Shown piece after piece: positions 1 through 64,000 of a DNA stretch of 64,000 bases. A program made the position numbers and the translations under genes. The DNA comes from Microbacterium sp. VKM Ac-2923 (GTDB lineage Bacteria > Actinomycetota > Actinomycetes > Actinomycetales > Microbacteriaceae): the NCBI RefSeq assembly GCF_022815605.1, contig NZ_JALGRP010000008.1:62001-126000 (forward strand), given 5' to 3'. The notes beneath the pieces were generated by a model, which saw only the letters and a list, made by a program, of their open reading frames with translations, was not told where the DNA came from and ran no database searches. Position 1 is the first letter of the stretch. Every line of letters begins with the position of its first letter.

Positions 1-1
1 C

Positions 2-430
2 TTCCTCGTCGGCCCCGACGACGACCTCCGCGAGGTCTTCCAGGCGGCCGCGGGACACGCACCCGTGGCCTGCTTGCTCGTCGACGAGGCGCAGTTCTTC
101 ACCCCGGCGCAGGTCGACGACCTCCTGCGCGTCGCCGTGCTCGACGGCATCCCGGTGCTCGCCTACGGAATCCGCACCGACTTCCGCACCGAGGCCTTCC
201 CGGGCTCCGCGCGCCTCCTCGAGATCGCCCACAGCCTCGAGGAGCTCAAGACCATCTGCCGGTGCGGTCGCAAGGCGATCTTCAACGCCCGTCTCGTCGG
301 CGGTCGGTTCGTCTTCGACGGTGACCAGGTCGCCATCGACGAGGGGCAGATCCAGGGTGAGGTCACGTACGAATCCATGTGCGCGGTCTGCTACCTGCGC
401 GAATCCGGCGGGCGGCTCGACGGCCGCTGA
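2..430 (+). CDS. tdk: Thymidine kinase, C-terminal part (cut by window edge)
   Basis: Thymidine kinase phosphorylates thymidine to dTMP in the salvage pathway. The reading frame is open from base 2, so the gene starts upstream of the window and its P-loop is not visible. What is seen is the Walker B-like segment LLVDEAQFF, a central AYGIRTDFRTEAF segment that fits the TK1-type lid region, and paired cysteines (CRCG and CAVC) that match the structural zinc site of TK1-like enzymes. The family is normally about 190-230 residues, so roughly 140 residues here is most of the protein. The stop lies 68 bases before galE. A tmk gene for the next step (dTMP to dTDP) is at 20140. Confidence 0.9.
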   Translation, partial: FLVGPDDDLREVFQAAAGHAPVACLLVDEAQFFTPAQVDDLLRVAVLDGIPVLAYGIRTDFRTEAFPGSARLLEIAHSLEELKTICRCGRKAIFNARLVGGRFVFDGDQVAIDEGQIQGEVTYESMCAVCYLRESGGRLDGR

Positions 431-485
431 CACGGAGGCCGTTTCGGTTCAGGCGTCGGCCGCGGGCGGTGTCGCCGGGGACCGA

Positions 486-491
486 TAGCCT
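486..491 (+). promoter_or_regulatory. Probable -10 element (TAGCCT) of a leaderless galE transcript
   Basis: TAGCCT lies seven bases before the galE ATG, the spacing expected if transcription starts at the start codon. No clear -35 is seen. The same hexamer or TAGGCT sits at the same distance before several other genes in the window. Confidence 0.55.
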
Positions 492-498
492 GGGGGGT

Positions 499-1527
499 AT
501 GCGCGTACTCCTGGCCGGCGGTGCCGGTTACATCGGAACTCACACGGCCGTCGCTCTGCTCGAAGCCGGCCACGACGTCGTCCTTCTCGACGATCTCTCC
601 GGGACGCACGCCGTCGCCGCCGATCGCGTCGAGAAGATCACCGGGAAGCCTGCGCCCCTCGTCGTCGGAGACGCCGCCGATGATGCGGTGGTCGCCCGCG
701 TGTTCGACGAGCACGGTCCGATCGACGCGATCGTGCACCTGGCCGCGTTCAAGGCCGTCGGCGAGTCGACGCAGAAGCCGCTGGAGTACTACTCCAACAA
801 CCTCGACACTACGTTCGCGCTCCTGCGGGTCGGAATCGCCCGCGGCATCCGTTCGTTCGTCTTCTCCAGCACCGGCACCGTCTACTCCGATCCGGCCGAC
901 CTGCCGTTCACCGAGGAGTCGACTACGAGCGTCGACCTGTCGAACGCGTACAGCAAGTCCAAGCGCATGAACGAGGTCGTGCTCGCCGACGTGGCGCGCG
1001 TGAACCCCGAGCTGAACGTGACCGTGCTGCGCTACTTCAACCCGGTGGGCGCGCACCCGTCGGGTCTCATCGGCGAAGACCCGGCCGGCATCCCGAACAA
1101 TCTCATGCCCTACGTCTCGCGCGTCGCGATCGGCACGCTCGATGAGATCGGCGTCTTCGGCGACGACTACGACACCCCCGATGGCACAGGCCTGCGGGAC
1201 TACATCCACGTCGTCGACCTCGCCGAGGGGCATGTCGCGGCCCTCGAGCAGGCTCAGCCCGGGCACCAGGTGTTCAACCTCGGCACCGGCCGCCCGGTGA
1301 GCGTGCTGGAGCTCGTGGCCTCGTTCGAGAAGGCTGTCGGCCACGACCTGCCCAAGAAGATCCTCGACCGTCGTCCGGGCGACGTCGCAGCCACGTACTG
1401 CGACCCGACGAAGGCGGGCGAGGTGTTCGGGTGGCAGACGCGCCTCACGATCGATGACGCGTGCCGCGACTATTGGAACTGGCAGACCACCAACCCCGCC
1501 GGTTACGCCACGACCGCCGACGCCTGA
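499..1527 (+). CDS. galE: UDP-glucose 4-epimerase
   Basis: A 342-residue extended short-chain dehydrogenase that interconverts UDP-glucose and UDP-galactose for cell-wall and exopolysaccharide precursors. The N-terminal NAD-binding motif GGAGYIG is followed by SSTGTVY (catalytic Ser/Thr region) and AYSKSK, which supplies the Tyr-x-x-x-Lys pair. The C-terminal half has RYFNPVGAHPSG and the conserved DGTGLRDYIHVVDLA segment of bacterial GalE. Length equals the family norm (about 340). An in-frame upstream extension exists, but ATG 499 is preferred because the Rossmann motif begins six residues later and a -10-like TAGCCT sits immediately upstream. The single-gene layout suggests its own transcript. 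Confidence 0.95.
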   Translation: MRVLLAGGAGYIGTHTAVALLEAGHDVVLLDDLSGTHAVAADRVEKITGKPAPLVVGDAADDAVVARVFDEHGPIDAIVHLAAFKAVGESTQKPLEYYSNNLDTTFALLRVGIARGIRSFVFSSTGTVYSDPADLPFTEESTTSVDLSNAYSKSKRMNEVVLADVARVNPELNVTVLRYFNPVGAHPSGLIGEDPAGIPNNLMPYVSRVAIGTLDEIGVFGDDYDTPDGTGLRDYIHVVDLAEGHVAALEQAQPGHQVFNLGTGRPVSVLELVASFEKAVGHDLPKKILDRRPGDVAATYCDPTKAGEVFGWQTRLTIDDACRDYWNWQTTNPAGYATTADA

Positions 1528-1582
1528 TCCTCCGCGCGGAGGGTCGTGTGGCTCGACCACAGCGGGACGAACGGGGGATGCC

Positions 1583-2323
1583 ATGACGAGCAGCGCACCA
1601 CGCGCGTGGCAGGTCGTCCTCGAACGCATCGAGAGCGACCTCCGCGAGGGTCGTCTCACGCCGGGCGATCGCCTGACCCCCGAGCGAGAATTGGCGACGC
1701 AACTCGGTGTCGGCCGTTCCAGCGTCCGCGAAGCCATTCGCGTGCTCGAAGTGCTGGGCGTCGTGCGCACCGCGACCGGTTCGGGCCCCTCCGCCGGCGC
1801 GATGATCGTCACCACCCCGCGTGGTGGTCTGGCCGCCTTCCTGCGGCTGCAGGTGGCCGCCAACGGCTTCCCTCTCGCCGACGTCGTCCGCACGCGCATC
1901 GTGCTCGAGTGCGATGTCGCGGAACGTCTCGCGTCGACGGATGCCGACCTCACCGACGTCCACGACGTGCTCGACGCGATGGATGCCGACGACCTCGACC
2001 CTGCAGAATTCCTCGCCCTCGACGCGCGCTTCCATCAGGCTCTGGCCGAGGTGTCGGGCAACGCGGTGGTCTCGGCCATGATGGCGGGGTTGCGCAGCTC
2101 GATCGAGGCCTACACGCGAGCCGGCGCCGCTCGTCTCGACGCGTGGCCGCGCGTCGTCGATCGTCTGCGCCGCGAGCATCGGCACATCGTCGATGCGGTG
2201 TCGCGCGGCGAGGCCGACGAGGCGCGGGACGCCGTTCGGGCCCACATCACCGACTACTACACCGACGTTGCCGAGGCGCTGCGCGCCGCCGATGCGGTGC
2301 CCGACGCCGCGCCCACCGCCTGA
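1583..2323 (+). CDS. GntR/FadR-type transcriptional regulator
   Basis: A 246-residue regulator. Residues 1-75 form a winged helix-turn-helix of the GntR family (LTPGDRLTPERELATQLGVG and SSVREAIRVLEVLGVV). The rest is an all-helical FCD ligand-binding domain: LECDVAERLAS, FHQALAEVSGN and the closing REHRHIVDAVSRGEADEAR helix with the Asp/His residues that hold a metal in this family. ATG 1583 is preceded by a GGGGG ribosome site. The next gene, a siderophore-interacting reductase, starts ten bases after its stop, so the two are probably cotranscribed. The effector is not evident; FCD regulators usually sense small organic acids. Confidence 0.88.
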   Translation: MTSSAPRAWQVVLERIESDLREGRLTPGDRLTPERELATQLGVGRSSVREAIRVLEVLGVVRTATGSGPSAGAMIVTTPRGGLAAFLRLQVAANGFPLADVVRTRIVLECDVAERLASTDADLTDVHDVLDAMDADDLDPAEFLALDARFHQALAEVSGNAVVSAMMAGLRSSIEAYTRAGAARLDAWPRVVDRLRREHRHIVDAVSRGEADEARDAVRAHITDYYTDVAEALRAADAVPDAAPTA

Positions 2324-2333
2324 GGAGCACCCC

Positions 2334-3155
2334 GTGAACGATCGACCCGCGCGTCCGCCGCGCCCCCAGCACGTGCTGCACGTCGTCGCGACGGAGCGGC
2401 TGAGTCCGCACCTCGTGCGTATCTGCGCCCGGGGCGAGGACCTCGCCGCTTTCCGCGAGAGCCCCCACACCGACAAGTACGTGAAGATCACGTTCACCAA
2501 GCCCGAGCTCGGGCTCGAACCGCCCTACGATCTCGCCGTGCTGCGCGAGACCCTTCCCGCGGAGGACCTCCCCGTGACCCGGACGTACACGGTCCGCGCG
2601 GTGGACGGCGATCAGCTCACCATCGATTTCGTCGTGCACGGAGACGAGGGACTCGCCGGCCCCTGGGCCGCGCGCGCACAGGCGGGCGACCGTCTGGTGG
2701 TGTCCTCGCCCGGCGGCGGATACGCCCCCGACCCCGCCGCGGACTGGCACCTGTTCGTCGGCGACGAGTCGGCGATCCCCGCCGTCGCGGCGGCTCTCGA
2801 GGCCCTGGCGCCGGATGCCACCGGCGTGGCGTTCCTCGAAGTGCAGACCGCCGACGAGCAGCTCGACCTCGCGGCCCCGGCCGGCGTGCGCATCGAGTGG
2901 GTGCATCGCGGCGGAGCTGAGGCCGGGTCCACTCCGGTGCTGGCCGAGGCGGTGGGCGCGTGGCATCCGCTCGCGGGGCGAGGTCAGGTCTTCGCCCACG
3001 GGGAGCGCGAGAGCATGAAGGCTCTGCGCGACATCGTCTTCGGTCGCTGGGGGCTGGCACGCGACCAGGTGTCGCTGTCGGGGTACTGGGCCTACGGCCG
3101 CACGGAAGACCGCTTCCAAGCCGAGAAGCGCGAGCCGATCGGACAGATCCTCTGA
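2334..3155 (+). CDS. Siderophore-interacting FAD-binding reductase
   Basis: A 273-residue cytoplasmic flavoprotein of the SIP/ViuB family, which reduces ferric siderophores with NAD(P)H to release iron. The N-terminal FAD-binding barrel carries the flavin motif RTYTVR, followed by DFVVHGDEGLAGPWA and the phosphate-binding segment SSPGGGYAPD. The C-terminal SIP domain ends with GYWAYGRTEDRFQAEK, close to the family signature GYWRxGxxE. GTG 2334 is chosen because GAGGAG sits just upstream and the longer frame overlaps the regulator gene. Iron uptake genes of the FecCD type lie at 45.7-48.9 kb and may supply its substrate. Confidence 0.9.
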   Translation: MNDRPARPPRPQHVLHVVATERLSPHLVRICARGEDLAAFRESPHTDKYVKITFTKPELGLEPPYDLAVLRETLPAEDLPVTRTYTVRAVDGDQLTIDFVVHGDEGLAGPWAARAQAGDRLVVSSPGGGYAPDPAADWHLFVGDESAIPAVAAALEALAPDATGVAFLEVQTADEQLDLAAPAGVRIEWVHRGGAEAGSTPVLAEAVGAWHPLAGRGQVFAHGERESMKALRDIVFGRWGLARDQVSLSGYWAYGRTEDRFQAEKREPIGQIL

Positions 3156-3173
3156 GGTCGCCGCGGCGACCTC
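3154..3173. terminator. Perfect 20-base palindrome between convergent genes
   Basis: GAGGTCGCCG is followed directly by its reverse complement, overlapping the stop of the siderophore-interacting gene. There is no clear T run. It could end transcription from either side of the convergent pair; confidence is moderate because loopless palindromes of high GC also occur in intergenic repeats. Confidence 0.4.
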
Positions 3174-3302
3174 GGGTTCGCTGAGCCGCTGGGTGGCGAG
3201 GTCGTCGGGGCTGGCTCTCCTTGCACCTCGGCCGCGAGGCGGTCGGGCGGGGGAGCGCCGTCGCCGAGCTTCGACGGCGAGGTCGCTGAGCTCGTCGAAG
3301 CG

Positions 3303-3349
3303 GCCGGGACCCCCGTCGCGCCGCCGGGACCCCCGTCGTGCCGCCGGGT
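3303..3349. repeat. Short tandem repeat, 20-base period
   Basis: Two and a third copies of GCCGGGACCCCCGTCGYGCC begin at 3303, 3323 and 3343. They lie in the 208-base gap between convergent genes, next to a segment (3285-3301) reading GCTGAGCTCGTCGAAGC, which resembles an intergenic palindromic element often seen in Microbacteriaceae. Confidence 0.6.
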
Positions 3350-3363
3350 GCGTTGCCCGTCGC

Positions 3364-4143
3364 TCAGACCGCGGCGCGCTCCGGCAGGGTCGGCAGCAGC
3401 TTCTCCAGGAACGCGGCGGTGTCTTCCCAGCCGTGCACGGCCTGGCATTCGACGCCCATGGCGAGGACGGGGTAGTCGTTGCCGTCGGGGTCGAGGCGGT
3501 CGCCCACGAAGAGCATGTCGTCGAGGGGGATGCCCGTGGCCTCGACGAGCTTGTTCATGCCGTACGCCTTGTCGATGCCGCGGTGGGTGATGTCGACCGA
3601 CGTCGACCCGCCGGAGCGTACCTCGAGGTCGGGGATGCGGGCGGCGACGGCCTCACGCAGGCTGTTCTTCTTCTCGCCGGTGGGGTCCCATGCCATCTTG
3701 GCGTCGAGCGGCGCGGACTGGCCGAGGGCCGAGAAGGTGATCTGCGAGCCGCGGTCTTCGAGGATGTCGCCCCAGGGCTCGGCCTCCCACAGGCCCAGTC
3801 GCTCGGCTTCTTCGCGGACGGCCGACAGCGCGCGCTGCTTCTCGTCGTCGGTCAGGGAGTGGGCGTAGACCGTTTGGATGCCCTCGGTGGTCAGGCGGTA
3901 GTACTGCGTGCCGCAGGTGGGCATGAGGTGGAAGTGCGCGAGTAGCGAGGGATCCGCGTGCGGCAGGCGCTCGACGACCTGGGTGCGGAACTGCTGGAGC
4001 TGGCCGCCCGAGATGATGGCGACCTCGACGCGCTCCGCGAGGGCGAGCAACAGGTCGCCGATGCGGGGGTCGATGGCCGACTTCGACGGGGCGAGGGTGT
4101 CGTCGAGGTCGAAGGCGACGAGGCGGGGCGAGGCGTCGGACAC
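3364..4143 (-). CDS. HAD-IIB family sugar-phosphatase-like hydrolase
   Basis: A 259-residue cytoplasmic phosphatase. Motif I is FDLDDTLAPSKS (nucleophile and acid/base Asp), motif II is ISGG, and motif IV is FVGDRLDPDGNDYPV with the metal-binding Asp residues. GGSTSVDITHRGIDKAYGM provides the motif III lysine. This arrangement matches the HAD-IIB group that includes sucrose-phosphate phosphatase and eukaryotic-type phosphomannomutase. The substrate is unknown and a phosphomannomutase role cannot be excluded. GTG 4143 is chosen over ATG 4197 because AGGAG precedes it and the 18 extra residues look like non-coding sequence. It is convergent with the siderophore-interacting gene. Confidence 0.85.
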   Translation of the reverse strand: MSDASPRLVAFDLDDTLAPSKSAIDPRIGDLLLALAERVEVAIISGGQLQQFRTQVVERLPHADPSLLAHFHLMPTCGTQYYRLTTEGIQTVYAHSLTDDEKQRALSAVREEAERLGLWEAEPWGDILEDRGSQITFSALGQSAPLDAKMAWDPTGEKKNSLREAVAARIPDLEVRSGGSTSVDITHRGIDKAYGMNKLVEATGIPLDDMLFVGDRLDPDGNDYPVLAMGVECQAVHGWEDTAAFLEKLLPTLPERAAV

Positions 4144-4402
4144 GATTCTCCTGGAGGTCTCGGGGTCGCGGTGATCAACGCCCTTCGGGGCGTACACGGC
4201 GGAGCCGCAGACGGCCCCACCACGATTCTACGGGGGGCATTCCGCCGCTCCGGTCGGGTGAATTTCGGACGACCGAGGGTGAGGCTGGCTGGCATGGCGT
4301 CCGCCGACGGCCGCGATGCGTACGGCGATGATCGTCCGCGGGAGGGCCCGCCGTCCTCGTTGAGGCCCACCGGTCCATATCGACGGATCGGCTGCTCATG
4401 CA

Positions 4403-4435
4403 AGAGAGCCCCCCACGATTCGTGGGAGGCTCTCT
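4403..4435 (-). terminator. Hairpin downstream of tRNA-Pro
   Basis: AGAGAGCC pairs with GGCTCTCT, and the inner CCCACGA/TCGTGGG extends the stem. It lies 50 bases beyond the 3' end of the minus-strand tRNA-Pro, so it is the likely terminator of that transcript. Confidence 0.7.
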
Positions 4436-4485
4436 GTCGCCGCATCTCCGTTACCCGCCCGAGGAGCGGGGCGAGATGCCTGTAT

Positions 4486-4562
4486 TGGTCGGGGTGACAG
4501 GATTTGAACCTGCGGCCTCGTCGTCCCGAACGACGCGCGCTACCAAGCTGCGCCACACCCCG
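4486..4562 (-). tRNA. tRNA-Pro (anticodon CGG)
   Basis: Seven-base acceptor stem CGGGGTG/CACCCCG, D arm GCGCAGCTTGGTAGCGC, anticodon stem CGTCG/CGACG with loop TTCGGGA (anticodon CGG, reading CCG), and T arm GGTTCAAATCC. The CCA end is encoded. CCG is a major proline codon in a genome of this GC content. Confidence 0.95.
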
Positions 4563-4682
4563 TGAGCAACTTGAAAAGTCTACCCTGTTCCGACCGCTGC
4601 TCCGAACCAGAGCGGAGGCTCGGGCGCGTCGTGGGTGTTCACGACGCTCTGATCGAGGTCTCACCCGCCGAGGCGATGACCG

Positions 4683-4726
4683 TTCGCGGCCGTCCTTGCC
4701 CAGGGTGACGAGGACGACCGCGAACG
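4683..4726. repeat. Long inverted repeat in the gap after the surface-protein gene
   Basis: GTTCGCGGCCGTCCT at 4683-4697 is the reverse complement of 4712-4726 with one mismatch, with a 14-base loop. It lies 97 bases beyond the stop of the minus-strand surface-protein gene in an otherwise featureless 260-base gap (4563-4822). It may act as a distal terminator; there is no T run. Confidence 0.5.
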
Positions 4727-4822
4727 CGGAGCGATCGGCATGGTCGGTACCGTCGCCCGCGGTGGTGAGGGGGCCACCGGCGAAAACCAGGTCGCCCGAA
4801 ACCGATCAGGCGCCTGAGGCGG

Positions 4823-6331
4823 TCAGATGCGCGGCGTGAACCGACGTCGGGCCACGCTCCAGGCGATCACCCCGAGCCCGATCACCGCGGCGGCCGCCCC
4901 GCCCACGCCACCCAGCGATGCCGCGGACATTCCCGTCATCGCCAGCGCCGCGGGGGCGGCGGGCACGGACGGCGCCGGAGCCGGTGGGGCCGTCGTCGCG
5001 GGTGGAGGCGTGGCAGAAGGCCGGGGATCGCTCGGGGGAGGCGTGGGCGCGAGCTGCTCGGTCTGCGCGGGGGAGGCGAAGCGCTCTTGCCAGAGGTAGT
5101 CACCGGGCAGATGTGCGAGGGCGTCGGCATCCTGATCCGCTCGGTCGACGCGCCACACGGCTGTGTAGACACCCGGTCCGGGCAGGCGCTCCGACACCAC
5201 CTCGTAGGCGCCGGCGCCGGTGCCCGGGTCCGTTCGCAGGTCGAGTTGCATCACGGGGTCGAGGTTCGACGGGATCTCTGCCGACTCGGCCGGATAGGCG
5301 CCCGTCCGGTACACGTCGGCGGTGGCGGTGATCACGACGAACGAACCGTCGGCATGGCGTGGCCAGACGCCGTCGACGGTCGACACGGTGACGCGATCGA
5401 TGAAACGACCGTCTTCGATGCGCGCGGTCGTTTCGATTCGGGGGGAGAAACGCACGAGACGGGGCGACGCGTCCACGGCCGACAACGTGAACGTCGTCGG
5501 GTCGGCGGGCCCGGCCGATTCCTGCTGACCAGGTGTAGAGAAGTAGCGGATCGCAGCGGAGCGGACGGAGAAGGTCCCCGACACTCGGACACTGTACGGA
5601 CGCCCGTCGTCGGACGAGGACACCGGCGCGATGATGTCGTAACTCTGCCCGGCTTTCACATCCGCTCGATCACCTCGACCGGTGTCGGCGAAGACGGCGT
5701 TCTCGAGGTGCAGGGTGCCCGTCGCGGAGGGGTCTACGTCGGCGATCACGGTGCCGCGGGTCGGGTCGTCGTCGCGCGTCGTCAGCGTAAGCGCGCCTCC
5801 GACGCGCGGAACCGCGATGCTCTCGGCCTCGGCAAGGTAATGCACGGCCCGCTCCTGCACGGCCGCGCTGTTCTCGGGGCTGGCGCGACGCATGATGTAG
5901 TCGATCGCCTCGGGGAAGCTGTCGCCCGTGTAGCCCCACGAGTGCAGTGTCGTGTCGCGGTCGACGATGGCCTTGACCGCCCACCCGACACCAGCCGCCT
6001 GGACGGGATCGCCGGTCTGGCCGTAGGTGGTGACGAGGTGGTTGATCGACACCAGCTGCTGAGGAGTCAGGCCATTGACGTCGAACGAGACGCCGTGATC
6101 GGTGGTCGTGTCCGTGGCGACGGGGAGTCCGGGATGGATGCAGTACGTGTGCACATCGCCCACGCGCATCGAGCCGTGCCAGCCCGTGCGAGAAAGCGGT
6201 GCCCACGTGCCGAACCCGGTGCCGCGATCGGCGGCCTGTGCGGCCGGGGCCAAGCCGAGACCGCCGAGCAGCGCCGCGATGACGGTGAGCGCGGCCAGAG
6301 TTCGTCGATGTGACGGAGGAGGGTGGTGCAT
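4823..6331 (-). CDS. Secreted LAXTG-anchored surface protein with possible thioester domain
   Basis: A 502-residue exported protein. Residues 1-34 are a signal peptide (basic start, hydrophobic core, APAAQA). The C-terminus is a sorting signal: LAMTG at 463-467, a hydrophobic stretch and a final ARRRF tail, the pattern recognised by class E sortases. A Pro/Ala/Thr-rich stalk precedes it. Residues 55-170 contain TYCIHPG (Cys64) and, 47 residues on, PVQAAGVGWAV (Gln111), which resembles the Cys...Gln pair of TQXA/thioester adhesion domains; that assignment is inference. The middle looks beta-rich. ATG 6331 is chosen because the signal peptide starts there; the longer frame is arginine-rich shadow sequence. 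No sortase gene is in the window. Confidence 0.8.
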   Translation of the reverse strand: MHHPPPSHRRTLAALTVIAALLGGLGLAPAAQAADRGTGFGTWAPLSRTGWHGSMRVGDVHTYCIHPGLPVATDTTTDHGVSFDVNGLTPQQLVSINHLVTTYGQTGDPVQAAGVGWAVKAIVDRDTTLHSWGYTGDSFPEAIDYIMRRASPENSAAVQERAVHYLAEAESIAVPRVGGALTLTTRDDDPTRGTVIADVDPSATGTLHLENAVFADTGRGDRADVKAGQSYDIIAPVSSSDDGRPYSVRVSGTFSVRSAAIRYFSTPGQQESAGPADPTTFTLSAVDASPRLVRFSPRIETTARIEDGRFIDRVTVSTVDGVWPRHADGSFVVITATADVYRTGAYPAESAEIPSNLDPVMQLDLRTDPGTGAGAYEVVSERLPGPGVYTAVWRVDRADQDADALAHLPGDYLWQERFASPAQTEQLAPTPPPSDPRPSATPPPATTAPPAPAPSVPAAPAALAMTGMSAASLGGVGGAAAAVIGLGVIAWSVARRRFTPRI

Positions 6332-6394
6332 GCGAGGAGTCCCTTCGGTCGAGGAGACTCGATCGTCCGCCACCTCGCATGCGCGGAAACGGCG

Positions 6395-6428
6395 CAAGGG
6401 GCCGATCCGTGAATGGATCAGCCCCTTG
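6395..6428 (-). terminator. Hairpin upstream of the surface-protein gene, after the phosphoesterase
   Basis: CAAGGGGCCGATCC and GGATCAGCCCCTTG pair over 14 bases with one mismatch and a six-base loop. It lies 20 bases beyond the stop of the minus-strand phosphoesterase gene and separates the PBP-phosphoesterase operon from the surface-protein gene. Confidence 0.75.
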
Positions 6429-6447
6429 ACCGGGTGGGGAGGATGCG

Positions 6448-7371
6448 TCAGCGAGGCAGCAGCGTCAGAAGCGTCGCCTCGGGGCGGCACCCGAACCGCA
6501 CGGGCGCGTAGATCGAATGGCCCAGACCCGCGCTTACGTTCAGCGGAACCGCGCGTCCGTCGTGCGTCCACTCGCTCAAACCTCGGGCCTGGTCGAGCGG
6601 GATGTCGCAATTGGAGACGAGCGCCTTCCGGCTGAAAGGCACGCGCACCTGTCCGCCGTGGGTGTGGCCCGCCAGCATCACGTCGGCGCCGAAGTCGGTG
6701 AAGGTGTCCAGGGTGCGCCGGTAGGGCGCGTGCATCACGCCGAGAGTGAGGTCAGCGGCATCCAGGGTCTCGACGACGGGCGGAATCAGCTCGGGGTGGT
6801 CCCAGCCGCGATGGCCGTCGTTCACACCGAAGGCGGTCACTCTCAGACCCTTGATCTCCAACGACACGGCCGTGTCGTCGAGGATGCTCCACCCGAGGTC
6901 GTCGGTGAAGAACCGATCGAGTGCGTCGACGTCGAGATGCTTGTGCGCCGGCAGATGCCCCGACGGACCGAGGAAGTAGCGCAGCGGATTACGGGGAGCA
7001 GGCTCTTGATAGTCGTTCGAGCCGTGCACCACGAGCCCCGGAATTCCGCGCAGGGGGGAGAACGCCGTGCGGATGCCGGTCAGCCCGTCACGGTGCCCGA
7101 GGTTGTCACCGGTGTTGACGACGAGGTCGGGGGACAGCTCCGCCAGGCGCGCCATCCACTCCTGCTTGCGGTGCTGCCACGGCGCCATGTGAGCGTCGGA
7201 GACGTGGAGCACACGGAGAGGCTCCGCGCCCTTCGGCAGCACCCGAAGCGCGTGGTAGCGCACCGTGAAGAGGTATCGCTCGATACCCACGCCCCAGACG
7301 GTGGCCCCGACAGCCGCCGCCCCCGCGACCCCGAGGGGTGCGAGGGCGGCGGTCACCACGGGGCGCGTCAC
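6448..7371 (-). CDS. Membrane-anchored metallophosphoesterase
   Basis: A 307-residue calcineurin-like phosphoesterase. After an N-terminal hydrophobic segment (residues 5-28) the metal-binding motifs appear in order: SDAH, NTGDN, HGSND (in place of GNHE), and AGHTHGGQ. A late SAGLGHSIYAPVRFGCRPE segment is typical of the YkuE-like group, which acts on phospholipids or cell-wall intermediates. The GTG start overlaps the PBP stop by four bases, so translation is coupled. A phosphoesterase paired with a PASTA PBP is a conserved actinobacterial arrangement (compare ponA2 and Rv3683), which points to envelope maintenance. The substrate is unknown. Confidence 0.88.
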   Translation of the reverse strand: MTRPVVTAALAPLGVAGAAAVGATVWGVGIERYLFTVRYHALRVLPKGAEPLRVLHVSDAHMAPWQHRKQEWMARLAELSPDLVVNTGDNLGHRDGLTGIRTAFSPLRGIPGLVVHGSNDYQEPAPRNPLRYFLGPSGHLPAHKHLDVDALDRFFTDDLGWSILDDTAVSLEIKGLRVTAFGVNDGHRGWDHPELIPPVVETLDAADLTLGVMHAPYRRTLDTFTDFGADVMLAGHTHGGQVRVPFSRKALVSNCDIPLDQARGLSEWTHDGRAVPLNVSAGLGHSIYAPVRFGCRPEATLLTLLPR

Positions 7372-10070
7372 GGGCAGGCTTTCGCCACGACCGACAAAGC
7401 GACCGTCGTGCTCTTGTTCGCATCGGCGCCACCGGCCGGGCTGGTGCTGACGACCTGACCCTCAGCCGGAGCGTTGGCATCCGCCTGGCACGAACCGATC
7501 GAGACGTTGCCGTATCCCGCACCCGCGAGAGCCGCGCGGGCGGCGTTCACCGTCTGCCCGTCGACGTTCGGAACCGTCCCGCTCTGGCCGTTGCCGGGGT
7601 TGATGGTGATGGTCGAGCCGGCCGGGGCGGAACCCCCGTTGGGGCTCTGTGCGGCGACGGTGTCGGCTCCAGACGCGGAGTCGACGGGGTCGCCGACGGT
7701 GACGCGGAATCCCGCGCCGGTCAGGGTCGAGCGAGCGCTGTCGATGCTCTGGCCCACGACGTTGGGCAGGTCGCGCTGCTGCGTGCGCAGGAGGTTCGAC
7801 ACGGGGTCCGGGAAACGGTCGCCGCCGTAGAACTCGTTGGCGGCACTCTGGATGTCACGGGCGAGGACGTAGCGCATGCTGCTCAGCTGGTTGCCCTTGG
7901 CATACTCGCCGAACAGGTCCTTGTCGCCGTCCGAGTTGCCGACCCAGACAGCCGTCGTCGCGTTGGTCGACGACTCGATCATCCAGGTCTGGAAGCCTTC
8001 GTGCGTACCCGTCTTGCCCATCACCGGGGTACCGTCGTCGGGGTTGGCGTCCACACCTGTTCCGCCGCGCTGCATGACACCCTGGAGGGCGTACGCGGTC
8101 GTCGCGGCGATCTCGGGGGTGAGCACCGCTTCGCACGTGCGCTCCGGGATCGGGCGCTCTTCACCGTCGGCGGTGGTGACCTTGTCGATGACCTTCGGCT
8201 GGCAGCGCGTGCCGCCGTTCGCGACCGTCGCGAAGGCGCCGGCCATGGCCAGGGGCGAGACGTTGTCGCTGCCGATCACCTCGTTGGCGTTCTCCATCTT
8301 GATCTCGTCGCCGGTCCCCTTCGTCACGCCGAGCTTCTTCACGACCTTGGCGATGTCGCAGAGGTCGAGCTCCGCCGCCATGGCGAGGTAGCCGGTGTTC
8401 AGGGAGTCACGCGTGAACATCATCGGCGTCCCGACGTAGCCCTGGTTGCGGGCGAAGTTGTTGATGGTCGTGTTCTCCTGGTTCACCCAGTTGCCGGAAC
8501 ACGAGTTGGTCATGTTCGGCACCGGTCGCAGGCGACCGTTGAGTGTCTCGTTGAGCGAGTGGCCCTTCTCGAGCCAGTCGACGAGTGTGAAGAGCTTGAA
8601 GGTCGATCCGACGGGGAAGCCGATCGATCCGCCGTTGGTGGAGTCACCGGCGAACACGATGGAGCTGTACGACGGGTCGGAGTCGGCGAGATCGCGGTCC
8701 TGCGTGAACTTGGTGTTCTGCGCGATGGCGAGCACACGCCCCGACTTGGCCTCGAGACTGACGGCGGTCGAACCGAACCTCATCCCGTCGATGCTCTCCG
8801 GGGTGTTCTCGTTCATCGTGTTCTGCGCGGCATCCTGCATGCGCCAGTCCAGCGTGGTCTGGATCGTCAGGCCGTCCTGGCGGAGGGCGCGCACGCGGTC
8901 ATCCGTCTCGGCGCCGAAGGCCGGGTCGTTCAGGATCGTCGACACCACGTACTGACAGAAGTACGGCGCGCCCGACGAGCCGCAGCCCTGCTGGGTTTCG
9001 GAGACCTTGGGCGTGATCGGTTCGACGGCGAACTGCACGTACTGCTCGTGCGTGATCTTGCCGTCGGCCTCCATGCGGCTCAGCACGTACAACTGACGAC
9101 CCTTGGTCTCGCTGTAGCCGTCGGCTGCTGCGAGGAGCTGCTCCTGCGTGATCTCGCCGTTGTCACGAAGCGTGTACAGAGCCTGGATGGTGCTCTGCTC
9201 GACGTCGTCGATGGACCCGTCGGGCTGCTTGTTGTAGGTCGTGCCGTCGTCCCAGACGATGGAACCTTCCGGCTTGTCGACGCGGAAGCGGTTCGGGTTC
9301 TGCACCATGCCGGCAAGGACCGCTGCCTGGCCGATGTTCAACTGCGAGGCCGACACGTCGAAGTAGCGCTTGGCCGCGGCGTCGATGCCGTAGGTCACCC
9401 CGCCGAAGTTGGCGATGTTGAGGTAGCCCAGAAGAATCTGGTCCTTCGAGTACTCCTTCTCGAGCTGGATGGCGTAGCGCATCTCCTGCAGCTTGCGCTG
9501 GTAGCCTTCGGCACCCTCGGCCTGGACAGCGGCGGAAGCGCAGTTCTGCAGGACTTCGTCGCGGGTCTGGCCGATGGGGTCGGCGTCGGTGGGCTCGACG
9601 GCCTTCGCGTCGCGCTCGCAGCGCTGTACCAGCACGTTCTTGACGTACTGCTGGCTGATCGACGATCCACCCTGCGTCTCGCCGCTGGCCGCGTTGTTGA
9701 GCAGCGCACGTGTGGTGCCGATCAGATCGACACCGCCGTGCTGGTAGTAGCGGGGGTCTTCCGACGACAGGACAGCGTCGTACATGACGGGCGCGACCTG
9801 CTCGAAGGTGACGGGGGAGCGGTTCTGGTCGTAGAACTTCGCCAGGACCCGGTCGCCGGCCATCAGCGTCGTCGGCTGCATGAGCTCGTCGGGCTGCAGG
9901 TAGCTGGGCATCTTGTCGAAGATCGAGATGGCGCTGGAGGCAGCGGCACCGGAGACGGCGATGGCCGGCGTGACGGCTGCGGTGACCAGGAGTCCGGCGA
10001 CCGCGCTGAGTCCGACGAGGCCCAGGATGCCGCCGAGGGCACCGCTAGCCGTACGTTTGTTCTCGGGCAT
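7368..10070 (-). CDS. Bifunctional penicillin-binding protein with two PASTA domains
   Basis: A 900-residue class A PBP that polymerises and cross-links peptidoglycan at the outer face of the membrane. Order: transmembrane segment (about 10-45); GT51 glycosyltransferase (about 75-290) with catalytic Glu in SSEDPRYYQHGG (Glu104) and GGSSISQQYVKN; transpeptidase (about 400-740) with S489-T-F-K492, S556-L-N558 and K686-T-G688; then two PASTA repeats (about 767-825 and 832-896), which bind muropeptides. A roughly 40-residue Cys-containing insert (150-190) interrupts the GT51 domain. ATG 10070 has no ribosome site, but TAGCAT sits seven bases upstream, consistent with a leaderless message. It corresponds to mycobacterial PonA2. 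Confidence 0.95.
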   Translation of the reverse strand: MPENKRTASGALGGILGLVGLSAVAGLLVTAAVTPAIAVSGAAASSAISIFDKMPSYLQPDELMQPTTLMAGDRVLAKFYDQNRSPVTFEQVAPVMYDAVLSSEDPRYYQHGGVDLIGTTRALLNNAASGETQGGSSISQQYVKNVLVQRCERDAKAVEPTDADPIGQTRDEVLQNCASAAVQAEGAEGYQRKLQEMRYAIQLEKEYSKDQILLGYLNIANFGGVTYGIDAAAKRYFDVSASQLNIGQAAVLAGMVQNPNRFRVDKPEGSIVWDDGTTYNKQPDGSIDDVEQSTIQALYTLRDNGEITQEQLLAAADGYSETKGRQLYVLSRMEADGKITHEQYVQFAVEPITPKVSETQQGCGSSGAPYFCQYVVSTILNDPAFGAETDDRVRALRQDGLTIQTTLDWRMQDAAQNTMNENTPESIDGMRFGSTAVSLEAKSGRVLAIAQNTKFTQDRDLADSDPSYSSIVFAGDSTNGGSIGFPVGSTFKLFTLVDWLEKGHSLNETLNGRLRPVPNMTNSCSGNWVNQENTTINNFARNQGYVGTPMMFTRDSLNTGYLAMAAELDLCDIAKVVKKLGVTKGTGDEIKMENANEVIGSDNVSPLAMAGAFATVANGGTRCQPKVIDKVTTADGEERPIPERTCEAVLTPEIAATTAYALQGVMQRGGTGVDANPDDGTPVMGKTGTHEGFQTWMIESSTNATTAVWVGNSDGDKDLFGEYAKGNQLSSMRYVLARDIQSAANEFYGGDRFPDPVSNLLRTQQRDLPNVVGQSIDSARSTLTGAGFRVTVGDPVDSASGADTVAAQSPNGGSAPAGSTITINPGNGQSGTVPNVDGQTVNAARAALAGAGYGNVSIGSCQADANAPAEGQVVSTSPAGGADANKSTTVALSVVAKACP

Positions 10071-10077
10071 AGGCTTG

Positions 10078-10083
10078 ATGCTA
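10078..10083 (-). promoter_or_regulatory. Probable -10 element (TAGCAT) of the PBP gene
   Basis: TAGCAT ends seven bases before ATG 10070 on the minus strand. No Shine-Dalgarno sequence is present, so transcription probably starts at the initiation codon. Confidence 0.5.
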
Positions 10084-10192
10084 AGCGACGTTGCTGGGCG
10101 ATGCCTTGAAGGCGTGCGCTCGCGTGCGTACGCCATTCGTCCCCGCGCGCACGCGAATGCTGCGCGCTCCGAGCCATCGCCGGGAGCCCGAC

Positions 10193-10408
10193 ATGACCAC
10201 GTGGGAATACCTCACCACTCCGCTGCTGATCCACAACACCGCGGCCATCCTCAACAACTGGGGAAAGCAGGGGTGGGAGCTCGTCCAGGTGGTGCCCGGC
10301 CCCGAGGGGGGACTCGTGGCGTACTTCAAGCGCCCGACCGGCGGGGGCTCGGCCAATGCCGGGCTCGGCGCAGCGGAGGCCGCGGCGCGTCAGTTCGAGG
10401 GACAGTGA
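10193..10408 (+). CDS. DUF4177 family small protein
   Basis: A 71-residue soluble protein. It starts MTTWEYLTTPLLIHN and has the NNWGKQGWELVQVVPGP core, the defining pattern of DUF4177, whose function is unknown. GGGAG seven bases upstream supports ATG 10193. Its stop overlaps the RidA start (TGATG), so the two are one operon. A small protein of this kind next to RidA is also seen near ponA2 in mycobacteria. It is divergent from the PBP gene. Confidence 0.85.
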   Translation: MTTWEYLTTPLLIHNTAAILNNWGKQGWELVQVVPGPEGGLVAYFKRPTGGGSANAGLGAAEAAARQFEGQ

Positions 10409-10875
10409 TGAGCGTCTCGGAGCGCCTGAGCGCACTCGGCGTCGACCTTCCGGGGGTCGTTCCCCCGGTCGCCGCCTACATCCCGGCGAAGCGCCATGGC
10501 GACCTGGTCTACACCTCGGGCCAGTTGCCGATGGTGAACGGCGCCCTTCCGGCCATCGGCAAGGTCGGGGAGTCCGAGGGGCTCGTCGACCCCGCTGACG
10601 CCAAGACCTTCGCTCGCCAATGTGCGCTCAACGCCATCGCGGCGGCGGCGGCGGTCGTCGGCGGTGTCGACAACCTGACCGGTGTGCTCAAGCTCACCGG
10701 CTTCGTGGCATCCGTTCCGGAGTTCACGGGGCAGCCGGGGGTCATCAACGGCGCGAGCGAGTTGTTCGGCGAGGTGTTCGGTGAGTCCGGTGCGCACGCA
10801 CGCTCTGCCGTCGGCGTGCCCGTCCTGCCGCTGGACAGCCCGGTCGAGGTCGAGGTCGTCTTCACCGTCGCCTGA
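10408..10875 (+). CDS. RidA family protein (reactive intermediate deaminase type)
   Basis: A 155-residue protein of the longer RidA/YjgF subgroup. RidA proteins hydrolyse enamine/imine intermediates such as 2-aminoacrylate formed by PLP enzymes. Visible motifs are YTSGQLPMVNG, ARQCALNAIAAA and HARSAVGVPVLP, whose arginine aligns with the substrate-binding Arg of RidA. Length is slightly above the classic 130 residues, as in the PF14588-type branch. It is translationally coupled to the DUF4177 gene. Deaminase activity is inferred from the family; some branches lack it. Confidence 0.85.
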   Translation: MSVSERLSALGVDLPGVVPPVAAYIPAKRHGDLVYTSGQLPMVNGALPAIGKVGESEGLVDPADAKTFARQCALNAIAAAAAVVGGVDNLTGVLKLTGFVASVPEFTGQPGVINGASELFGEVFGESGAHARSAVGVPVLPLDSPVEVEVVFTVA

Positions 10876-11037
10876 TGAACGCCCGCTTCAGCCCCGAAGC
10901 GAAAGCGTAACCTAGCGTGTCTTTTCGGTTTTCAGAATATGCCCATCGAATGATTAGGGTATTTACGGGGACGCGCATTTGCGCTCGCCGCCCACCGTGC
11001 CGTGGGAGGCACATTCTTTAGGGGAATACGGGGAAAC

Positions 11038-11823
11038 ATGAAGAAGACGACGAAAATCTGGGCTGCTGGCGCGACCGCGCTCGCCCTCGCTGTCGGCGCG
11101 GGGATCAGCGTTCCCGCCGCCTACGCGGCCGACATCACGGGTGATGTGCGGGTCACGCTGGACTTCACCACGCCCAACGAGGTCGACGTCGCGGTCTGGG
11201 CGAAGAACACCTCGGCTGTCACCGCTTACGGCTCGGCGACGGTCGCCCAGACCAACGGGTGGGTCGAGACCTTCAGCGAGAAGCGCTTCGCGCCCGGTGA
11301 GACGTGGACCTGGTCGGCGTCATTCGACGGGTACGACTGCAGCGACCTCAACACCACCGCGGGTGTCGCGTTCGGTTCCTCCTCGCGCGGCGGCGACCCC
11401 GAGTGGACCTCGGGCGTCATCACCGCGTGGGACTCGCGTGTCACCGTGATCGGTTGCGACCTGCCGCCGACCCCGACGCCCACGCCGACCGCGTCGCCCA
11501 CCGCCACGCCGACCGCGTCGCCCACCGCCACGCCGACCGCATCGCCCACGGCCACGCCGACGGCTACGCCGACCGCGTCGCCCACGGCCACGCCGACCGC
11601 GTCGCCCACGGCCACGCCGACGGCTACGCCCACCGCCGCACCGACGGCGACGGCCACCGCGACCGCGGTGCCCGTCCCGGCCAACAACGCTCAGTCCGGT
11701 AAGGGCTCGCTGGCGACGACCGGTATGTCCGGCGCCGCCCTGCTGCCCATCGCGCTGATCGCAGCGGGTGTCCTCGCCATCGGCGCAGTGATCCTGCTCG
11801 TTCGCCGTCGTCGCTCGGCCTGA
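11038..11823 (+). CDS. Secreted LAXTG-anchored protein with Thr-Pro-Ala stalk
   Basis: A 261-residue surface protein. Residues 1-30 are a signal peptide ([11 protein letters not shown]..., cleavage near AYA). Residues 31-140 form a small globular domain with two Cys residues (YDCSDLN and IGCDLPP) that could make a disulphide; the fold is not recognised. Residues 143-215 are a repetitive Thr/Pro/Ala/Ser stalk of the TPTASPTA type. LATTG at 225-229, a hydrophobic segment and the RRRRSA tail form a class E sortase signal. GGGGA nine bases before ATG 11038 is the ribosome site; the 162-base upstream gap is AT-rich and probably holds its promoter. Monocistronic, with its own terminator. Confidence 0.85.
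11468..11655. repeat. Coding tandem repeat for the Thr-Pro-Ala stalk
   Basis: Imperfect 18-24-base units (ACGCCGACCGCGTCGCCC and variants with GGC or GCC wobble changes) repeat about eight times in frame. The synonymous differences show the repeat is not freshly amplified, but unit number could still vary between strains. Confidence 0.85.
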
Positions 11824-11832
11824 TGACAACGA

Positions 11833-11861
11833 GACGGGGCCGTTCATTGAACGGCCCCGTC
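11833..11861 (+). terminator. Terminator after the LAXTG protein gene
   Basis: GACGGGGCCGTT and AACGGCCCCGTC form a perfect 12-bp stem with a five-base loop, followed by TTCGTC. It lies 10 bases after the stop codon. Confidence 0.85.
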
Positions 11862-11941
11862 TTCGTCTCCGCGGGCGCTGAGACCACGCGGGCTCGTCGT
11901 TCATGAATGCCGGAACCGACCGGCATCCGTGAACGACGACG

Positions 11942-13909
11942 TCATTTCACCTGGGCGCTGATCACGCTCATCACGGCGGTGTCGGCCAGGGTCGTCGTGT
12001 CGCCGACCTCGCGGCCCTCCGCCACGTCGCGCAGCAGGCGGCGCATGATCTTGCCCGACCGCGTCTTGGGCAGTTCGCCGACGATGTAGACGTCTCGCGG
12101 ACGCGCGATGGGTCCGATCTGCTCGCCGACCCACCTGCGCAGCTCGTCGCCGAGGCCGTCGACCGGCTTCTGCTTCAGGTAGCGGCTCTTGATGATGACG
12201 AAGGCGACGACGGCTTGGCCGGTCGTCTCGTCGGAGGCGCCCACCACAGCCGCTTCGGCGACGCCCTCGTGCCCCACCAGGGCCGATTCGATCTCGGCGG
12301 TCGACAAACGGTGGCCGGAGACGTTCATGACGTCGTCCACGCGCCCGAGCAGCCAGACGTCGCCGTCCTCGTCGAGACGAGCACCATCGCCGGCGAAGTA
12401 GTAGCCCTTGTCGGCGAACTTCTCCCAGTACGTCTCGCGGTAGCGATCGGGGTCGCCCCAGATGCCGCGCAGCATGCTGGGCCACGGCTCGGTCACCACG
12501 AGCAGACCACCGCTGCCGTTTCCGACGGGGTCGCCGTTGTCGTCGACGACCGCGATCGACACGCCGGGGATCGGCACCTGAGCGGATCCGGGCTTGGTCT
12601 CGGTCACCCCCGGCAGGGCGGAGATCATGATGGCCCCGGTCTCGGTCTGCCACCACGTGTCGACGATCGGCGTCTCGTCGCCGCCGATGATCTCGCGGTA
12701 CCAGACCCACGCTTCGGGGTTGATCGGTTCGCCGACGGATCCGAGCAGACGCAGCGACGACAGATCGAACCCCTGGGGCACGTCACGGCCGATCTTCATG
12801 AACGAGCGGATGGCCGTCGGCGCCGTGTAGAAGACGGTCACGCCGTGCTTCTCGATCAGCTCCCACCAGCGACCCGGGTGCGGTGTGTCGGGCGTGCCCT
12901 CGTACAGCAGCTGAGTGGCTCCGTTGGCGAGGGGACCGTAGGTGACGTAGGTGTGGCCGGTGACCCAGCCGATGTCGGCCGTGCACCAGTACACGTCCGT
13001 CTCGGGGTGCACGTCGTGCACGACGCGGTTGGTGAACGCCGCCTGCGTGAGGTAGCCGCCCGAGGTGTGCAGGATGCCCTTCGGCTTCCCCGTGGTGCCG
13101 GAGGTGTAGAGGATGAACAGCGGCGTCTCGGCGGGGAAGGCCTGCGCCTCGTGCTCCGTGGACGCCTGCGGGACCACGTCGTGCCACCACAGGTCGCGTT
13201 CGTCGGTCCACTCCACGTCGTTCTCGCCGCGCTTGACGACGATCACGTGCTCGACGGTCTCCTGGATGCCGGAGCCGTTCCGGTCGGCGAGAGCCTGATC
13301 GACCGCGGGCTTGAGGGGTGAGACCTTGCCCTTGCGCCAGCCGCCGTCGGCGGTGATGACGATCTTCGCGCCGGCGTCGTCGATGCGGGAGCGGAGGCTG
13401 TCGGCGGAGAAGCCCCCGAAGACGACGGAGTGCACCGCGCCGATCCGGGCGATGGCCAGCATCGAGGTGATCGCCTCGGGGATCATGGGCAGATAGAGGG
13501 CCACGCGATCACCCCTCTCGACACCGAGGTCGGTAAGGACGTTCGCGAGGCGCTTGACCTCGTCGGTGAGCTCGGCGTAGGTGACGTTGCGCTGATCGCC
13601 GGGCTCGCCCTCCCACCGGAGGGCGATGCGGTCGCCGTTGCCCGCTTCGACGTGCCGGTCGAGGCAGTTGTAGGCGACGTTCAGCTCCCCATCCGCGAAC
13701 CATTCGGCGAAGGGCGGGTTCGTCCAGTCCAAGACTTGCGTGAAGGGCGTGTGCCAGTGCAGCTCGCGTGCCTGTTCGGCCCAGAACCCCTCACGGTCGG
13801 CGGCGGCCCGCTCGTACAGGGCGTTGCCGCCCACGGCTTGCTCGGCGAATGCGGCCGACGGGGGAAACCGCCGGGACTCGGAGAGGAGATGGTCGATCTG
13901 GCTGCTCAT
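11942..13909 (-). CDS. acs: Acetyl-CoA synthetase
   Basis: A 655-residue cytoplasmic AMP-forming ligase that converts acetate, ATP and CoA to acetyl-CoA. The P-loop [11 protein letters not shown], the [12 protein letters not shown] segment, the [10 protein letters not shown] and [15 protein letters not shown] motifs and the C-terminal [11 protein letters not shown] lysine site (regulated by acetylation in Acs enzymes) are all present and intact. Length matches the family (about 650). Neighbours are not metabolically related; the gene stands alone, with a 443-base spacer to the divergent Tad locus. Confidence 0.95.
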
Positions 13910-14352
13910 CGCGGCGCTCCTTCGCGTTCACGTGACGCCCGCGTCAGCGCGCGGAGTCATCATCCCGGTCACGCTAGCGACCCCCTCCGACGCGGGCCAC
14001 CTCCGATAGTTGGCATCTCGATTTACGCGAAACAAGTGATATATCGCGATGGATGGGTGAGTCGGAGTTGATGTGAGCTTTTCGGCACGCGTAATCTATA
14101 AGTGCCCGAACATCGCTTCCGGCATTTGCGTCCGGGGGGAGCCCCCCAATATTCCTCCGGCGCATGGCGGCATCCCTCGCCCCCCACTGACGGGATGCCG
14201 CCCCCTCCCTCTTCGCTCAGGCCCCTTCGGGTCGCGCGGTCGCCGACGACCGTGTTCCGACGTCTCTCCACAGGCCACGAATCGGCTCGGCCGTCCACGG
14301 ATCGCATGTTCGTGCCGACGGGTGGCCGCGCACCCTTCCTACAGTCGTCGGC
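13910..14352. other. 443-base divergent spacer between acs and the Tad locus
   Basis: No supported gene. It contains an AT-rich patch (14015-14105), the likely promoter zone for acs. An 11-bp perfect stem lies at 14166-14202 (GGCGGCATCCC / GGGATGCCGCC, 15-base loop). A GGGGGGAGCCCCCC palindrome lies at 14137-14150. TACAGT (14340-14345) sits seven bases before the tadA ATG and is the probable -10 of a leaderless message. Confidence 0.5.
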
Positions 14353-15336
14353 ATGTCCTCGCTCGCTCCCTCCCGGCCGATCACCGCCGACCCCGCCTCC
14401 GCCGCCTGGCAGGATCCGGCGTTGAGGTTCCTCCGCCCGTTCCTCGACGATCCGGACGTCACCGACCTCTTCATCAACGGCGAGAGAGGACTCTTCGTCG
14501 ACCGTGGTGACGGCGCTGAACGCGTGGCCTCGTGGCGCGCGAGCGAGGCCGAGGTGCGTCGCGTCGCGGTCCGCCTGATCGCGCTGGGCGGGCGCCATCT
14601 CGATGACGCCTCCCCGTGCGTCGACGTGCGACTCGATCGCGGGGTGAGGATCCATGCCGTCCTGGCCCCCGTTGCCGCGAGCGGGACGACGCTGTCGGTG
14701 CGCGTTCCCCGCTGGGATGCGCCGGATCTCTCCGACCTCGAACGGCGAGGCATGCTGTCCGCTCCCCAGCGAGACCGATTGGAAGTCCTGGTGGACCGCC
14801 GCGAGAACGTCCTCATCACCGGGGCCACGGGGGCGGGCAAGACCACGCTGCTCTCCGCCCTGCTCTCGTGTGTGCCGTCGACGCAGCGCATCATCGCGGT
14901 CGAAGAGGTGACCGAACTGCGGCCGAACCACCCCCACCACGTCGCCCTCGAGGCCCGTCAGCCCAACATCGAAGGCGCCGGAGGGATCCCTCTGGCCCGT
15001 CTCGTCCGCGAGGCGCTGCGAATGCGTCCCGACCGCTTGGTCGTCGGCGAATGCCGCGGCGAGGAGCTCCGGGAATTGCTCATGGCGTTGAACACCGGAC
15101 ACGACGGCGGCGCCGGCACCCTGCACGCCAGCGGTCTGCTCGACGTCGCGGCGCGGCTGGAAGCGCTCGGCGCACTGGCGGGGATGGATGCCGCGACCAC
15201 GGCGCGACAGACCGCGAGCGCCATCGGTGCGGTCATTCACGTCGAGAGGATCGCGGGGCGACGGCAGGTGACCGGCTGGGGGCGGCCCGTAGTGCATGAC
15301 GGGCGGATCGCCATCCAACCCGTGCGGTGGACATGA
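14353..15336 (+). CDS. tadA: TadA/CpaF-type secretion ATPase
   Basis: A 327-residue cytoplasmic ATPase of the type II/IV secretion superfamily that powers Flp/Tad pilus assembly or a related secretion machine. The N-terminal domain contains DVTDLFINGERGLFVDRG. The motor has Walker A GATGAGKTT, an Asp-box IIAVEEVTELRP, the Walker B region RMRPDRLVVGECRGEE, and the His-box GTLHASG. It is on the short side for TadA (often 350-450), lacking a long N-terminal extension. The next gene overlaps by four bases (ATGA). The ssd (septum-site-determining) gene that precedes this ATPase in many actinobacteria is absent. Confidence 0.9.
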   Translation: MSSLAPSRPITADPASAAWQDPALRFLRPFLDDPDVTDLFINGERGLFVDRGDGAERVASWRASEAEVRRVAVRLIALGGRHLDDASPCVDVRLDRGVRIHAVLAPVAASGTTLSVRVPRWDAPDLSDLERRGMLSAPQRDRLEVLVDRRENVLITGATGAGKTTLLSALLSCVPSTQRIIAVEEVTELRPNHPHHVALEARQPNIEGAGGIPLARLVREALRMRPDRLVVGECRGEELRELLMALNTGHDGGAGTLHASGLLDVAARLEALGALAGMDAATTARQTASAIGAVIHVERIAGRRQVTGWGRPVVHDGRIAIQPVRWT

Positions 15337-16232
15337 GATTCCTCCTGCGGCGTCGCCCGATCGCGGATCCGGCCGATGCGATCGAGACGGTCCTGAGACT
15401 CGCGGTCCTTCTCTCGGCCGGTTTGCCGGCGGTCAAGGCCTGGGCGCATCTCGCCGACGACGGTGACCCCATCGCGCTCTCGGCTGCGCGGGCCGCCGCG
15501 GCGGGCGACGATGTCGGATCCGTTCTCGCAGGGGCCGGAGGCTCGTGGGCAGATGTGGCGGCGGTGTGGACCGTGGCGGTCGAGACGGGCGCGCCGCTCG
15601 CCGGCACGCTGCGAACGGTCAGCGAATCCCTTCGCGACGCGGCCGAGGTCGCGGCCGACGTCCGCGTCGCCCTCGCAGAGCCCGCGGCCACGGCCCGGCT
15701 GTTGAGCTGGTTGCCTCTGCTCGGCGTCCCGATGGGGGCGGCTCTCGGGTTCGACTCCGTCGGCATCCTCTTCTCCGATGCGGTCGGAATGGTGTGCCTC
15801 GGAGCCGGTACGAGTCTTGTCGTGGTCTCCCATGCATGGTCGCGACGGCTCTCGCGTCGGGCCCGACCCCCCACGTCGGTGCCCGGCCTTCGTTCCGAGT
15901 TGTGGGCCGTCGCCCTCTCGGCCGGCGTCTCCGCCGACCGCGCTCGCTCGTTGGTGGACGCCGTGGCGCCTCGCCGTGCGCTCGACGAGCGGTCCGATGG
16001 TGCGACCGACACCGTCGAGTTCGCCCATCGGGCGGGTGTGCCCGCCGCGGAGTTGCTCCGCGCCGACGCCTGGCTCGCTCGACAGCGTGCCCGCACGGAG
16101 GGGCGCACCGCGGCGGCACGACTGTCGACGCGTCTGCTCCTCCCGCTCGGACTCTGCACGCTTCCGGCCTTCCTCTTCCTCGCCGTCGCGCCGATGATGC
16201 TCGGCATCCTGCGGGGCGCCACCGTGCCGTGA
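15333..16232 (+). CDS. Type II secretion F / TadB-like membrane protein
   Basis: A 299-residue inner-membrane platform protein. Hydrophobic segments lie at about 122-160 and 265-295, and the soluble GspF helical domain is seen in LSAGLPAVKAWAHLADDG and TVAVETGAPLAGTLRTVSESL. A second, weaker GspF-like half (LSAGVSADRARSLVDAV) follows. Actinobacterial Tad loci commonly have two F proteins, TadB and TadC. Here a single gene seems to cover the role, possibly as a fusion of two short halves. ATG 15333 overlaps the ATPase stop. Confidence 0.8.
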   Translation: MRFLLRRRPIADPADAIETVLRLAVLLSAGLPAVKAWAHLADDGDPIALSAARAAAAGDDVGSVLAGAGGSWADVAAVWTVAVETGAPLAGTLRTVSESLRDAAEVAADVRVALAEPAATARLLSWLPLLGVPMGAALGFDSVGILFSDAVGMVCLGAGTSLVVVSHAWSRRLSRRARPPTSVPGLRSELWAVALSAGVSADRARSLVDAVAPRRALDERSDGATDTVEFAHRAGVPAAELLRADAWLARQRARTEGRTAAARLSTRLLLPLGLCTLPAFLFLAVAPMMLGILRGATVP

Positions 16233-16296
16233 TCGTCCTCCCCACCCCTCGCCCGACCTCGACACCTCTACCTCATCCCCACATCCAGGAGATTTC

Positions 16297-16533
16297 ATGA
16301 CCGTTCTCTTTTCCGCGCTCCGTTCGAACGACACCGGAGCCGCCTTCCCGCCGCTGACGACCGGGCGCGCCGGTGCACTCTTTCTCGACGAACGCGGGGC
16401 GGCGACGGCCGAGTACGCCATCGCGACGATGGCGGCCGTCGCTTTCGCGGGGTTGCTGGTCGTCATCATGCGCAGCGACGAGGTGCGCGGCATCCTCACC
16501 GACCTCGTGCGACGCGCACTCACCGTGCAATGA
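16297..16533 (+). CDS. DUF4244 Flp-pilin-like protein
   Basis: A 78-residue type IV pilin-like protein. After a 33-residue leader comes ERGAATAEYAIATMAAVAFAGLLVV: a prepilin-peptidase-type Gly followed by Glu at position +5 and a hydrophobic helix. This fits the pilin subunit of the locus. AGGAG lies just upstream of the start. The stop overlaps the next start (ATGA). The long leader and short mature part are typical of actinobacterial DUF4244 proteins. Confidence 0.85.
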   Translation: MTVLFSALRSNDTGAAFPPLTTGRAGALFLDERGAATAEYAIATMAAVAFAGLLVVIMRSDEVRGILTDLVRRALTVQ

Positions 16534-16859
16534 CGCGGCGGCTGCTCGATGAGCGCGGGGCCGTCACCGCGGAGTTCGCGCTGGCCCTCCCCGCGGTGGC
16601 CGTCGTGCTCGCGCTCGGCGTCGGGATCCTAGGATCGGCGTCGGCGACCGTGCGCCTGCAGCATGCCGTGACCGAGTCCGCCCGCCTGCTCGGGCGTGGG
16701 GATGCGGACGCCTTAGCGATGGTCGCCCAGAGCGGCGCAACGGCGTCGGTGGAGCGCGGGGACGGGTTGGTGTGCGTGACGGCGATCGCTCCGGCGCCCG
16801 TGCGGCTGCCCCTGCCTGACGTGACGGCACGCGCCTGCGCGCTCGACGGGGGTCGGTGA
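16530..16859 (+). CDS. TadE-like pseudopilin
   Basis: A 109-residue minor pilin. DERGAVTAEFALALPAVAVVLAL near the N-terminus is the TadE signature: Gly, Glu at +5, then a hydrophobic helix. The C-terminal part has two Cys residues (LVCVTAI and ARACALDGG) that may form a disulphide outside the cell. It is translationally coupled to genes on both sides. Confidence 0.85.
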   Translation: MTRRLLDERGAVTAEFALALPAVAVVLALGVGILGSASATVRLQHAVTESARLLGRGDADALAMVAQSGATASVERGDGLVCVTAIAPAPVRLPLPDVTARACALDGGR

Positions 16860-17188
16860 TGGCGGGCACCGTATCCGTGGTCGGTATCGTCGCGACGCTG
16901 GCGGCCGTCACCCTGTCGCTCGGGGTCGTCGGTGGCGCGGCGATCGAGGCTCAGAGGGTCGCCGGGATCGCCGATGCGGCCGCGCTCGCGGCCGCCGACG
17001 CCGCGAGCGGCGCGGTGCCCGGCGAACCGTGCCGGCAAGCCGGACGCGTGGCTGCGGCGGGCGACGTACAACTGAACAGGTGCGATCTGGCGGGTCTTGT
17101 CGCCACCATCACTGTCGGTGGGGCGTACGGTGGAGTTCCATTCGATGCGCGCTCCCGGGCCGGACCTCCCGAAGCGATCGCCCCGTGA
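16859..17188 (+). CDS. TadG/Rv3654c-like secretion-locus membrane protein
   Basis: A 109-residue protein with one N-terminal membrane helix (VSVVGIVATLAAVTLSLGVV) and an Ala-rich segment GIADAAALAAADAASG, the hallmark of the 'helicase/secretion neighbourhood TadE-like' proteins. A conserved Cys pair (EPCRQAG and LNRCDLAG) follows. ATG 16859 is preferred; GTG 16856 would add one residue. Its TGATG overlap links it to tadE. It ends the operon, 60 bases before topA. Confidence 0.8.
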   Translation: MAGTVSVVGIVATLAAVTLSLGVVGGAAIEAQRVAGIADAAALAAADAASGAVPGEPCRQAGRVAAAGDVQLNRCDLAGLVATITVGGAYGGVPFDARSRAGPPEAIAP

Positions 17189-17248
17189 GACCTCCCGGAT
17201 CCCGAACAGGGAGGCGTGTGTATGGTGTGCATCGACGAAAGGACCCCA

Positions 17249-20143
17249 GTGGCAAACGGCAAGAAGCTCGTCATCGTCGAGTCCCCGACGAAGATGAAGT
17301 CGATCCAGGGATACCTCGGCGACGGCTACGAGGTGCTCAGCTCGGTCGGTCACATTCGCGACCTCGCGTCGAAGAAGGAGATCCCGGCCGACAAGAAGGC
17401 GGCGTACGGGAAGTACTCCATCGACGTCGAGAACGACTTCGACCCCTTCTACGTCGTGAACGATCGCAAGACGAAGACGGTCGCCGAGCTCAAGCGGGCG
17501 CTCAAGGGTGCCGACGAAGTCCTGCTGGCCACTGATGGCGACCGCGAGGGTGAAGCCATCGCGTGGCACCTGCTCGAGGTGCTCAAGCCCAAGGTGCCCG
17601 TTCGCCGCATGATCTTCCACGAGATCACCAAGGACGCCATCCGCGAGGCCGCCGAGCACACACGTGAGCTCGACGTCTCTCTCGTCGATGCCCAGGAGAC
17701 TCGTCGAGTGCTCGACCGCCTGTATGGCTGGGACGTCTCGCCGGTGCTCTGGCGCAAGGTCGGTTCCGGTCGCGAGGGCACGGCGCTCAGCGCCGGCCGC
17801 GTGCAGTCCGCGGCGACGCGCATGGTCGTGGAGCGCGAGCGCGAGCGCATGGCGTTCGTCTCGGCCTCGTACTGGGACGTCGAGGCGCTCGCCGCGCAGG
17901 CCGGCTCGTCGTTCACCACGCGGCTCAACCGTCTCGACGGCGCCCCCATCGCCCGCGGCGGCGACTACGACGACAGCGGACAACTCAAGAAAGCCGTCGT
18001 CGTTCTCGACGAGGCTCAGGCCCGCGCGCTGGCCGACGCCATCACCGCCGCCGGTCGCGCCACCGTGGCCAAGGTCGAGGCCAAGCCCGGCACGCGCAGC
18101 CCGCGCGCGCCGTTTACGACCTCCACCCTGCAGCAGGAGGCCGGGCGCAAGCTCTCGATGAGCGCGAAGCACGCGATGGGCGTTGCTCAGCGGCTCTACG
18201 AGAAGGGCTTCATCACCTACATGCGTACCGACTCGGTCGCCCTCTCGGGCCAGGCCGTTTCGGCAGCGCGGGCTCAGGCCGTGAAGCTCTACGGCGATAA
18301 GGCCGTTCCTGCCAATCCGCGCGTCTACAAGAGCAAGTCGAAGAACGCGCAGGAGGCCCACGAGGCCATCCGCCCCTCCGGTGAGGAGTTCCGCACTCCC
18401 GCATCGCTCGCGTCGTCGCTCGACCGTGACGAGCAGAAGCTCTACGACCTCATCTGGAAGCGCACGGTCGCCAGCCAGATGGCCGATGCCAAGTACGAGA
18501 CGACGACCGTCACCCTCACGGTGAACGCGGGCGCCCAGGTCGCCGAGTTCACGGCATCCGGAACCGTCTACACCTTCAAGGGCTTCCTCGAGGCCTACGA
18601 AGAGGGCGCCGACGAGAAGCGCAACGACGACGACGCCGACCAGTCGCTGCCCGCGGTCGCCGTGGGCGACGAGCTGTCGATGAGCGATGTCGAGCCCAAG
18701 GGCCACAGCACCTCGCCGAAACCCCGTTACACCGAGGCGAGCCTGGTCAAGGCGCTCGAGGAGAAGGGGATCGGCCGCCCGTCGACGTTCGCCAGCATCA
18801 TCGGGGTCATCCTCGACCGCGGCTACGTCACGAAGCGCGGGCAGGCGCTCGTGCCGAGCTGGCTGGCGTTCAGCGTCGTGCGTCTGCTCGAGGAGCACTT
18901 CGCCGACCTCGTCGACTACGACTTCACGGCCGCCCTCGAAGACGACCTCGACGCGATCGCCCGCGGCGAGCAGCGCCGCACCGAGTGGCTGAAGTCGTTC
19001 TACTTCGGCTCCGACAAGCAGGTGGGGCTGCGGCACATCGTCGACAACCTCGGTGAGATCGACGCGCGGGAGCTGAACTCCACGCGGATCACCGACACCG
19101 CCACGCTGCGCTTCGGCAAGTACGGTCCGTACCTCGAGATCACCGATCCGGCGGCCGACGCCGAGGCCAAACCGCGCATCGTCAACATCCCCGAAGATCT
19201 CGCGCCGGACGAACTCACGGCCGACAAGGCGCGGGAGCTCATCGACGCCCCTGTGGCGGGCGATCGCGTGCTGGGGGAGAACCCGGAGAACGGCAAGCTC
19301 ATCGTCGTGAAAGACGGCCGCTTCGGGCCGTATGTGCAAGAGGTGGATGCCGAAGAGCCCGAGGAGGTCGACCAGGTCACCGGTGAGGTCGTCGAGCAGC
19401 CCAAGAAGCGGGGAGTGAAGAAAGAGGCCGCGCCCAAGCCGCGCACCGCGTCGCTGTTCCGCTCCATGTCGGTCGACACCGTCGATCTCGGCACCGCGCT
19501 GCAGTTGCTCTCGCTGCCGCGCGTGGTCGGTTCCGACCCCGAGACCGGCGCCGAGATCACCGCGCAGAACGGCCGCTTCGGCCCGTACCTGAAGAAGGGG
19601 ACCGACTCCCGGTCGCTGGATGACGAGAAGCAGATCTTCGACATCACCCTCAACGAAGCCCTCGCCAAGTACGCCGAGCCGAAGTACGGCGCCCGGCGTG
19701 CGTCGAGTGCGCTGAAAGAGTTCGACGCCGACCCGGTCAGCGGCAAACCCCTCAAGCTCAAGGACGGTCGTTTCGGCCCGTACGTCACCGATGGCGAGAC
19801 GAACGCCACTGTTCCCCGCGGCGAGAACGCGATGGAGATCACCTTCGAGCGCGCCGTCGAACTGATCGCCGACAAGCGCGCGAAGGGACCCGCCCCGAAG
19901 AAGGCCACCACGGCGCGCAAGCCGGCTGCGACGAAGACCGCGGCGACGAAGACCGCTGCGACGAAGACCGCCGCGACCAAGACCGCTGCGACCCGAGCCG
20001 CGGCGACCAAGACCGCGGCGACCCGAACCGCGGCGACCAAAACGGCGGCGACCAACGCCGCCGCGCCGAAGGCCGCTGCGACCCGGACGGCGGCGACTGC
20101 GGCGACCGCGACCACGCGCAAGGCCCCGGCGAAGAACTCGTGA
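17249..20143 (+). CDS. topA: DNA topoisomerase I (type IA)
   Basis: A 964-residue enzyme that relaxes negative supercoils. The TOPRIM domain opens with KKLVIVESPTK and carries ATDGDREGEAIAWHL. The active-site tyrosine is Tyr324 in FITYMRTDS. GREGTALSAGRVQSAATR and EGIGRPSTFASII-type motifs are intact. As in mycobacteria, the C-terminus has four GRFGPY-type repeat domains instead of zinc fingers, then an 80-residue basic tail of ATKTA repeats that probably aids processivity on DNA. GTG 17249 is chosen because GAAAGGA lies six bases upstream. Its stop overlaps the tmk start. Confidence 0.97.
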   Translation: MANGKKLVIVESPTKMKSIQGYLGDGYEVLSSVGHIRDLASKKEIPADKKAAYGKYSIDVENDFDPFYVVNDRKTKTVAELKRALKGADEVLLATDGDREGEAIAWHLLEVLKPKVPVRRMIFHEITKDAIREAAEHTRELDVSLVDAQETRRVLDRLYGWDVSPVLWRKVGSGREGTALSAGRVQSAATRMVVERERERMAFVSASYWDVEALAAQAGSSFTTRLNRLDGAPIARGGDYDDSGQLKKAVVVLDEAQARALADAITAAGRATVAKVEAKPGTRSPRAPFTTSTLQQEAGRKLSMSAKHAMGVAQRLYEKGFITYMRTDSVALSGQAVSAARAQAVKLYGDKAVPANPRVYKSKSKNAQEAHEAIRPSGEEFRTPASLASSLDRDEQKLYDLIWKRTVASQMADAKYETTTVTLTVNAGAQVAEFTASGTVYTFKGFLEAYEEGADEKRNDDDADQSLPAVAVGDELSMSDVEPKGHSTSPKPRYTEASLVKALEEKGIGRPSTFASIIGVILDRGYVTKRGQALVPSWLAFSVVRLLEEHFADLVDYDFTAALEDDLDAIARGEQRRTEWLKSFYFGSDKQVGLRHIVDNLGEIDARELNSTRITDTATLRFGKYGPYLEITDPAADAEAKPRIVNIPEDLAPDELTADKARELIDAPVAGDRVLGENPENGKLIVVKDGRFGPYVQEVDAEEPEEVDQVTGEVVEQPKKRGVKKEAAPKPRTASLFRSMSVDTVDLGTALQLLSLPRVVGSDPETGAEITAQNGRFGPYLKKGTDSRSLDDEKQIFDITLNEALAKYAEPKYGARRASSALKEFDADPVSGKPLKLKDGRFGPYVTDGETNATVPRGENAMEITFERAVELIADKRAKGPAPKKATTARKPAATKTAATKTAATKTAATKTAATRAAATKTAATRTAATKTAATNAAAPKAAATRTAATAATATTRKAPAKNS
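19926..20130. repeat. 15-base in-frame repeats encoding the TopA basic tail
   Basis: Units close to GCGACGAAGACCGCG repeat about a dozen times, coding Ala-Thr-Lys-Thr-Ala and variants with Arg or Asn. Array length may vary between strains; the basic tail is a common feature of actinobacterial TopA. Confidence 0.8.
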
Positions 20144-20814
20144 CCGACGACCTCGCCCGGCCGTTGCACGCCCCTCGGGCGGCGACGGCCGGGGGGCCGG
20201 GGCTGTTCGTCACGTTCGAGGGTGGAGACGGCGCGGGCAAGACCACCCAGGCGTCGCTGCTCGAGCAGTGGCTGCAGACGCGGGGACGCGCCGTCGTGCG
20301 CACCCGTGAGCCCGGCGGCACCGACGTCGGACTCCGCATCCGCGACATCGTCCTGCACCACCGCGGTCACATCGACGCCCGCGCCGAGGCGCTGCTGTAC
20401 GCCGCAGACCGCGCGCACCACATCGCCACGCACGTCCGGCCCGCCGTCGCCCGTGGGGATGTCGTCATCCAGGATCGGTACCTCGACTCCTCGGTCGCCT
20501 ACCAGGGGGCCGGACGGGTGCTCGACGCCGACGATGTCCGCGCGCTGTCGTTGTGGGCGACGGACGGACTGCTGCCAGACCTGACAGTGCTCCTCGACCT
20601 CGATCCTGCTGCCGCGCGCCGCCGTCTCGATGCCGATGACAAACCCTTCGACCGACTCGAGGCGGAGAAAGAGGACTTTCACACCCGAGTGCGTGCGGGC
20701 TTCCTCTCCTTGGCGTCGGCTGAGCCGGAGCGGTTCCTCGTGCTCGATGCGGACGCGGCTCCAGACGATCTCGCTGCTCGCGTCCGCGACGCCGTTGCTC
20801 GGCGCCTCGGCTGA
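20140..20814 (+). CDS. tmk: Thymidylate kinase
   Basis: A 224-residue kinase converting dTMP to dTDP. The P-loop GGDGAGKTT, the TREPGGTDVGLRIRD segment, the DRYLDSSVAYQGAGR (DRx) motif and a lid region DDKPFDRLE are present. GTG 20140 overlaps the topA stop. The roughly 20-residue leader before the P-loop (LARPLHAPRAA) is unusual but the coupled start is convincing. It continues the thymidine salvage route begun by the tdk gene at the window edge, and is followed by holB, a common pairing. Confidence 0.95.
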   Translation: MTDDLARPLHAPRAATAGGPGLFVTFEGGDGAGKTTQASLLEQWLQTRGRAVVRTREPGGTDVGLRIRDIVLHHRGHIDARAEALLYAADRAHHIATHVRPAVARGDVVIQDRYLDSSVAYQGAGRVLDADDVRALSLWATDGLLPDLTVLLDLDPAAARRRLDADDKPFDRLEAEKEDFHTRVRAGFLSLASAEPERFLVLDADAAPDDLAARVRDAVARRLG

Positions 20815-20872
20815 TTCGGCGCTCCCGATGTTTGCACAGGCGACCGCCAGCGGCGGTGTCCGACCCCGCCGT

Positions 20873-20878
20873 TAGGCT
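20873..20878 (+). promoter_or_regulatory. Probable -10 element (TAGGCT) of holB
   Basis: TAGGCT ends seven bases before ATG 20886, consistent with a leaderless transcript independent of topA-tmk. Confidence 0.55.
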
Positions 20879-20885
20879 GGAGACC

Positions 20886-22064
20886 ATGTCCGTCGCCCTC
20901 GTTCCGTCCCGGCAGGCCGCAGGCGCGGCGCCTTTCCCGTGGGACGCCGTCTGGGGGCAGCACGAGGCTGTCGAGACGCTGCGCACGGCGGCATCCGATC
21001 CCTCAGCGCTCGCGCACGCCTGGCTCATCACAGGCCCTCCCGGATCGGGGCGGTCCACCCTCGCCTACGCGTTCGCCGCGGCCTTGATCGCCGACCCGGG
21101 CGACGAGCGCGCCCAGCAGCAGGTGCTCGCCCGCACGCACCCCGATCTCACGGCTCTGCGCACGGAGCAGGTGGTCATTCGCATCGACGAGGCCCGTCGG
21201 CTCGTCGAACGGGCATCGTTCGCCCCGTCGCTCGGCCGGCACCGCGTCATCGTGGTCGAAGACGCCGACCGCATGTCGGAGCGCACCTCCAACGTGCTGC
21301 TGAAGGCCCTCGAAGAGCCCCCCGAGAAGACGGTCTGGGTGCTGTGCGCCCCGAGCGACGCCGACTTGCTGCCCACCATCCGCTCCCGGGTGCGGATGCT
21401 GAGACTTCGCGAGCCGACCGTCGCCGACGTCGCCGCCCTGATCGTCGAACGCACCGGCGTCGCCGCCGATGTCGCCGAGGAGTCAGCCCGCCATGCGCAG
21501 CGCCACATCGGCATGGCCCAGCGCCTTGCGACCGACGACGACGCACGCGCACGCCGGGCCGAGACCCTCGCCGCCGTGCTCGCGGTGCGGGGGATCGGCG
21601 ATGCCGTCGATGTCGCGGGCCGGATCGTGCGCCTCGCGACTGACGACGCGAAGGCGCTCACCGCGGTCCGCGACGACGAGGAGCGTCGTTCGCTGCTGCG
21701 CATGTTCGGCATCGCCGAAGGCGCCGCCGTACCGCCGTCGGTGCGCGGGCAGGTCAATGCCCTCGAAGACGACCAGAAGCGCAGAGCCACCCGCAGCCTT
21801 CGCGACGGCATCGACCGGGTGCTCACCGATCTGCAGTCTCTGTTCCGCGACGTCGTGATGATCCAGTACGGTCGCGAGGGCGATCTCGTGAACAGCGAGC
21901 GGCTCGACGCACTGCGCGCCCTCGCGGCCGAGTGGACGCCGGCCCGCACGCTCGGCGTGCTCGACCGTATCTCGGTCACCCGCCGCAACCTGGAGCAGAA
22001 CGCGGCCCCTCTGCTGGCCATCGAGAGCCTCATGATCACCGTGGCGAACGGCTCGACGCCGTGA
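20886..22064 (+). CDS. holB: DNA polymerase III delta-prime subunit
   Basis: A 392-residue clamp-loader AAA+ subunit. Walker A-like GPPGSGRST, the LARTHPDLTAL segment, VIVVEDADRMSERTSNVLLKALEEPP (Walker B and sensor region) and IRSRVRMLRLREP are present. The zinc-binding Cys cluster of other clamp-loader subunits is not seen. Length is similar to the mycobacterial protein (about 400). ATG 20886 follows a -10-like TAGGCT. The final base pairs overlap the GTG of the next gene. Confidence 0.93.
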   Translation: MSVALVPSRQAAGAAPFPWDAVWGQHEAVETLRTAASDPSALAHAWLITGPPGSGRSTLAYAFAAALIADPGDERAQQQVLARTHPDLTALRTEQVVIRIDEARRLVERASFAPSLGRHRVIVVEDADRMSERTSNVLLKALEEPPEKTVWVLCAPSDADLLPTIRSRVRMLRLREPTVADVAALIVERTGVAADVAEESARHAQRHIGMAQRLATDDDARARRAETLAAVLAVRGIGDAVDVAGRIVRLATDDAKALTAVRDDEERRSLLRMFGIAEGAAVPPSVRGQVNALEDDQKRRATRSLRDGIDRVLTDLQSLFRDVVMIQYGREGDLVNSERLDALRALAAEWTPARTLGVLDRISVTRRNLEQNAAPLLAIESLMITVANGSTP

Positions 22065-23602
22065 GCGTACGCGGCCGCCTGGCATCCGTGATCGCGGGAG
22101 TCGCGGGTCTCGCCCTCGTGCTGTCCGGATGCCTGTACGCCCAGATCCCGCCCATTGCGCCTGACACCGGTCGCTCGCTCGCCCCGCAGACGGACGGCGT
22201 CGACGCCACGCTCCTGCCGTACTACGGGCAGACGGTGGAATGGGCCGACTGCGGGAGCGCGGGTTTCGACTGCGCGACCGTGACCGCACCGCGCGACTAC
22301 GCCGACCCCGCGGCGGGCGATCTGAACCTGGCCGTGATCCGCCACCGCGCGACGTCGGGGGAGCCCCTCGGCTCGCTGCTGACCAACCCGGGAGGCCCCG
22401 GTGTGAGCGGGGTCGACACCGTGCGCGATTCCCTGTCGCTCGTCGCAGACGACTCCCTCACCGCCTCGTACGACGTCATCGGATTCGATCCACGCGGGGT
22501 CGGTGGATCCTCGGCGGTGTCCTGCTACGACGCGGCGGGGATGGACGCCTACCTCTACGACATCCCGCCGGGAAAGCGGGGGAGCGAAGAGCGCGACGCG
22601 GCACTCGAGCAACGTCAAGCGGCGTTCGCCCAGGCCTGCGAGGTGGGGAGCGACGGCATCCTCCCGTACATCTCGACCGAGAACGCGGCGCGAGACATGG
22701 ACCTGCTGCGTGCCGTCCTCGGCGACCCGAAGTTGAACTACCTCGGCTTCTCCTACGGGTCACTGCTCGGAGCCACCTACGCCGGGCTGTTTCCCGACCG
22801 GGTCGGGCGCATGGTGCTCGACGGCGGGATCGACCCGAGCCTGCCCGGGAGCGCGAGCGGCATCGCGCAGGCGGTCGGATTCGAGAACGCCCTGCGAGCC
22901 TTCATGGCCGACTGCCTCACACGATCGGACTGCCCGTTCGCCGGTTCCGTCGACGATGCGATGAGCGACCTCACCGCGCTTCTCGAACGTGTCGACGCCC
23001 GGCCGGTGGCCGGCGGAGATGGCCGCAGCCTCGGCGCCGACACCTTGATGACGGCCGTCCTCGCCGCGCTCTACAGCGACCAGAGCTGGCCCTATCTGCG
23101 AACCGCCCTCACCGACACGCAGAACGGGGATGCGTCCGTCGCGTTCCAGTTGGCCGACTTCTACAACGGCCGCGAGAACGGGCAGTACCCCAGCAACACA
23201 CTGGAGGCGCTGCGCGCCTACAACTGCATCGACTATCCGGAAGAGGGCGACATCGACGACGACGCCCTGGAGGCCGAGCTCGAACGGGACGCCCCGGTCG
23301 TCGCGCCGTACTGGGTCGGACCCGACCCCTGCAGCGCGTGGCCCGCGCCGCCGACGGGCACCCGCGCGGAGATCACCGCGCCCGGCTCGCCGCCCATCGT
23401 CGTGCTCGGTACCACCGGTGACCCCGCCACCCCCTACACCGAGGCGCAGGCGCTCGCCGCGCAGCTCTCGCAGGGCGTGCTCGTGACCTACGTCGGCGAG
23501 GGGCACCTCGCCTACAACAAGGGCAACGCCTGTGTGAACGGCGCGGTCGACGATTACCTAGTCGACGGAATCGTTCCCGACGCCGGCCTGCGCTGCGAGT
23601 AG
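22061..23602 (+). CDS. Secreted lipoprotein alpha/beta hydrolase (tripeptidyl aminopeptidase-like)
   Basis: A 513-residue exported lipoprotein. The signal peptide ends in the lipobox LSGC (Cys23-24 region). The hydrolase fold shows the oxyanion segment [10 protein letters not shown], the nucleophile elbow GFSYGS, the acid Asp in TTGDPATPY and the His in EGHLAYN. This is the pattern of Streptomyces SlpD/SlpE and tripeptidyl aminopeptidases (family S33), which trim peptides outside the cell. GTG 22061 overlaps the holB stop by four bases, a frequent actinobacterial arrangement. Substrate specificity is inferred from the family only. Confidence 0.9.
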
Positions 23603-23645
23603 CGACCTGCCGGCGCTTCATTCGTCATACCCCGAGGAGACCCCT

Positions 23646-24317
23646 ATGACCGAGCCCATCGCCGATCTGGCGACGTACATCGACCACACCCTGCTCAAGC
23701 CCGAGGCCACCCGCGCCGACGTCGAGCGGCTCATCGCCGAGGGGGCCGAGCTCGGCACCTACAGCGTGTGCATCTCGCCGTCGTTCCTCCCGGTGGAGGT
23801 GCCCGCGGGTCTCAAGCTCGCGGTCGTGTGCGGCTTCCCCAGCGGCAAGCATCACGCCGAGGTCAAGGCGGCCGAGGCGGCGCTGTCGGTCGCCCAGGGC
23901 GCCGACGAGATCGACATGGTGATCGACGTGGGCGCCGCCGTCGCGGGGGACTACGGTCTCGTCGAGGCCGAGATCCGCGCCGTGCGTGGGGCGGCCCCGG
24001 CCCCGATCGTGGTCAAGGTGATCATCGAATCCGCGGCACTGTCCGACGAGGCCATCGTGGCCGTGTGCGAAGCGGCCGTCGCCGCCGGCGCCGACTTCGT
24101 CAAGACCTCGACCGGCTTTCACCCGGCGGGTGGGGCGAGCGCGCATGCGGTCGAGCTGATGAAGCGCACCGTCGGCGACCGCGCCGAGGTGAAGGCCTCG
24201 GGGGGCGTGCGCACCCGCGCAGCGGCCGAGCAGATGATCGCGGCAGGAGCGACCCGCTTGGGCCTGTCGTCGAGCCGCGACATCCTCGCCGACCGCGATG
24301 CGAGCGGCGACTACTGA
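23646..24317 (+). CDS. deoC: Deoxyribose-phosphate aldolase
   Basis: A 223-residue class I aldolase that splits 2-deoxyribose 5-phosphate into acetaldehyde and glyceraldehyde 3-phosphate in nucleoside catabolism. [10 protein letters not shown] at the start, the [10 protein letters not shown] segment, [10 protein letters not shown], the Schiff-base lysine in FVKTSTGF and the second lysine in VKASGGVRT are all present. GAGGAG eight bases upstream supports ATG 23646. The acetaldehyde it produces could be activated through acetate by the acs product, but the genes are far apart. Confidence 0.95.
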
Positions 24318-24394
24318 CCGCGACAGCACCCATGTGCACCCGAGCCCGCTGGAGCATGTAAGATCGATGATCGTGCACGCGACAGCGCGCACAC

Positions 24395-24467
24395 GCCGCC
24401 TTAGCTCAGACGGCAGAGCGATTCACTCGTAATGAATAGGTCAAGGGTTCGATTCCCTTAGGCGGCT
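24395..24467 (+). tRNA. tRNA-Thr (anticodon CGT)
   Basis: Acceptor GCCGCCT/AGGCGGC, D arm TTAGCTCAGACGGCAGAGCG, anticodon stem ATTCA/TGAAT with loop CTCGTAA (anticodon CGT, reading ACG), T arm GGGTTCGATTCCC. The CCA end is not encoded (CCG follows). Confidence 0.95.
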
Positions 24468-24474
24468 CCGAAGG

Positions 24475-24507
24475 CCCTCACCCGCTTCCACCGGGTGGGG
24501 GTCTTTT
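24475..24507 (+). terminator. Terminator of tRNA-Thr
   Basis: CCCTCACCCG pairs with CGGGTGGGGG over 10 bp including one G-U, followed by TCTTTTTC. This is the clearest T-run terminator in the window. Confidence 0.9.
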
Positions 24508-24719
24508 TCTCACCCGACCAGGGTGGCGCTCGATGCGACCGCATCCAGGAGGGTCTGGTCGCCTGCCCCTCGCGTCGGAGCCGTGGTGCTCGTGGCCCCG
24601 GTCGACGCCGCGGACGCGGCGGCTCGAGCCGACGGCGACCGGGACGACCGAGCGCGCCCGATAGGCTGACAACCCGCCCCCCCGACGGTCGTTCCCGTCC
24701 GCTACCCGCTGGAGTCCTC

Positions 24720-25115
24720 GTGTCGAACGCGCTCGACGCCCTCATCGAGATCTTCACGTGGGTGGGCCTGGGGGCGGGGATGCTGCTCGCCCTCGCCGCG
24801 GTGTTCCTTCTGCTCGCCGACGGTACGTGGCTGCCGGCGCGGGCGGTGGTCGAGCGTGTGGGCGATGGCCGGGTCGTGCGGTGGTTCGACGATGACGGCG
24901 GCGTGAACGAGGCGGCACTGTCGGCGCACGACGAATCCAAGGTCGGCTCGGCCGACATGATCGACATCTTCTATCGGCGGGGGAGCGCGCATCGCATGCG
25001 CCTGACGCGCTCGTCTCCGCTGGTGCGTTTCATGTCGCTGTTGGCTGGGGGCGTGCTGACGCTGGGGCTCGTGGCCTTCATCGTGTCGATCGTGGTGCTC
25101 TTCGTGCGCGGGTGA
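24720..25115 (+). CDS. Small membrane protein of unknown function
   Basis: A 131-residue protein, not recognised. Two membrane segments (about residues 9-31 and 103-128) flank a soluble middle with VVRWFDDDGGVNEAAL and IDIFYRRGSAHRMRL. GTG 24720 is chosen because GGAG lies nine bases upstream and the longer frame is arginine-rich. A TAGGCT element at 24662-24667 could be its -10, giving a short leader. The 41-base gap to the downstream MMPL gene holds that gene's own promoter. Confidence 0.7.
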   Translation: MSNALDALIEIFTWVGLGAGMLLALAAVFLLLADGTWLPARAVVERVGDGRVVRWFDDDGGVNEAALSAHDESKVGSADMIDIFYRRGSAHRMRLTRSSPLVRFMSLLAGGVLTLGLVAFIVSIVVLFVRG

Positions 25116-25119
25116 AGAA

Positions 25120-25162
25120 TTGACGCTCGGGGCATATAGCTAGATAAGCTAGCTATATGCCC
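25120..25162 (+). promoter_or_regulatory. Promoter and long inverted-repeat operator of the MMPL gene
   Basis: TTGACG (25120-25125) and TAAGCT (25145-25150) are -35 and -10 candidates with a 19-base spacer; the -10 ends six bases before ATG 25157. Overlapping them, 25130-25142 and 25150-25162 are perfect 13-bp inverted repeats (GGGCATATAGCTA) around a seven-base loop. The right arm contains the start codon. A dimeric TetR- or MarR-type repressor is the simplest reader. Confidence 0.7.
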
Positions 25163-27445
25163 GCTTCTCCCGATCTCGCCTCTCGCCGATTCCGCCGGTC
25201 CGCCGACGCCCCCCGCGTCTCTCGCTGGCTGCGCGTCGGCATCCCGAGTCTGCTGGTTCTGCTGTGGGTGGTGGGCGGCTCGGTGGGCGGTCCGTTCTTC
25301 GGCAAGGTCGACGAGGTCGCCACCAACGACCAGTCGTCGTTCCTGCCGCAGTCCGCCGACGCCACGCGGGTCAGCGAGCGGCTGACGGACTTCACCGGGG
25401 GTGACACCATCCCCGCGATCGTCGTCGCCGAGACGACGGACGGCAGCGCGATGAGCGACGCGCAGGTCACCGCCCTTCAGGCGTTGGCCGTGGACATCGC
25501 CGACATCGACGGGGTGGCGGGCGATACGTCGCCCCCGGTCATCTCCGACGATGGGATGGCCGCGCAGATCTTCGTTCCCATCGACAGCTCGGGTGAAGTG
25601 CGCGAGGTAGTCGAGAAGGTCCGGGAGGCGGTCTCCGGTGAACTTCCCGGCGGCGTCGAGGCGTGGGTCACCGGTCCCGCCGGATTCACCGCCGACCTCG
25701 TGAAAGGGTTCCTCGGCATCGACGGGCTGCTGCTGATCGTGGCCCTCGCGGCGGTCTTCGTCATCCTGATCGTCGTCTACCGCTCGCCGCTCCTGCCCAT
25801 TCTCGTCTTGTTGACGTCGGTGTTCGCGTTGTGCGTTGCGCTGCTGACGGTGTGGTGGCTCGCGTTCGCGGGCATCGTCGTGCTGAACGGGCAGGTGCAG
25901 GGCATCCTTTTCATCCTCGTCATCGGCGCCGCCACCGACTACGCCCTCCTCTACGTCGCGCGATTCCGGGAGGCGATCGGAGAGGGCGAGAAGCGATGGG
26001 ATGCCACGATCCGGGCGTGGAAAGGAGCCGTCGAGCCCATCCTCGCGTCGGGCGGAACCGTGATCGCGGGTCTGCTCTGCCTGCTGCTGTCCGACCTCGC
26101 GACCAACCGCGCTCTCGGCCCGATCGCGTCCATCGGGATCGCCTTCGCCGTCCTGTCGGCCCTCACCTTCCTCCCGGCCCTGCTCGCCCTGTTCGGGCGC
26201 GCGGCCTTCTGGCCGTTCCCCCCGAAGCCCGGCGCCGTGTCGCTGCCGGCCGATCTCACCGCACCCGCGAAGGGCCTCTGGCCGAGGCAGGCCCGCTTCG
26301 TCGCCCGCCGGGCTCGTCCGGTGTGGATCGTGTGCACCCTCGTGCTGCTGGCCGCGTGCGTCGGCGTCACACAGCTCCGGGCCGAGGGCGTACCCGCGAG
26401 CGACCTCGTGCTGGGCGCTTCGGAGGCGCGCGACGGGCAGGTCGCTCTGGCGGAGCACTTCCCGGGTGGGTCGGGCAGCCCGGCCTACGTGCTGGTGCCC
26501 GAGCACCGGGCCGCCGAGGCCGTCGATGTGCTCGAGCGTGCGGCGGGCATCGACAGCATCGCCGTGCTGTCGTCCGGCGCCCCGGGCGGCCAGGCACTCG
26601 TCACCGCGGCAGACGGCACACTGCAGACCACGGCGTTCGGCCCGCCCGGCACCCCCGCGCCCGCGCCGACCGTGTCCGACGGTGACGTGCTGCTCGCTGC
26701 GACTCTCGCCGACACCGCCGACTCCACGGCGGCCGACGACACCGTCCGCGGGGTCCGGGCGACCCTCACCGCAGAACTCGGCGAGGGAACCGCGATCGTG
26801 GGCGGAGTCACGGCGACCGACGTCGACTCGATCGACACCTCCATCCGCGACCGAACGCTCATCATCCCGATCGTGCTCGTCGTCATCCTGCTGATCCTCA
26901 TGGCGCTGCTGCGCTCGGTCGTCGCCCCGTTCATCCTCATCGGCACGGTCATCGTGTCGTTCGGGGCAGCCCTCGGGGTGAGCGCGCTGGTGTTCGACGG
27001 CGTCTTCGGCTTCCCCGGCGCCGACCCCTCGGTTCCGCTGTACGGCTTCGTCTTCCTGGTCGCGCTCGGGGTCGACTACAACATCTTCCTCATGTCGCGC
27101 GTGCGCGAGGAGTCGCTTGCGCACGGCACTCGTCCCGGCATCCTGCGCGGTCTCGTCGCCACCGGAGGTGTCATCACCTCGGCCGGACTGGTGCTGGCGG
27201 CGACGTTCGCCGCGCTCGGCGTGATTCCGATCCTGTTCCTCGCCCAGATCGCGTTCATCGTGGCCTTCGGCGTCCTGCTCGACACGTTCGTCGTGCGTTC
27301 GCTGCTCGTGCCGGCCCTGGCGTACGACCTGGGGCGTGTGATCTGGTGGCCGTCGAAGCTCGGCCGCCGGGATGCGACCGTACCGGTGCAGGACGTCCCC
27401 GGCCAGGGACGACGCCGGCGAAGCGCGCGTAGGCTCGACGCATGA
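25157..27445 (+). CDS. MMPL/RND-family membrane transporter
   Basis: A 762-residue exporter of the MmpL type, with 11-12 membrane helices in two halves. Each half has an extracytoplasmic loop after helix 1 and a proton-relay helix: GAATDYALLYVARFRE and ALGVDYNIFLMSRVREE carry the G-x-x-x-D-Y motif. KVDEVATNDQSSFLP and TVIAGLLCLLLSDL are typical of actinobacterial MMPL proteins. Substrates of relatives include lipids and drugs; here it is unknown. The start lies inside an inverted repeat, so expression is probably repressor-controlled. The stop overlaps pncA (ATGA). Confidence 0.9.
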   Translation: MPASPDLASRRFRRSADAPRVSRWLRVGIPSLLVLLWVVGGSVGGPFFGKVDEVATNDQSSFLPQSADATRVSERLTDFTGGDTIPAIVVAETTDGSAMSDAQVTALQALAVDIADIDGVAGDTSPPVISDDGMAAQIFVPIDSSGEVREVVEKVREAVSGELPGGVEAWVTGPAGFTADLVKGFLGIDGLLLIVALAAVFVILIVVYRSPLLPILVLLTSVFALCVALLTVWWLAFAGIVVLNGQVQGILFILVIGAATDYALLYVARFREAIGEGEKRWDATIRAWKGAVEPILASGGTVIAGLLCLLLSDLATNRALGPIASIGIAFAVLSALTFLPALLALFGRAAFWPFPPKPGAVSLPADLTAPAKGLWPRQARFVARRARPVWIVCTLVLLAACVGVTQLRAEGVPASDLVLGASEARDGQVALAEHFPGGSGSPAYVLVPEHRAAEAVDVLERAAGIDSIAVLSSGAPGGQALVTAADGTLQTTAFGPPGTPAPAPTVSDGDVLLAATLADTADSTAADDTVRGVRATLTAELGEGTAIVGGVTATDVDSIDTSIRDRTLIIPIVLVVILLILMALLRSVVAPFILIGTVIVSFGAALGVSALVFDGVFGFPGADPSVPLYGFVFLVALGVDYNIFLMSRVREESLAHGTRPGILRGLVATGGVITSAGLVLAATFAALGVIPILFLAQIAFIVAFGVLLDTFVVRSLLVPALAYDLGRVIWWPSKLGRRDATVPVQDVPGQGRRRRSARRLDA
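27430..27435 (+). promoter_or_regulatory. Possible internal -10 (TAGGCT) for pncA
   Basis: TAGGCT ends six bases before ATG 27442, inside the 3' end of the MMPL gene. It may give pncA a separate leaderless transcript in addition to read-through. Confidence 0.4.
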
Positions 27446-28020
27446 CCCGCGCCCTGTTCATCGTCGACGTGCAGAACGACTTCACGGAACGTGGGGCGCT
27501 CGGCGTGGTGGGCGGTGACGAGGTCGCCGAGCGTATCTCGCACTATCTCGACGCCCGCGCCGGTGAGTACGCGGTCGTCGTCGCCTCCCGGGACTGGCAC
27601 CACGGCGAGGATGACAACGGCGGGCACTTCTCCGCCACGCCCGATTTCGTCGACACCTGGCCGGTGCACTGCGTAGGCGGCACCTACGGTGCTGCCTACG
27701 ACGAGGTGTTCGACACCGCGCGCGTCACCCACCACCTGAAGAAGGGGCAGGGCAAGCCCGCCTACTCCCTCTTCGAGGGCGTGTCCGATGACGGTGAGAC
27801 CGCCGCGGGCATCCTCGACGCGCACGGTATCCGCGACATCGACGTCGTCGGTATCGCCACCGATTACTGCGTCCGTGCGTCGGCCCTCGATGCGCTCGCG
27901 GCGGGGCGCCGCGTGCGCGTCCTCACCGATCTGATCGCGGGAGTGCACCCGGTCTCGAGCGACGCCGCGCTGACCGAGATCGCCGCGGCGGGGGCCGAAC
28001 TCACCGTGTCAGGGGCCTGA
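27442..28020 (+). CDS. pncA: Nicotinamidase / isochorismatase-family hydrolase
   Basis: A 192-residue cytoplasmic enzyme that deamidates nicotinamide to nicotinate for NAD recycling. The catalytic triad is visible: Asp9 (FIVDVQNDF), a Lys at 100-101 (HHLKKGQGKPAYS) and Cys143 (IATDYCVRAS). Asp51 and His53 in ASRDWHH fit the metal site. The GIATDYCV cis-peptide region matches PncA rather than isochorismatase. It overlaps the MMPL stop by four bases. Confidence 0.9.
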   Translation: MTRALFIVDVQNDFTERGALGVVGGDEVAERISHYLDARAGEYAVVVASRDWHHGEDDNGGHFSATPDFVDTWPVHCVGGTYGAAYDEVFDTARVTHHLKKGQGKPAYSLFEGVSDDGETAAGILDAHGIRDIDVVGIATDYCVRASALDALAAGRRVRVLTDLIAGVHPVSSDAALTEIAAAGAELTVSGA

Positions 28021-28093
28021 GCCGGATCGTCGCTCTGCGCGGCATCCGCGAGGCGTCGAGCGTGGTGCGATGCGAACGGGTCAGCTCACCGGG

Positions 28094-29200
28094 TCAGCAC
28101 GACGACGAATCGTCTTTTCGGGGGATCGTGATCGTCACCGTCGTCCCCGCGCCGGGGGTGCTGACGATGCGCAGGATGCCTCCGTGCTCGCCGATGATGC
28201 GCTGCGCCTCCGCCAGCCCGACTCCCTGACCACCCTCTGCGGCATCCGCCAGACGCCCTCGGAGACCATCGTGCGTGATGGTGGCGAGGTCGTCGGGATG
28301 GATGCCGCGCCCGCGATCGCGCACGCGGATGGCCGCGCCCTCGTCGGTTTCGTAGACCCCCACCTCGATGATGTCGTCGGAGTACTTGGCGGCGTTTTCG
28401 AGGACATTGGCGATGGCGCGACGCAACCGGGGCACGTCAGCGCAGATGGGAACGGCATCCATCTGCCCGAACGAGACGCGGCCGGGGGAGTCGCCCGGGA
28501 GCACGAGAGCCACCGAAGCGCGCGCCACGGTGTCGAGCGTCGCGTGTTGTCGGCCCCGCTGCGCGTGGGTGTCGGCGTTCCCGGTGAGCGACGCTGCCAG
28601 TGCGAGGATGCGGTCGCCGGCCTCCGACGCAAGCTGCAGCAGGCGGTGGTCGGCGCCGAGCTCCTCGCCGAGGAGGTCGAGGTGACGACGCAGGGCCGAT
28701 GCGGGCGACTGGAGGTCTCGGGCGAAGACGCGTCGAGCGGTGGCGCGATCGTCGGCCGCCTGTTTCTCGCTCGTCAGGTCGCGCACGATCTTGACGAACC
28801 CGAGTACTTGACCCTGGTCGTTGCGGATCGCCGATATCGTCACTCGTGCCCAGAACTCGCTGCCGTCGTTGCGGACGCGCCAGCCGGTGTCCTCGACGTG
28901 CCCGTCGCGTTGAGCGGCGGCGAGCAGCTGATCGGGCACACCTCGCCGACGCGCATCCTCGCGGTAGAACCGCGAGAAGTGCGAGCCGATGATCTCCTCT
29001 TCGGTGTACCCCTTGATGCGCTCGGCACCGAGATTCCACCCGCGGACGAAGCCGCCGCTGTCGAGCTTCACGATCGCGAACAGGTCTACCTGCTCGTCCC
29101 AGTCCCGTGGGATCGAGCGACGGATGCTGGTCAGGACGTGCGAGGCCCGGTCAGCCGGACCCGAGGGTGGCTGCGCGGGTGGACCGGGAACGGCGCTCAC
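28094..29200 (-). CDS. PAS-domain sensor kinase-like protein with altered H-box
   Basis: A 368-residue cytoplasmic protein. A PAS domain (about 38-142: GWNLGAERIKGYTEEEIIG, WRVRNDGSEFWARVTI) senses an unknown signal. A dimerisation helix follows with FARDLQSPASALRRH: the phosphoacceptor His expected before Asp162 is Arg161. The HATPase domain is intact: N-box NVLENAAKYS, G1 DRGRGI, G2 GGQGVGLAEAQ. No membrane segment and no response regulator is adjacent. It may have lost kinase activity, use another residue, or act by protein contact. GTG 29200 is the farthest plausible start; no strong ribosome site is seen. Confidence 0.75.
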   Translation of the reverse strand: MSAVPGPPAQPPSGPADRASHVLTSIRRSIPRDWDEQVDLFAIVKLDSGGFVRGWNLGAERIKGYTEEEIIGSHFSRFYREDARRRGVPDQLLAAAQRDGHVEDTGWRVRNDGSEFWARVTISAIRNDQGQVLGFVKIVRDLTSEKQAADDRATARRVFARDLQSPASALRRHLDLLGEELGADHRLLQLASEAGDRILALAASLTGNADTHAQRGRQHATLDTVARASVALVLPGDSPGRVSFGQMDAVPICADVPRLRRAIANVLENAAKYSDDIIEVGVYETDEGAAIRVRDRGRGIHPDDLATITHDGLRGRLADAAEGGQGVGLAEAQRIIGEHGGILRIVSTPGAGTTVTITIPRKDDSSSC

Positions 29201-29308
29201 GCGCGCGCGACGGAGAGGCGGGCGGAAGGCATACCGTGATCATCCACTAGCAGACCGGCGCGGGAACAGAGATTGACATCCCGACGCCGGACAGGCTGCC
29301 GTCCCCGG

Positions 29309-30898
29309 CTACGACGACACGGTGACGAGGGTGCGCTGCCAGCCGCTCGAGCCGTCGGGAGCGATCGGGGCCTGATCCTGGACCTGCAGGTTGCCGTCCT
29401 TATCGGTCGCGCGCACCGCGATGTAGTGCGAACCCGGCTCGGCGTTCCAGTCCAGCTTCCACTGCACCCACGACTGGTCGTTGATGGGGGTCGAGAGCTG
29501 GGTCTCCTGCCAGTCGCCGTCGTCGATGCTGACCTCGACCTTCTGCACCCCGACCGGCTGCGCCCACGCCATGCCGGCGATGGCGACCGAGCCTGCCGCG
29601 ATGGGCGTTCCGATCTTGGGGGTGTCCACGCGAGACGACATCTTGATCGGAGCCTCGGCCGCGTACCCGCGGGGGGTCCAGTACGCCTGGTCTTTGTCGA
29701 AGCGGGTCACGGTGAGCTTGGTCACCCATTTCGTCGCGGAGACGTAGCCGTACAGGCCCGGTACGACCATGCGCACGGGGAATCCGTGCTCGAACGGCAG
29801 GGGTTCCCCGTTCATGGCCACGGCGAAGATGGCATCCAGGTTGTCATCGGTGAGCGACGACAGGGGAGTGGATGCCGTGTAGCCGTCCACGCTCTCCGAG
29901 AGCACCATGTCGGCGTCGCCCTGCACGCCCGCCATGCGCAGGACATCGCGGATGGGGATGCCGGTCCAGATGGCGTTTCCGACGAGACCGCCGCCGACCT
30001 CGTTCGAGACGCAGGTGAGGGTGACACCGTACTCGTCGAGGCCCATGCCGACGAGGTCGTCGAAGCTGAGCTCGATCGGGGTGTCCACCATGCCCTCGAT
30101 CGACAGACGCCACGTGGTCGGGTCGACGTTCGGCACCGTCAGGGCGGTGTCGACGCGATAGAAATCGTCGTTGGGCGTGATGATCGGGGTCAGACCGTCG
30201 ATCTCCCAGTTCGCGCCCTCGGGAACGGTGACGGTCGAGCGGGCGGCGGGCAGCCGGAGGGCGTCGCGCGCGGCGGCGACAGAGGCGGTCGTCGCGTTCA
30301 GCACGCGTGCGCCGATGCCGACGACGACGGCCCCGACGGCCGTGATGCCGGTGAAGAGAAGGAACTGACGGCGGTTGGCACCGGCGGTCTGCGCGTCACG
30401 TCCGCCTGCCGCGGCGACCCAGCGCCGCAGCCGCGCGATGCTCAGCAGAAGCACGGCGATCCCGACCGCGGTTCCCAGCAGCGGCGGGAGCCAGGCGAGG
30501 GCACCGGCGCCCGCGCGGGTGAGGATGGCGGCCGTGGCGAGGATGCCACCGATGCCGAGGAGCACGGCCCCGACGAAGCGGAACCGGTACTCCAGCGCGC
30601 CGGCGATCGCGGCGGCCACGACGGCGCCCAGCCCCACGCCGGCGAGAAGGGCGATCTTGTCGGTCTCGCCGAAGAGCGTGATCGCCAGCTCTTTCAGGGG
30701 GCGCGGGACGATGTCGACGATGAACGAGCCGACCGCGAGGACGGGGCTCGCCGAGCGCGCGACCAGAGCGGCGAACACCTCGGCCACCGCCAGCAGTGCC
30801 GCTGCGGACACCACGCCGGACAGCGCCGCCCAGATCCACGCGTGGGGACGACGGACCTTCGTCGTCCCGTCGGCCTTCGCCGCGATGTCGGTGGTCAT
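29309..30898 (-). CDS. Membrane-bound molybdopterin oxidoreductase (sulfite-oxidase fold)
   Basis: A 529-residue protein. Four to five membrane helices (about residues 18-150) precede a Twin-Arg-like NRRQFLLFTG segment near 172, another helix, and an extracytoplasmic domain with the sulfite-oxidase fold. LTCVSNEVGGGLVGNA contains the Mo-ligand Cys, and GYTASTPLSSL and HGFPVRMVVPGLYGY match the family. The C-terminal 110 residues are the Mo-co dimerisation domain. Such proteins may reduce oxidised sulphur compounds or repair oxidised residues; the substrate is unknown. GAGGGA before ATG 30898 supports the start. It is divergent from the next gene. Confidence 0.88.
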   Translation of the reverse strand: MTTDIAAKADGTTKVRRPHAWIWAALSGVVSAAALLAVAEVFAALVARSASPVLAVGSFIVDIVPRPLKELAITLFGETDKIALLAGVGLGAVVAAAIAGALEYRFRFVGAVLLGIGGILATAAILTRAGAGALAWLPPLLGTAVGIAVLLLSIARLRRWVAAAGGRDAQTAGANRRQFLLFTGITAVGAVVVGIGARVLNATTASVAAARDALRLPAARSTVTVPEGANWEIDGLTPIITPNDDFYRVDTALTVPNVDPTTWRLSIEGMVDTPIELSFDDLVGMGLDEYGVTLTCVSNEVGGGLVGNAIWTGIPIRDVLRMAGVQGDADMVLSESVDGYTASTPLSSLTDDNLDAIFAVAMNGEPLPFEHGFPVRMVVPGLYGYVSATKWVTKLTVTRFDKDQAYWTPRGYAAEAPIKMSSRVDTPKIGTPIAAGSVAIAGMAWAQPVGVQKVEVSIDDGDWQETQLSTPINDQSWVQWKLDWNAEPGSHYIAVRATDKDGNLQVQDQAPIAPDGSSGWQRTLVTVSS

Positions 30899-31127
30899 GG
30901 CATCCCTCGTTTCCGCGGGTCGCGCGTACACGACATCGCCTCACATGATCTTCGGAGCGGACGATGAAACGGATGCCGTTCGGCGACGTCGGCGCTCCGC
31001 GGGGAGAGGCGAAAGCGCTGACTCCCGAGCCCGTGGATCGGGTGGGACCTGCTCGCTCGTCGCTACGATGTGAGTCACCCCGCCGGCGCGGCATCCACCG
31101 CCCGCTCGCTCGAGAGGAGCCGACCGC

Positions 31128-31826
31128 GTGGACGACTTCGCCCGCTGGTCGGCGGCGCTGCTGACGATGGTCGGACTCGGGCTCTCCCTCGGACTGAACC
31201 CGGCGCTGTACGGCGCGACGGCGGACATGCTCGCCCAGAACACCCGGGTCGCCCCTCGCATGGCGTGGATGGTCGCGGGTCTCGCCGTCGGGGCCACGGT
31301 CCTCTACCTGGTGCTGCAGAGCTTCGATCCCACCGAGTTCGTCGCGGCGGCGGAACGGCAGACGACCGCCGCCGTGTTGGACCGCACGGTCGACCTCGTG
31401 GCCGGAGCGGTCTTCCTCGCCGGTGCCGCCGCGATGACGGCGTGGAAGCTCCGCACGCCCGTGCGCCGGGCGCACGTCACGCCGGTCGCTCCGCGCGCGC
31501 ACGCCTGGAGCTACGCCCTGCTGGGGGCGAGCTGCTCCGTCGTCGGTTTCACGACGCTGCCGATCATGTACATGACCGGGCGGGTGGCCGACGGGGTGAG
31601 CGACCATCCGCTGCTGCGGTGGCTCGCCTACGCGGTGTTCCTCGTCGCGCTCGCCGCGCCGTTCGTGCTGCTGGCCACCGCATGGACTCGGTTTCCCGCG
31701 ACCGCCGCGCGTGTGAACCGCGTCTATACGCGCGTGATCGACACGGACCACCGCGGCGTGTACGTGGTCGTCCTCGGGGTCGCGGGCGTCGCGTGCATCG
31801 TCCTGGGCCTGTGGCCCGGACGCTGA
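31128..31826 (+). CDS. Six-helix membrane protein, GAP/Sap-like, function unknown
   Basis: A 232-residue integral membrane protein with about six helices. Its opening LGLSLGLNPALYGATADML and central SYALLGASCSVVGFTTLPIMYM suggest the GAP/Sap (SfLAP) group, members of which affect export of cell-wall lipids in mycobacteria; LysE-type exporters are an alternative. GTG 31128 has GAGAGGAG at good spacing. The last codons (LWPGR) lie in the first copy of the 35-bp tandem repeat. Confidence 0.65.
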   Translation: MDDFARWSAALLTMVGLGLSLGLNPALYGATADMLAQNTRVAPRMAWMVAGLAVGATVLYLVLQSFDPTEFVAAAERQTTAAVLDRTVDLVAGAVFLAGAAAMTAWKLRTPVRRAHVTPVAPRAHAWSYALLGASCSVVGFTTLPIMYMTGRVADGVSDHPLLRWLAYAVFLVALAAPFVLLATAWTRFPATAARVNRVYTRVIDTDHRGVYVVVLGVAGVACIVLGLWPGR

Positions 31827-31948
31827 GCCGCGTCCTCCGACCACTGTGGCCGGGACGCCGAAGTGCGTTTTTCGCCCGCTGCGGCCTGGACGTTGAGCCG
31901 CGTCTTGCGCCCGCTGTGGCCCGGACGCTGAGCCGCGTCCTCAGCCCA
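31809..31948. repeat. 35-bp tandem repeat across the 3' ends of convergent genes
   Basis: Four copies start at 31809, 31844, 31879 and 31914, each close to CTGTGGCCCGGACGCTGAGC followed by CGCGTCCTCMGMCCA. Copies 1 and 4 are nearly identical, and 2 and 3 diverged. The array begins in the coding end of the membrane-protein gene and finishes in the 3' end of the facing gene. There are no spacers. Confidence 0.9.
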
Positions 31949-32783
31949 GGAAGCTGACGGGCAGGGCTGCGAACGGCAGTCCCGACCCGGCGATGGCCCC
32001 GGTGATCGCCGCGTGGTGCTGAGCGGGTGCGGTCACCTGGACCTTGTCGACGCCGTCGACCGGCGTCCCCGATCCCCCGGCGAAGAAGCCGGTGACCTGG
32101 TATCGGTCGGTGAGGGTGGTCAGGAGTGTGCGGGTCGCCGCACCCGCGCCAGCCTCGACGTCGACGATGAGCAGCGACGAACCGACCTCGACGACCGCGT
32201 CGGGGTCGATGCCGGCGGCGCTGCGCAGGTCGTCGGCCCTGTCGACGAGGGGCAGCACGTCGGCGAAGTCGGGGGACGGTTCCTCCATCGAGGAGAGGAC
32301 GAGACGACCCCCCTCCCCGATCGAGGCGGAGATCCGGATGCCGGGGACCAGGCGGTCCAGTCCCTGCACGACGGCGCCGGGATCGAGGCCGAAGTCGGGG
32401 CAGCCGCGCGTCGCGTCAGCGTGGAGCCACACCCCGGTTCCCGCTGCGGTGTCGACATCGAGATTCCAGGACACGGCCTCGGGATAGGCCGTGGAGCATG
32501 CGGTCTTCAGGACGGCGGGCAGCGCTTCGGCTTCGGCGGAGACCCGCACCGAGGACGAGGGCACGGAGAACGTGGGGGCCTCCACCCATCGCTGCGCATC
32601 GACCGCGCGGACGCCGGGCACCGCGGCGACATCCGAGCGGAGCGCGTCGAGCTCGGCGCTCGGCCTGTCGAACCTCGTCTCGTCGGCGAGGAACCCGTAC
32701 ATCATGACCGCCCCGCCTCCCACGAGGATGACGGCCAGGACGCCGAGGACGGTCCCGACGCGTCGACGAGTTCTCCACGGCAC
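31941..32783 (-). CDS. Single-pass membrane-anchored protein of unknown function
   Basis: A 280-residue protein, not recognised. A basic start (MPWRTRRR) and one membrane helix (about 10-30) anchor an exterior domain that looks like two repeats of an alpha/beta unit (SAELDALRSDVAAVPGVRAV and VDRADDLRSAAGIDPDAV). Two Cys residues (KTACSTAYPE and RGCPDFGLD) could pair. GTG 32783 has GGGGGAG seven bases upstream. Its stop lies in the last 35-bp repeat copy. Confidence 0.7.
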   Translation of the reverse strand: MPWRTRRRVGTVLGVLAVILVGGGAVMMYGFLADETRFDRPSAELDALRSDVAAVPGVRAVDAQRWVEAPTFSVPSSSVRVSAEAEALPAVLKTACSTAYPEAVSWNLDVDTAAGTGVWLHADATRGCPDFGLDPGAVVQGLDRLVPGIRISASIGEGGRLVLSSMEEPSPDFADVLPLVDRADDLRSAAGIDPDAVVEVGSSLLIVDVEAGAGAATRTLLTTLTDRYQVTGFFAGGSGTPVDGVDKVQVTAPAQHHAAITGAIAGSGLPFAALPVSFLG

Positions 32784-32855
32784 CTGACTCCCCCTCGCTT
32801 CCTCAGGGGTGACCGTAGCGTGCTCTCGTGAACGCGTCGGGAACGTCCGACGACC

Positions 32856-33041
32856 TCAGCGCGTGCTGCGCTGCTTCAGCATCTTGGCCGTGACCTTGCG
32901 ACGGATCTTCTGCACCTTCGGGTCCTTCCACACGCGGTAGGCCACGGTCCCCGCTGCGGCTGCCCGACCGATGGCCGTCCGTGCGAGTACGGCTCCCGCA
33001 AGTCCCACAGCCCCGGTTCCGATCCAGCGGGCGACTCCCAT
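32856..33041 (-). CDS. Small basic protein of unknown function
   Basis: A 61-residue protein. An Ala/Gly-rich amphipathic or membrane helix (ARWIGTGAVGLAGAVLARTA) is followed by a Lys/Arg-rich tail (KDPKVQKIRRKVTAKMLKQR). GAGAGGA seven bases before ATG 33041 is a good ribosome site. The pattern suggests association with the membrane or with nucleic acid; no family is recognised. Confidence 0.6.
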   Translation of the reverse strand: MGVARWIGTGAVGLAGAVLARTAIGRAAAAGTVAYRVWKDPKVQKIRRKVTAKMLKQRSTR

Positions 33042-33164
33042 GGTGATTCCTCTCGTCGAATGAGTGCTCTCAGCCAAGGCGATGGGGGAGGGGATCGACG
33101 GGTGCTTGCATGTGGTGGTCGGGTGTGCTGAGGCACCGCCCCCTGCGGAGACGGGGTGCGGAGC

Positions 33165-34205
33165 TCAGGCGATCCGCTCGCCCACGGGGGCGGCGAACCC
33201 ATCGAGCGCGGTGATCACGTCATCCGTCAGCGCGGTCGTGCTGGCGGCGACCGCATCGTCGATCTGACTCGTGCGGGAGGCCCCGATGATCGCGGTGGTG
33301 ACCACCGGGTCGCGCAGCACCCACGCGACGGCGAGCTGCGGAATCGAGAGTCCCGCCTCCCGCGCGATCCCGTCGATCCCACGGATGCGCTCCAGGTAGT
33401 CGTCGGTGAGCGCCGAGGCGTCGAGGAAGCGACTGTCGGCGGCGCGGGAGTCGGCGGGCACCGACCCGTCGAGGTACTTGGCCGTCAGGAGCCCCTGCGC
33501 GAGCGGCGAGAACACGGCACTGCCGACGGCGAGTTCGCGCAGGACCGGGAACAGCTCGGCCTCGGGCGTGCGGTCGAAGAGCGAGTACCGCGGCTGGTGC
33601 ACGAAGAGGCGCACACCGTCGGCGGCGAGCAGCTCGTGAGCGCGGCGGGTGAGGTCGGCGGGGTAGTTCGAGATCCCGACGTAGAGGGCCTTTCCGCTGC
33701 GGACGATGTCGGCCAGGGCGTGCACGGTTTCTTCGATCGGCGTGTCGGGGTCGACGCGGTGGGAGTAGAAGACGTCGACGTAGTCGGTGCGCATGCGGGT
33801 GAGGCTCTGCTCGAGCGAGCGCATCAGGTACTTGCGCGATCCGCCGTCACCGTAGGGGCCCGGCCACATGTCGTAGCCGGCCTTGGTCGAGAGGAACAGC
33901 TCGTCGCGGTACCGGCGCAGGTCGGTGTCGAGCACCGTCCCGAAGGTGGTCTCGGCCGCACCGTACGGGGGGCCGTAGTTGTTGGCGAGATCGATGTGCA
34001 CCACACCCCGATCGAACGCGTGCCGCAGGATCTCGCGCTGCGTGTCGAGCGGTCGCGCCGTGCCGAAGTTCTGCCACAGCCCGAGTGAGATGCGGGGGAG
34101 GGGGATGCCGCTCGAGCCTGCGCGCAGGAAGGGGACATCGTCGTAGCGGGTGGCGGCGGCCTCGAAGGGCGAGGTCAGGCGGGGGTCATCGGCAGCGATG
34201 GGCAT
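33165..34205 (-). CDS. Aldo/keto reductase (YghZ/Kv-beta-like)
   Basis: A 346-residue NADPH-dependent oxidoreductase with a TIM barrel. The catalytic tetrad is visible: Asp and Tyr in HIDLANNYGPPYG, Lys in FLSTKAGYDMWPG, His in DVFYSHRVDPDTP. The cofactor motif GASRTSQIDDAV is near the C-terminus. YGPPYGAAE and KAGYDMWPGPYGDGGSRKY are characteristic of the YghZ group, which reduces glyceraldehyde 3-phosphate and methylglyoxal. ATG 34205 is preferred over 34244; neither has a strong ribosome site. Confidence 0.9.
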   Translation of the reverse strand: MPIAADDPRLTSPFEAAATRYDDVPFLRAGSSGIPLPRISLGLWQNFGTARPLDTQREILRHAFDRGVVHIDLANNYGPPYGAAETTFGTVLDTDLRRYRDELFLSTKAGYDMWPGPYGDGGSRKYLMRSLEQSLTRMRTDYVDVFYSHRVDPDTPIEETVHALADIVRSGKALYVGISNYPADLTRRAHELLAADGVRLFVHQPRYSLFDRTPEAELFPVLRELAVGSAVFSPLAQGLLTAKYLDGSVPADSRAADSRFLDASALTDDYLERIRGIDGIAREAGLSIPQLAVAWVLRDPVVTTAIIGASRTSQIDDAVAASTTALTDDVITALDGFAAPVGERIA

Positions 34206-34296
34206 GAACCGACTCTGCCACGGCATCCGTGGTGCGCGTGACACCCGGAGAGGCGCGCACTCGGATGCCGTGGCATTCGCTGTCGTGGGCCAGGCG

Positions 34297-35358
34297 TCAG
34301 GACGCGCCGCCCACCAGTTCCTCGCGCAGCAGGCGCGCGCCTGCGGAGAGGGCGCTGATCTTGTCGTACGCGACGTGACGCGGCAGCGGCGCCATGCCGC
34401 AGTTGGAGCTGGGAACGAGCTTGTCGGCGTCGACGAACCGCAGCGCGCGGCGCAGGGTGTCGGCGACCTCCTGCGGCGTCTCGATCCGCTCGCTGGCGAC
34501 GTCGAGCGCCCCGAGCATGACCTTCTTGCCGCGGATCAACTCGATGAGGTCGATCGGCACGTGGGAGTGGTGGCTTTCGAGCGAGACGGTGTCGAGGGTG
34601 GACTGCTGCAGCAGGGGGAAGGACTCCTCGTACTGTCGCCACTCCGACCCCAGGGTGGCCTTCCAATCGGTGTTCGCCTTGATGCCGTAGCCGTAGCAGA
34701 TGTGCACGACCGTCTCGGCGCGCAGACCCTCGGCCGCGCGTTCGAGGGCGGCGATACCCCAGTCCTTCATCTCGTCGAAGAACACGTTGAACGCGGGCTC
34801 GTCGAACTGGATGATGTCGACCCCGGCGGCCTCGAGTTCACGGGCCTCCTGGTTCAGGATCGTCGCGAACTCCCACGCCAGCTTCTCGCGGCTGCGGTAG
34901 TGGCGATCGGCGAGCGTGTCGATCATCGTCATCGGACCGGGCAGGGCCCACTTGATGAGCCGATCGGTCTGTGCGCGGAGGAACGCGGCATCCTCGACGA
35001 AGACGGGCTGCCGCCGACTGACCTCGCCCACGACGGTCGGCACACTGGCGTCGTAGCGGTCGCGGATGCGAACCGTCTCGCGGTTCTCGAAGTCGACGCC
35101 GTCGAGGTGCTCGATGAACGTGGTGACGAAGTGCTGGCGGGTCTGCTCGCCGTCGCTGATGATGTCGAGGCCACGGCGCTCCTGCTCCTGCACCGCGGCG
35201 CGCAGAGCGTCGTGCTTGCCCTCCACGAGGACGTCGCCCTCGAGTTCCCAGGGCGACCACAGCACCTCGGGCTTGGCGAGCCACGCGGGCTTGGGGAGGC
35301 TTCCGACGGTGGCGGTGGGCAGCAGCGTGGACACGGCGGTCGATCCTTCGCGGGTCAT
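34297..35358 (-). CDS. mesD: MesD-type folate-independent methionine synthase (core MetE-like)
   Basis: A 353-residue cobalamin-independent methionine synthase homologue containing only the catalytic half of MetE. GSLPKPAWLAKP, IIQFDEPAFN, VHICYGYG, SLESHHSH and SSNCGMAPLPR supply the zinc ligands (His, Cys, Glu, Cys) and homocysteine pocket. It lacks the N-terminal half that binds tetrahydrofolate. Its ATG overlaps the DUF1852 (MesX) stop, and that pair defines the MesD-MesX system described in recent literature, which makes methionine with an unidentified methyl donor and needs oxygen. Function here is inferred from that pairing. Confidence 0.88.
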   Translation of the reverse strand: MTREGSTAVSTLLPTATVGSLPKPAWLAKPEVLWSPWELEGDVLVEGKHDALRAAVQEQERRGLDIISDGEQTRQHFVTTFIEHLDGVDFENRETVRIRDRYDASVPTVVGEVSRRQPVFVEDAAFLRAQTDRLIKWALPGPMTMIDTLADRHYRSREKLAWEFATILNQEARELEAAGVDIIQFDEPAFNVFFDEMKDWGIAALERAAEGLRAETVVHICYGYGIKANTDWKATLGSEWRQYEESFPLLQQSTLDTVSLESHHSHVPIDLIELIRGKKVMLGALDVASERIETPQEVADTLRRALRFVDADKLVPSSNCGMAPLPRHVAYDKISALSAGARLLREELVGGAS

Positions 35359-36347
35359 CGGGTGGCGAGCGAGTAGTCGGCGGCCCACTGGTCGAGGATG
35401 CGTCGGTGCGGCTTCACGAAGTGCTCCTCGGCGTAGCGTCCTTGCACGACCGCGAGCTGGCTGCGCTCTGCCCGGTCGTAGGTCACCTCGGTCGGCTCGA
35501 AGTCCGCTGCTTCGAGGCTGGGACGGTAGACGTCGCCGGCGGGGGTGCGGGCGTTGTAGATCTCGGGGCGGTAGATCTTCTGGAAGGTCTCCATGGTGCT
35601 GACCGTGCCCGTCAGCTGCAGGTCGGAGTAGTCGGCCAGGAGGTCACCGCGGAAGTAGAACGCCAGCGGCGCGACGCTGCCGCGCGGCATGAAGTAGCGC
35701 ACCTGCAGCCCCATCTTGCCGAAGTACTCGTCGGTCAGCGACGAGCTGGTGTCCTGTGCGTACTCGACGCCCAGGACGGGGTGCACGACGCCGGTGCGGC
35801 GGTAGGTGCGGCTGGTCGAGACGCTGATGCAGATGACGGGCGCGAGGGGGAAGCGTTCGCGGTACGCGGCCGAGTCGAGGAAATGCGAGAACAGCTTGCC
35901 GTGCAGGTCGCCGAAGTCGTCGGGCACCGTGAAGCCGCCGGCGGCCGCCTGTGCGGCGGGCAGCACCACGCTGAAGTCGTAGTCGCGCAGGTACGACGAG
36001 AAGTTATTACCGACGATCCCCTGATGGCGCTCGCCGGTGAGGGTGTCGACGATGTGCACGTCGAGGACCTCGATGACGGGGAACTCCTCGTCGGCGCCGT
36101 CGGAGAATTGCAGCTGGACCGAGATGATGTCGAGCTCGACGCGGTAGCGATCGCCGCCCTGGTCGTCGCCCGGCGCGAGGTCGTTGAAGCGGCGGTCGAT
36201 CATCGTGAGCGCATTGCGCAGGTTCTGCTGCCGGTCGGCGCCGCGCGCGAGGTTGGCGAAGTTCGTCGTGACGCGCGAGCCCTCGGCGGGCGCGTAGTCC
36301 TCGTCGAAACGGGTGGTGGTGATGCTGAACGTGATGTCGTTCGCCAT
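35355..36347 (-). CDS. mesX: DUF1852 protein, MesX partner of MesD
   Basis: A 330-residue protein matching DUF1852 along its whole length: FDEDYAPAEGSRVTTNFANL, RQQNLRNALTMIDRRFNDLA and YRVELDIISV are signature segments. MesX is required for MesD-dependent methionine synthesis; its biochemical role is not settled. ATG 36347 is chosen because conserved sequence begins there. It is the first gene of the minus-strand mesXD operon and is divergent from a LysR regulator that probably controls it. Confidence 0.88.
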   Translation of the reverse strand: MANDITFSITTTRFDEDYAPAEGSRVTTNFANLARGADRQQNLRNALTMIDRRFNDLAPGDDQGGDRYRVELDIISVQLQFSDGADEEFPVIEVLDVHIVDTLTGERHQGIVGNNFSSYLRDYDFSVVLPAAQAAAGGFTVPDDFGDLHGKLFSHFLDSAAYRERFPLAPVICISVSTSRTYRRTGVVHPVLGVEYAQDTSSSLTDEYFGKMGLQVRYFMPRGSVAPLAFYFRGDLLADYSDLQLTGTVSTMETFQKIYRPEIYNARTPAGDVYRPSLEAADFEPTEVTYDRAERSQLAVVQGRYAEEHFVKPHRRILDQWAADYSLATR

Positions 36348-36446
36348 GGGATGCCAATCCGGGAGCGGGAAGACCGGTGACGGCCTCGGGTGAGTCGGTG
36401 CCCTCATCGTGCCGGGCGGCGGAGGTCATCGGGTAATTCCGCGTTG

Positions 36447-36465
36447 CTATGCCCTGCTATAGCCT
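36447..36465 (+). promoter_or_regulatory. LysR-type box overlapping the lysR -10
   Basis: CTAT (36447-36450) and ATAG (36459-36462) are inverted around eight bases, and GCTAT is also directly repeated 10 bases apart. TAGCCT (36460-36465) ends six bases before ATG 36472. Autoregulation and control of mesXD from the 124-base divergent gap is likely. Confidence 0.5.
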
Positions 36466-36471
36466 CGACCT

Positions 36472-37413
36472 ATGCCCAAGCGGTCCGGCGGTTTCACGCT
36501 GCAGCAGCTCCAGTACTTCATCGAGGTGGCCGCCGAAGGATCGATCAGCGCAGCGGCCGACCTGCTGTACGTCGCCCAGCCGACCATGTCGGCGGCGATG
36601 CGCGATCTCGAGGCCCGCGTGGGGCGAGACCTGCTCACCCGTTCCGCTCGCGGGGTGACGCTCACCGGCGACGGCGTCGAGTTCCTGGGCTACGCCCGTC
36701 AGGTGGTCGAGCAGGCGGAGCTCCTGGAGCAGCGCTACCTCGGCCGCCCGCCGTCGCGGCGCCTCCTCGGCGTCTCGGCGCAGCATTACTCCTTCGTCGT
36801 CGACGCCTTCGTGCGCATGGTGAAGGCGTCGGATGCCGCGGAGTACGAGTTCTCGCTCCGCGAGACGCGGACGTTCGACATCATCGAGGATGTCCGCACG
36901 CTGCGCAGCGAAATCGGCATCCTGTTCCGCAACGACTTCAACCGCAACGTGCTCGATAAGCTGCTGCGCGATTCGGGGCTGGGGTTCCATCCGCTCTTCC
37001 TCGCCGAACCGCACATCTTCGTCTCTCGACGGAACCCCCTAGCGTCCCGCGCCCGCGCGACCCTCGACGACCTCGTCGACCTGCCCCGACTCACCTTCGA
37101 CCAGGGCGCCAATAACTCCTTCTATTTCGCGGAGGAGATCCTCTCGACCTTGTCGAGCAAGCAGGAGATCCGCGTGTCGGATCGCGCGACGATCTTCAAC
37201 CTCATGATCGGCCTCGACGGCTACACCATCTCCACGGGAATCATCAGCGACGACCTCGACCCCGAGATCGTCGCCGTCCCCCTCGACGTCGACGAGCAGA
37301 TCGAGATCGGCTGGATCGGTCGCACCGCGATCCCCCTCACCGAGCAGGCGCAGCGTTACCTGGGCGAGGTGCGCACCGTGGTCGCGGGCTTCGGGGTGGC
37401 GCTGCTCGGCTGA
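36472..37413 (+). CDS. LysR-family transcriptional regulator
   Basis: A 313-residue regulator. Residues 8-68 form the LysR helix-turn-helix (LQQLQYFIEVAAEGSISAAA, QPTMSAAMRDLEARVG). Residues 95-300 form the co-inducer-binding domain. Placement divergent to mesXD, with a box in the shared gap, suggests it responds to methionine or homocysteine status. No ribosome site precedes ATG 36472; the TAGCCT element six bases upstream suggests a leaderless message. Confidence 0.9.
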   Translation: MPKRSGGFTLQQLQYFIEVAAEGSISAAADLLYVAQPTMSAAMRDLEARVGRDLLTRSARGVTLTGDGVEFLGYARQVVEQAELLEQRYLGRPPSRRLLGVSAQHYSFVVDAFVRMVKASDAAEYEFSLRETRTFDIIEDVRTLRSEIGILFRNDFNRNVLDKLLRDSGLGFHPLFLAEPHIFVSRRNPLASRARATLDDLVDLPRLTFDQGANNSFYFAEEILSTLSSKQEIRVSDRATIFNLMIGLDGYTISTGIISDDLDPEIVAVPLDVDEQIEIGWIGRTAIPLTEQAQRYLGEVRTVVAGFGVALLG

Positions 37414-37569
37414 GGACCGGGACGGTGCGTGCGGTCGGCGTCATGGGGGCGTGACCGTGTCGGAACGGTCCGCATGATGCGGTCATCCTTTGTTCACGCT
37501 AACATCGGGCAACCCTCACCGCGGACGGTCCGATGCCCGCGGGCGAGGCATCCCTCTCGAAGGACGACG

Positions 37570-39825
37570 ATGCGACGCTCAGCTCTGATCTCCACCGCCC
37601 TCGCCAGCCTGCTCATTCTGCCTACCCTGCTCATCGGGCAGCCGGCAGTCGCGGCTCCCGTGTCGACTCCCGCCGTCGACGCACCCGCGCCCGATCGACC
37701 CCAGGCGACGACCGAATCCGAGCCCACCCTCGTCGAACCTGAGGCGGAGGCGACCACCCGTGAGGCAGCGCGCGCACTCGCCGCCGACTTCGTGGACGTC
37801 GACATTCCGAGCCGCGCCGAGATCCGCACACACCGCGTGACGATCGCGCTGGTCGCCCCACAGGGCACCATCCCCGGCGGGTTCAGCACCGCCGACGCCG
37901 TTCGCTCGCTCCAGTTGGTGGACGGATTCTACGACCGCGAGACCGGCGGCGCGATCCGCTTCGAATTGGAGCGGGTCATCGACTGGCAGGCGGTCGACGA
38001 GCCGATCGGGTGCACGAACACAGGCGGGCTGCATGACTGGGTGTCTCGGAAGACCGGTTGGACTCCGGGCCCCGGCAAGCACCTCGTGGTCATGGTCCCC
38101 GGGGGAGACCCGTGTCCGGGCTGGGCCAACGGCGAGCAGCCCGGCGACCCGGACGACGGAGGGCGCACGTTCCAGCCGGGACCCGACGCCTACCTCCTCG
38201 CGCACGAGCTGGGCCACAACCTCTCCCTGCCGCACGCGTTCAGCGTGCAGTGCGGCACGACCCGCGATTACCCCGCCACCCCCCTTCCCGCGGACTGCCG
38301 ACGCGAGGAGTACGGCAACCGCACCGACGTGATGGGCGATTCGTGGGCGTTCCTCCCGTTGTCGGCACCGACCCTGGCGCGGTTGGGGACCCTTCCGAAC
38401 ACCCGTCAGCCCGTCTGCGGCGCTCCGCGCACGGCCGTGCTCGACACGCTCGGAGCCGGCCCAGCGGGGCAGCGCGCCCTGACCTGGACCGACCCGCAGG
38501 ACTCGTCACTGCGCTACTGGCTGCAGTACAGCGACCGCGCTGACGTCACCTCCGACGGGGGCGCCTACCGAAGCCCCTGGGCGGTCGCCCGCACCGTCTC
38601 GGGTGTACAGGTGCTCCGCTCCAACCCCGATCAGCCGTATGGCGGAGATCTGCTGGAGCGCCCCGGCGACCCCAGTGAGGCGAACGAATTCGTCGTCGCG
38701 GGCGAAACGGCGACGCTGAACTCCGGCATGTCCGTGCGTGTTGACCGTATCGACGCTGCCACCCGTCGTGCCACGGTCACCGTGACGGTGCCCTGCACCG
38801 AGTACGTCGGAAACATTGCGCCACTCGGTTCGGCGGTCTCCGCTTCCTACGCCTCCCCATGGACGGCCGCCGAGTCGGCAGTCGACGACAACACGGGATC
38901 GACGTGGGGGACCTGGCCGAGAGTGGGGGAGCAGTCACTCGAGTTGCGCTGGCCGGCAGACGTGACCGTCAGCAGTGCATCCGTGCTCTTCGCCGCTGAC
39001 GCGGCCGACGCGGACGGGCGCGGGTTGATCCCCGCCCGCTCGTGGAGAGTGGAGCACCTCATCGACGGGTCCTGGGTGCCCGTCACCGGCGCGGTGCCGG
39101 CAACGCCGGGTCGCGAACGCGACACGCTCAACACCGTGACCTTCGCTCCCGTGGTCACGACCGCCCTGCGCCTGACCTTCACGGCCTGGGGCGCGAACGA
39201 GTACGGAGGATCGACAGGGGTCGCCGAGGTCGCCGTTGGCGCCGTCACCCCGGCCGCGTCCCTCGAGGTCCGCGGCACGGCGCAGTCCGTTCCCACCGCC
39301 ACCGTGAAGGATCTCGGTCAGTCGGTCGTGGTCCGCGACGCGCGGGGCGGCGGTCTCTCCGGTCGATCGGTCGTCTTCACGATCACGGGGCCGGCGACCT
39401 TCGAGACGGGCGGGACGACTGCCACCGTCGCCTCCGGAGCCGACGGCGCCGCAGCGGTGCCGCGTGTTCGCACCGGAGGTGCGGCAGGCACGGTGACGAT
39501 CATCGCCCGCTCCGCCGCGATTACCGCCGAGCTGCCGCGCACCACGGTCGCTGTCGGCGCCTCCGTCACGGCGAAGGCCACGACACGTATCGCCGCAGGC
39601 AAGGTGGTGCTCACGGTCTCCGCGACGAACACCGGAACCACGCCGGCCGACCTCAGTGTCGTCACACCCTACGGCAGTGCCTCCGCGCCGCAGGTTCTGC
39701 CGGGGAAGACCGTCTCGAAAGCCTTCTCCACGGGGAAGTCCTCCATTCCGGCGGGTACGGCTCAGGTGACAGCCGTCGCGGGAGGATCCCGTGTCACCGT
39801 GCCCGCGCCCTATCCGCGCACCTGA
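37570..39825 (+). CDS. Secreted metzincin metalloprotease with discoidin-like and Ig-like domains
   Basis: A 751-residue exported protein. Signal peptide at 1-30; propeptide-like acidic segment to about 85; catalytic domain with HELGHNLSLPH (His212, Glu213, His216, His222) and a Met-turn DVMGDSW (Met255), the metzincin hallmarks. The usual Gly of HExxHxxGxxH is Ser. Four Cys residues near the site may form disulphides. Residues 455-600 resemble an F5/8-type discoidin domain (NIAPLGSAVSASYASPW), followed by two beta-rich Ig-like modules. It may degrade host or fungal matrix proteins. AAGGA nine bases before ATG 37570 supports the start. Confidence 0.85.
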   Translation: MRRSALISTALASLLILPTLLIGQPAVAAPVSTPAVDAPAPDRPQATTESEPTLVEPEAEATTREAARALAADFVDVDIPSRAEIRTHRVTIALVAPQGTIPGGFSTADAVRSLQLVDGFYDRETGGAIRFELERVIDWQAVDEPIGCTNTGGLHDWVSRKTGWTPGPGKHLVVMVPGGDPCPGWANGEQPGDPDDGGRTFQPGPDAYLLAHELGHNLSLPHAFSVQCGTTRDYPATPLPADCRREEYGNRTDVMGDSWAFLPLSAPTLARLGTLPNTRQPVCGAPRTAVLDTLGAGPAGQRALTWTDPQDSSLRYWLQYSDRADVTSDGGAYRSPWAVARTVSGVQVLRSNPDQPYGGDLLERPGDPSEANEFVVAGETATLNSGMSVRVDRIDAATRRATVTVTVPCTEYVGNIAPLGSAVSASYASPWTAAESAVDDNTGSTWGTWPRVGEQSLELRWPADVTVSSASVLFAADAADADGRGLIPARSWRVEHLIDGSWVPVTGAVPATPGRERDTLNTVTFAPVVTTALRLTFTAWGANEYGGSTGVAEVAVGAVTPAASLEVRGTAQSVPTATVKDLGQSVVVRDARGGGLSGRSVVFTITGPATFETGGTTATVASGADGAAAVPRVRTGGAAGTVTIIARSAAITAELPRTTVAVGASVTAKATTRIAAGKVVLTVSATNTGTTPADLSVVTPYGSASAPQVLPGKTVSKAFSTGKSSIPAGTAQVTAVAGGSRVTVPAPYPRT

Positions 39826-40065
39826 TGAAAGTTCGATGAGCCCGCGGAACGGGTATCGCGGCGATCAGGATGTCCGCCGGCGAAGTCTGCCGCTGGCAAT
39901 CGGGCGGCCGGAGCTTCGCCGAGTTCGACTCGGGGACGGGCTGCTGACGCTCGTCGTGCCACTCAGGTCGGCTGCGGAGGCGTAAGACGCCGAGACCGCC
40001 GACGCCGACGGATAGGCGACCGCCGACGCGGATGCGCCGACGGTCGTCGGGGTGCAGGCCGCGTT
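39826..40065. other. 240-base spacer, no supported gene
   Basis: No convincing ORF, tRNA or terminator is seen. The minus strand has an open frame rich in Arg and Gly, but it lacks a ribosome site and continues as shadow sequence through the small LAXTG gene. Confidence 0.4.
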
Positions 40066-40227
40066 TCAGGACTCGCGCGTGCGACGGGGGACGATGCGCA
40101 GCACAGCCGTACCGGCGGCGATCAGCGCGAAGGCGGCGAGGCCGAGCCAGACCGAGTTGGTGCCGGTCATGGCCAGTGCTCCGGCGCCGACGCCGGCTCC
40201 GGTGGAGGAAGCGATGTTGTTGTACAT
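40066..40227 (-). CDS. 53-residue LAXTG sorting-signal protein
   Basis: A very small protein made almost entirely of a sortase signal: a 17-residue Gly/Ala/Ser start (MYNNIASSTGAGVGAGA), LAMTG at 18-22, a hydrophobic stretch (VWLGLAAFALIAAGTAVL) and a basic tail (RIVPRRTRES). GGAG lies eight bases before ATG 40227. It starts 13 bases after the stop of the glycosyltransferase gene on the same strand, so the two are an operon. It has no recognisable signal peptide, so membrane insertion would rely on the C-terminal helix. A role in tethering the polysaccharide product is a guess. Confidence 0.72.
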   Translation of the reverse strand: MYNNIASSTGAGVGAGALAMTGTNSVWLGLAAFALIAAGTAVLRIVPRRTRES

Positions 40228-40240
40228 GGTGGGTCTCCAT

Positions 40241-41686
40241 TCACCAGTCGCGCCGACGTCGTGTCAGCGCATCCAGGTATGCCTTGGTATGGACGATTTG
40301 CAGGAAAAGATCGATGACGAGTTCGTACATCAGCCCGGCGAGAACCATGTGCCGCCATCCGCGGTCGCGGACGGTGACGATGCGCTCGACGACGAAGATC
40401 GCGGTCACCCCCAGCCAGAACGGCTGGATCGAGAAGCTGTCCCAGCCGATCGCGTAGACGATGGTGGCGAGGTAGATGTACGTGATCACGCAGCCGATCA
40501 TCGTGAGGATCTGACGACCCCAGTACGGCAGGGTGACCCGCGTGAGGCCGTACTGCACGCAGTTCTCGATCGCCCCGCGTTTCCATCGCAGGCGCTGGCG
40601 CCAGAGGTCGCCCCACGTCGGCATGATCTCGGTCACGAGGGTGCACCCGGCGGGGCTGAGCACGTCGTAACCCAGGTGACGGATGGCGAAGGTGAGCTCG
40701 TTGTCCTCGGTCAGCACGGAGGTGTCGTAGACGCCGCCCTGTCCGTCCCCGGCGGGGAGTTCGCCGGCGAGGCGAGCCGCGCCGATCCGGCGCAGAAGAC
40801 CGACCTGGAGCACAGCGGCGGTCCCGGTGACCACGAGGCATTTTCCGCGAAGCCGACGCACGTCGCGGCCGTAGCGCGCGTATTCGTTTCGCTGGAGGTG
40901 GCCGACGAATCCGCCGCCCTCGCTGCCCCGGAACACCCCGCCGACGGCACCGATCTTGCCACGGAGATTTTTCCGGGCGATCTCGAGGAAGTCGGGGTCG
41001 AGGGCGGAATCGGCGTCCTGCACGAGTACGACGTCGTCTTCTTGCAGCTGAGGGAGTGCTTCGGCGAGGAATTGGTTGAGCGCCCCTGCCTTCTTATGGG
41101 TGTTGCCGGTCGTGACGAAGACCTCGGCTCCGTGCGCTCGCGCGATCTCGACCGTCCGGTCCGTGCAGTTGTCGGCGATGACGACGATGTGATCCGGCGG
41201 GGACGTCTGGTTCTGCAGGCCCAGGATCGCGGCAGCGATGCCGACTTCCTCGTTGTGAGCGGGGAGGGCGGCGACGAGGCTCCCGGTGCGGGCGCCTGCG
41301 CGGCGACGGCGCGTGGGGGTGGCGACCGGCGCGTCCGCATCGATCGGAAGCGAGGTGCCGAGCGCGGCGGCCGCGAAGACCGAGACCTCACCGTGCCGCG
41401 TTTTCGTCGGGGTGGTAGCGAAGACGGAGACCTCACCGAGATGCTCCCTCGTCGGGGTGGTCGCGAAGACCGATACCTCGGCGTGCTGCTCCCCGGTCGC
41501 TGAGGCCGCGAGGGAGGGATGCCGGGCCGGTGTCGCCAGACGCTCGAGTTCGCTGATCGAGGGGGAGGTGCGGCGGCGCGGGCTCGGCGAGCGCCGAGTC
41601 GGAAGGTTCTCGGGCGGAGCCTCCCACGACGCCCGGCGCGGGAGGGAGGAAGCGTGCCTGCGGGCACGCCGTGTGGTGGTCGTCAT
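40241..41686 (-). CDS. Processive family 2 glycosyltransferase
   Basis: A 481-residue membrane enzyme of the cellulose/hyaluronan/poly-GlcNAc synthase type. The first 130 residues are a basic, low-complexity cytoplasmic extension with three 15-residue repeats of EVSVFATTPT. The GT2 domain has LVAALPAHNEEVGI, IADNCTDRT, QDADSALDPD (D-x-D), TEDNELTF (catalytic Asp) and QRLRWKRG (Q-x-x-R-W), the processivity signature. Three to four helices follow (about 360-450). GAGAGGA precedes ATG 41686. A small LAXTG protein follows in the same operon and a GH16 glucanase is divergent, so the locus may make and trim a beta-glycan. The sugar is not evident. Confidence 0.85.
   Translation of the reverse strand: MTTTTRRARRHASSLPRRASWEAPPENLPTRRSPSPRRRTSPSISELERLATPARHPSLAASATGEQHAEVSVFATTPTREHLGEVSVFATTPTKTRHGEVSVFAAAALGTSLPIDADAPVATPTRRRRAGARTGSLVAALPAHNEEVGIAAAILGLQNQTSPPDHIVVIADNCTDRTVEIARAHGAEVFVTTGNTHKKAGALNQFLAEALPQLQEDDVVLVQDADSALDPDFLEIARKNLRGKIGAVGGVFRGSEGGGFVGHLQRNEYARYGRDVRRLRGKCLVVTGTAAVLQVGLLRRIGAARLAGELPAGDGQGGVYDTSVLTEDNELTFAIRHLGYDVLSPAGCTLVTEIMPTWGDLWRQRLRWKRGAIENCVQYGLTRVTLPYWGRQILTMIGCVITYIYLATIVYAIGWDSFSIQPFWLGVTAIFVVERIVTVRDRGWRHMVLAGLMYELVIDLFLQIVHTKAYLDALTRRRRDW
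41372..41479 (-). repeat. 45-base in-frame repeat in the glycosyltransferase N-terminus
   Basis: Three copies encode EVSVFA at residues 70-75, 85-90 and 100-105, with an intervening TTPT-[RK]-x-x-H-G segment. The DNA copies are similar but not identical. Confidence 0.8.
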
Positions 41687-42015
41687 CGGGTCCTCTCCGT
41701 CGCCGGCGCACGCACGGATGCGCCGGGAATGGGCTTGCCGATGAAGAAATCGCAGCCCCGCTGCCGCTTACGCGGGCTGTCAGGAGCGCAGGAGGCGCCC
41801 GGACACCCTTGAACCTATGCGGGTGAATACGAGATGCCGACAGCTTCACCGCAAGAGAACCCCAAGATCGGCGCAGGAGGAGGAAAAGGACGGCGCGCGG
41901 CGTTTCTTGTGTCTTTTCACCGCTTCTGTCAGATTCATTCCAGGGTGATTCACGCAACGGTCGTGCGTGACGATTTTCTCCGCCATCGTCCGGTATTCGA
42001 AAGGCAGAATTCGTC
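41687..42015. promoter_or_regulatory. 329-base divergent spacer with a possible degenerate c-di-AMP riboswitch
   Basis: On the plus strand, GAACC (41811), GCGGGTGAAT (41819-41828) and CCGACAGCTTCACC (41837-41850) occur in the order of the ydaO/c-di-AMP aptamer core, and a purine-rich AGGAGGAGG follows. The spacing between the last two blocks is too short for the usual internal helix, so this is at most a reduced or vestigial form. AT-rich sequence at 41905-42010 probably carries the GH16 promoter. The glycosyltransferase promoter must lie at the left end. Confidence 0.3.
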
Positions 42016-43473
42016 ATGGTCAGTCGCTTTCGTCCGGCGCTGCGTCACGCGGCCGTCGTGCTCACCCTCTTCACCTTCGTGGCCCTCGCCGGCGCACCGG
42101 GCGCGGCCGCCGCTGCGGAGCGATCCCCGGATGCCGTACCGACGGCGGTCATCGCATCCGCCCCCGCAGGTGCTCCGGGGTGGTCGACGCTGTTCCGCGA
42201 CGACTTCGACGGGCCCGCGGGTGCCGCGGTCGGTCCGCAGTGGGAGCACGAGATCGGTACGTGGGGGACGGGTGCCGTCGACCGCACCACCGCGTCCACC
42301 GCGAACGTGTTCCTCGACGGGGCGGGCGCACTCGGCATCCGTGCCCTCCGCGACGCGTCCGGCGACTGGACGTCGGGGCGCATCATCACCGCCGACAAGT
42401 CGTTCTCGGCACCGGCGGGCGGACGGCTTCTCCTGACGGCATCCATTCGTCTGCCCGCCGTCGCAGACGCGACCGGGTACTGGCCCGCGTTCTGGGCCCT
42501 CGGTCGCGATGCGAACGCGCAGATCGACTGGCCGCGCACGGGCGAGATCGACATGCTCGAGGCGGTGAACGGAACACCGCAGGTGATTCAGACCCTTCAC
42601 TGCGATCTTCCCGACGGGGGTGCCTGCGACGAGCCCTTCGGAATCACCAGCGGTCTGCAGGACTGTGCTTCCTGCCTGACCGGTTTCCACACGTACTCGA
42701 CGCTCATCGATCGCACCGAGCCCGGGGCCGAACGGCTGGAGTTCTTCGTCGACGCGGTGAGTACCCACGTCGTCGAGGAGGCTCAGGTCGGAGAAAGCGC
42801 CTGGGATGCGGCCGTCCCCAACGATTTCTTCCTCATCCTCAACCTCGCCATCGGCGGGGGGCTGCCCAACGGCGTGTGCGGCTGCGACAGCGCTGCGGCG
42901 CCGAAGACTTCCGGCGGCACGATGTCGGTCGAGCATGTGGCCGTCTACCGGTCCGATCCTGCGGCGCCGCCGATCCCGACCATCGCGGGGACGCCGACGT
43001 CGGGTTCGACCCTCATCGCCGCCTCCGGACGCGGGGTTCCGGTGGCGTATCAGTGGAAGGCGGACGGTGTCGCCATCGCCGGCGCTGCGGGGAGCTCGTT
43101 CACCCTGCCCGGCACCCTCCTCGGCAAGCGCGTCACCGTCACCGTTTCCGCGTCGGATGGATCGGATGCCGCGACCTCGCTGCCGACGGCGCCGGTCACC
43201 GCGGGGACCCTCGGCGCGGTCACCCCGACCATCAGCGGCACCGCGAAGCTCGGGTCGACTCTGACCGCGAACCCGGGCACGTGGACGCCGAGCCCGGTCA
43301 CCCTGACCTACCGCTGGAAGGCGGACGGCGTCGACATCGCCGGAGCGACGGGGAAGACGCTCAAGGTCGCCACGACGAACATCGGCAAGCGGATCACCGT
43401 CACCGTGACCGGCAGCAAGGTGGGCTTCACCTCGGCGCAGCGCACCTCGGCACCGACCGCGGTCGTTCGTTAG
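42016..43473 (+). CDS. Secreted glycoside hydrolase family 16 with two Ig-like domains
   Basis: A 485-residue secreted enzyme. Signal peptide at 1-34; GH16 beta-jelly-roll at about 55-318 with catalytic GEIDMLEAV (Glu177, Asp179, Glu182) and IRLP...GYWPAFWALG; two bacterial Ig-like modules at about 325-405 and 408-485, each with a YQWKADG/YRWKADG segment. GH16 members hydrolyse beta-1,3- or beta-1,3/1,4-glucans, and laminarinase activity against fungal or algal walls is the best guess. Cys residues in the loop HCDLPDGGACDE may pair. AAAGG precedes ATG 42016. Divergent from the glycosyltransferase operon. Confidence 0.9.
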   Translation: MVSRFRPALRHAAVVLTLFTFVALAGAPGAAAAAERSPDAVPTAVIASAPAGAPGWSTLFRDDFDGPAGAAVGPQWEHEIGTWGTGAVDRTTASTANVFLDGAGALGIRALRDASGDWTSGRIITADKSFSAPAGGRLLLTASIRLPAVADATGYWPAFWALGRDANAQIDWPRTGEIDMLEAVNGTPQVIQTLHCDLPDGGACDEPFGITSGLQDCASCLTGFHTYSTLIDRTEPGAERLEFFVDAVSTHVVEEAQVGESAWDAAVPNDFFLILNLAIGGGLPNGVCGCDSAAAPKTSGGTMSVEHVAVYRSDPAAPPIPTIAGTPTSGSTLIAASGRGVPVAYQWKADGVAIAGAAGSSFTLPGTLLGKRVTVTVSASDGSDAATSLPTAPVTAGTLGAVTPTISGTAKLGSTLTANPGTWTPSPVTLTYRWKADGVDIAGATGKTLKVATTNIGKRITVTVTGSKVGFTSAQRTSAPTAVVR

Positions 43474-43517
43474 AACTCGTGCAGCGCGCTCCCTCACTGC
43501 GCAGGGGAGGGGTTCGC

Positions 43518-43537
43518 TCTGGCCCGCCAGGGCCAGA
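43518..43537. terminator. Hairpin between convergent genes
   Basis: TCTGGCCC and GGGCCAGA form a perfect 8-bp stem with loop GCCA, between the GH16 stop and the facing hydrolase stop. It can serve both directions. Confidence 0.6.
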
Positions 43538-43607
43538 TCTCTGAATGACCCTGCTCGGCCTGCACATCCACAGCGTCGCGGATGGGCCCTGGGGAGGAGT
43601 GCCGGAC

Positions 43608-44390
43608 CTACTCGGTGCGGTCGAGAATCAGGCGGGTCGCTTCCCGAGGGACGTCCCATTGCGGGAAGTGACCGCACCGCTCGAACCAGTGCAGTTCGGC
43701 GTCGGGGAAGAGTTCTGCGGCACGAGTGGCCTGTCTGGGCACGGTCACCCAGTCGCGCCGTCCCCACCCGATCGTGACCCGCCCGGGCGCGGTCCCGGCC
43801 GGAGCGCCCCGCTGCTTGGGTCCCTTGGTGAGCGCGTCCATGGCCGCGCCGGTCGCGGGGGAGTCGGCGAGTCCGCGCACGTCCGGCAGCACGGTCTCTG
43901 GCGAGAGTGCCCAAGGCCGTGCGGACAACTGCGCCAGCAGCACCGTCCTTCCGACGGCGTTGCCCAGCAGGGCGGGCAGCATGCCTCGCAGCGCTCGAAC
44001 CAAGGCGATCGAGGGTCGCAGCGTGGCGCTGAAGACGGCCAGCTCTCGGTCGCTCCAGAATCCGCCCGGGTCCAGCGCCACCGTGTCCCCGCCGACTCCC
44101 CGCCGCGCAAGCTCGAGCACGATTCGCCCGCCCATCGACTGGCCGGCAGTCGAGACTCCGTCCAGATTCTGCTCGCGGATGAACTCCGCGACCGAATCGG
44201 TCAGCGTGGCGATCGAGACCTCGCCGGTTGGCGGTGGTGTGTCGCCGAACCCCGGCAGGTCGACTGCGATGATCTCGCGGTGCTCGGCCAGCTTGTCGAG
44301 GATCGGGGCCCAGGAGCGCCACCCTGCGCCCAGACCGTGTACGAGCAGGAGCGGGCTGCCACTTCCTCGTCGAATATGGTTCAGTGTCAT
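43608..44390 (-). CDS. Alpha/beta hydrolase
   Basis: A 260-residue soluble hydrolase. LLLVHGLGAGW is the oxyanion region, GQSMGG the nucleophile elbow, GRRDWVTVP holds the acid Asp, and CGHFPQWD the catalytic His. The fold is complete and of normal length. No specificity can be read. ATG 44390 is chosen because the core fold begins nine residues later; the longer frame adds arginine-rich sequence. Confidence 0.88.
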   Translation of the reverse strand: MTLNHIRRGSGSPLLLVHGLGAGWRSWAPILDKLAEHREIIAVDLPGFGDTPPPTGEVSIATLTDSVAEFIREQNLDGVSTAGQSMGGRIVLELARRGVGGDTVALDPGGFWSDRELAVFSATLRPSIALVRALRGMLPALLGNAVGRTVLLAQLSARPWALSPETVLPDVRGLADSPATGAAMDALTKGPKQRGAPAGTAPGRVTIGWGRRDWVTVPRQATRAAELFPDAELHWFERCGHFPQWDVPREATRLILDRTE

Positions 44391-44592
44391 TCGCTCAACG
44401 CTATCTCGCGCGCGTCGTGACAGGGCCGGATCGCCGCCCCGGTCGGGATGGCGGGTGCAGCTCTTACGCGATACTCGAAGCCCGCGTGCGTAGCCGGCGA
44501 CTCGACTGCGCCGTGCGGTGGCACGGGTCAACCCCGCTGGCGCAGGAGATTCTTGCTCGTAGTGTCATGGCTCCCACCGAGAAGGAGCAGGC

Positions 44593-45495
44593 ATGCCCGA
44601 ATCTTCCGTCGCCAAGAGCGCTCGAGCCATGGCCGATCACGACGGCGGTATGGCCGAGCAGCAGCAAGTTCCGCCGGGCCTGACGTCACACATGACTCCG
44701 GAGCCTGATCATGGCGAATCGTCGTGGACGGGCCGTGGACGACTCGAAGGCCTGAAGGCGCTGATCACCGGCGGCGACTCCGGCATCGGACGTGCTGTCG
44801 CCATCGCGTATGCCCGCGAAGGGGCGGATGTCGCTATCTCCTACCTCGCGGAGGAAGAAGAAGATGCGCAGGTGACGGCCGAATGGATCCGACGGGCGGG
44901 TCGTCACGTCGTCGTAGCTCCCGGCGACCTGCGAGACGAGCAGACCTGTCGAGACGTCGTCGCCCGGGCCGTAGAAGGGCTCGGTGGGCTGAATGTCGTC
45001 GTGAACAACGCCGGATACCACTGGGCTCGAGGAGAAGCGGGCCTCAGCGGTCTCACAGCCGACCAGGTGGATCGCACAATGCGCACGAACCTCTACGCGA
45101 CGCTATGGGTCAGCCAAGCGGCGCTGAAGCACCTCGGCAGGGGCGACAGCATCATCATCACCAGTTCCGTACAGGCATACGACCCATCGGTGTCGATGAT
45201 CGATTACGCGGCCACGAAAGCCGCTCTCAACAACCTGACCGGAAGTCTGGCGCAGGACCTGGGGGCCGACGGCATCCGTGTGAACGCCGTTGCCCCCGGA
45301 CCGATCTGGACGCCGCTCGGCCCAGCCACGAAGACGCCGGAAGCGGTCGCGAATATGGGTCGAGACACCCCGCTGGGGCGCATCGGCCAACCCGCCGAAC
45401 TCGCCGGCGCTTATGTGTTCCTCGCGTCGCCCGCCGAAGCGAGTTATGTCAGTGGCACCGTGCTCGGAGTCACCGGCGGCAGCCCGACGTTCTGA
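44593..45495 (+). CDS. Short-chain dehydrogenase/reductase
   Basis: A 300-residue SDR of the YhdG/GsiB-associated 'glucose/ribitol dehydrogenase' type. A 45-residue polar leader (MAEQQQVPPG, MTPEPDHGE) precedes the Rossmann motif TGGDSGIGRAVA; then NNAG, the catalytic Ser in ITSSVQAYD, and the YAATK Tyr-x-x-x-Lys pair. VNAVAPGPIWTPL and the terminal GTVLGVTGGSPTF complete the family. Members are often stress-induced. GAAGGAG precedes ATG 44593. Confidence 0.9.
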   Translation: MPESSVAKSARAMADHDGGMAEQQQVPPGLTSHMTPEPDHGESSWTGRGRLEGLKALITGGDSGIGRAVAIAYAREGADVAISYLAEEEEDAQVTAEWIRRAGRHVVVAPGDLRDEQTCRDVVARAVEGLGGLNVVVNNAGYHWARGEAGLSGLTADQVDRTMRTNLYATLWVSQAALKHLGRGDSIIITSSVQAYDPSVSMIDYAATKAALNNLTGSLAQDLGADGIRVNAVAPGPIWTPLGPATKTPEAVANMGRDTPLGRIGQPAELAGAYVFLASPAEASYVSGTVLGVTGGSPTF

Positions 45496-45615
45496 TCGAG
45501 GCGAGGCGACCCAGCCGACCGCACGGTCTCACGGCGTGCAACTCCGGTGCGCCACTGTGCTGGCAGTGGCATCCGCGCCGACGCTGGTGCCGTGAAAAAC
45601 GCGAGGCGAAGATAA

Positions 45616-45691
45616 TGGTGGGCCCGGAGGGGCTCGAACCCTCGACCCGCGGATTAAAAGTCCGATGCTCTGCCAACTGAGCTACAGGCCC
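45616..45691 (-). tRNA. tRNA-Lys (anticodon TTT)
   Basis: Acceptor GGGCCTG/CGGGCCC with one G-U pair, D arm GCTCAGTTGGCAGAGC, anticodon stem CGGA/TCCG with loop CTTTTAA (anticodon TTT), T arm GGGTTCGAGCCCC, encoded CCA. Confidence 0.93.
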
Positions 45692-45730
45692 TGATGCACC
45701 GATCCTACCGGGAGCGACCGGGCCCCGTGC

Positions 45731-46756
45731 TCATCGGCGGGTGCGCGCGACGATCCAGAAAAGGTACGCGCCGCCCACGACGCCCGTGAGCAATCCGACG
45801 GGGATCTGCAGCGGCGCGAGGGCGCGCTGGGCGATGACGTCGGCGACGAGCAGGACGGCGGCGCCCGTCAGGGCGGATCCGGCGAGGGGGATGCCGCTGG
45901 TGCCCATCGTCCGCCGTGCGAGTTGCGGTGCGGCCAGCGCGATGAAGCCGATGGGGCCGGCGACGGCCGTGGCGGTACCGGTGAGCAGCGCCGCCACCGT
46001 GATGAGGAGGAGGCGAACGCGTCCGGTGCGGACCCCCAGCGAGCGGGCGGTGTCGTCGCCGAGTTCGAGCGCACGGAAGTCGCGGTGCAGCACGACGAGG
46101 ACAACGCTCAGCACGCCGATCGCGCTGAGCAGCAGGACGACGTCGCTGTCCGAGGTGGCGGCGAGGCTCCCGTACAACCACTGGCTCGCATTGCGCGCCA
46201 CCTCGACCGGCGCGCGCGTGAGCAGGTAGTCGTTGAGTGCCGAGAGCAGCGTCGTGAGGGCGATGCCGGCCAGGATCGTGCGCTCGCGCGAGATGCCGAC
46301 GCTGCGCGCGATCAGCATCACGACGACCACGCTCAGGAGCCCGCCCGTCCACGCCCCGACCGCGGGGGAGGCGGAGGGGGCGATGAGGATGAGGCCGACG
46401 AGTGCCCCCGTGGCGGAGCCGGCGCTGAAGCCCACGATGTCCGGGCTCGCCAGCGGGTTTCGCGCGAGGGTCTGGAAGACGGCACCGGCGAGGCCGAGGG
46501 CGGCGCCGATGGCGAGAGCGGCCACGATCCGCGGCACGCGCAGGCCCATCACGACGACCGTGGTGCGCCCGTCCGCGTCGCCGGTGAGAGCGGATGCCAC
46601 CTCGCCCAGCGAGGCGTGGAACGAGCCGGTCGTGAGGCCGACCACCGCGGCGGCGACGGCGACCAAGGTGGTGAGCGCGATGACGAGGATCCGGCGGCGT
46701 CGGCCGATGCGGCGGCGGACGGTGCGGACGACGGGGGCGGTGGAGACGGCACTCAC
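45731..46756 (-). CDS. FecCD-type ferric-siderophore ABC permease (second)
   Basis: A 341-residue inner-membrane permease with about nine helices. VVVMGLRVPRIVAALAIGAA, GAVFQTLARNPLASPDIVG (the conserved N-P-L-A-x-P box) and GPIGFIALAAPQLAR (the ATPase-contacting region) define the FecCD family. GTG 46756 overlaps the preceding permease stop by four bases. With its partner it forms a heterodimeric channel for iron-siderophore import. No ATP-binding gene follows; the next element is tRNA-Lys, so the ATPase must be encoded elsewhere. Confidence 0.9.
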   Translation of the reverse strand: MSAVSTAPVVRTVRRRIGRRRRILVIALTTLVAVAAAVVGLTTGSFHASLGEVASALTGDADGRTTVVVMGLRVPRIVAALAIGAALGLAGAVFQTLARNPLASPDIVGFSAGSATGALVGLILIAPSASPAVGAWTGGLLSVVVVMLIARSVGISRERTILAGIALTTLLSALNDYLLTRAPVEVARNASQWLYGSLAATSDSDVVLLLSAIGVLSVVLVVLHRDFRALELGDDTARSLGVRTGRVRLLLITVAALLTGTATAVAGPIGFIALAAPQLARRTMGTSGIPLAGSALTGAAVLLVADVIAQRALAPLQIPVGLLTGVVGGAYLFWIVARTRR

Positions 46757-47799
46757 GGGGTTCTCCGCAGCACGAGCCAGAGCAGCAGCGGCGCGCCGAG
46801 GAAGGCCGCCACGATCCCCGCCTCGATCTCGCCGGGCGGAGCGATCACTCGACCGATCACGTCGCTGGCCAGGGTCAGGGCGGCACCGGTGAGAGCGGCG
46901 GCGGGGAGCGAGATGCGCACGTCGCCTCCGACCATCCCCCGCACGCCGTGCGCGACGAGCAGGCCGATGAACGCCAGCGGACCCGCCGCCGAGGTCGCCG
47001 CGGCGCAGAGCAGGGTGATCGAGGTGGCGGCGCCGATCGTGACGAGTGCGGGGGAGACCCCGAGGGCGCGGGCCAGGTCGTCGCCGAGGCGCAGCTGGTC
47101 GAGACCGCGGGCGACCAGGGCGGCGAGGACCACGCCCGCGAGGGCGAACGGCAGCAGCTGCAGGGCCACGTCGGGATCGCGCCGCTCGAAAGAGCCCACG
47201 GCCCAGAAACGGAAGGACTCGAAGGTGTCGTCGTCGGCGAGCGTGATGATGCGGACGACCGCGCCGAGGCACGCGCTCAATGCAACCCCCGCGAGCACGA
47301 GTCCGACGGTGTCGCCGCGGCGACCGGGGCGGGCCGCGGCGTTGACCAGCAGAGCAGCCCCGGCGGCGCCCGCGAAGGCGAACCAGACGTAGCCGCTCGC
47401 GGTGCCGACCCCGAAGAAGGCGATGGCGACGACGACACCCACTGCCGCTCCCGCATTGACGCCGAGCAGACCCGGGTCGGCGAGCGGGTTGCGGGTCACG
47501 GCCTGCATCAGCACCCCGGCGACACCGAGACAGGCGCCCGCGAGGAGGGCCGTGAGGGTGCGGGGCACGCGCAGCTCGTGGATGATCACGCCCACGGCAT
47601 CCCGTCGATCCGACACCAGCGCCGCGAACACGTCCGCGGGGGCGAGGGATCGCGAACCGACGGCGAGGCTGGCGAGGATCAGGGCGAGCAGGATCGCGGC
47701 GACCACGAGGGTGGACGAAAGCGCCTTCCTCCGGCTCCTGCGCCGCCGCCGTGCGAGGTCGCCCACCCCCGGGGGCACGGGCAGGACGAGAGCGCTCAC
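46753..47799 (-). CDS. FecCD-type ferric-siderophore ABC permease (first)
   Basis: A 348-residue permease with about nine helices after a basic leader (ARRRRRSRRK). VIIHELRVPRTLTALLAGA, QAVTRNPLADPGLLGVNAG and GPLAFIGLLVAHGVRG are family signatures. GTG 47799 lies only 22 bases from the divergent binding-protein start, and TACCCT ends six bases before it, suggesting a leaderless, iron-regulated message. It is first in a two-gene minus-strand operon. Confidence 0.9.
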   Translation of the reverse strand: MSALVLPVPPGVGDLARRRRRSRRKALSSTLVVAAILLALILASLAVGSRSLAPADVFAALVSDRRDAVGVIIHELRVPRTLTALLAGACLGVAGVLMQAVTRNPLADPGLLGVNAGAAVGVVVAIAFFGVGTASGYVWFAFAGAAGAALLVNAAARPGRRGDTVGLVLAGVALSACLGAVVRIITLADDDTFESFRFWAVGSFERRDPDVALQLLPFALAGVVLAALVARGLDQLRLGDDLARALGVSPALVTIGAATSITLLCAAATSAAGPLAFIGLLVAHGVRGMVGGDVRISLPAAALTGAALTLASDVIGRVIAPPGEIEAGIVAAFLGAPLLLWLVLRRTP

Positions 47800-47803
47800 T
47801 TGG

Positions 47804-47822
47804 TAAGGGTAACCTAACCTGG
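47804..47822. promoter_or_regulatory. DtxR/IdeR-type iron box with overlapping divergent -10 elements
   Basis: Read on the minus strand, CCAGGTTAGGTTACCCTTA agrees with 14 of 19 positions of the DtxR consensus as I recall it. It contains TAACCT (plus, 47810-47815) and TACCCT (minus, 47806-47811), each six bases from its own GTG. Iron-loaded repressor bound here would block both promoters. Confidence 0.7.
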
Positions 47823-48871
47823 TGAGCGCACTTCGTTTCCCGTCTTTTCCCGCCCGTTTCCGTCCCCGGACCGTGGCCCTCCTGGGTGCTGCCGTCGTCG
47901 TCACCCTCACCGGCTGCGCGGGTCCGGCCGCCCCGTCGACGACCGTCGATGCCGAAGCCGGCTCCGCCGGCGCGTGGGTCGTTTCTCGCGATCTGGAGCC
48001 CGGGATGGGCTCCGCCGACGCCGACGGCGTGTTCCCCCGCGCGGTGACGCACTTCGAGGGGGTGACCGAGATTCCCGCGCATCCGTCCCGGATCGCCGTC
48101 GTCTCCACCGGGCAACTCGATGCGCTGCTCACGCTGGGCACGGTGCCCACCGCCGCCACCCGCGCCGAGAACAGCGGCCTGGTGCCGCAGTACCTGCGGG
48201 ACGCCTTTCCTCAGGATGCCGCGGCGCTCGGCGGCATGACCGACATTGGCCAGCGCACCGAGCCCGATCTCGAGGCCATCGCGTAGGCCGCTCCCGACCT
48301 GATCCTCATCAACTCCACGCGCGGGGCGGAACTGTACGACGCGCTCTCCGCGATCGCGCCGACCGTGGTGACCAAAGGAAACGGGGTGAATTGGAAGAGC
48401 GACTTCCTCCTCATCGCCGACGCCCTCGGAGACGAAGGGGCGGCGCGCGGCATCCTCGATTCGCTCCAGTCCGATAGCGCGGCGTTCGCCCGCACCCACC
48501 CGGGGGAGGGATCGACGGTGTCGTTCCTGCAATCGACGGGAGATCGCACGCGGATCATGGGGGTGCCCTCGTTCGCGGGCGGGGTGGCCGAAGACCTCGG
48601 CCTCGCTCGCCCCGCGTCCCAGCGGTTCGACGAGACCTCGCAGGAGATCAGCGCGGAACAGATCGACCTCGCCGACGCGGACCACGTGTTCTACGCCGGT
48701 ACCGGACAGGGGATCGCCTTCATCGAGGACGCACCGCTGTGGTCGACGCTCGGCGCCGTGGCCGATGGACGCGCCGTGGTCGTGGACTTCGACCCGTGGT
48801 TCATGAACGCCGGACCCACGGCGGCTCGGCTCGTGCAGGACGAGATCGTGGGCGTGGTGACAGGAAGCTGA
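47822..48871 (+). pseudogene. Siderophore-binding lipoprotein gene with one in-frame TAG
   Basis: A 349-codon gene for the substrate-binding lipoprotein of the FecCD system. Signal peptide and lipobox LTGC are near residue 32; VFPRAVTHFEGVTEIPAHPSR and VVSTGQLDALLTLG are typical periplasmic-binding segments. Codon 155 (48284-48286) is TAG, and the same frame continues without shift for 194 codons with convincing sequence (PDLILINSTRGAELYDALSA, DHVFYAGTGQGIAF, GRAVVVDFDPWFMNAGPTAA). GAG or AAG would restore Glu or Lys by one change. It is a recent nonsense mutation, a sequencing error, or a suppressed stop. Promoter and iron box are intact. Confidence 0.88.
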
Positions 48872-48900
48872 CAGACGCGGCATCCGCACACGAAGGAGCG

Positions 48901-48933
48901 AGCGCCGGACCCCCTCGCCTGGGGTCCGGCGCT
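48901..48933. terminator. Strong hairpin between convergent genes
   Basis: AGCGCCGGACCCC and GGGGTCCGGCGCT pair perfectly over 13 bp with a seven-base loop. It lies between the binding-protein gene and the facing fasciclin gene. Confidence 0.8.
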
Positions 48934-48995
48934 CGCCGTCAATCTCGGTCGATCATCGACCGAACGGATGCGTGAGGTGTCACGCGTCCGAGGAC

Positions 48996-49670
48996 TTACA
49001 TCGGGGGCATGAGCACCGTGTCGATGAGGTACACCGTGGCGTTGGCCGTCTGGACGCCACCGCAGATGACGTTCGAGGTGCCGTTGACGGTGATCGAGTC
49101 ACCGGAGCCGGCGACCGTGACATCCGCGCCCTGGACCGTGGCGTGGGTGCCGTCGATCTCGTCGGGAGCGATCTGACCGGGGACCACGTGGTACGTCAGG
49201 ATCGAGGTCAGCAGGTCGGTGTCGGTCTTCAGCGTCTCGATGGTGGCCGCGTCGATCTTGGCGAACGCGTCGTCGACGGGGGCGAAGACGGTGAACTCGC
49301 TGCCGTTCAGGGTGTCGACCAGGTTCACGTTGGGGTTCAGCTGGCCGCTGACCGCCGCGGTGAGCGTGGTGAGGAGCGGGTTGTTCGAGGCGGCGACGGC
49401 GACCGGGTCGGCAGCCATACCGGCGACGGATCCCGCACCCGAGGGGACGGTCTCGGCGTAACCGGCGCAGCCGGGGCCGACGAGGTTGGCGGCCGGGTCC
49501 ATGGCGGATGCCGAGGCCGACATCGAGGGCGACGCCTCCATGGAGGGGGCGGTGCTCTCCTCGGCGGTCGAGCCACCCGAGGTGGTACCACCCGAACATG
49601 CGGTGAGAGCGAAAGCCGAGCCCAGAACGAGGGCGAGACCAGCGACGACAGGCTTCTTGTTGGTGAGCAT
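48996..49670 (-). CDS. Fasciclin (FAS1) domain lipoprotein
   Basis: A 224-residue surface lipoprotein. Signal peptide with lipobox LTAC (Cys near 22); a Ser/Ala/Met-rich linker to about 60; one FAS1 domain with [19 protein letters not shown] and [12 protein letters not shown]. It resembles MPT70/MPT83 of mycobacteria, whose genes are controlled by SigK. The divergent neighbours here are a sigK/rskA pair, so the same circuit is likely. GGAGG eight bases before ATG 49670 sets the start. Confidence 0.92.
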
Positions 49671-49990
49671 GACATTCCTCCGAAATCGTTCGGATCGCGT
49701 CTGCGACCCGTCAGGGACACCCCGGTGCGAGGGGCGGTTCGCCGTGGAGCGGCTTACACAGGGTCTTCGGGACCCCCGGGGGAACGGATTGCGAAATGTG
49801 TCCGTTGCGGTCCGTTCATGGGTCGTTTTCTCGACAAAAGCCCTGTTCAGGGGCAAAAAAATATTCTTAAGAATGTTTTCCGCCCGCCCGACCTCGGTGG
49901 TGTGGGTGCCTGGGTAACGGTTTGTGCGCACGTTCGCGCGGCTCGCGCGCGCGTGCGGTAAAGCCTCTGACAGTACGGAATGATGGATGC
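49671..49990. promoter_or_regulatory. 320-base divergent spacer with AT-rich palindromes
   Basis: No gene is supported. ATTCTTAAGAAT (49863-49874) is a perfect palindrome, extended by AAAA and TTTT on either side across one mismatched pair. Next to it is a GCCCTGTTCAGGGGC near-palindrome (49840-49854). These fit operator or promoter elements. A CCGAAC on the minus strand about 20 bases before the fasciclin start could be a SigK -10, but no matching -35 (CCATCC) is found at the right distance. Confidence 0.45.
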
Positions 49991-50581
49991 ATGGTGATCG
50001 ACGGTTTCGACCTGCCCGATGAGGGGCGTGAGAAGGTCGATCACATCGGCATCCTGTTACAGCGCGTAGCCGACGGTGATCGCGCCGCCTTCGCCGAGGT
50101 GTACGACGCTCTCTCCGCTCGCGCGTTCGGACTCATCCTGCGCGTCCTCGTCGACCGCTCTCAGAGCGAGGAGGTGTTGCAGGAGGTCTTTCTCGAAATC
50201 TGGCAATCCGCCGCGCGATTCACTCCGAATAGAGGCCAAGGAAGATCGTGGGTTTTCACGATCGCCCACCGACGTGCGGTGGACCGCGTGCGGTCATCGC
50301 AGTCGAGCAGCGATCGAGATGTGCGCGCGGGCTTCCGGGATATGGATGTCGCTTACGACAACGTCTCCGAAAAAGTAGAACTGAAAATCGAAGGGCGGCG
50401 CGTCGTCGATGCATTGGCGACGCTTCCCGACGCCCAGAAGGAAGCACTCACGCTGGCCTACTTCGGTGGGTACAGCCAAAGTGAGATCGCTACCCTCGTC
50501 GGGGCACCGCTCGGTACGGTCAAGACCAGGATGCGCGACGGCCTGTCGCGCTTGAGGATGGAGATGGGGGTGGACAAGTGA
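49991..50581 (+). CDS. sigK: ECF sigma factor, SigK type
   Basis: A 196-residue sigma-70-family factor. Region 2 is [20 protein letters not shown]-like with [19 protein letters not shown]; region 4 is [20 protein letters not shown] with the helix-turn-helix [20 protein letters not shown]. The GTG of the anti-sigma gene overlaps its stop, and the fasciclin lipoprotein gene is divergent, as in mycobacterial sigK loci. ATG 49991 is chosen by alignment; GTG 49994 is possible. No strong ribosome site is present. Confidence 0.92.
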
Positions 50582-51381
50582 ACGAGAGGGACTTCGCCGA
50601 CCTCGCCGTCGGTCATGCGCTCAATGCGCTATCCGAGGCAGATGAGCGCGCGTACCAGGAGGCCCTTGCGGGTAATCCGCACTGGGACCACCACGTTCGC
50701 GGTGCGGTAGACACCGTTGCCGCGATCAGCTCCACCGTCGACCCGGTCGAGCCACCGCCTTCCGTACGTGCTTCACTGTTCGCACGCATCTCCGACCTCC
50801 CCCAGGAGTCAGCCGCATCGTCGCCACCGACGCGCGACGATGAGGACTTCGCGGCCGCTGGTCCGATCCCCGTCGAGCGGGAACGCGAGGTCGTCTCGGC
50901 CCGTCGCTCCGCAGGCTCGGGCTGGGGTATGCGTGGATGGTTCGCCCTCGCCGCGTCGTTCGCGGCGGTGCTGGTGCTCGGCTTCGGGGCCGTCACCATC
51001 AGCCAGTTCTTCGCGCCTCCCGCGGCGGTCGTCGCCCTGCAGCAGATCGAGGACGCCCCTGACGCGCAGTCGGCCTCGGCGACGATGCCCGATGGGACGG
51101 TCGCCACCGCCCACTGGTCGCCGTCGACGGGACAGAGCGTGCTCGTGGCCGACGGGATGCCGTCCCTCGCTGAGGGAAAGACGTACGAGCTCTGGTTTGT
51201 CCGCGGCGAAACCCCCATTGCCGCGGGGATCTTCCAACCCGACTCCGACGGCAACGCCACTGCCGTGCTGCAGGGTGAGATGCATGCCGGCGACGTCATC
51301 GCCGTGACCATCGAGCCGGCCGGCGGATCGCCCGACGGCACGCCCAGCAGTGACCCTGTCGTGGCCGTGGCCACGGCCTGA
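50578..51381 (+). CDS. rskA: Anti-sigma-K factor, RskA type
   Basis: A 267-residue single-pass membrane protein. The cytoplasmic anti-sigma domain (about 1-60) contains VGHALNALSEADERAYQEAL. A linker of about 60 residues leads to one helix (about 122-145: GWFALAASFAAVLVLGFGAV), and the exterior RskA C-terminal domain includes TYELWFVRGETPIAAGIFQP. It holds SigK at the membrane until proteolysis. GTG start overlaps the sigK stop (GTGA). Confidence 0.92.
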   Translation: MNERDFADLAVGHALNALSEADERAYQEALAGNPHWDHHVRGAVDTVAAISSTVDPVEPPPSVRASLFARISDLPQESAASSPPTRDDEDFAAAGPIPVEREREVVSARRSAGSGWGMRGWFALAASFAAVLVLGFGAVTISQFFAPPAAVVALQQIEDAPDAQSASATMPDGTVATAHWSPSTGQSVLVADGMPSLAEGKTYELWFVRGETPIAAGIFQPDSDGNATAVLQGEMHAGDVIAVTIEPAGGSPDGTPSSDPVVAVATA

Positions 51382-51436
51382 GGCCACGGCCGACCCGCCC
51401 GCGGGTCTTGCGGCCCGCGTGCGATGGGCGACGCTC

Positions 51437-51442
51437 TAGCCT
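51437..51442 (+). promoter_or_regulatory. Probable -10 element (TAGCCT)
   Basis: TAGCCT ends six bases before ATG 51449 of the following unknown gene, consistent with a leaderless transcript. Confidence 0.5.
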
Positions 51443-51448
51443 GGAACG

Positions 51449-52087
51449 ATGAGCGATTCCCCCCGCGATTTCCACAAGCCGGTGCGGCGCCCCGCAGAAC
51501 TGTTCGACCGTCTGTTCTCGGCAGAGGATCCCGCCGAAGTGTCGCGTGTCGCCCACAGCACGGCGCACGCCCTCCTCGCACGGGTCCGCGCGGATCCGTC
51601 CGTGGACATCGTGGAGCGACTCGTCGCCTTCACCGATGACCATGGCATCGACGACATCGCCGAGCTGTGGTCGCGCTCGCCGGCCCGCTCGCTCCCCGGC
51701 GCGCTGTGGCGGTTGTATCTGTTGCAGCTGATGATCCACGACGACGCTGCGACCGCGGCTCTGCTGTACGAGCGCGGTCGCGTCGAGATGGCGACGGTGG
51801 ATGCCGTCGTGGCGGGCGCCCCGGCGCCGGCGGGGCCGGAAGAGCTGGTGCGGCTGATCGACACGATCCTGCGCGGGTTGTTCGAGGGCGACTTCGCCGT
51901 CGCCCTCGACCGCGCGGCTGCTTTCTGTCGCGTTCAGGCCGCGGGCTCGACACACCTGGCCGACGATTACGAGACCACCGAGTCGGAACGGGCGACCGCT
52001 CTGACCACGCGCGCGTTGCGCCTCGCGACCTACGCCGAAGACCTGGCGGCATGCGCGGCTCTGTGGCGTCGCGACGCGCTTACCTGA
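51449..52087 (+). CDS. Actinobacterial protein of unknown function
   Basis: A 212-residue soluble protein rich in Ala, Leu and charged residues and predicted all-helical. The central segment ARSLPGALWRLYLLQLMIHD and the later PEELVRLIDTILRGLFEGDF look conserved in style, but I do not recognise the family. There is no signal peptide or membrane segment. It follows the sigK-rskA operon with its own -10 and is probably independent. The 247-base gap downstream (52088-52334) holds no supported gene. Confidence 0.75.
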   Translation: MSDSPRDFHKPVRRPAELFDRLFSAEDPAEVSRVAHSTAHALLARVRADPSVDIVERLVAFTDDHGIDDIAELWSRSPARSLPGALWRLYLLQLMIHDDAATAALLYERGRVEMATVDAVVAGAPAPAGPEELVRLIDTILRGLFEGDFAVALDRAAAFCRVQAAGSTHLADDYETTESERATALTTRALRLATYAEDLAACAALWRRDALT

Positions 52088-52322
52088 TCTCGTTCTCGGG
52101 GTGAGACGGGGCAGGGGCGGAAGTCCTGCGCGGGGCGCGAGCCGCTGCAGAAAAGATAAGTGCCGGACCGCAGAACGCCTCTCGGCGCATGGCCGCTCAG
52201 AGCGGCAAAAGATGGAGCCCGGGGTTACTGCGGCCCGGCTATGACAGTGTAACAAGTGCGCGCCCCGCACATTCCCTCCTGCGGGCCCGTTGACAAGATC
52301 CGGGCGTGTCGGGGCTGCCGCG

Positions 52323-52328
52323 TAGGCT
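52323..52328 (+). promoter_or_regulatory. Probable -10 element (TAGGCT) of the aminotransferase gene
   Basis: TAGGCT ends six bases before ATG 52335. A TTGACA lies at 52290-52295 but the 27-base spacer is too long for a standard -35. Confidence 0.5.
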
Positions 52329-52334
52329 CGCCCC

Positions 52335-53219
52335 ATGGTTTCGCGTTTCGCCCTCCGCATCGACCCGGTGGCATCCGATGACCGGAGGGATTCGTTCGCC
52401 GACACGTTCCGGCCGATCGATCCGCACGCCCCCGCCCTTCCCGTCGGGGAGCTGAGCGCACAGCGCGGCGACGGGATCTTCGAGTCGCTCGGAGTCGTCG
52501 ACGGTCATCCGCAGGAGGTCGGCCCGCACCTCGAACGCCTCGCACACTCCGCCGGTCTGTGCGATCTCCCCGCGCCCAACATCCCGCAGTGGCGGGAGGC
52601 GATCGCGCGTGTCGTCCAGAAAGCCGGTACGGGCGAAAGCGTCGTGAAGCTCATCTACAGCCGCGGTGTCGAGGGCGGCGACGCGGCGACGGCCTGGATC
52701 ACCCTCGCCGACGCGCCCGACAACGCCAGGGCCCGCACCGAGGGCGTTCGCATCTCGACCCTCGACCGCGGATACGCGCTCGACGTCCCGGCACGCGCAC
52801 CGTGGCTGCTTCTCGGTGCGAAGACCCTCTCGTACGCCACCAACATGGCCGCCATCCGCGAGGCGAAGCGCCGCGGGGCCGACGACGCCGTCTTCGTCTC
52901 GAGTGACGGGTACGTGCTGGAGGCGCCCACGGCATCCGTCGTCCTGCGCCTCGGCGACCGGTTCGTCACCCCGGCACCGAGTGCCGGCATCCTGCATGGG
53001 ACCACTCAGCTGAGCCTGTTCGCGTACCTCGAGGAGCGGGGCTTCGACACCGCGTACGACATGATCGCCGTGTCGGACCTCGGGGGAGCGGATGCCGCCT
53101 GGCTGTTGTCGAGTGTGCGGCTCGCGGCGCCGATCTCGGCGGTGGACGGTTGGCCGATACCGGTCGACCGGGCGCTGTCCGACGAGCTGAACGCCTACCT
53201 GCTCACCCCGCGCGAGTGA
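52335..53219 (+). CDS. Aminotransferase class IV, aminodeoxychorismate-lyase-like
   Basis: A 294-residue PLP enzyme of fold type IV. The Schiff-base lysine is in GAKTLSYATNMAA, the phosphate site in EAPTASVVLRLGDRFVTPAP and GILHGTTQ, and QRGDGIFESLGVVDG matches the N-terminal domain. Aminodeoxychorismate lyase (PabC), which makes 4-aminobenzoate for folate, is the best fit; branched-chain or D-amino-acid aminotransferase is possible. It stands alone. Confidence 0.85.
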   Translation: MVSRFALRIDPVASDDRRDSFADTFRPIDPHAPALPVGELSAQRGDGIFESLGVVDGHPQEVGPHLERLAHSAGLCDLPAPNIPQWREAIARVVQKAGTGESVVKLIYSRGVEGGDAATAWITLADAPDNARARTEGVRISTLDRGYALDVPARAPWLLLGAKTLSYATNMAAIREAKRRGADDAVFVSSDGYVLEAPTASVVLRLGDRFVTPAPSAGILHGTTQLSLFAYLEERGFDTAYDMIAVSDLGGADAAWLLSSVRLAAPISAVDGWPIPVDRALSDELNAYLLTPRE

Positions 53220-53350
53220 GCAGGTCCTGACCCCGAGCCTGGGTCCTGGGCCGCCGGCGGTATCCCGACGCGGTGCGGGCCGGGACGGGCGGCGCCCGGC
53301 AGCCGCGCGCTGCCGCCCCGCATTCGCGCTGACGCCGGCATCCGAAACGA

Positions 53351-53378
53351 CGAGAGCCCCGCCGAAGCGGGGCTCTCG
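53351..53378 (-). terminator. Terminator of the pst operon
   Basis: CGAGAGCCCCGC and GCGGGGCTCTCG pair perfectly over 12 bp with loop CGAA, 14 bases beyond the pstB stop. TCGTCGTTTC follows on the minus strand. Confidence 0.85.
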
Positions 53379-53392
53379 CGCAGAAAGAACGC

Positions 53393-54172
<780 letters not shown>

Positions 54173-54190
54173 GAAGGTGCCTTTCTGGGG

Positions 54191-55273
54191 TCAGCGCGCC
54201 TTGGGCGCGAACACCGCCGCCACGATACGGGCGATCAGGTTGAAGATGACGACGAGGACGACCAGCAGGAATGCCGCACCCCAGGCGTTGGCCTGCGATG
54301 CGTCGATGTCTTGCCCGGGGAAGCTGTACGCGGTGTACGCCATGACGGGGAGGGTCTGCATGGGCCCCTCGAACGGGTTGGCGTTGAAGTTGTCGGTGAA
54401 GCTCGCCGCGATGAAGATCGGCGCGGTCTCACCCACCACGCGGGCCACGGCGAGCACGACACCGGTGATGATGCCGGAGGCGGCGGTGCGCAGCACGACC
54501 TTGATGATCGTCGCCGAGCGCGGCACGCCCAGGGCGAGCGAGGCCTCGCGCAGGTCGGCCGGCACCAGACGCAGCATCTCCTCGGTGGAGCGGATCACGA
54601 TCGGGATCATGAGCACGCACAGGGCGATGGATGCCGAGAACCCGCTGAACGCCTTGGGTCCGACGACGAGGCTGAACAGCGAGAAGGCGAACAGACCGGC
54701 GACGATGGAGGGGATACCCGTCATGACGTCGACGAGGAAGGTGATTGTCCGGCGGAGCGGGTTGCTCGGCTGGGCGTACTCGACGAGGTAGACCGCCGCG
54801 AGGACGCCGACCGGCACCGAGATGAGTGCGGCGATGCCCGTGATGATCAGCGTTCCCGCGACGGCCTGCCACGCACCCGGGGTCGCGACGACTTCGAGTG
54901 TGTTCGGGTCGAACGCGGTGCCGCCCACCTGCGTGATGAACTGCAGGTTGACCACGGCGAGGCCCTTGGACACCACCGTGTACAGCGTGGAGACGAGAGG
55001 TGCCAACGCCAGCAGGAAGGCCGCCGTGACCAGACCGCGCACGACGCGGTCGACGGCCTTGCGGCGGTTCTCGACGATCGACGACCCCAGGCCGATGGCG
55101 ATCAGGTAGATCACGGCCGTCAGGATCAGCCACGCCGCGAGGTTGAAGCCGCCCATGAGCACCTGCACGCCGGCGATGACGACCGCGACGCCCGCGAGCA
55201 GCGCGGGCTCGATGTAACGGGGGAGCTGGCCGCTGGTGAGGGCCAGGGGAGCGGAGGGTGCGGTGACGGTCAT
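54191..55273 (-). CDS. pstA: Phosphate ABC transporter permease
   Basis: A 360-residue permease with about seven helices, longer than E. coli PstA (296) through an N-terminal extension containing two extra hydrophobic segments (about 20-60). The EAA-type loop LREASLALGVPRSATIIKVV contacts PstB. Its ATG overlaps the pstC stop by four bases. Confidence 0.95.
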   Translation of the reverse strand: MTVTAPSAPLALTSGQLPRYIEPALLAGVAVVIAGVQVLMGGFNLAAWLILTAVIYLIAIGLGSSIVENRRKAVDRVVRGLVTAAFLLALAPLVSTLYTVVSKGLAVVNLQFITQVGGTAFDPNTLEVVATPGAWQAVAGTLIITGIAALISVPVGVLAAVYLVEYAQPSNPLRRTITFLVDVMTGIPSIVAGLFAFSLFSLVVGPKAFSGFSASIALCVLMIPIVIRSTEEMLRLVPADLREASLALGVPRSATIIKVVLRTAASGIITGVVLAVARVVGETAPIFIAASFTDNFNANPFEGPMQTLPVMAYTAYSFPGQDIDASQANAWGAAFLLVVLVVIFNLIARIVAAVFAPKAR

Positions 55274-56295
55274 GAGCGCTTGCCCTTCTTGCGACCCTTG
55301 GCGCCGGGGCCCGTCGCGCCGATGATGTAGCGGGCGAACATGTTCACCGCGAGCGATACGACGAACAGCATGAGGCCGGTACCGATGAGGGCCGAACGCT
55401 GCAGGTCGGTGGCGATGGGGAAGTTCAGCGCGATGTTGGCCGCGATGGTCTGCGAGTTGTACCCGTCGGTGAGCATCAGCACCGAGTAGATGAGGCTGGG
55501 GGAGATGATCAGCGCGATGGCCATCGTCTCGCCGAGCGCGCGGCCGAGGCCGAGGAGCGTTGCCGAGACCATGCCGCTGCGGGCGTAGGGGAACACCGAC
55601 AGGCGGATCATCTCCCAGCGCGTGGCGCCGAGGGCCAGCGCCGCTTCCTCGTGCAGACGGGGCGTCTGGAGGAAGATCTCACGGGTGATCGAGGTGACGA
55701 TCGGCAGGATCATCACCGCGAGCACGACGCCACCGGTCAGCATGGTCGAACCGGTGCTGGAGACAGGGCCGTTGAAGAGCGGGATCCAGCCGAGGTACTG
55801 GTTGAGGAACTCCCCGACCGGCAGCAGCAGGGGGCGCATGACGATGATGCCCCACAGGCCGAACACGATCGAGGGGACGGCCGCCAGCAGATCGACGACG
55901 TACCCCAGTGCCCCGGCGATGCGGCGCGGCGCGTAGTGCGAGATGAACAGCGCGATGCCGATGGCCACCGGGGTACCGATGATCATGGCAATGAACGCGG
56001 CCCAGATGCTGCCGAAAAGCAGCGGACCCACGTACTCCCAGAAGTTCGCCCAGTTGCCGGTGCGGCTCTGGTAGCCGGCGAGGTCGCCTTCGGCCCAGTT
56101 GCCGGTGATGGCGGGGAGTCCGCGGATGATCAGGAAGATCGCCACACCCGCCAGGATGATCATGATCGAAACGGCGGCGGTGGTCGACAGGCCCAGGAAG
56201 ACGGTGTCGCCGACGCGGCGCTTGCCGACGATGCTCGCGCGGGGCGGGGTCGGTGAGACCGGCGAGGTCTCTTGCTCGGCGACGGTGTCAGTCAC
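55270..56295 (-). CDS. pstC: Phosphate ABC transporter permease
   Basis: A 341-residue permease with six to seven helices. The EAA-type loop is LHEEAALALGATRWEMIRLS. A 30-residue polar N-terminus (TVAEQETSPVSPTPPRASIV) precedes the first helix. GTG 56295 is chosen; GTG 56316 would add seven residues. An 11-codon ORF with a better ribosome site begins at 56323 and overlaps this start. Confidence 0.93.
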   Translation of the reverse strand: MTDTVAEQETSPVSPTPPRASIVGKRRVGDTVFLGLSTTAAVSIMIILAGVAIFLIIRGLPAITGNWAEGDLAGYQSRTGNWANFWEYVGPLLFGSIWAAFIAMIIGTPVAIGIALFISHYAPRRIAGALGYVVDLLAAVPSIVFGLWGIIVMRPLLLPVGEFLNQYLGWIPLFNGPVSSTGSTMLTGGVVLAVMILPIVTSITREIFLQTPRLHEEAALALGATRWEMIRLSVFPYARSGMVSATLLGLGRALGETMAIALIISPSLIYSVLMLTDGYNSQTIAANIALNFPIATDLQRSALIGTGLMLFVVSLAVNMFARYIIGATGPGAKGRKKGKRS

Positions 56296-56323
56296 GGGGG
56301 ACCTCACGCTCGGCACGGGTCAT
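56288..56323 (-). CDS. Possible 11-residue leader ORF overlapping the pstC start
   Basis: ATG 56323 has GAGGAG seven bases upstream and encodes MTRAEREVPRD, ending in a TGA that overlaps the pstC GTG in another frame. It may feed ribosomes to pstC by reinitiation. It could also be chance. Confidence 0.3.
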   Translation of the reverse strand: MTRAEREVPRD

Positions 56324-56402
56324 GGGTGCTCCTCGATCGGGTGGCTCAGTGAGGATTCGGCTCAGCGGAGCGTTCGACGTGGTCGACCGTTCCGATCAGC
56401 CC

Positions 56403-56434
56403 GGCCCGACCCGCACGAGAGTGCGGGCCGGGCC
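56403..56434 (-). terminator. Hairpin between pstS and pstC
   Basis: GGCCCGACCCGCAC and GTGCGGGCCGGGCC pair over 14 bp with one mismatch and loop GAGA, 17 bases beyond the pstS stop. It probably attenuates read-through so the binding protein is made in excess. Confidence 0.75.
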
Positions 56435-56450
56435 GAGTGGTAAGAGATGT

Positions 56451-57575
56451 TTACTTGATCGCTGCGAGCGTCTCGGCGGCAGCCTCGAGCACCGAGTCGG
56501 GCAGCGGAGCGGAGCCGGCGTTCTTGGCCGCGACCTGCTGGCCGAGGGTGCTGGTGACGAAGCCGAGGTACGACTTCACAAGCTCGGCCTGGGCGGCGTC
56601 CTTGAACGTCGAGCAGGTGATGGCGTACGACACGAGCGGGATCGGGTAGGAGTCGGCGGTCAGCTTCGAGTAGTCGAACTTCTTCGACAGGTCGCCCTCG
56701 ATGCCGTTGCTGGCGTCGACCGCGGCGGCCTCGAACGTCGCGGTGACGGCCTCGGCGCTGTAGGGGACGGCGGTGCCGTCGGTGACGATCGCGGCCGCGT
56801 TCAGGTCGCCGATGGCGGAGTGGTCGGCGTAGCCGATGGTGCCGGAGCCGGCCTTGACGGCCTCGACGACGCCCGAGCCACCCTTCTGCTTCGAGACGTT
56901 GCCCTCGATCGGCCAGTCCTTGCCCGCGGGAGCGGTCCAGACCGACGACTGGGTGGCCGCGAGGTAGTTGGTGAGGTTCTGCGTGGTGCCCGAGCCGTCC
57001 GAACGAGCGACGGTGGTGATGGTGCCGGCGGGGAGCGCGGTGCCGTTGTCGGCGGTGATGGCCGGGTCTGACCAGTCGGTGATCTGCAGCGCGAAGATCT
57101 TCGCGATCGTCTCACCCGAGAGCTTCAGGTCGGTGACGCCGGGGATGTTGAAGATGATGGCCACGCCGTCGAGGTAGACGGGGATGTTGACGCCACCCTC
57201 GGTGCACAGAGCCGCGGACTGCGCGGTCTGCTCGGCATTCAGGGGGGCGTCGGAGCCGGCGAAGTCGTACGCGCCGCTGAGGAAGTTGGTGACGCCACCG
57301 CCGGAGCCCTGCGACTTGTCGTAGTTGATGGTGACGCCCTTGGCCTGGGCGTTGTAGGCGCTGGTCCACGCGGCCTGCGCGTTGGACTGGGCGCTCGAGC
57401 CACCGGCGGTGATGGTGCCCGAGAGGTTGGGGTCGATCGTGAACGCCACGTCGGCGGAGGAGGGGGACTCCGAGGTGCCTGCGGGAGCGGAGCTGGAGGG
57501 ACCGGCGCAGCCGGCGAGCGTCAGGGAGGCCACGGCGGCCAGGGTGCCCAGCTGGGCGATTCGGGAGATCTTCAC
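56451..57575 (-). CDS. pstS: Phosphate-binding lipoprotein
   Basis: A 374-residue lipoprotein that delivers phosphate to PstCA. Signal peptide with lipobox LAGC (Cys near 25); phosphate-binding segments TITAGGSSAQSNAQAAW, DKSQGSGGGVTNFLSGAYDF, DAPLN and ARSDGSGTTQNLTNYL are intact. GTG 57575 has AAGGA about eight bases upstream; ATG 57593 would add six residues. The upstream region carries a PHO box. Confidence 0.95.
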   Translation of the reverse strand: MKISRIAQLGTLAAVASLTLAGCAGPSSSAPAGTSESPSSADVAFTIDPNLSGTITAGGSSAQSNAQAAWTSAYNAQAKGVTINYDKSQGSGGGVTNFLSGAYDFAGSDAPLNAEQTAQSAALCTEGGVNIPVYLDGVAIIFNIPGVTDLKLSGETIAKIFALQITDWSDPAITADNGTALPAGTITTVARSDGSGTTQNLTNYLAATQSSVWTAPAGKDWPIEGNVSKQKGGSGVVEAVKAGSGTIGYADHSAIGDLNAAAIVTDGTAVPYSAEAVTATFEAAAVDASNGIEGDLSKKFDYSKLTADSYPIPLVSYAITCSTFKDAAQAELVKSYLGFVTSTLGQQVAAKNAGSAPLPDSVLEAAAETLAAIK

Positions 57576-57643
57576 GGGGTGAATCCTTCGCATGTCGGGA
57601 ACAGGAACCCGGTGCAGGGTTCGCCGTGAACGGTAAACAAGGA

Positions 57644-57653
57644 CTCTTAAGAG
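57644..57653. promoter_or_regulatory. CTCTTAAGAG palindrome in the pstS-pls spacer
   Basis: A perfect 10-base palindrome centred on CTTAAG, similar to the ATTCTTAAGAAT element upstream of sigK. CTTAAG is a rare word in a genome of this GC content. A shared regulator is possible but unproven. Confidence 0.3.
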
Positions 57654-57662
57654 ACTGCGTTG

Positions 57663-57684
57663 CGGGGGTGAACGGGAGGTGAAC
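57663..57684 (-). promoter_or_regulatory. PHO box (PhoP direct repeats)
   Basis: On the minus strand two GTTCACC units lie exactly 11 bases apart (plus-strand GGTGAAC at 57667 and 57678), the actinobacterial PhoP-binding pattern. A further GTTTACCGTTCAC lies at 57626-57638. The spacer is shared with the divergent Pls-type synthetase gene. Confidence 0.75.
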
Positions 57685-57720
57685 CGGTGCGGCCTTTCCG
57701 GGGTGTTTCCCTGGGCGTTG

Positions 57721-57726
57721 TACTGT
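57721..57726 (+). promoter_or_regulatory. Probable -10 element (TACTGT) of the Pls-type gene
   Basis: TACTGT ends eight bases before GTG 57735. A single GTTCACC half-site (57725-57731) overlaps it. Confidence 0.45.
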
Positions 57727-57734
57727 TCACCCCC

Positions 57735-60700
57735 GTGACGACCCCCGCATCCGCACCGCAGGCTCCGCTCGATCGGACGACGGCCGCCCCGCCCGCCCGC
57801 ACCCTCATCGACATCCTGACCGATGTCGCCGCACGGCATCCCGAGGCGTCCGCCATCGACGACGGATCGGGTGCCCTGAGCTACCGCGAACTGCTGGCGC
57901 GCGTGTGGCGGACGGCTGCCGCCCTGCACGAGGCCGGCGTCCGCCGCGGCGACCGGGTCGGAGTGCGCATGCCGTCCGGCTCGAAGGAGCTGTACGTCTC
58001 GATCCTGGCGGTCATGGCGGCCGGCGCCGCCTACGTCCCGGTGGATGCCGACGACCCGGACGACCGTGCCCGCCTCGTGTTCGGCGAGGCCCGGGTGCGC
58101 GGCATCGTGGCGGGTGACGGCGAGTTCGTCGCACAGGGGCAGGATGCCGACCTCGTGCGCCTGTACGACGGGGCGGCGCCGCACCCGAGTACGAACGCCG
58201 TCCCGATCGTCGCACCGCCGACCGTCGACGACGACGCGTGGATCATCTTCACCTCGGGCTCGACCGGGGTGCCCAAGGGCGTCGCCGTCTCGCACCGTTC
58301 GGCCGCAGCGTTCGTCGACGCCGAGGCCCGCATCTTCCTTCCGCAGGAGCCGCTCGGCCCCGGCGACCGCGTGCTCGCCGGTCTCTCGGTGGCGTTCGAC
58401 GCCTCGTGCGAGGAGATGTGGCTCGCGTGGGGTCACGGGGCGTGCCTCGTTCCCGCGCCGCGCTCGCTCGTCCGCTCGGGTGAGGACCTCGCGCCGTGGT
58501 TGCTGCGTCAGGGCATCACGGTGGTGTCGACCGTCCCGACGCTCGCGGCGATGTGGCCGGCGGACTCGATCGAGAACGTGCGTCTGTTGATCTTCGGCGG
58601 CGAGGCGTGCCCGCCCGAGCTCGCCGCCCGTCTCGTCGCGGACGGACGTGAGGTGTGGAACACGTACGGCCCGACCGAGGCCACGGTGGTCGCCTGCGCC
58701 GCCCCGCTCGACGGCTCGCTGCCCGTGCGTATCGGGCTGCCGCTCGACGGATGGGCGCTGGCGGTGGTGGATGCCGAGGGGCTCCCCGTGGCGGAGGGGC
58801 AGGTGGGAGAGGTGATCATCGGCGGTGTGGGGCTCGCCCGCTACCTGGACCCTGCGAAGGACGCCGAGAAGTACGCCCCCATGCCGACCCTCGGCTGGGA
58901 ACGCGCGTACCGCTCCGGCGACCTCGTGCGCTTCGACCCGGAGGGACTGGTGTTCCAGGGCCGCGCCGACGACCAGGTCAAGGTCGGCGGTCGGCGCATC
59001 GAGCTCGGAGAGGTCGAGTCGGCTCTGCAGGACCTCCCCGGCGTCAGCGCGTCGACGGTGGCCGTACGCACCACCGAGGCCGGAGTGCCGGTGCTCGTCG
59101 GGTACCTCGTGATGGACGAGGGCGTCGACCTCGACCGGGGCGCCGCCCGTGCCCTGCTCTCCGAGCGCCTCCCGGCGGCGACGATCCCTCTGCTCGGGGT
59201 CGTCGACGAGTTGCCCGTCCGCACCTCCGGCAAGGTCGACCGCGCGGCGCTGCCGTGGCCGCTCCCCGGCGTCGATGCCCCCGCGGCGACCGACTTCTCG
59301 CCCGACGAGATGTGGTTGGCCGAGCAGTGGCAGGCCGTGCTCGGTCTGCCCGTCGCCGATCGCAAGGTCGATTTCTTCGACCTGGGTGGGGGCTCCCTGG
59401 CCGCCGCTCAGCTCGTCTCGCGCATCCGCGCGCGGGTGCCCGAGTTCTCGGTCGCCGACATCTACGACGTGCCGCGCCTGGGCGCGATGGCGAAGGCGCT
59501 CGGACCCCAGCTGGCCGACGGCCCGCCCGCGGAGTTCCACCGCGCAGAGCCCACGCCCCGCACGACGCAGTGGGCGCAGACGCTCCTCGGTGCTCCGCTG
59601 TTCATTCTCTCGGGTGTGCGCTGGCTGCTGTACGTGCTCACCGCATCCGCGATCCTGCACCTGGTTCCCGGCTTCGACGTGCTGCCGAGCGTGCCGTTGC
59701 CCGTTCTCGCGATCGGACTGCTGATCTTCGCGACGCCGTTCGGGCGCATGGCGATCGCCGTGGCATCCGCTCGTCTGCTGCTGTTGGACGTGCGCCCGGG
59801 CGACTACCCCCGCGGGGGATGGGTGCACATCCGGCTGTGGTTGGCGGAGCAGATCGCCGCCCAGGTGGATGCCGTGGGTCTGGCCGGTGCCCCCTGGGTG
59901 TCGTACTACGCCCGGGCTCTGGGCGCGCGGATCGGGCGGAACGTCGACCTGCACGCCCTTCCACCGGTCACCGGCATGCTCGAGGTGGGAGACGGCGCGT
60001 CGATCGAGCCGGAGGTCGACCTGACGGGCTACTGGATCGACGGCGATCTCGTCCGCATCGGCGAGGTGCGCATCGGGGCGGATGCCACGGTGGGCGCGCG
60101 CTCCACCCTGGCACCCGGCACGCGGATCGGTCGACGGGCCGAGATCGCCCCCGGATCCGCCGTGTTCGGTCGGGTCAAGGCCGACCAGTCGTGGGCGGGT
60201 TCTCCCGCGGTGCGCGTCGGTGGCACGGCGAAGGGCTGGCCGGGCGAGCGTCCCCCGGCGCCCACGCGATGGTTGTGGGCCTACGCCGCCTCCGCCGTCG
60301 TGCTCGCCCTGCTGCCGCTGGCGGCGTTCACGGTGGGCGGTCTCGTCGTCGCGCAGGGAATGCGTGGGGCCGACGACCTCGGACAGGCGACCGCCGCGGC
60401 CTTCGCCTGGCTCGTCCCCGCCGTCGCCGTCACGGGCGTGGTCTTCGCGGCATCCGTGGTGCTGCTCGTGCGCCTGCTCTCGATCGGCCTCGCCGAGGGA
60501 ACCCATCCGGTGCGCAGCCGCATCGCCTGGCAGGCGTGGACGATCGAACGACTTCTGGATGCCGCCCGCACGACCCTCTTCCCGCTCTACTCGTCGCTGT
60601 TCACCCCGGTGTGGCTGCGGATGCTGGGCGCGCGCGTCGGCCGCGACGTGGAGGCATCCACGGTGCTTCTCATCCCCTCCATGGCGCGGATCGAAGACGG

Positions 60701-61679
60701 CGCGTTCCTCGCCGACGACACCATGGTCGCCTCCTACGAACTGCGCGCCGGCTGGCTGCGGATCGGGCCGGTCCGCATCGGCAAGCGCGCGTTCCTCGGC
60801 AACTCCGGCATGGCCGCCCCCGGCCACCGCGTGCCGCGCGACGGACTGGTCGCGGTGCTGTCAGCGGCACCGGTCAAGGCGAAGGCCGGGTCGTCGTGGC
60901 TCGGATCGCCCGCGGTCCGGCTGCGGCGTCTGTCGGCCGCGGGTGACGAGTCGCGGACGTACCGGCCCACCGCGGGCTTGCGCTTCGCCCGTGCCCTGTG
61001 GGAGCTCTGCCGGTTCGTGCCGGTGGTGGTGACGTGCGGCATCGGCCTGGGCGTGCTGTTCGCGCTCGCCGCGCTGTGGGAGACCGTGGGGCCGGTCTGG
61101 ACGCTGCTGTCGTCCGGTCTCGTGCTACTGGCCGCCGGGGCTGTCGCGGCGGGCGTGTCGACCGCGGCCAAGTGGGCCATCGTCGGGGTGATCCGCGCGG
61201 GTGAGCAGCCCCTGTGGTCGAGCTTCGTGTGGCGTACCGAGGTGTCGGACACGTTCACCGAGATGGTCGCGGCGCCCTGGTTCGCGCGCGCCGCGGCGGG
61301 GACTCCCGCGCTCGCCGTGTGGCTGCGCACCCTCGGCGCGAAGATCGGTCGGGGGGTGTGGTGCGACAGTTATTGGCTGCCCGAGCCCGACTTGGTGACT
61401 TTGGGCGATGCGTCAACCGTCAACCGCGGATGCGTCGTTCAGACACATCTGTTCCATGATCGGATCATGAGCATGGACACCGTCGAGTTGGAACCCGGGT
61501 CGACCCTGGGTCCCCACAGCGTGGTGCTGCCGGCATCGACGCTCGGGGCGCACGCCACCGTGGGACCGGCGTCGCTGGTCATGCGCGGCGAGACCGTTCC
61601 GGTCGGCTCGCGGTGGAGCGGCAACCCCATCGGCCCCTGGCGTGCGGTGAAGGTGCGCGCCTACCAGTCGACGACGTGA
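57735..61679 (+). CDS. pls: Pls/PosA-type membrane NRPS (poly-lysine synthetase-like)
   Basis: A 1314-residue synthetase, close to the 1319 I recall for epsilon-poly-L-lysine synthetase. Adenylation domain (about 20-510): TSGSTGVPKG, NTYGPTEAT, YRSGDLVRF and SGKVDR with Lys500. Carrier domain (about 525-595): VDFFDLGGGSLAAAQ with the pantetheine Ser554. The remainder has three pairs of membrane helices, each followed by a left-handed-helix (hexapeptide) domain: GARIGRNVDL..., GARVGRDVEAS... and GAKIGRGVWCDS.... In Pls such tandem domains link amino acids iteratively by isopeptide bonds. Read against GrsA, the pocket is D222, A223, E226, S265, I286, G288, T310, V318, V319, K500, a lysine-like code. 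GTG 57735 is chosen; an M1 peptidase gene overlaps its stop. Confidence 0.88.
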   Translation: MTTPASAPQAPLDRTTAAPPARTLIDILTDVAARHPEASAIDDGSGALSYRELLARVWRTAAALHEAGVRRGDRVGVRMPSGSKELYVSILAVMAAGAAYVPVDADDPDDRARLVFGEARVRGIVAGDGEFVAQGQDADLVRLYDGAAPHPSTNAVPIVAPPTVDDDAWIIFTSGSTGVPKGVAVSHRSAAAFVDAEARIFLPQEPLGPGDRVLAGLSVAFDASCEEMWLAWGHGACLVPAPRSLVRSGEDLAPWLLRQGITVVSTVPTLAAMWPADSIENVRLLIFGGEACPPELAARLVADGREVWNTYGPTEATVVACAAPLDGSLPVRIGLPLDGWALAVVDAEGLPVAEGQVGEVIIGGVGLARYLDPAKDAEKYAPMPTLGWERAYRSGDLVRFDPEGLVFQGRADDQVKVGGRRIELGEVESALQDLPGVSASTVAVRTTEAGVPVLVGYLVMDEGVDLDRGAARALLSERLPAATIPLLGVVDELPVRTSGKVDRAALPWPLPGVDAPAATDFSPDEMWLAEQWQAVLGLPVADRKVDFFDLGGGSLAAAQLVSRIRARVPEFSVADIYDVPRLGAMAKALGPQLADGPPAEFHRAEPTPRTTQWAQTLLGAPLFILSGVRWLLYVLTASAILHLVPGFDVLPSVPLPVLAIGLLIFATPFGRMAIAVASARLLLLDVRPGDYPRGGWVHIRLWLAEQIAAQVDAVGLAGAPWVSYYARALGARIGRNVDLHALPPVTGMLEVGDGASIEPEVDLTGYWIDGDLVRIGEVRIGADATVGARSTLAPGTRIGRRAEIAPGSAVFGRVKADQSWAGSPAVRVGGTAKGWPGERPPAPTRWLWAYAASAVVLALLPLAAFTVGGLVVAQGMRGADDLGQATAAAFAWLVPAVAVTGVVFAASVVLLVRLLSIGLAEGTHPVRSRIAWQAWTIERLLDAARTTLFPLYSSLFTPVWLRMLGARVGRDVEASTVLLIPSMARIEDGAFLADDTMVASYELRAGWLRIGPVRIGKRAFLGNSGMAAPGHRVPRDGLVAVLSAAPVKAKAGSSWLGSPAVRLRRLSAAGDESRTYRPTAGLRFARALWELCRFVPVVVTCGIGLGVLFALAALWETVGPVWTLLSSGLVLLAAGAVAAGVSTAAKWAIVGVIRAGEQPLWSSFVWRTEVSDTFTEMVAAPWFARAAAGTPALAVWLRTLGAKIGRGVWCDSYWLPEPDLVTLGDASTVNRGCVVQTHLFHDRIMSMDTVELEPGSTLGPHSVVLPASTLGAHATVGPASLVMRGETVPVGSRWSGNPIGPWRAVKVRAYQSTT

Positions 61680-62974
61680 GCGGGACCGATCCGTACGCCC
61701 CGCAGAGCGGCGACGCGTCGTACGACGTGCGGTCGTACGACCTCGAGCTCGGCTACCGCGTTCGCACCAACCGCCTCGAGGGAACGGCGACCATCGTGGC
61801 GGTGGCGCGCGTCGCGCTGACGTCGTTCGCGCTCGATCTCGTGGGCCTGCGCACCTCGCGCGTCCGCGTCGATGGGGTGACGGCGCGTTTCTCGGCGGGC
61901 CCGCGCGTGGTGCGTGTCACGCCGCCGCGGCCGGTGGCGGCCGGTGAGGTGCTCGAGATCGAGGTGGTCTATGCGGGCGCTCCGGCCCCGCGGCGCTCGC
62001 GCTGGGGCGCGGTCGGATGGGAGGAGCTGACCGACGGCGCTCTGGTAGCAGGCCAGCCCATCGGCGCACCCACCTGGTTCCCCTGCAACGATCGACCGGA
62101 CAGCCGCGCGCGGATGCGCATGGAGATCACCGTCGACGACGGCTACACGGTCGCTGCGACCGGTGTCGCCGGAGCGACGACGCGGCGCGGCGGGCGAGCG
62201 ACGACGACGTTCACGTCCGATGTCCCGACCGCGACGTACCTCGCCGCCGTCCATGTGGGCCGCTATCGCACGCGTCCCCTCGCCGGCGGGGGAGTGGATG
62301 TCGTTCCGCCGGTCAGCGTCACGGCGCCCCCGGCACTCAGCGCCGCCGCCGATCGCGCGTTCGCGGCGGTCCCGCACATGCTGCGTGTTTTCGACCGACT
62401 CTTCGGCCCGTACCCGCAGGATGCGTGTTCGCTGGTCGTCACGGAGGATGAGCTCGAGATCCCGCTCGAAGCGCAGGGACTCGCCGTCTTCGGCATGAAC
62501 CATCTCGTGCCGGCGGCTCAGCGTCTGGTGGCGCACGAGTTGGCCCACCAGTGGTTCGGCAACAGCGTCGGGATCGCCCGTTGGTCCGATATCTGGTTGA
62601 ACGAGGGCTTCGCCTGCTACGCCGAGTGGCTGTGGTCGGACGCCTCGGGGAGCGTTCCCGTCGAGACCTGCGTCGCCGACCACTACGCCCGTCTCGCCGC
62701 CAAACCGCGCGACCTGCTACTGGTCGACCCGGGACCCGACGATATGTTCGACGACCGCGTCTACAAGCGCGGTGCGCTGACTCTCCACGCTCTTCGTCGG
62801 ACGCTGGGCGACCGGGCGTTCTTCGACCTGGTGCGGGGCTGGACGGCGCAGCACCGGCACGCACTCGTCACCACCGAGGACTTTCGCGCCGCCGTCGAGA
62901 ACGCGGGTGGACCGGATGCCGTGGCGGTGCTGTCGCGCTGGATCGACGGCGAAGCTCTGCCGCCGCGCCCCTGA
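61676..62974 (+). CDS. Short M1-family metallopeptidase, possible poly-lysine-degrading enzyme
   Basis: A 432-residue zinc peptidase. HELAH (287-291) and Glu310 in WLNEGFACYAEWLW give the HExxH-x18-E site. The N-terminal beta saddle (about 15-200) is present, but the helical C-terminal domain of PepN (about 850 residues) is missing. The usual G-x-M-E-N exopeptidase motif is replaced by PLEAQ (263-267). GTG 61676 overlaps the synthetase stop (GTGA), so the two are coupled. In polylysine-producing streptomycetes, as I recall, pls is followed by an M1 peptidase gene (pld) that trims the polymer, and that role is inferred here. No signal peptide is seen. Confidence 0.82.
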   Translation: MSGTDPYAPQSGDASYDVRSYDLELGYRVRTNRLEGTATIVAVARVALTSFALDLVGLRTSRVRVDGVTARFSAGPRVVRVTPPRPVAAGEVLEIEVVYAGAPAPRRSRWGAVGWEELTDGALVAGQPIGAPTWFPCNDRPDSRARMRMEITVDDGYTVAATGVAGATTRRGGRATTTFTSDVPTATYLAAVHVGRYRTRPLAGGGVDVVPPVSVTAPPALSAAADRAFAAVPHMLRVFDRLFGPYPQDACSLVVTEDELEIPLEAQGLAVFGMNHLVPAAQRLVAHELAHQWFGNSVGIARWSDIWLNEGFACYAEWLWSDASGSVPVETCVADHYARLAAKPRDLLLVDPGPDDMFDDRVYKRGALTLHALRRTLGDRAFFDLVRGWTAQHRHALVTTEDFRAAVENAGGPDAVAVLSRWIDGEALPPRP

Positions 62975-62996
62975 TCCGCGCGGGGTTCGGGGCGGG

Positions 62997-63779
62997 TCAC
63001 CCGTTCCAGCCGCGCACCCGGTGCACGACGAAGGACTTCGGGTACGAGCCTGCGGTGGCATCGACTTCGAAGATGTCGATCATGAGCGCCAGCGGATAAT
63101 CCGGAGCCTGCGCGATGCGTCGCACGACGACGCCCTCGCATCCGATGATCGTCTCGCCCTCGCCCCACACGGCCGTCCACGTGTGCGGGCGACCGGCGTC
63201 GAAGGGAAGCGAGACCTCAACCATGTCGGTCGCCAACCGGGGGTCGTGGTGCGCCTTGATTCCGCTGCGGGCGCGGGTTTCGATATCGGTGACCCCGTCG
63301 GCGTCGATCTCGAACAGGCAGATCTCGCCCGCATCGCGAGGCGACAGGTGCTCGGTCCCCACGAGCCACGCGGCGACCATGCATCCGCTGTCCCGGGTGG
63401 CCGACAGTCTGATGTCGACACGACCCCGGGTGGGGGCGAAGAGAAGCGACGTCGGCGCCTCCGTGCGTACCGTCAGATCGCCGCGGTGGCGGTGCATGCC
63501 GCGGTGCGATCCCTTCTCTCCCGCGAACAGCGCCGTCTGCAGGTTGGACACTCGCAGGGGAGCGTCCTCGGGTCGCCAGTGGCCTTGATCCGCGTCGATC
63601 CGGAGCCGGATGCCGTCGGCCACGGCATTCCACCGGGCCGCTGCCCGCTCGGCGTCGGTCCAGTGCGGCAGGTATGAGGTGATCCAGCGGGAGGGATCGG
63701 GGGTCCCCTCGGTGAAGTCGTCGTCCAGGTCGGCGGCACGCGATGGAAGAGGCGGGAGGGTGCCGTCCGGAAGGAGCAT
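62997..63779 (-). CDS. GH16-like lectin-fold protein with altered active site
   Basis: A 260-residue soluble protein with the concanavalin-like fold of GH16. WRPEDAPLRVSNLQTALF, RVDIRLSATRDSGCMVAAWL and HTWTAVWGEGETIIG fit the family. The catalytic E-x-D-x-x-E is seen as EICLFE, with the middle Asp changed to Cys, so hydrolysis is doubtful and glycan binding more likely. No signal peptide. ATG 63779 has GAAGGG just upstream. It is convergent with the M1 peptidase gene. The last 221 bases of the window hold no supported gene. Confidence 0.68.
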   Translation of the reverse strand: MLLPDGTLPPLPSRAADLDDDFTEGTPDPSRWITSYLPHWTDAERAAARWNAVADGIRLRIDADQGHWRPEDAPLRVSNLQTALFAGEKGSHRGMHRHRGDLTVRTEAPTSLLFAPTRGRVDIRLSATRDSGCMVAAWLVGTEHLSPRDAGEICLFEIDADGVTDIETRARSGIKAHHDPRLATDMVEVSLPFDAGRPHTWTAVWGEGETIIGCEGVVVRRIAQAPDYPLALMIDIFEVDATAGSYPKSFVVHRVRGWNG

Positions 63780-64000
63780 GCACCCTTCATAGTGCCTCTG
63801 CGCCCGGACGCCAGACGACGACGCGTCAGCACGCGGGATGCCAGGACGTCGGGTCGCCGGCGTGCGCGCGTGCCGGATGCCGGCGCGTTTGCATGTGTGC
63901 ATGCTAGCGACGACCTTCGACATCGAAGCTGGTCCTCGGGGCACTCGGGGAGGGCTGCGCGGTTCCTGGGGGTGGGGAGGAGGTGTCGGACGCGAGGGTC

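Follow-up and report, generated by a model that had tools for sequence, protein, structure and literature searches.

A probable pls-pldII-type synthetase and peptidase gene pair in Microbacterium sp. VKM Ac-2923

Introduction

Does a large synthetase gene in Microbacterium sp. VKM Ac-2923, overlapped at its end by a peptidase gene, encode an enzyme that makes epsilon-poly-L-lysine, and is the pair the counterpart of that found in polylysine-producing Streptomyces? A first-pass annotation of the window, by which we mean the whole 64,000-nucleotide stretch of DNA analysed here, had proposed as much, and had described the organism as a little-described source of the polymer. In S. albulus the pldII gene follows pls and is translationally coupled to it, according to the accessible text of PMC9223678. 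Corynebacterium variabile also has a pls-peptidase operon, and epsilon-polylysine is formed when its Pls is expressed in S. coelicolor (PMC8117764), so that the C. variabile enzyme is verified by heterologous expression whereas the Microbacterium gene is known from its sequence. The features discussed below are collected in Table 1.

Table 1. Features of the locus and its upstream region (positions are those of the window).
Feature	Position	Strand	Evidence
pls, epsilon-poly-L-lysine synthetase-type NRPS, 1314 aa, GTG start	57735..61679	+	translation, TIGR02353, 7wew match
Adenylation domain, residues ~30-506, pocket DAESIGTVVK	57822..59252	+	profile and PDB matches; several profiles reach residue 506
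Carrier (PP-binding) domain, residues 527-589, motif LGGGS	59313..59501	+	Pfam; motif read from translation
Pls/PosA terminal region, residues 614-1299, predicted 3x (TM hairpin + beta-helix)	59574..61631	+	TIGR02353, hydropathy, AlphaFold2, Foldseek
M1 metallopeptidase, 432 aa, GTG start, HELAH-x18-E, PldII counterpart	61676..62974	+	Pfam, PDB, motif reading
pstS, divergent from pls, context gene	56451..57593	-	named from sequence and pstC/pstA/pstB neighbours
PHO-box-like direct repeat of GTTCACC (two 7-bp units, spaced by 4 bp)	57667..57684	-	reads toward pstS

Domain organisation of the synthetase

The pls frame is complete from its GTG start to its TGA stop, and the open frame reaches back to a GTG at 57687. 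Three Pfam profiles score over their cut-offs in the product: AMP-binding (residues 30-369), PP-binding (527-589) and a hexapeptide stretch (778-810); the other two hexapeptide stretches of the terminal region escape Pfam. AMP-binding, PP-binding and hexapeptide families are also all that Pfam returns at E 0.001, with no classical condensation or thioesterase domain. TIGR02353, the NCBIfam profile for NRPS of the Pls/PosA family, matches residues 614-1299 with 707.7 bits against a cut-off of 423.1. Hydropathy places TM-like segments in three clusters within this region, at residues ~617-678, 846-922 and 1090-1145. The last 709 residues were modelled with AlphaFold2 (pLDDT 81.3, pTM 0.85) from 26 aligned sequences comprising the window protein and those of other loci, and the model has a helix hairpin followed by a beta-helix, repeated three times. 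For PosA, the published terminal-domain model follows the same plan of helix hairpins and beta-helix repeats (PMC10522769, accessible text).

Taken together, the Pfam matches, the TIGR02353 score, the hydropathy profile and the model bear out the layout proposed earlier, of adenylation and carrier domains followed by three units of helices with a hexapeptide-like domain. The six helices predicted with it are supported as far as the three TM-like clusters, the number of helices in each cluster not being settled by hydropathy. A further weak hydropathy segment, at residues 85-104 within the adenylation domain, was taken to be spurious.

Foldseek searches with the model of the terminal region find hexapeptide acyltransferases that match parts of it (best E 1.4e-4), with no match spanning the whole region among the 50 matches listed, and the sequence of the region gives weak hexapeptide matches alone in the PDB (best E 7e-4). 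A chance hexapeptide resemblance is rejected on the TIGR02353 score and the AlphaFold2 model; with TIGR02353 over its cut-off, the domains after the carrier do not merely match unrelated acyltransferases. More generally, the family-profile scores of the pls and M1 genes rule out chance.

The substrate pocket

Positions of the pocket residues in the adenylation domain were set from GrsA numbering. Read at these positions from the alignment, the ten pocket residues are those of the epsilon-poly-L-lysine synthase 7wew, which is also the best PDB match of the domain (628 bits, E 9.5e-188). The positions agree with the PosA pocket given in the accessible text of PMC10522769, which distinguishes the enzymes of the family by pocket position 2: Ala in lysine enzymes, Met in PosA (pocket DMEHNGTVSK), Phe in PDAP-type enzymes and Gly in a beta-lysine enzyme (pocket DGESISVVNK). 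The identity with the 7wew pocket, Ala at position 2 included, makes L-lysine the likely substrate. The pocket recurs in all 81 rows formed by the window and the best 80 of at least 593 named loci, a count that is no test of family-wide fixity since the rows were picked for closeness, and that is biased because the peptide pattern CEEMWLAW in the locus search spans one pocket residue.

The family does contain enzymes for other diamino acids, as the accessible text of PMC10522769 makes clear, and the Microbacterium enzyme might accordingly polymerise ornithine, diaminobutyrate, diaminopropionate or beta-lysine. The delta-poly-L-ornithine synthetase PosA of Acinetobacter (8g95; PMC10522769, accessible text) has the same family architecture. 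It differs from the window Pls, however, in its pocket, in being encoded by a single-gene operon and in a far lower adenylation-domain score, of 207 bits, which is lowered because the 8g95 chain covers only the domain core and the lengths compared are unequal. The pockets of the PDAP-type and beta-lysine enzymes differ from that of the window Pls as well, and a peptidase operon has been reported for lysine enzymes, with a different gene context for the three other synthetases compared (PMC8117764). We therefore regard a substrate other than L-lysine as highly improbable.

The coupled M1 peptidase

The M1 gene and pls share the sequence GTGA, which holds the start codon of the former and the stop codon of the latter; through this 4-nt overlap the M1 gene is probably translationally coupled to pls. 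The Peptidase_M1 profile of Pfam matches the product with 94.1 bits against a cut-off of 27.7, and the zinc motif HExxHx18E is intact, so that the M1 metallopeptidase previously noted across the pls stop is confirmed.

Three sets of loci were compared with the window. The named loci are the best 80 of at least 593 matches found by peptide patterns; three pairs of them are more than 97% identical and one pls translation among the 80 (L053) has an internal stop. The genus sample (L159-L198) takes every second full-length match, with G044 dropped for its short open frame and G084 replacing the window's own genome, and shares at least four loci (L163, L172, L177, L187) with the named set. The eight comparison loci, which we take to be mostly Streptomyces, comprise L151-L155 and L158, whose adenylation domains are 79-93% identical to that of 7wew, together with L156 (genus g30) and L157 (another family). 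Three of these, L151-L153, also belong to genus g30 and are taken to come from Streptomyces near S. albulus, with adenylation domains 91-93% identical to 7wew.

In these three S. albulus-like genomes the M1 gene overlaps pls by 4 nt exactly as it does in the window, and the domain layout and pocket residues of the window Pls are those of S. albulus Pls. The arrangement is thus the synthetase and peptidase pair of polylysine-producing Streptomyces to which the locus had been likened (PMC9223678, accessible text). Two points stand against so close a match: the window Pls is only 52-53% identical to the Pls proteins of L151-L153, and its peptidase is without the Tat-like leader of the Streptomyces arrangement.

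An M1 homologue follows pls in all 80 of the named loci (best 80 of at least 593), in every one of the 40 genus loci and in eight of eight comparison loci. In 76 of the same 80 named loci it lies no more than 220 nt beyond the pls match, the other four being from Tsukamurella (three) and Williamsia (one). The exact 4-nt overlap is found in 85 of 128 loci, or in 81 of 124 when four double-counted loci are counted once. The synthetase-peptidase pair is therefore widely kept across the actinobacteria sampled.

Could the peptidase nevertheless be an unrelated aminopeptidase that sits downstream by chance? Its nearest solved relatives, 6a8z (the nearest) and 6iff, are M1 zinc metalloproteases that are not named as polylysine hydrolases, and it has no leader like that found in the Streptomyces-type loci. 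Set against this are the retention of the pair in every named and genus locus, the frequency of the 4-nt overlap, and the distance of the other M1 matches in the same genome, which are only 33% and 24% identical. A chance neighbour is thus very unlikely indeed. Since an M1 gene lies behind pls in the S. albulus-like genomes, we take PldII to be an M1 enzyme as well; because an N-terminal leader was not seen on the window peptidase, we file it as a leaderless counterpart of PldII and not as proven PldII.

Proposed pathway

The architecture, the pocket, the overlap and the conserved pairing make it highly probable that the locus is a pls-pldII-type operon, in which L-lysine would be polymerised to epsilon-poly-L-lysine and the polymer hydrolysed by the M1 peptidase. 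Substrate, polymerisation, export and peptidase activity are carried over from relatives, and by analogy with them the adenylation domain would activate L-lysine with ATP and load it onto the carrier domain, after which the membrane-bound terminal domain would join the lysines through their epsilon-amino groups, with no need of classical condensation or thioesterase domains, and would release the epsilon-poly-L-lysine. Hydrolysis of the polymer by the coupled M1 metallopeptidase could serve self-protection or turnover; in Microbacterium this step would take place in the cytosol, unlike that of the S. albulus PldII, which is reported to lie outside.

In the cultivation that was tried, C. variabile itself yielded no polymer, though its gene is functional in S. 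coelicolor (PMC8117764), and the window gene may likewise be silent in its own strain.

Location of the peptidase

Among the pls-linked peptidases a Tat-like export leader is seen in six of the eight comparison loci and in none of the 120 named and genus loci. The six (L151-L155 and L158) have a twin-arginine-like leader and then a hydrophobic stretch, with 12-residue hydropathy values of 1.64-1.93. Such a leader is absent from the other 122 loci, namely the 120 named and genus loci (the named being the best 80 of at least 593) and L156 and L157, whose highest leader-region value is 1.09, in L075; these values refer to approximately the first 40 residues from M1 start codons that were picked by rule, not proven. 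The window peptidase begins with VSGTDPYAPQSGD, and its best 12-residue hydropathy near the N-terminus is -0.32, with no leader seen.

S. albulus PldII is reported to lie outside the membrane (PMC9223678, accessible text), a location that leader prediction does not give for the window peptidase; our literature search found nothing on pldII with a signal peptide. With no leader seen, we predict that the Microbacterium peptidase stays in the cytosol, assuming the chosen start codon and no unusual secretion route. A hydrophobic stretch at residues 38-58, with a mean hydropathy of 1.93, counts against this prediction. We read it as part of the core of the M1_N fold and not as an anchor, because it falls within the Peptidase_M1_N match (20-189) and a value of 1.6 at the corresponding stretch, where the median is 0.94, is attained in just 9 of 81 M1 proteins. 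Should the coupled peptidase indeed be cytosolic in genera other than Streptomyces, the view of PldII as a means of self-protection acting outside the cell would not apply there.

Distribution and phylogeny

TIGR02353 is over its cut-off in 84 of the 149 genus genomes, a figure that includes the window's own genome and three partial matches at contig ends, in 10 of 198 phylum genomes, and in one of 14 control genomes, that of Corynebacterium glutamicum. At E 0.001 it matches 148 of the 149 genus genomes, those below the cut-off being mostly weak hexapeptide matches. A search with the 7wew adenylation domain gives matches at E <=1e-150 in 64 of 296 class genomes. The nearest named loci, among the matches listed, are from Microbacterium, in agreement with the Microbacterium-like host first suggested.

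A tree built from 30 terminal domains pairs the window protein with that of Microbacterium sp. RU1D (100/100) and places the two inside a 12-row Microbacteriaceae set (99/97). Two TIGR02353 members that are not Pls are set apart on a 100/100 branch; they are the only non-Pls rows and have no assigned substrate. Of the phylogeny suggested earlier, against both Pls and PosA, the grouping with Pls is therefore in hand, in a tree that holds no PosA row. In its layout, its TIGR02353 region, its lysine-type pocket and its grouping with Pls, the window protein is a Pls-type synthetase, and the distribution of the family suggests prolonged vertical inheritance accompanied by losses.

The description of the organism as a little-described source does not survive. 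Pls homologues in Microbacterium have already been published (PMC8117764), epsilon-polylysine clusters are described in Microbacterium canaveralium and M. jepli (PMC12067966, accessible text), and more than half of the genus genomes exceed the cut-off. The Pls proteins of C. variabile, Microbacterium, Brevibacterium and other coryneforms are of the same family and from the same kind of host (PMC8117764; PMC12067966, accessible text). The combination of an epsilon-poly-L-lysine synthetase gene and a partner peptidase gene is standard, and the locus is ordinary, because the arrangement is described in Streptomyces and reported from Microbacterium genomes. What the locus adds is one more likely producer of epsilon-polylysine, from a genus that is common and non-filamentous. 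Two features seem less ordinary, at the level of sequence: the apparent lack of an export signal on the peptidase, and a promoter region in common with a phosphate-uptake operon.

The upstream region

The pls gene diverges from pstSCAB across ~140 bp, and a conserved PHO-box-like repeat lies between them. The repeat fits the PHO-box description, with the consensus taken from the accessible text of PMC4415409, and the motif arises in three of 20000 single-base shuffles of the window intergenic stretch. Among the 40 genus loci, 21 have a divergent pstS upstream and 12 have it within 350 bp; 11 of the 12 close-spaced loci have the strict motif, as a conserved block amid variable flanks, and L198 is one base short of the strict pattern.

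These observations raise the possibility that the polymer is mainly intracellular or phosphate-responsive and not a secreted antimicrobial, with PhoP controlling pls and pst together and with turnover of the polymer in the cytosol. The shared intergenic region of the window and the close-spaced genus loci would fit such a role, as would a peptidase with no visible leader. The box points to pstS, however, and where pstS is more than 800 bp from pls, as in nine genus loci, the motif is present in seven and stays near pstS, 742-994 bp upstream of pls. No pstS was found in the stretch examined in 19 of the 40 genus loci; the motif is within 400 bp upstream of pls in just six of the 80 named loci (best 80 of at least 593), and in one of these six, L090, the pst genes were not found. 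In the comparison loci L151-L158 the motif occurs in none of eight (1500 bp scanned), and the pst neighbours of the window were not found beside pls (~1.6-2 kb upstream). The repeat may thus serve pstS alone, and we consider a mainly intracellular or phosphate-responsive polymer improbable. Phosphate control of pls is put forward here as a hypothesis. Our search, mostly at listing level, found no published link between phosphate, through PhoP or pstS, and epsilon-polylysine, and in the accessible text of PMC9195005 PhoP occurs only in the reference list.

A narrower proposal, to which we assign a slightly lower probability still, is that in one Microbacterium lineage epsilon-polylysine synthesis is tied to phosphate starvation through the PHO box shared with pstS, with the peptidase intracellular. 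If true, the polycation would have a part in the physiology of phosphate or polyphosphate, or in a defence timed by phosphate and with recycling in the cytosol, and would not be a secreted preservative in the manner of Streptomyces. The pstS-pls promoter region would at any rate offer a concrete guess, phosphate starvation, at what triggers a gene that yielded no polymer in C. variabile culture. A second match to the strict pattern lies elsewhere in the window, at 37481, far from pst.

The pst operon beside pls

The divergently transcribed pstS-pstC-pstA genes beside pls, the epsilon-poly-L-lysine synthetase-type gene, occur at one position in two highly divergent versions, one in the window and the other in L085, a named pls locus, and in L171, L190 and L198 from the Microbacterium genus sample. 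In L085 the pls product and the M1 peptidase share 94% and 91% identity with those of the window and PstB shares 90%, whereas PstS, PstC and PstA reach only 43%, 55% and 49%, respectively. From these sequence comparisons it looks as if part of the pst operon has been replaced. In L031, another named pls locus, the pls product and all four Pst proteins (PstS, PstC, PstA and PstB) each show >90% identity to those of the window, and the peptidase 84%.

The intergenic stretch common to pstS and pls contains the PHO-box-like repeat (two GTTCACC units), which is kept across one Microbacterium lineage. Where the distance between pstS and pls is greater, the related loci inspected (L033, L037, L159, L163 and L177, of which L033 and L177 are one genome) carry between the two genes a reading frame that is rich in alanine and lysine and resembles histone H1; the motif at its C-terminus appears to resemble a SAP or Rho-N domain.

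Features beside pls and the peptidase gene (window coordinates)
Feature	Position	Strand	Remark
pstS-pstC-pstA	54191-57593		two versions among loci
pstS-pls intergenic stretch	57594-57734		PHO-box-like repeat
315-aa frame	62997-63944	minus	convergent with peptidase gene

Downstream frame and other synthetase-type matches

Searches of the 315-aa frame against Pfam and NCBIfam at E 0.001 gave no matches, and at E 1e-10 a homologue was reported in none of the 80 named pls loci (the best 80 of 593). The Pls/PosA family model TIGR02353 scored above its cut-off in one of 14 control genomes, that of Corynebacterium glutamicum. Elsewhere in the window's own genome, a large NRPS region (contig C35, ∼92.5-129 kb) contains two open frames with AMP-binding matches: six fall in the longer frame (8505 aa) and two in the shorter (2112 aa).
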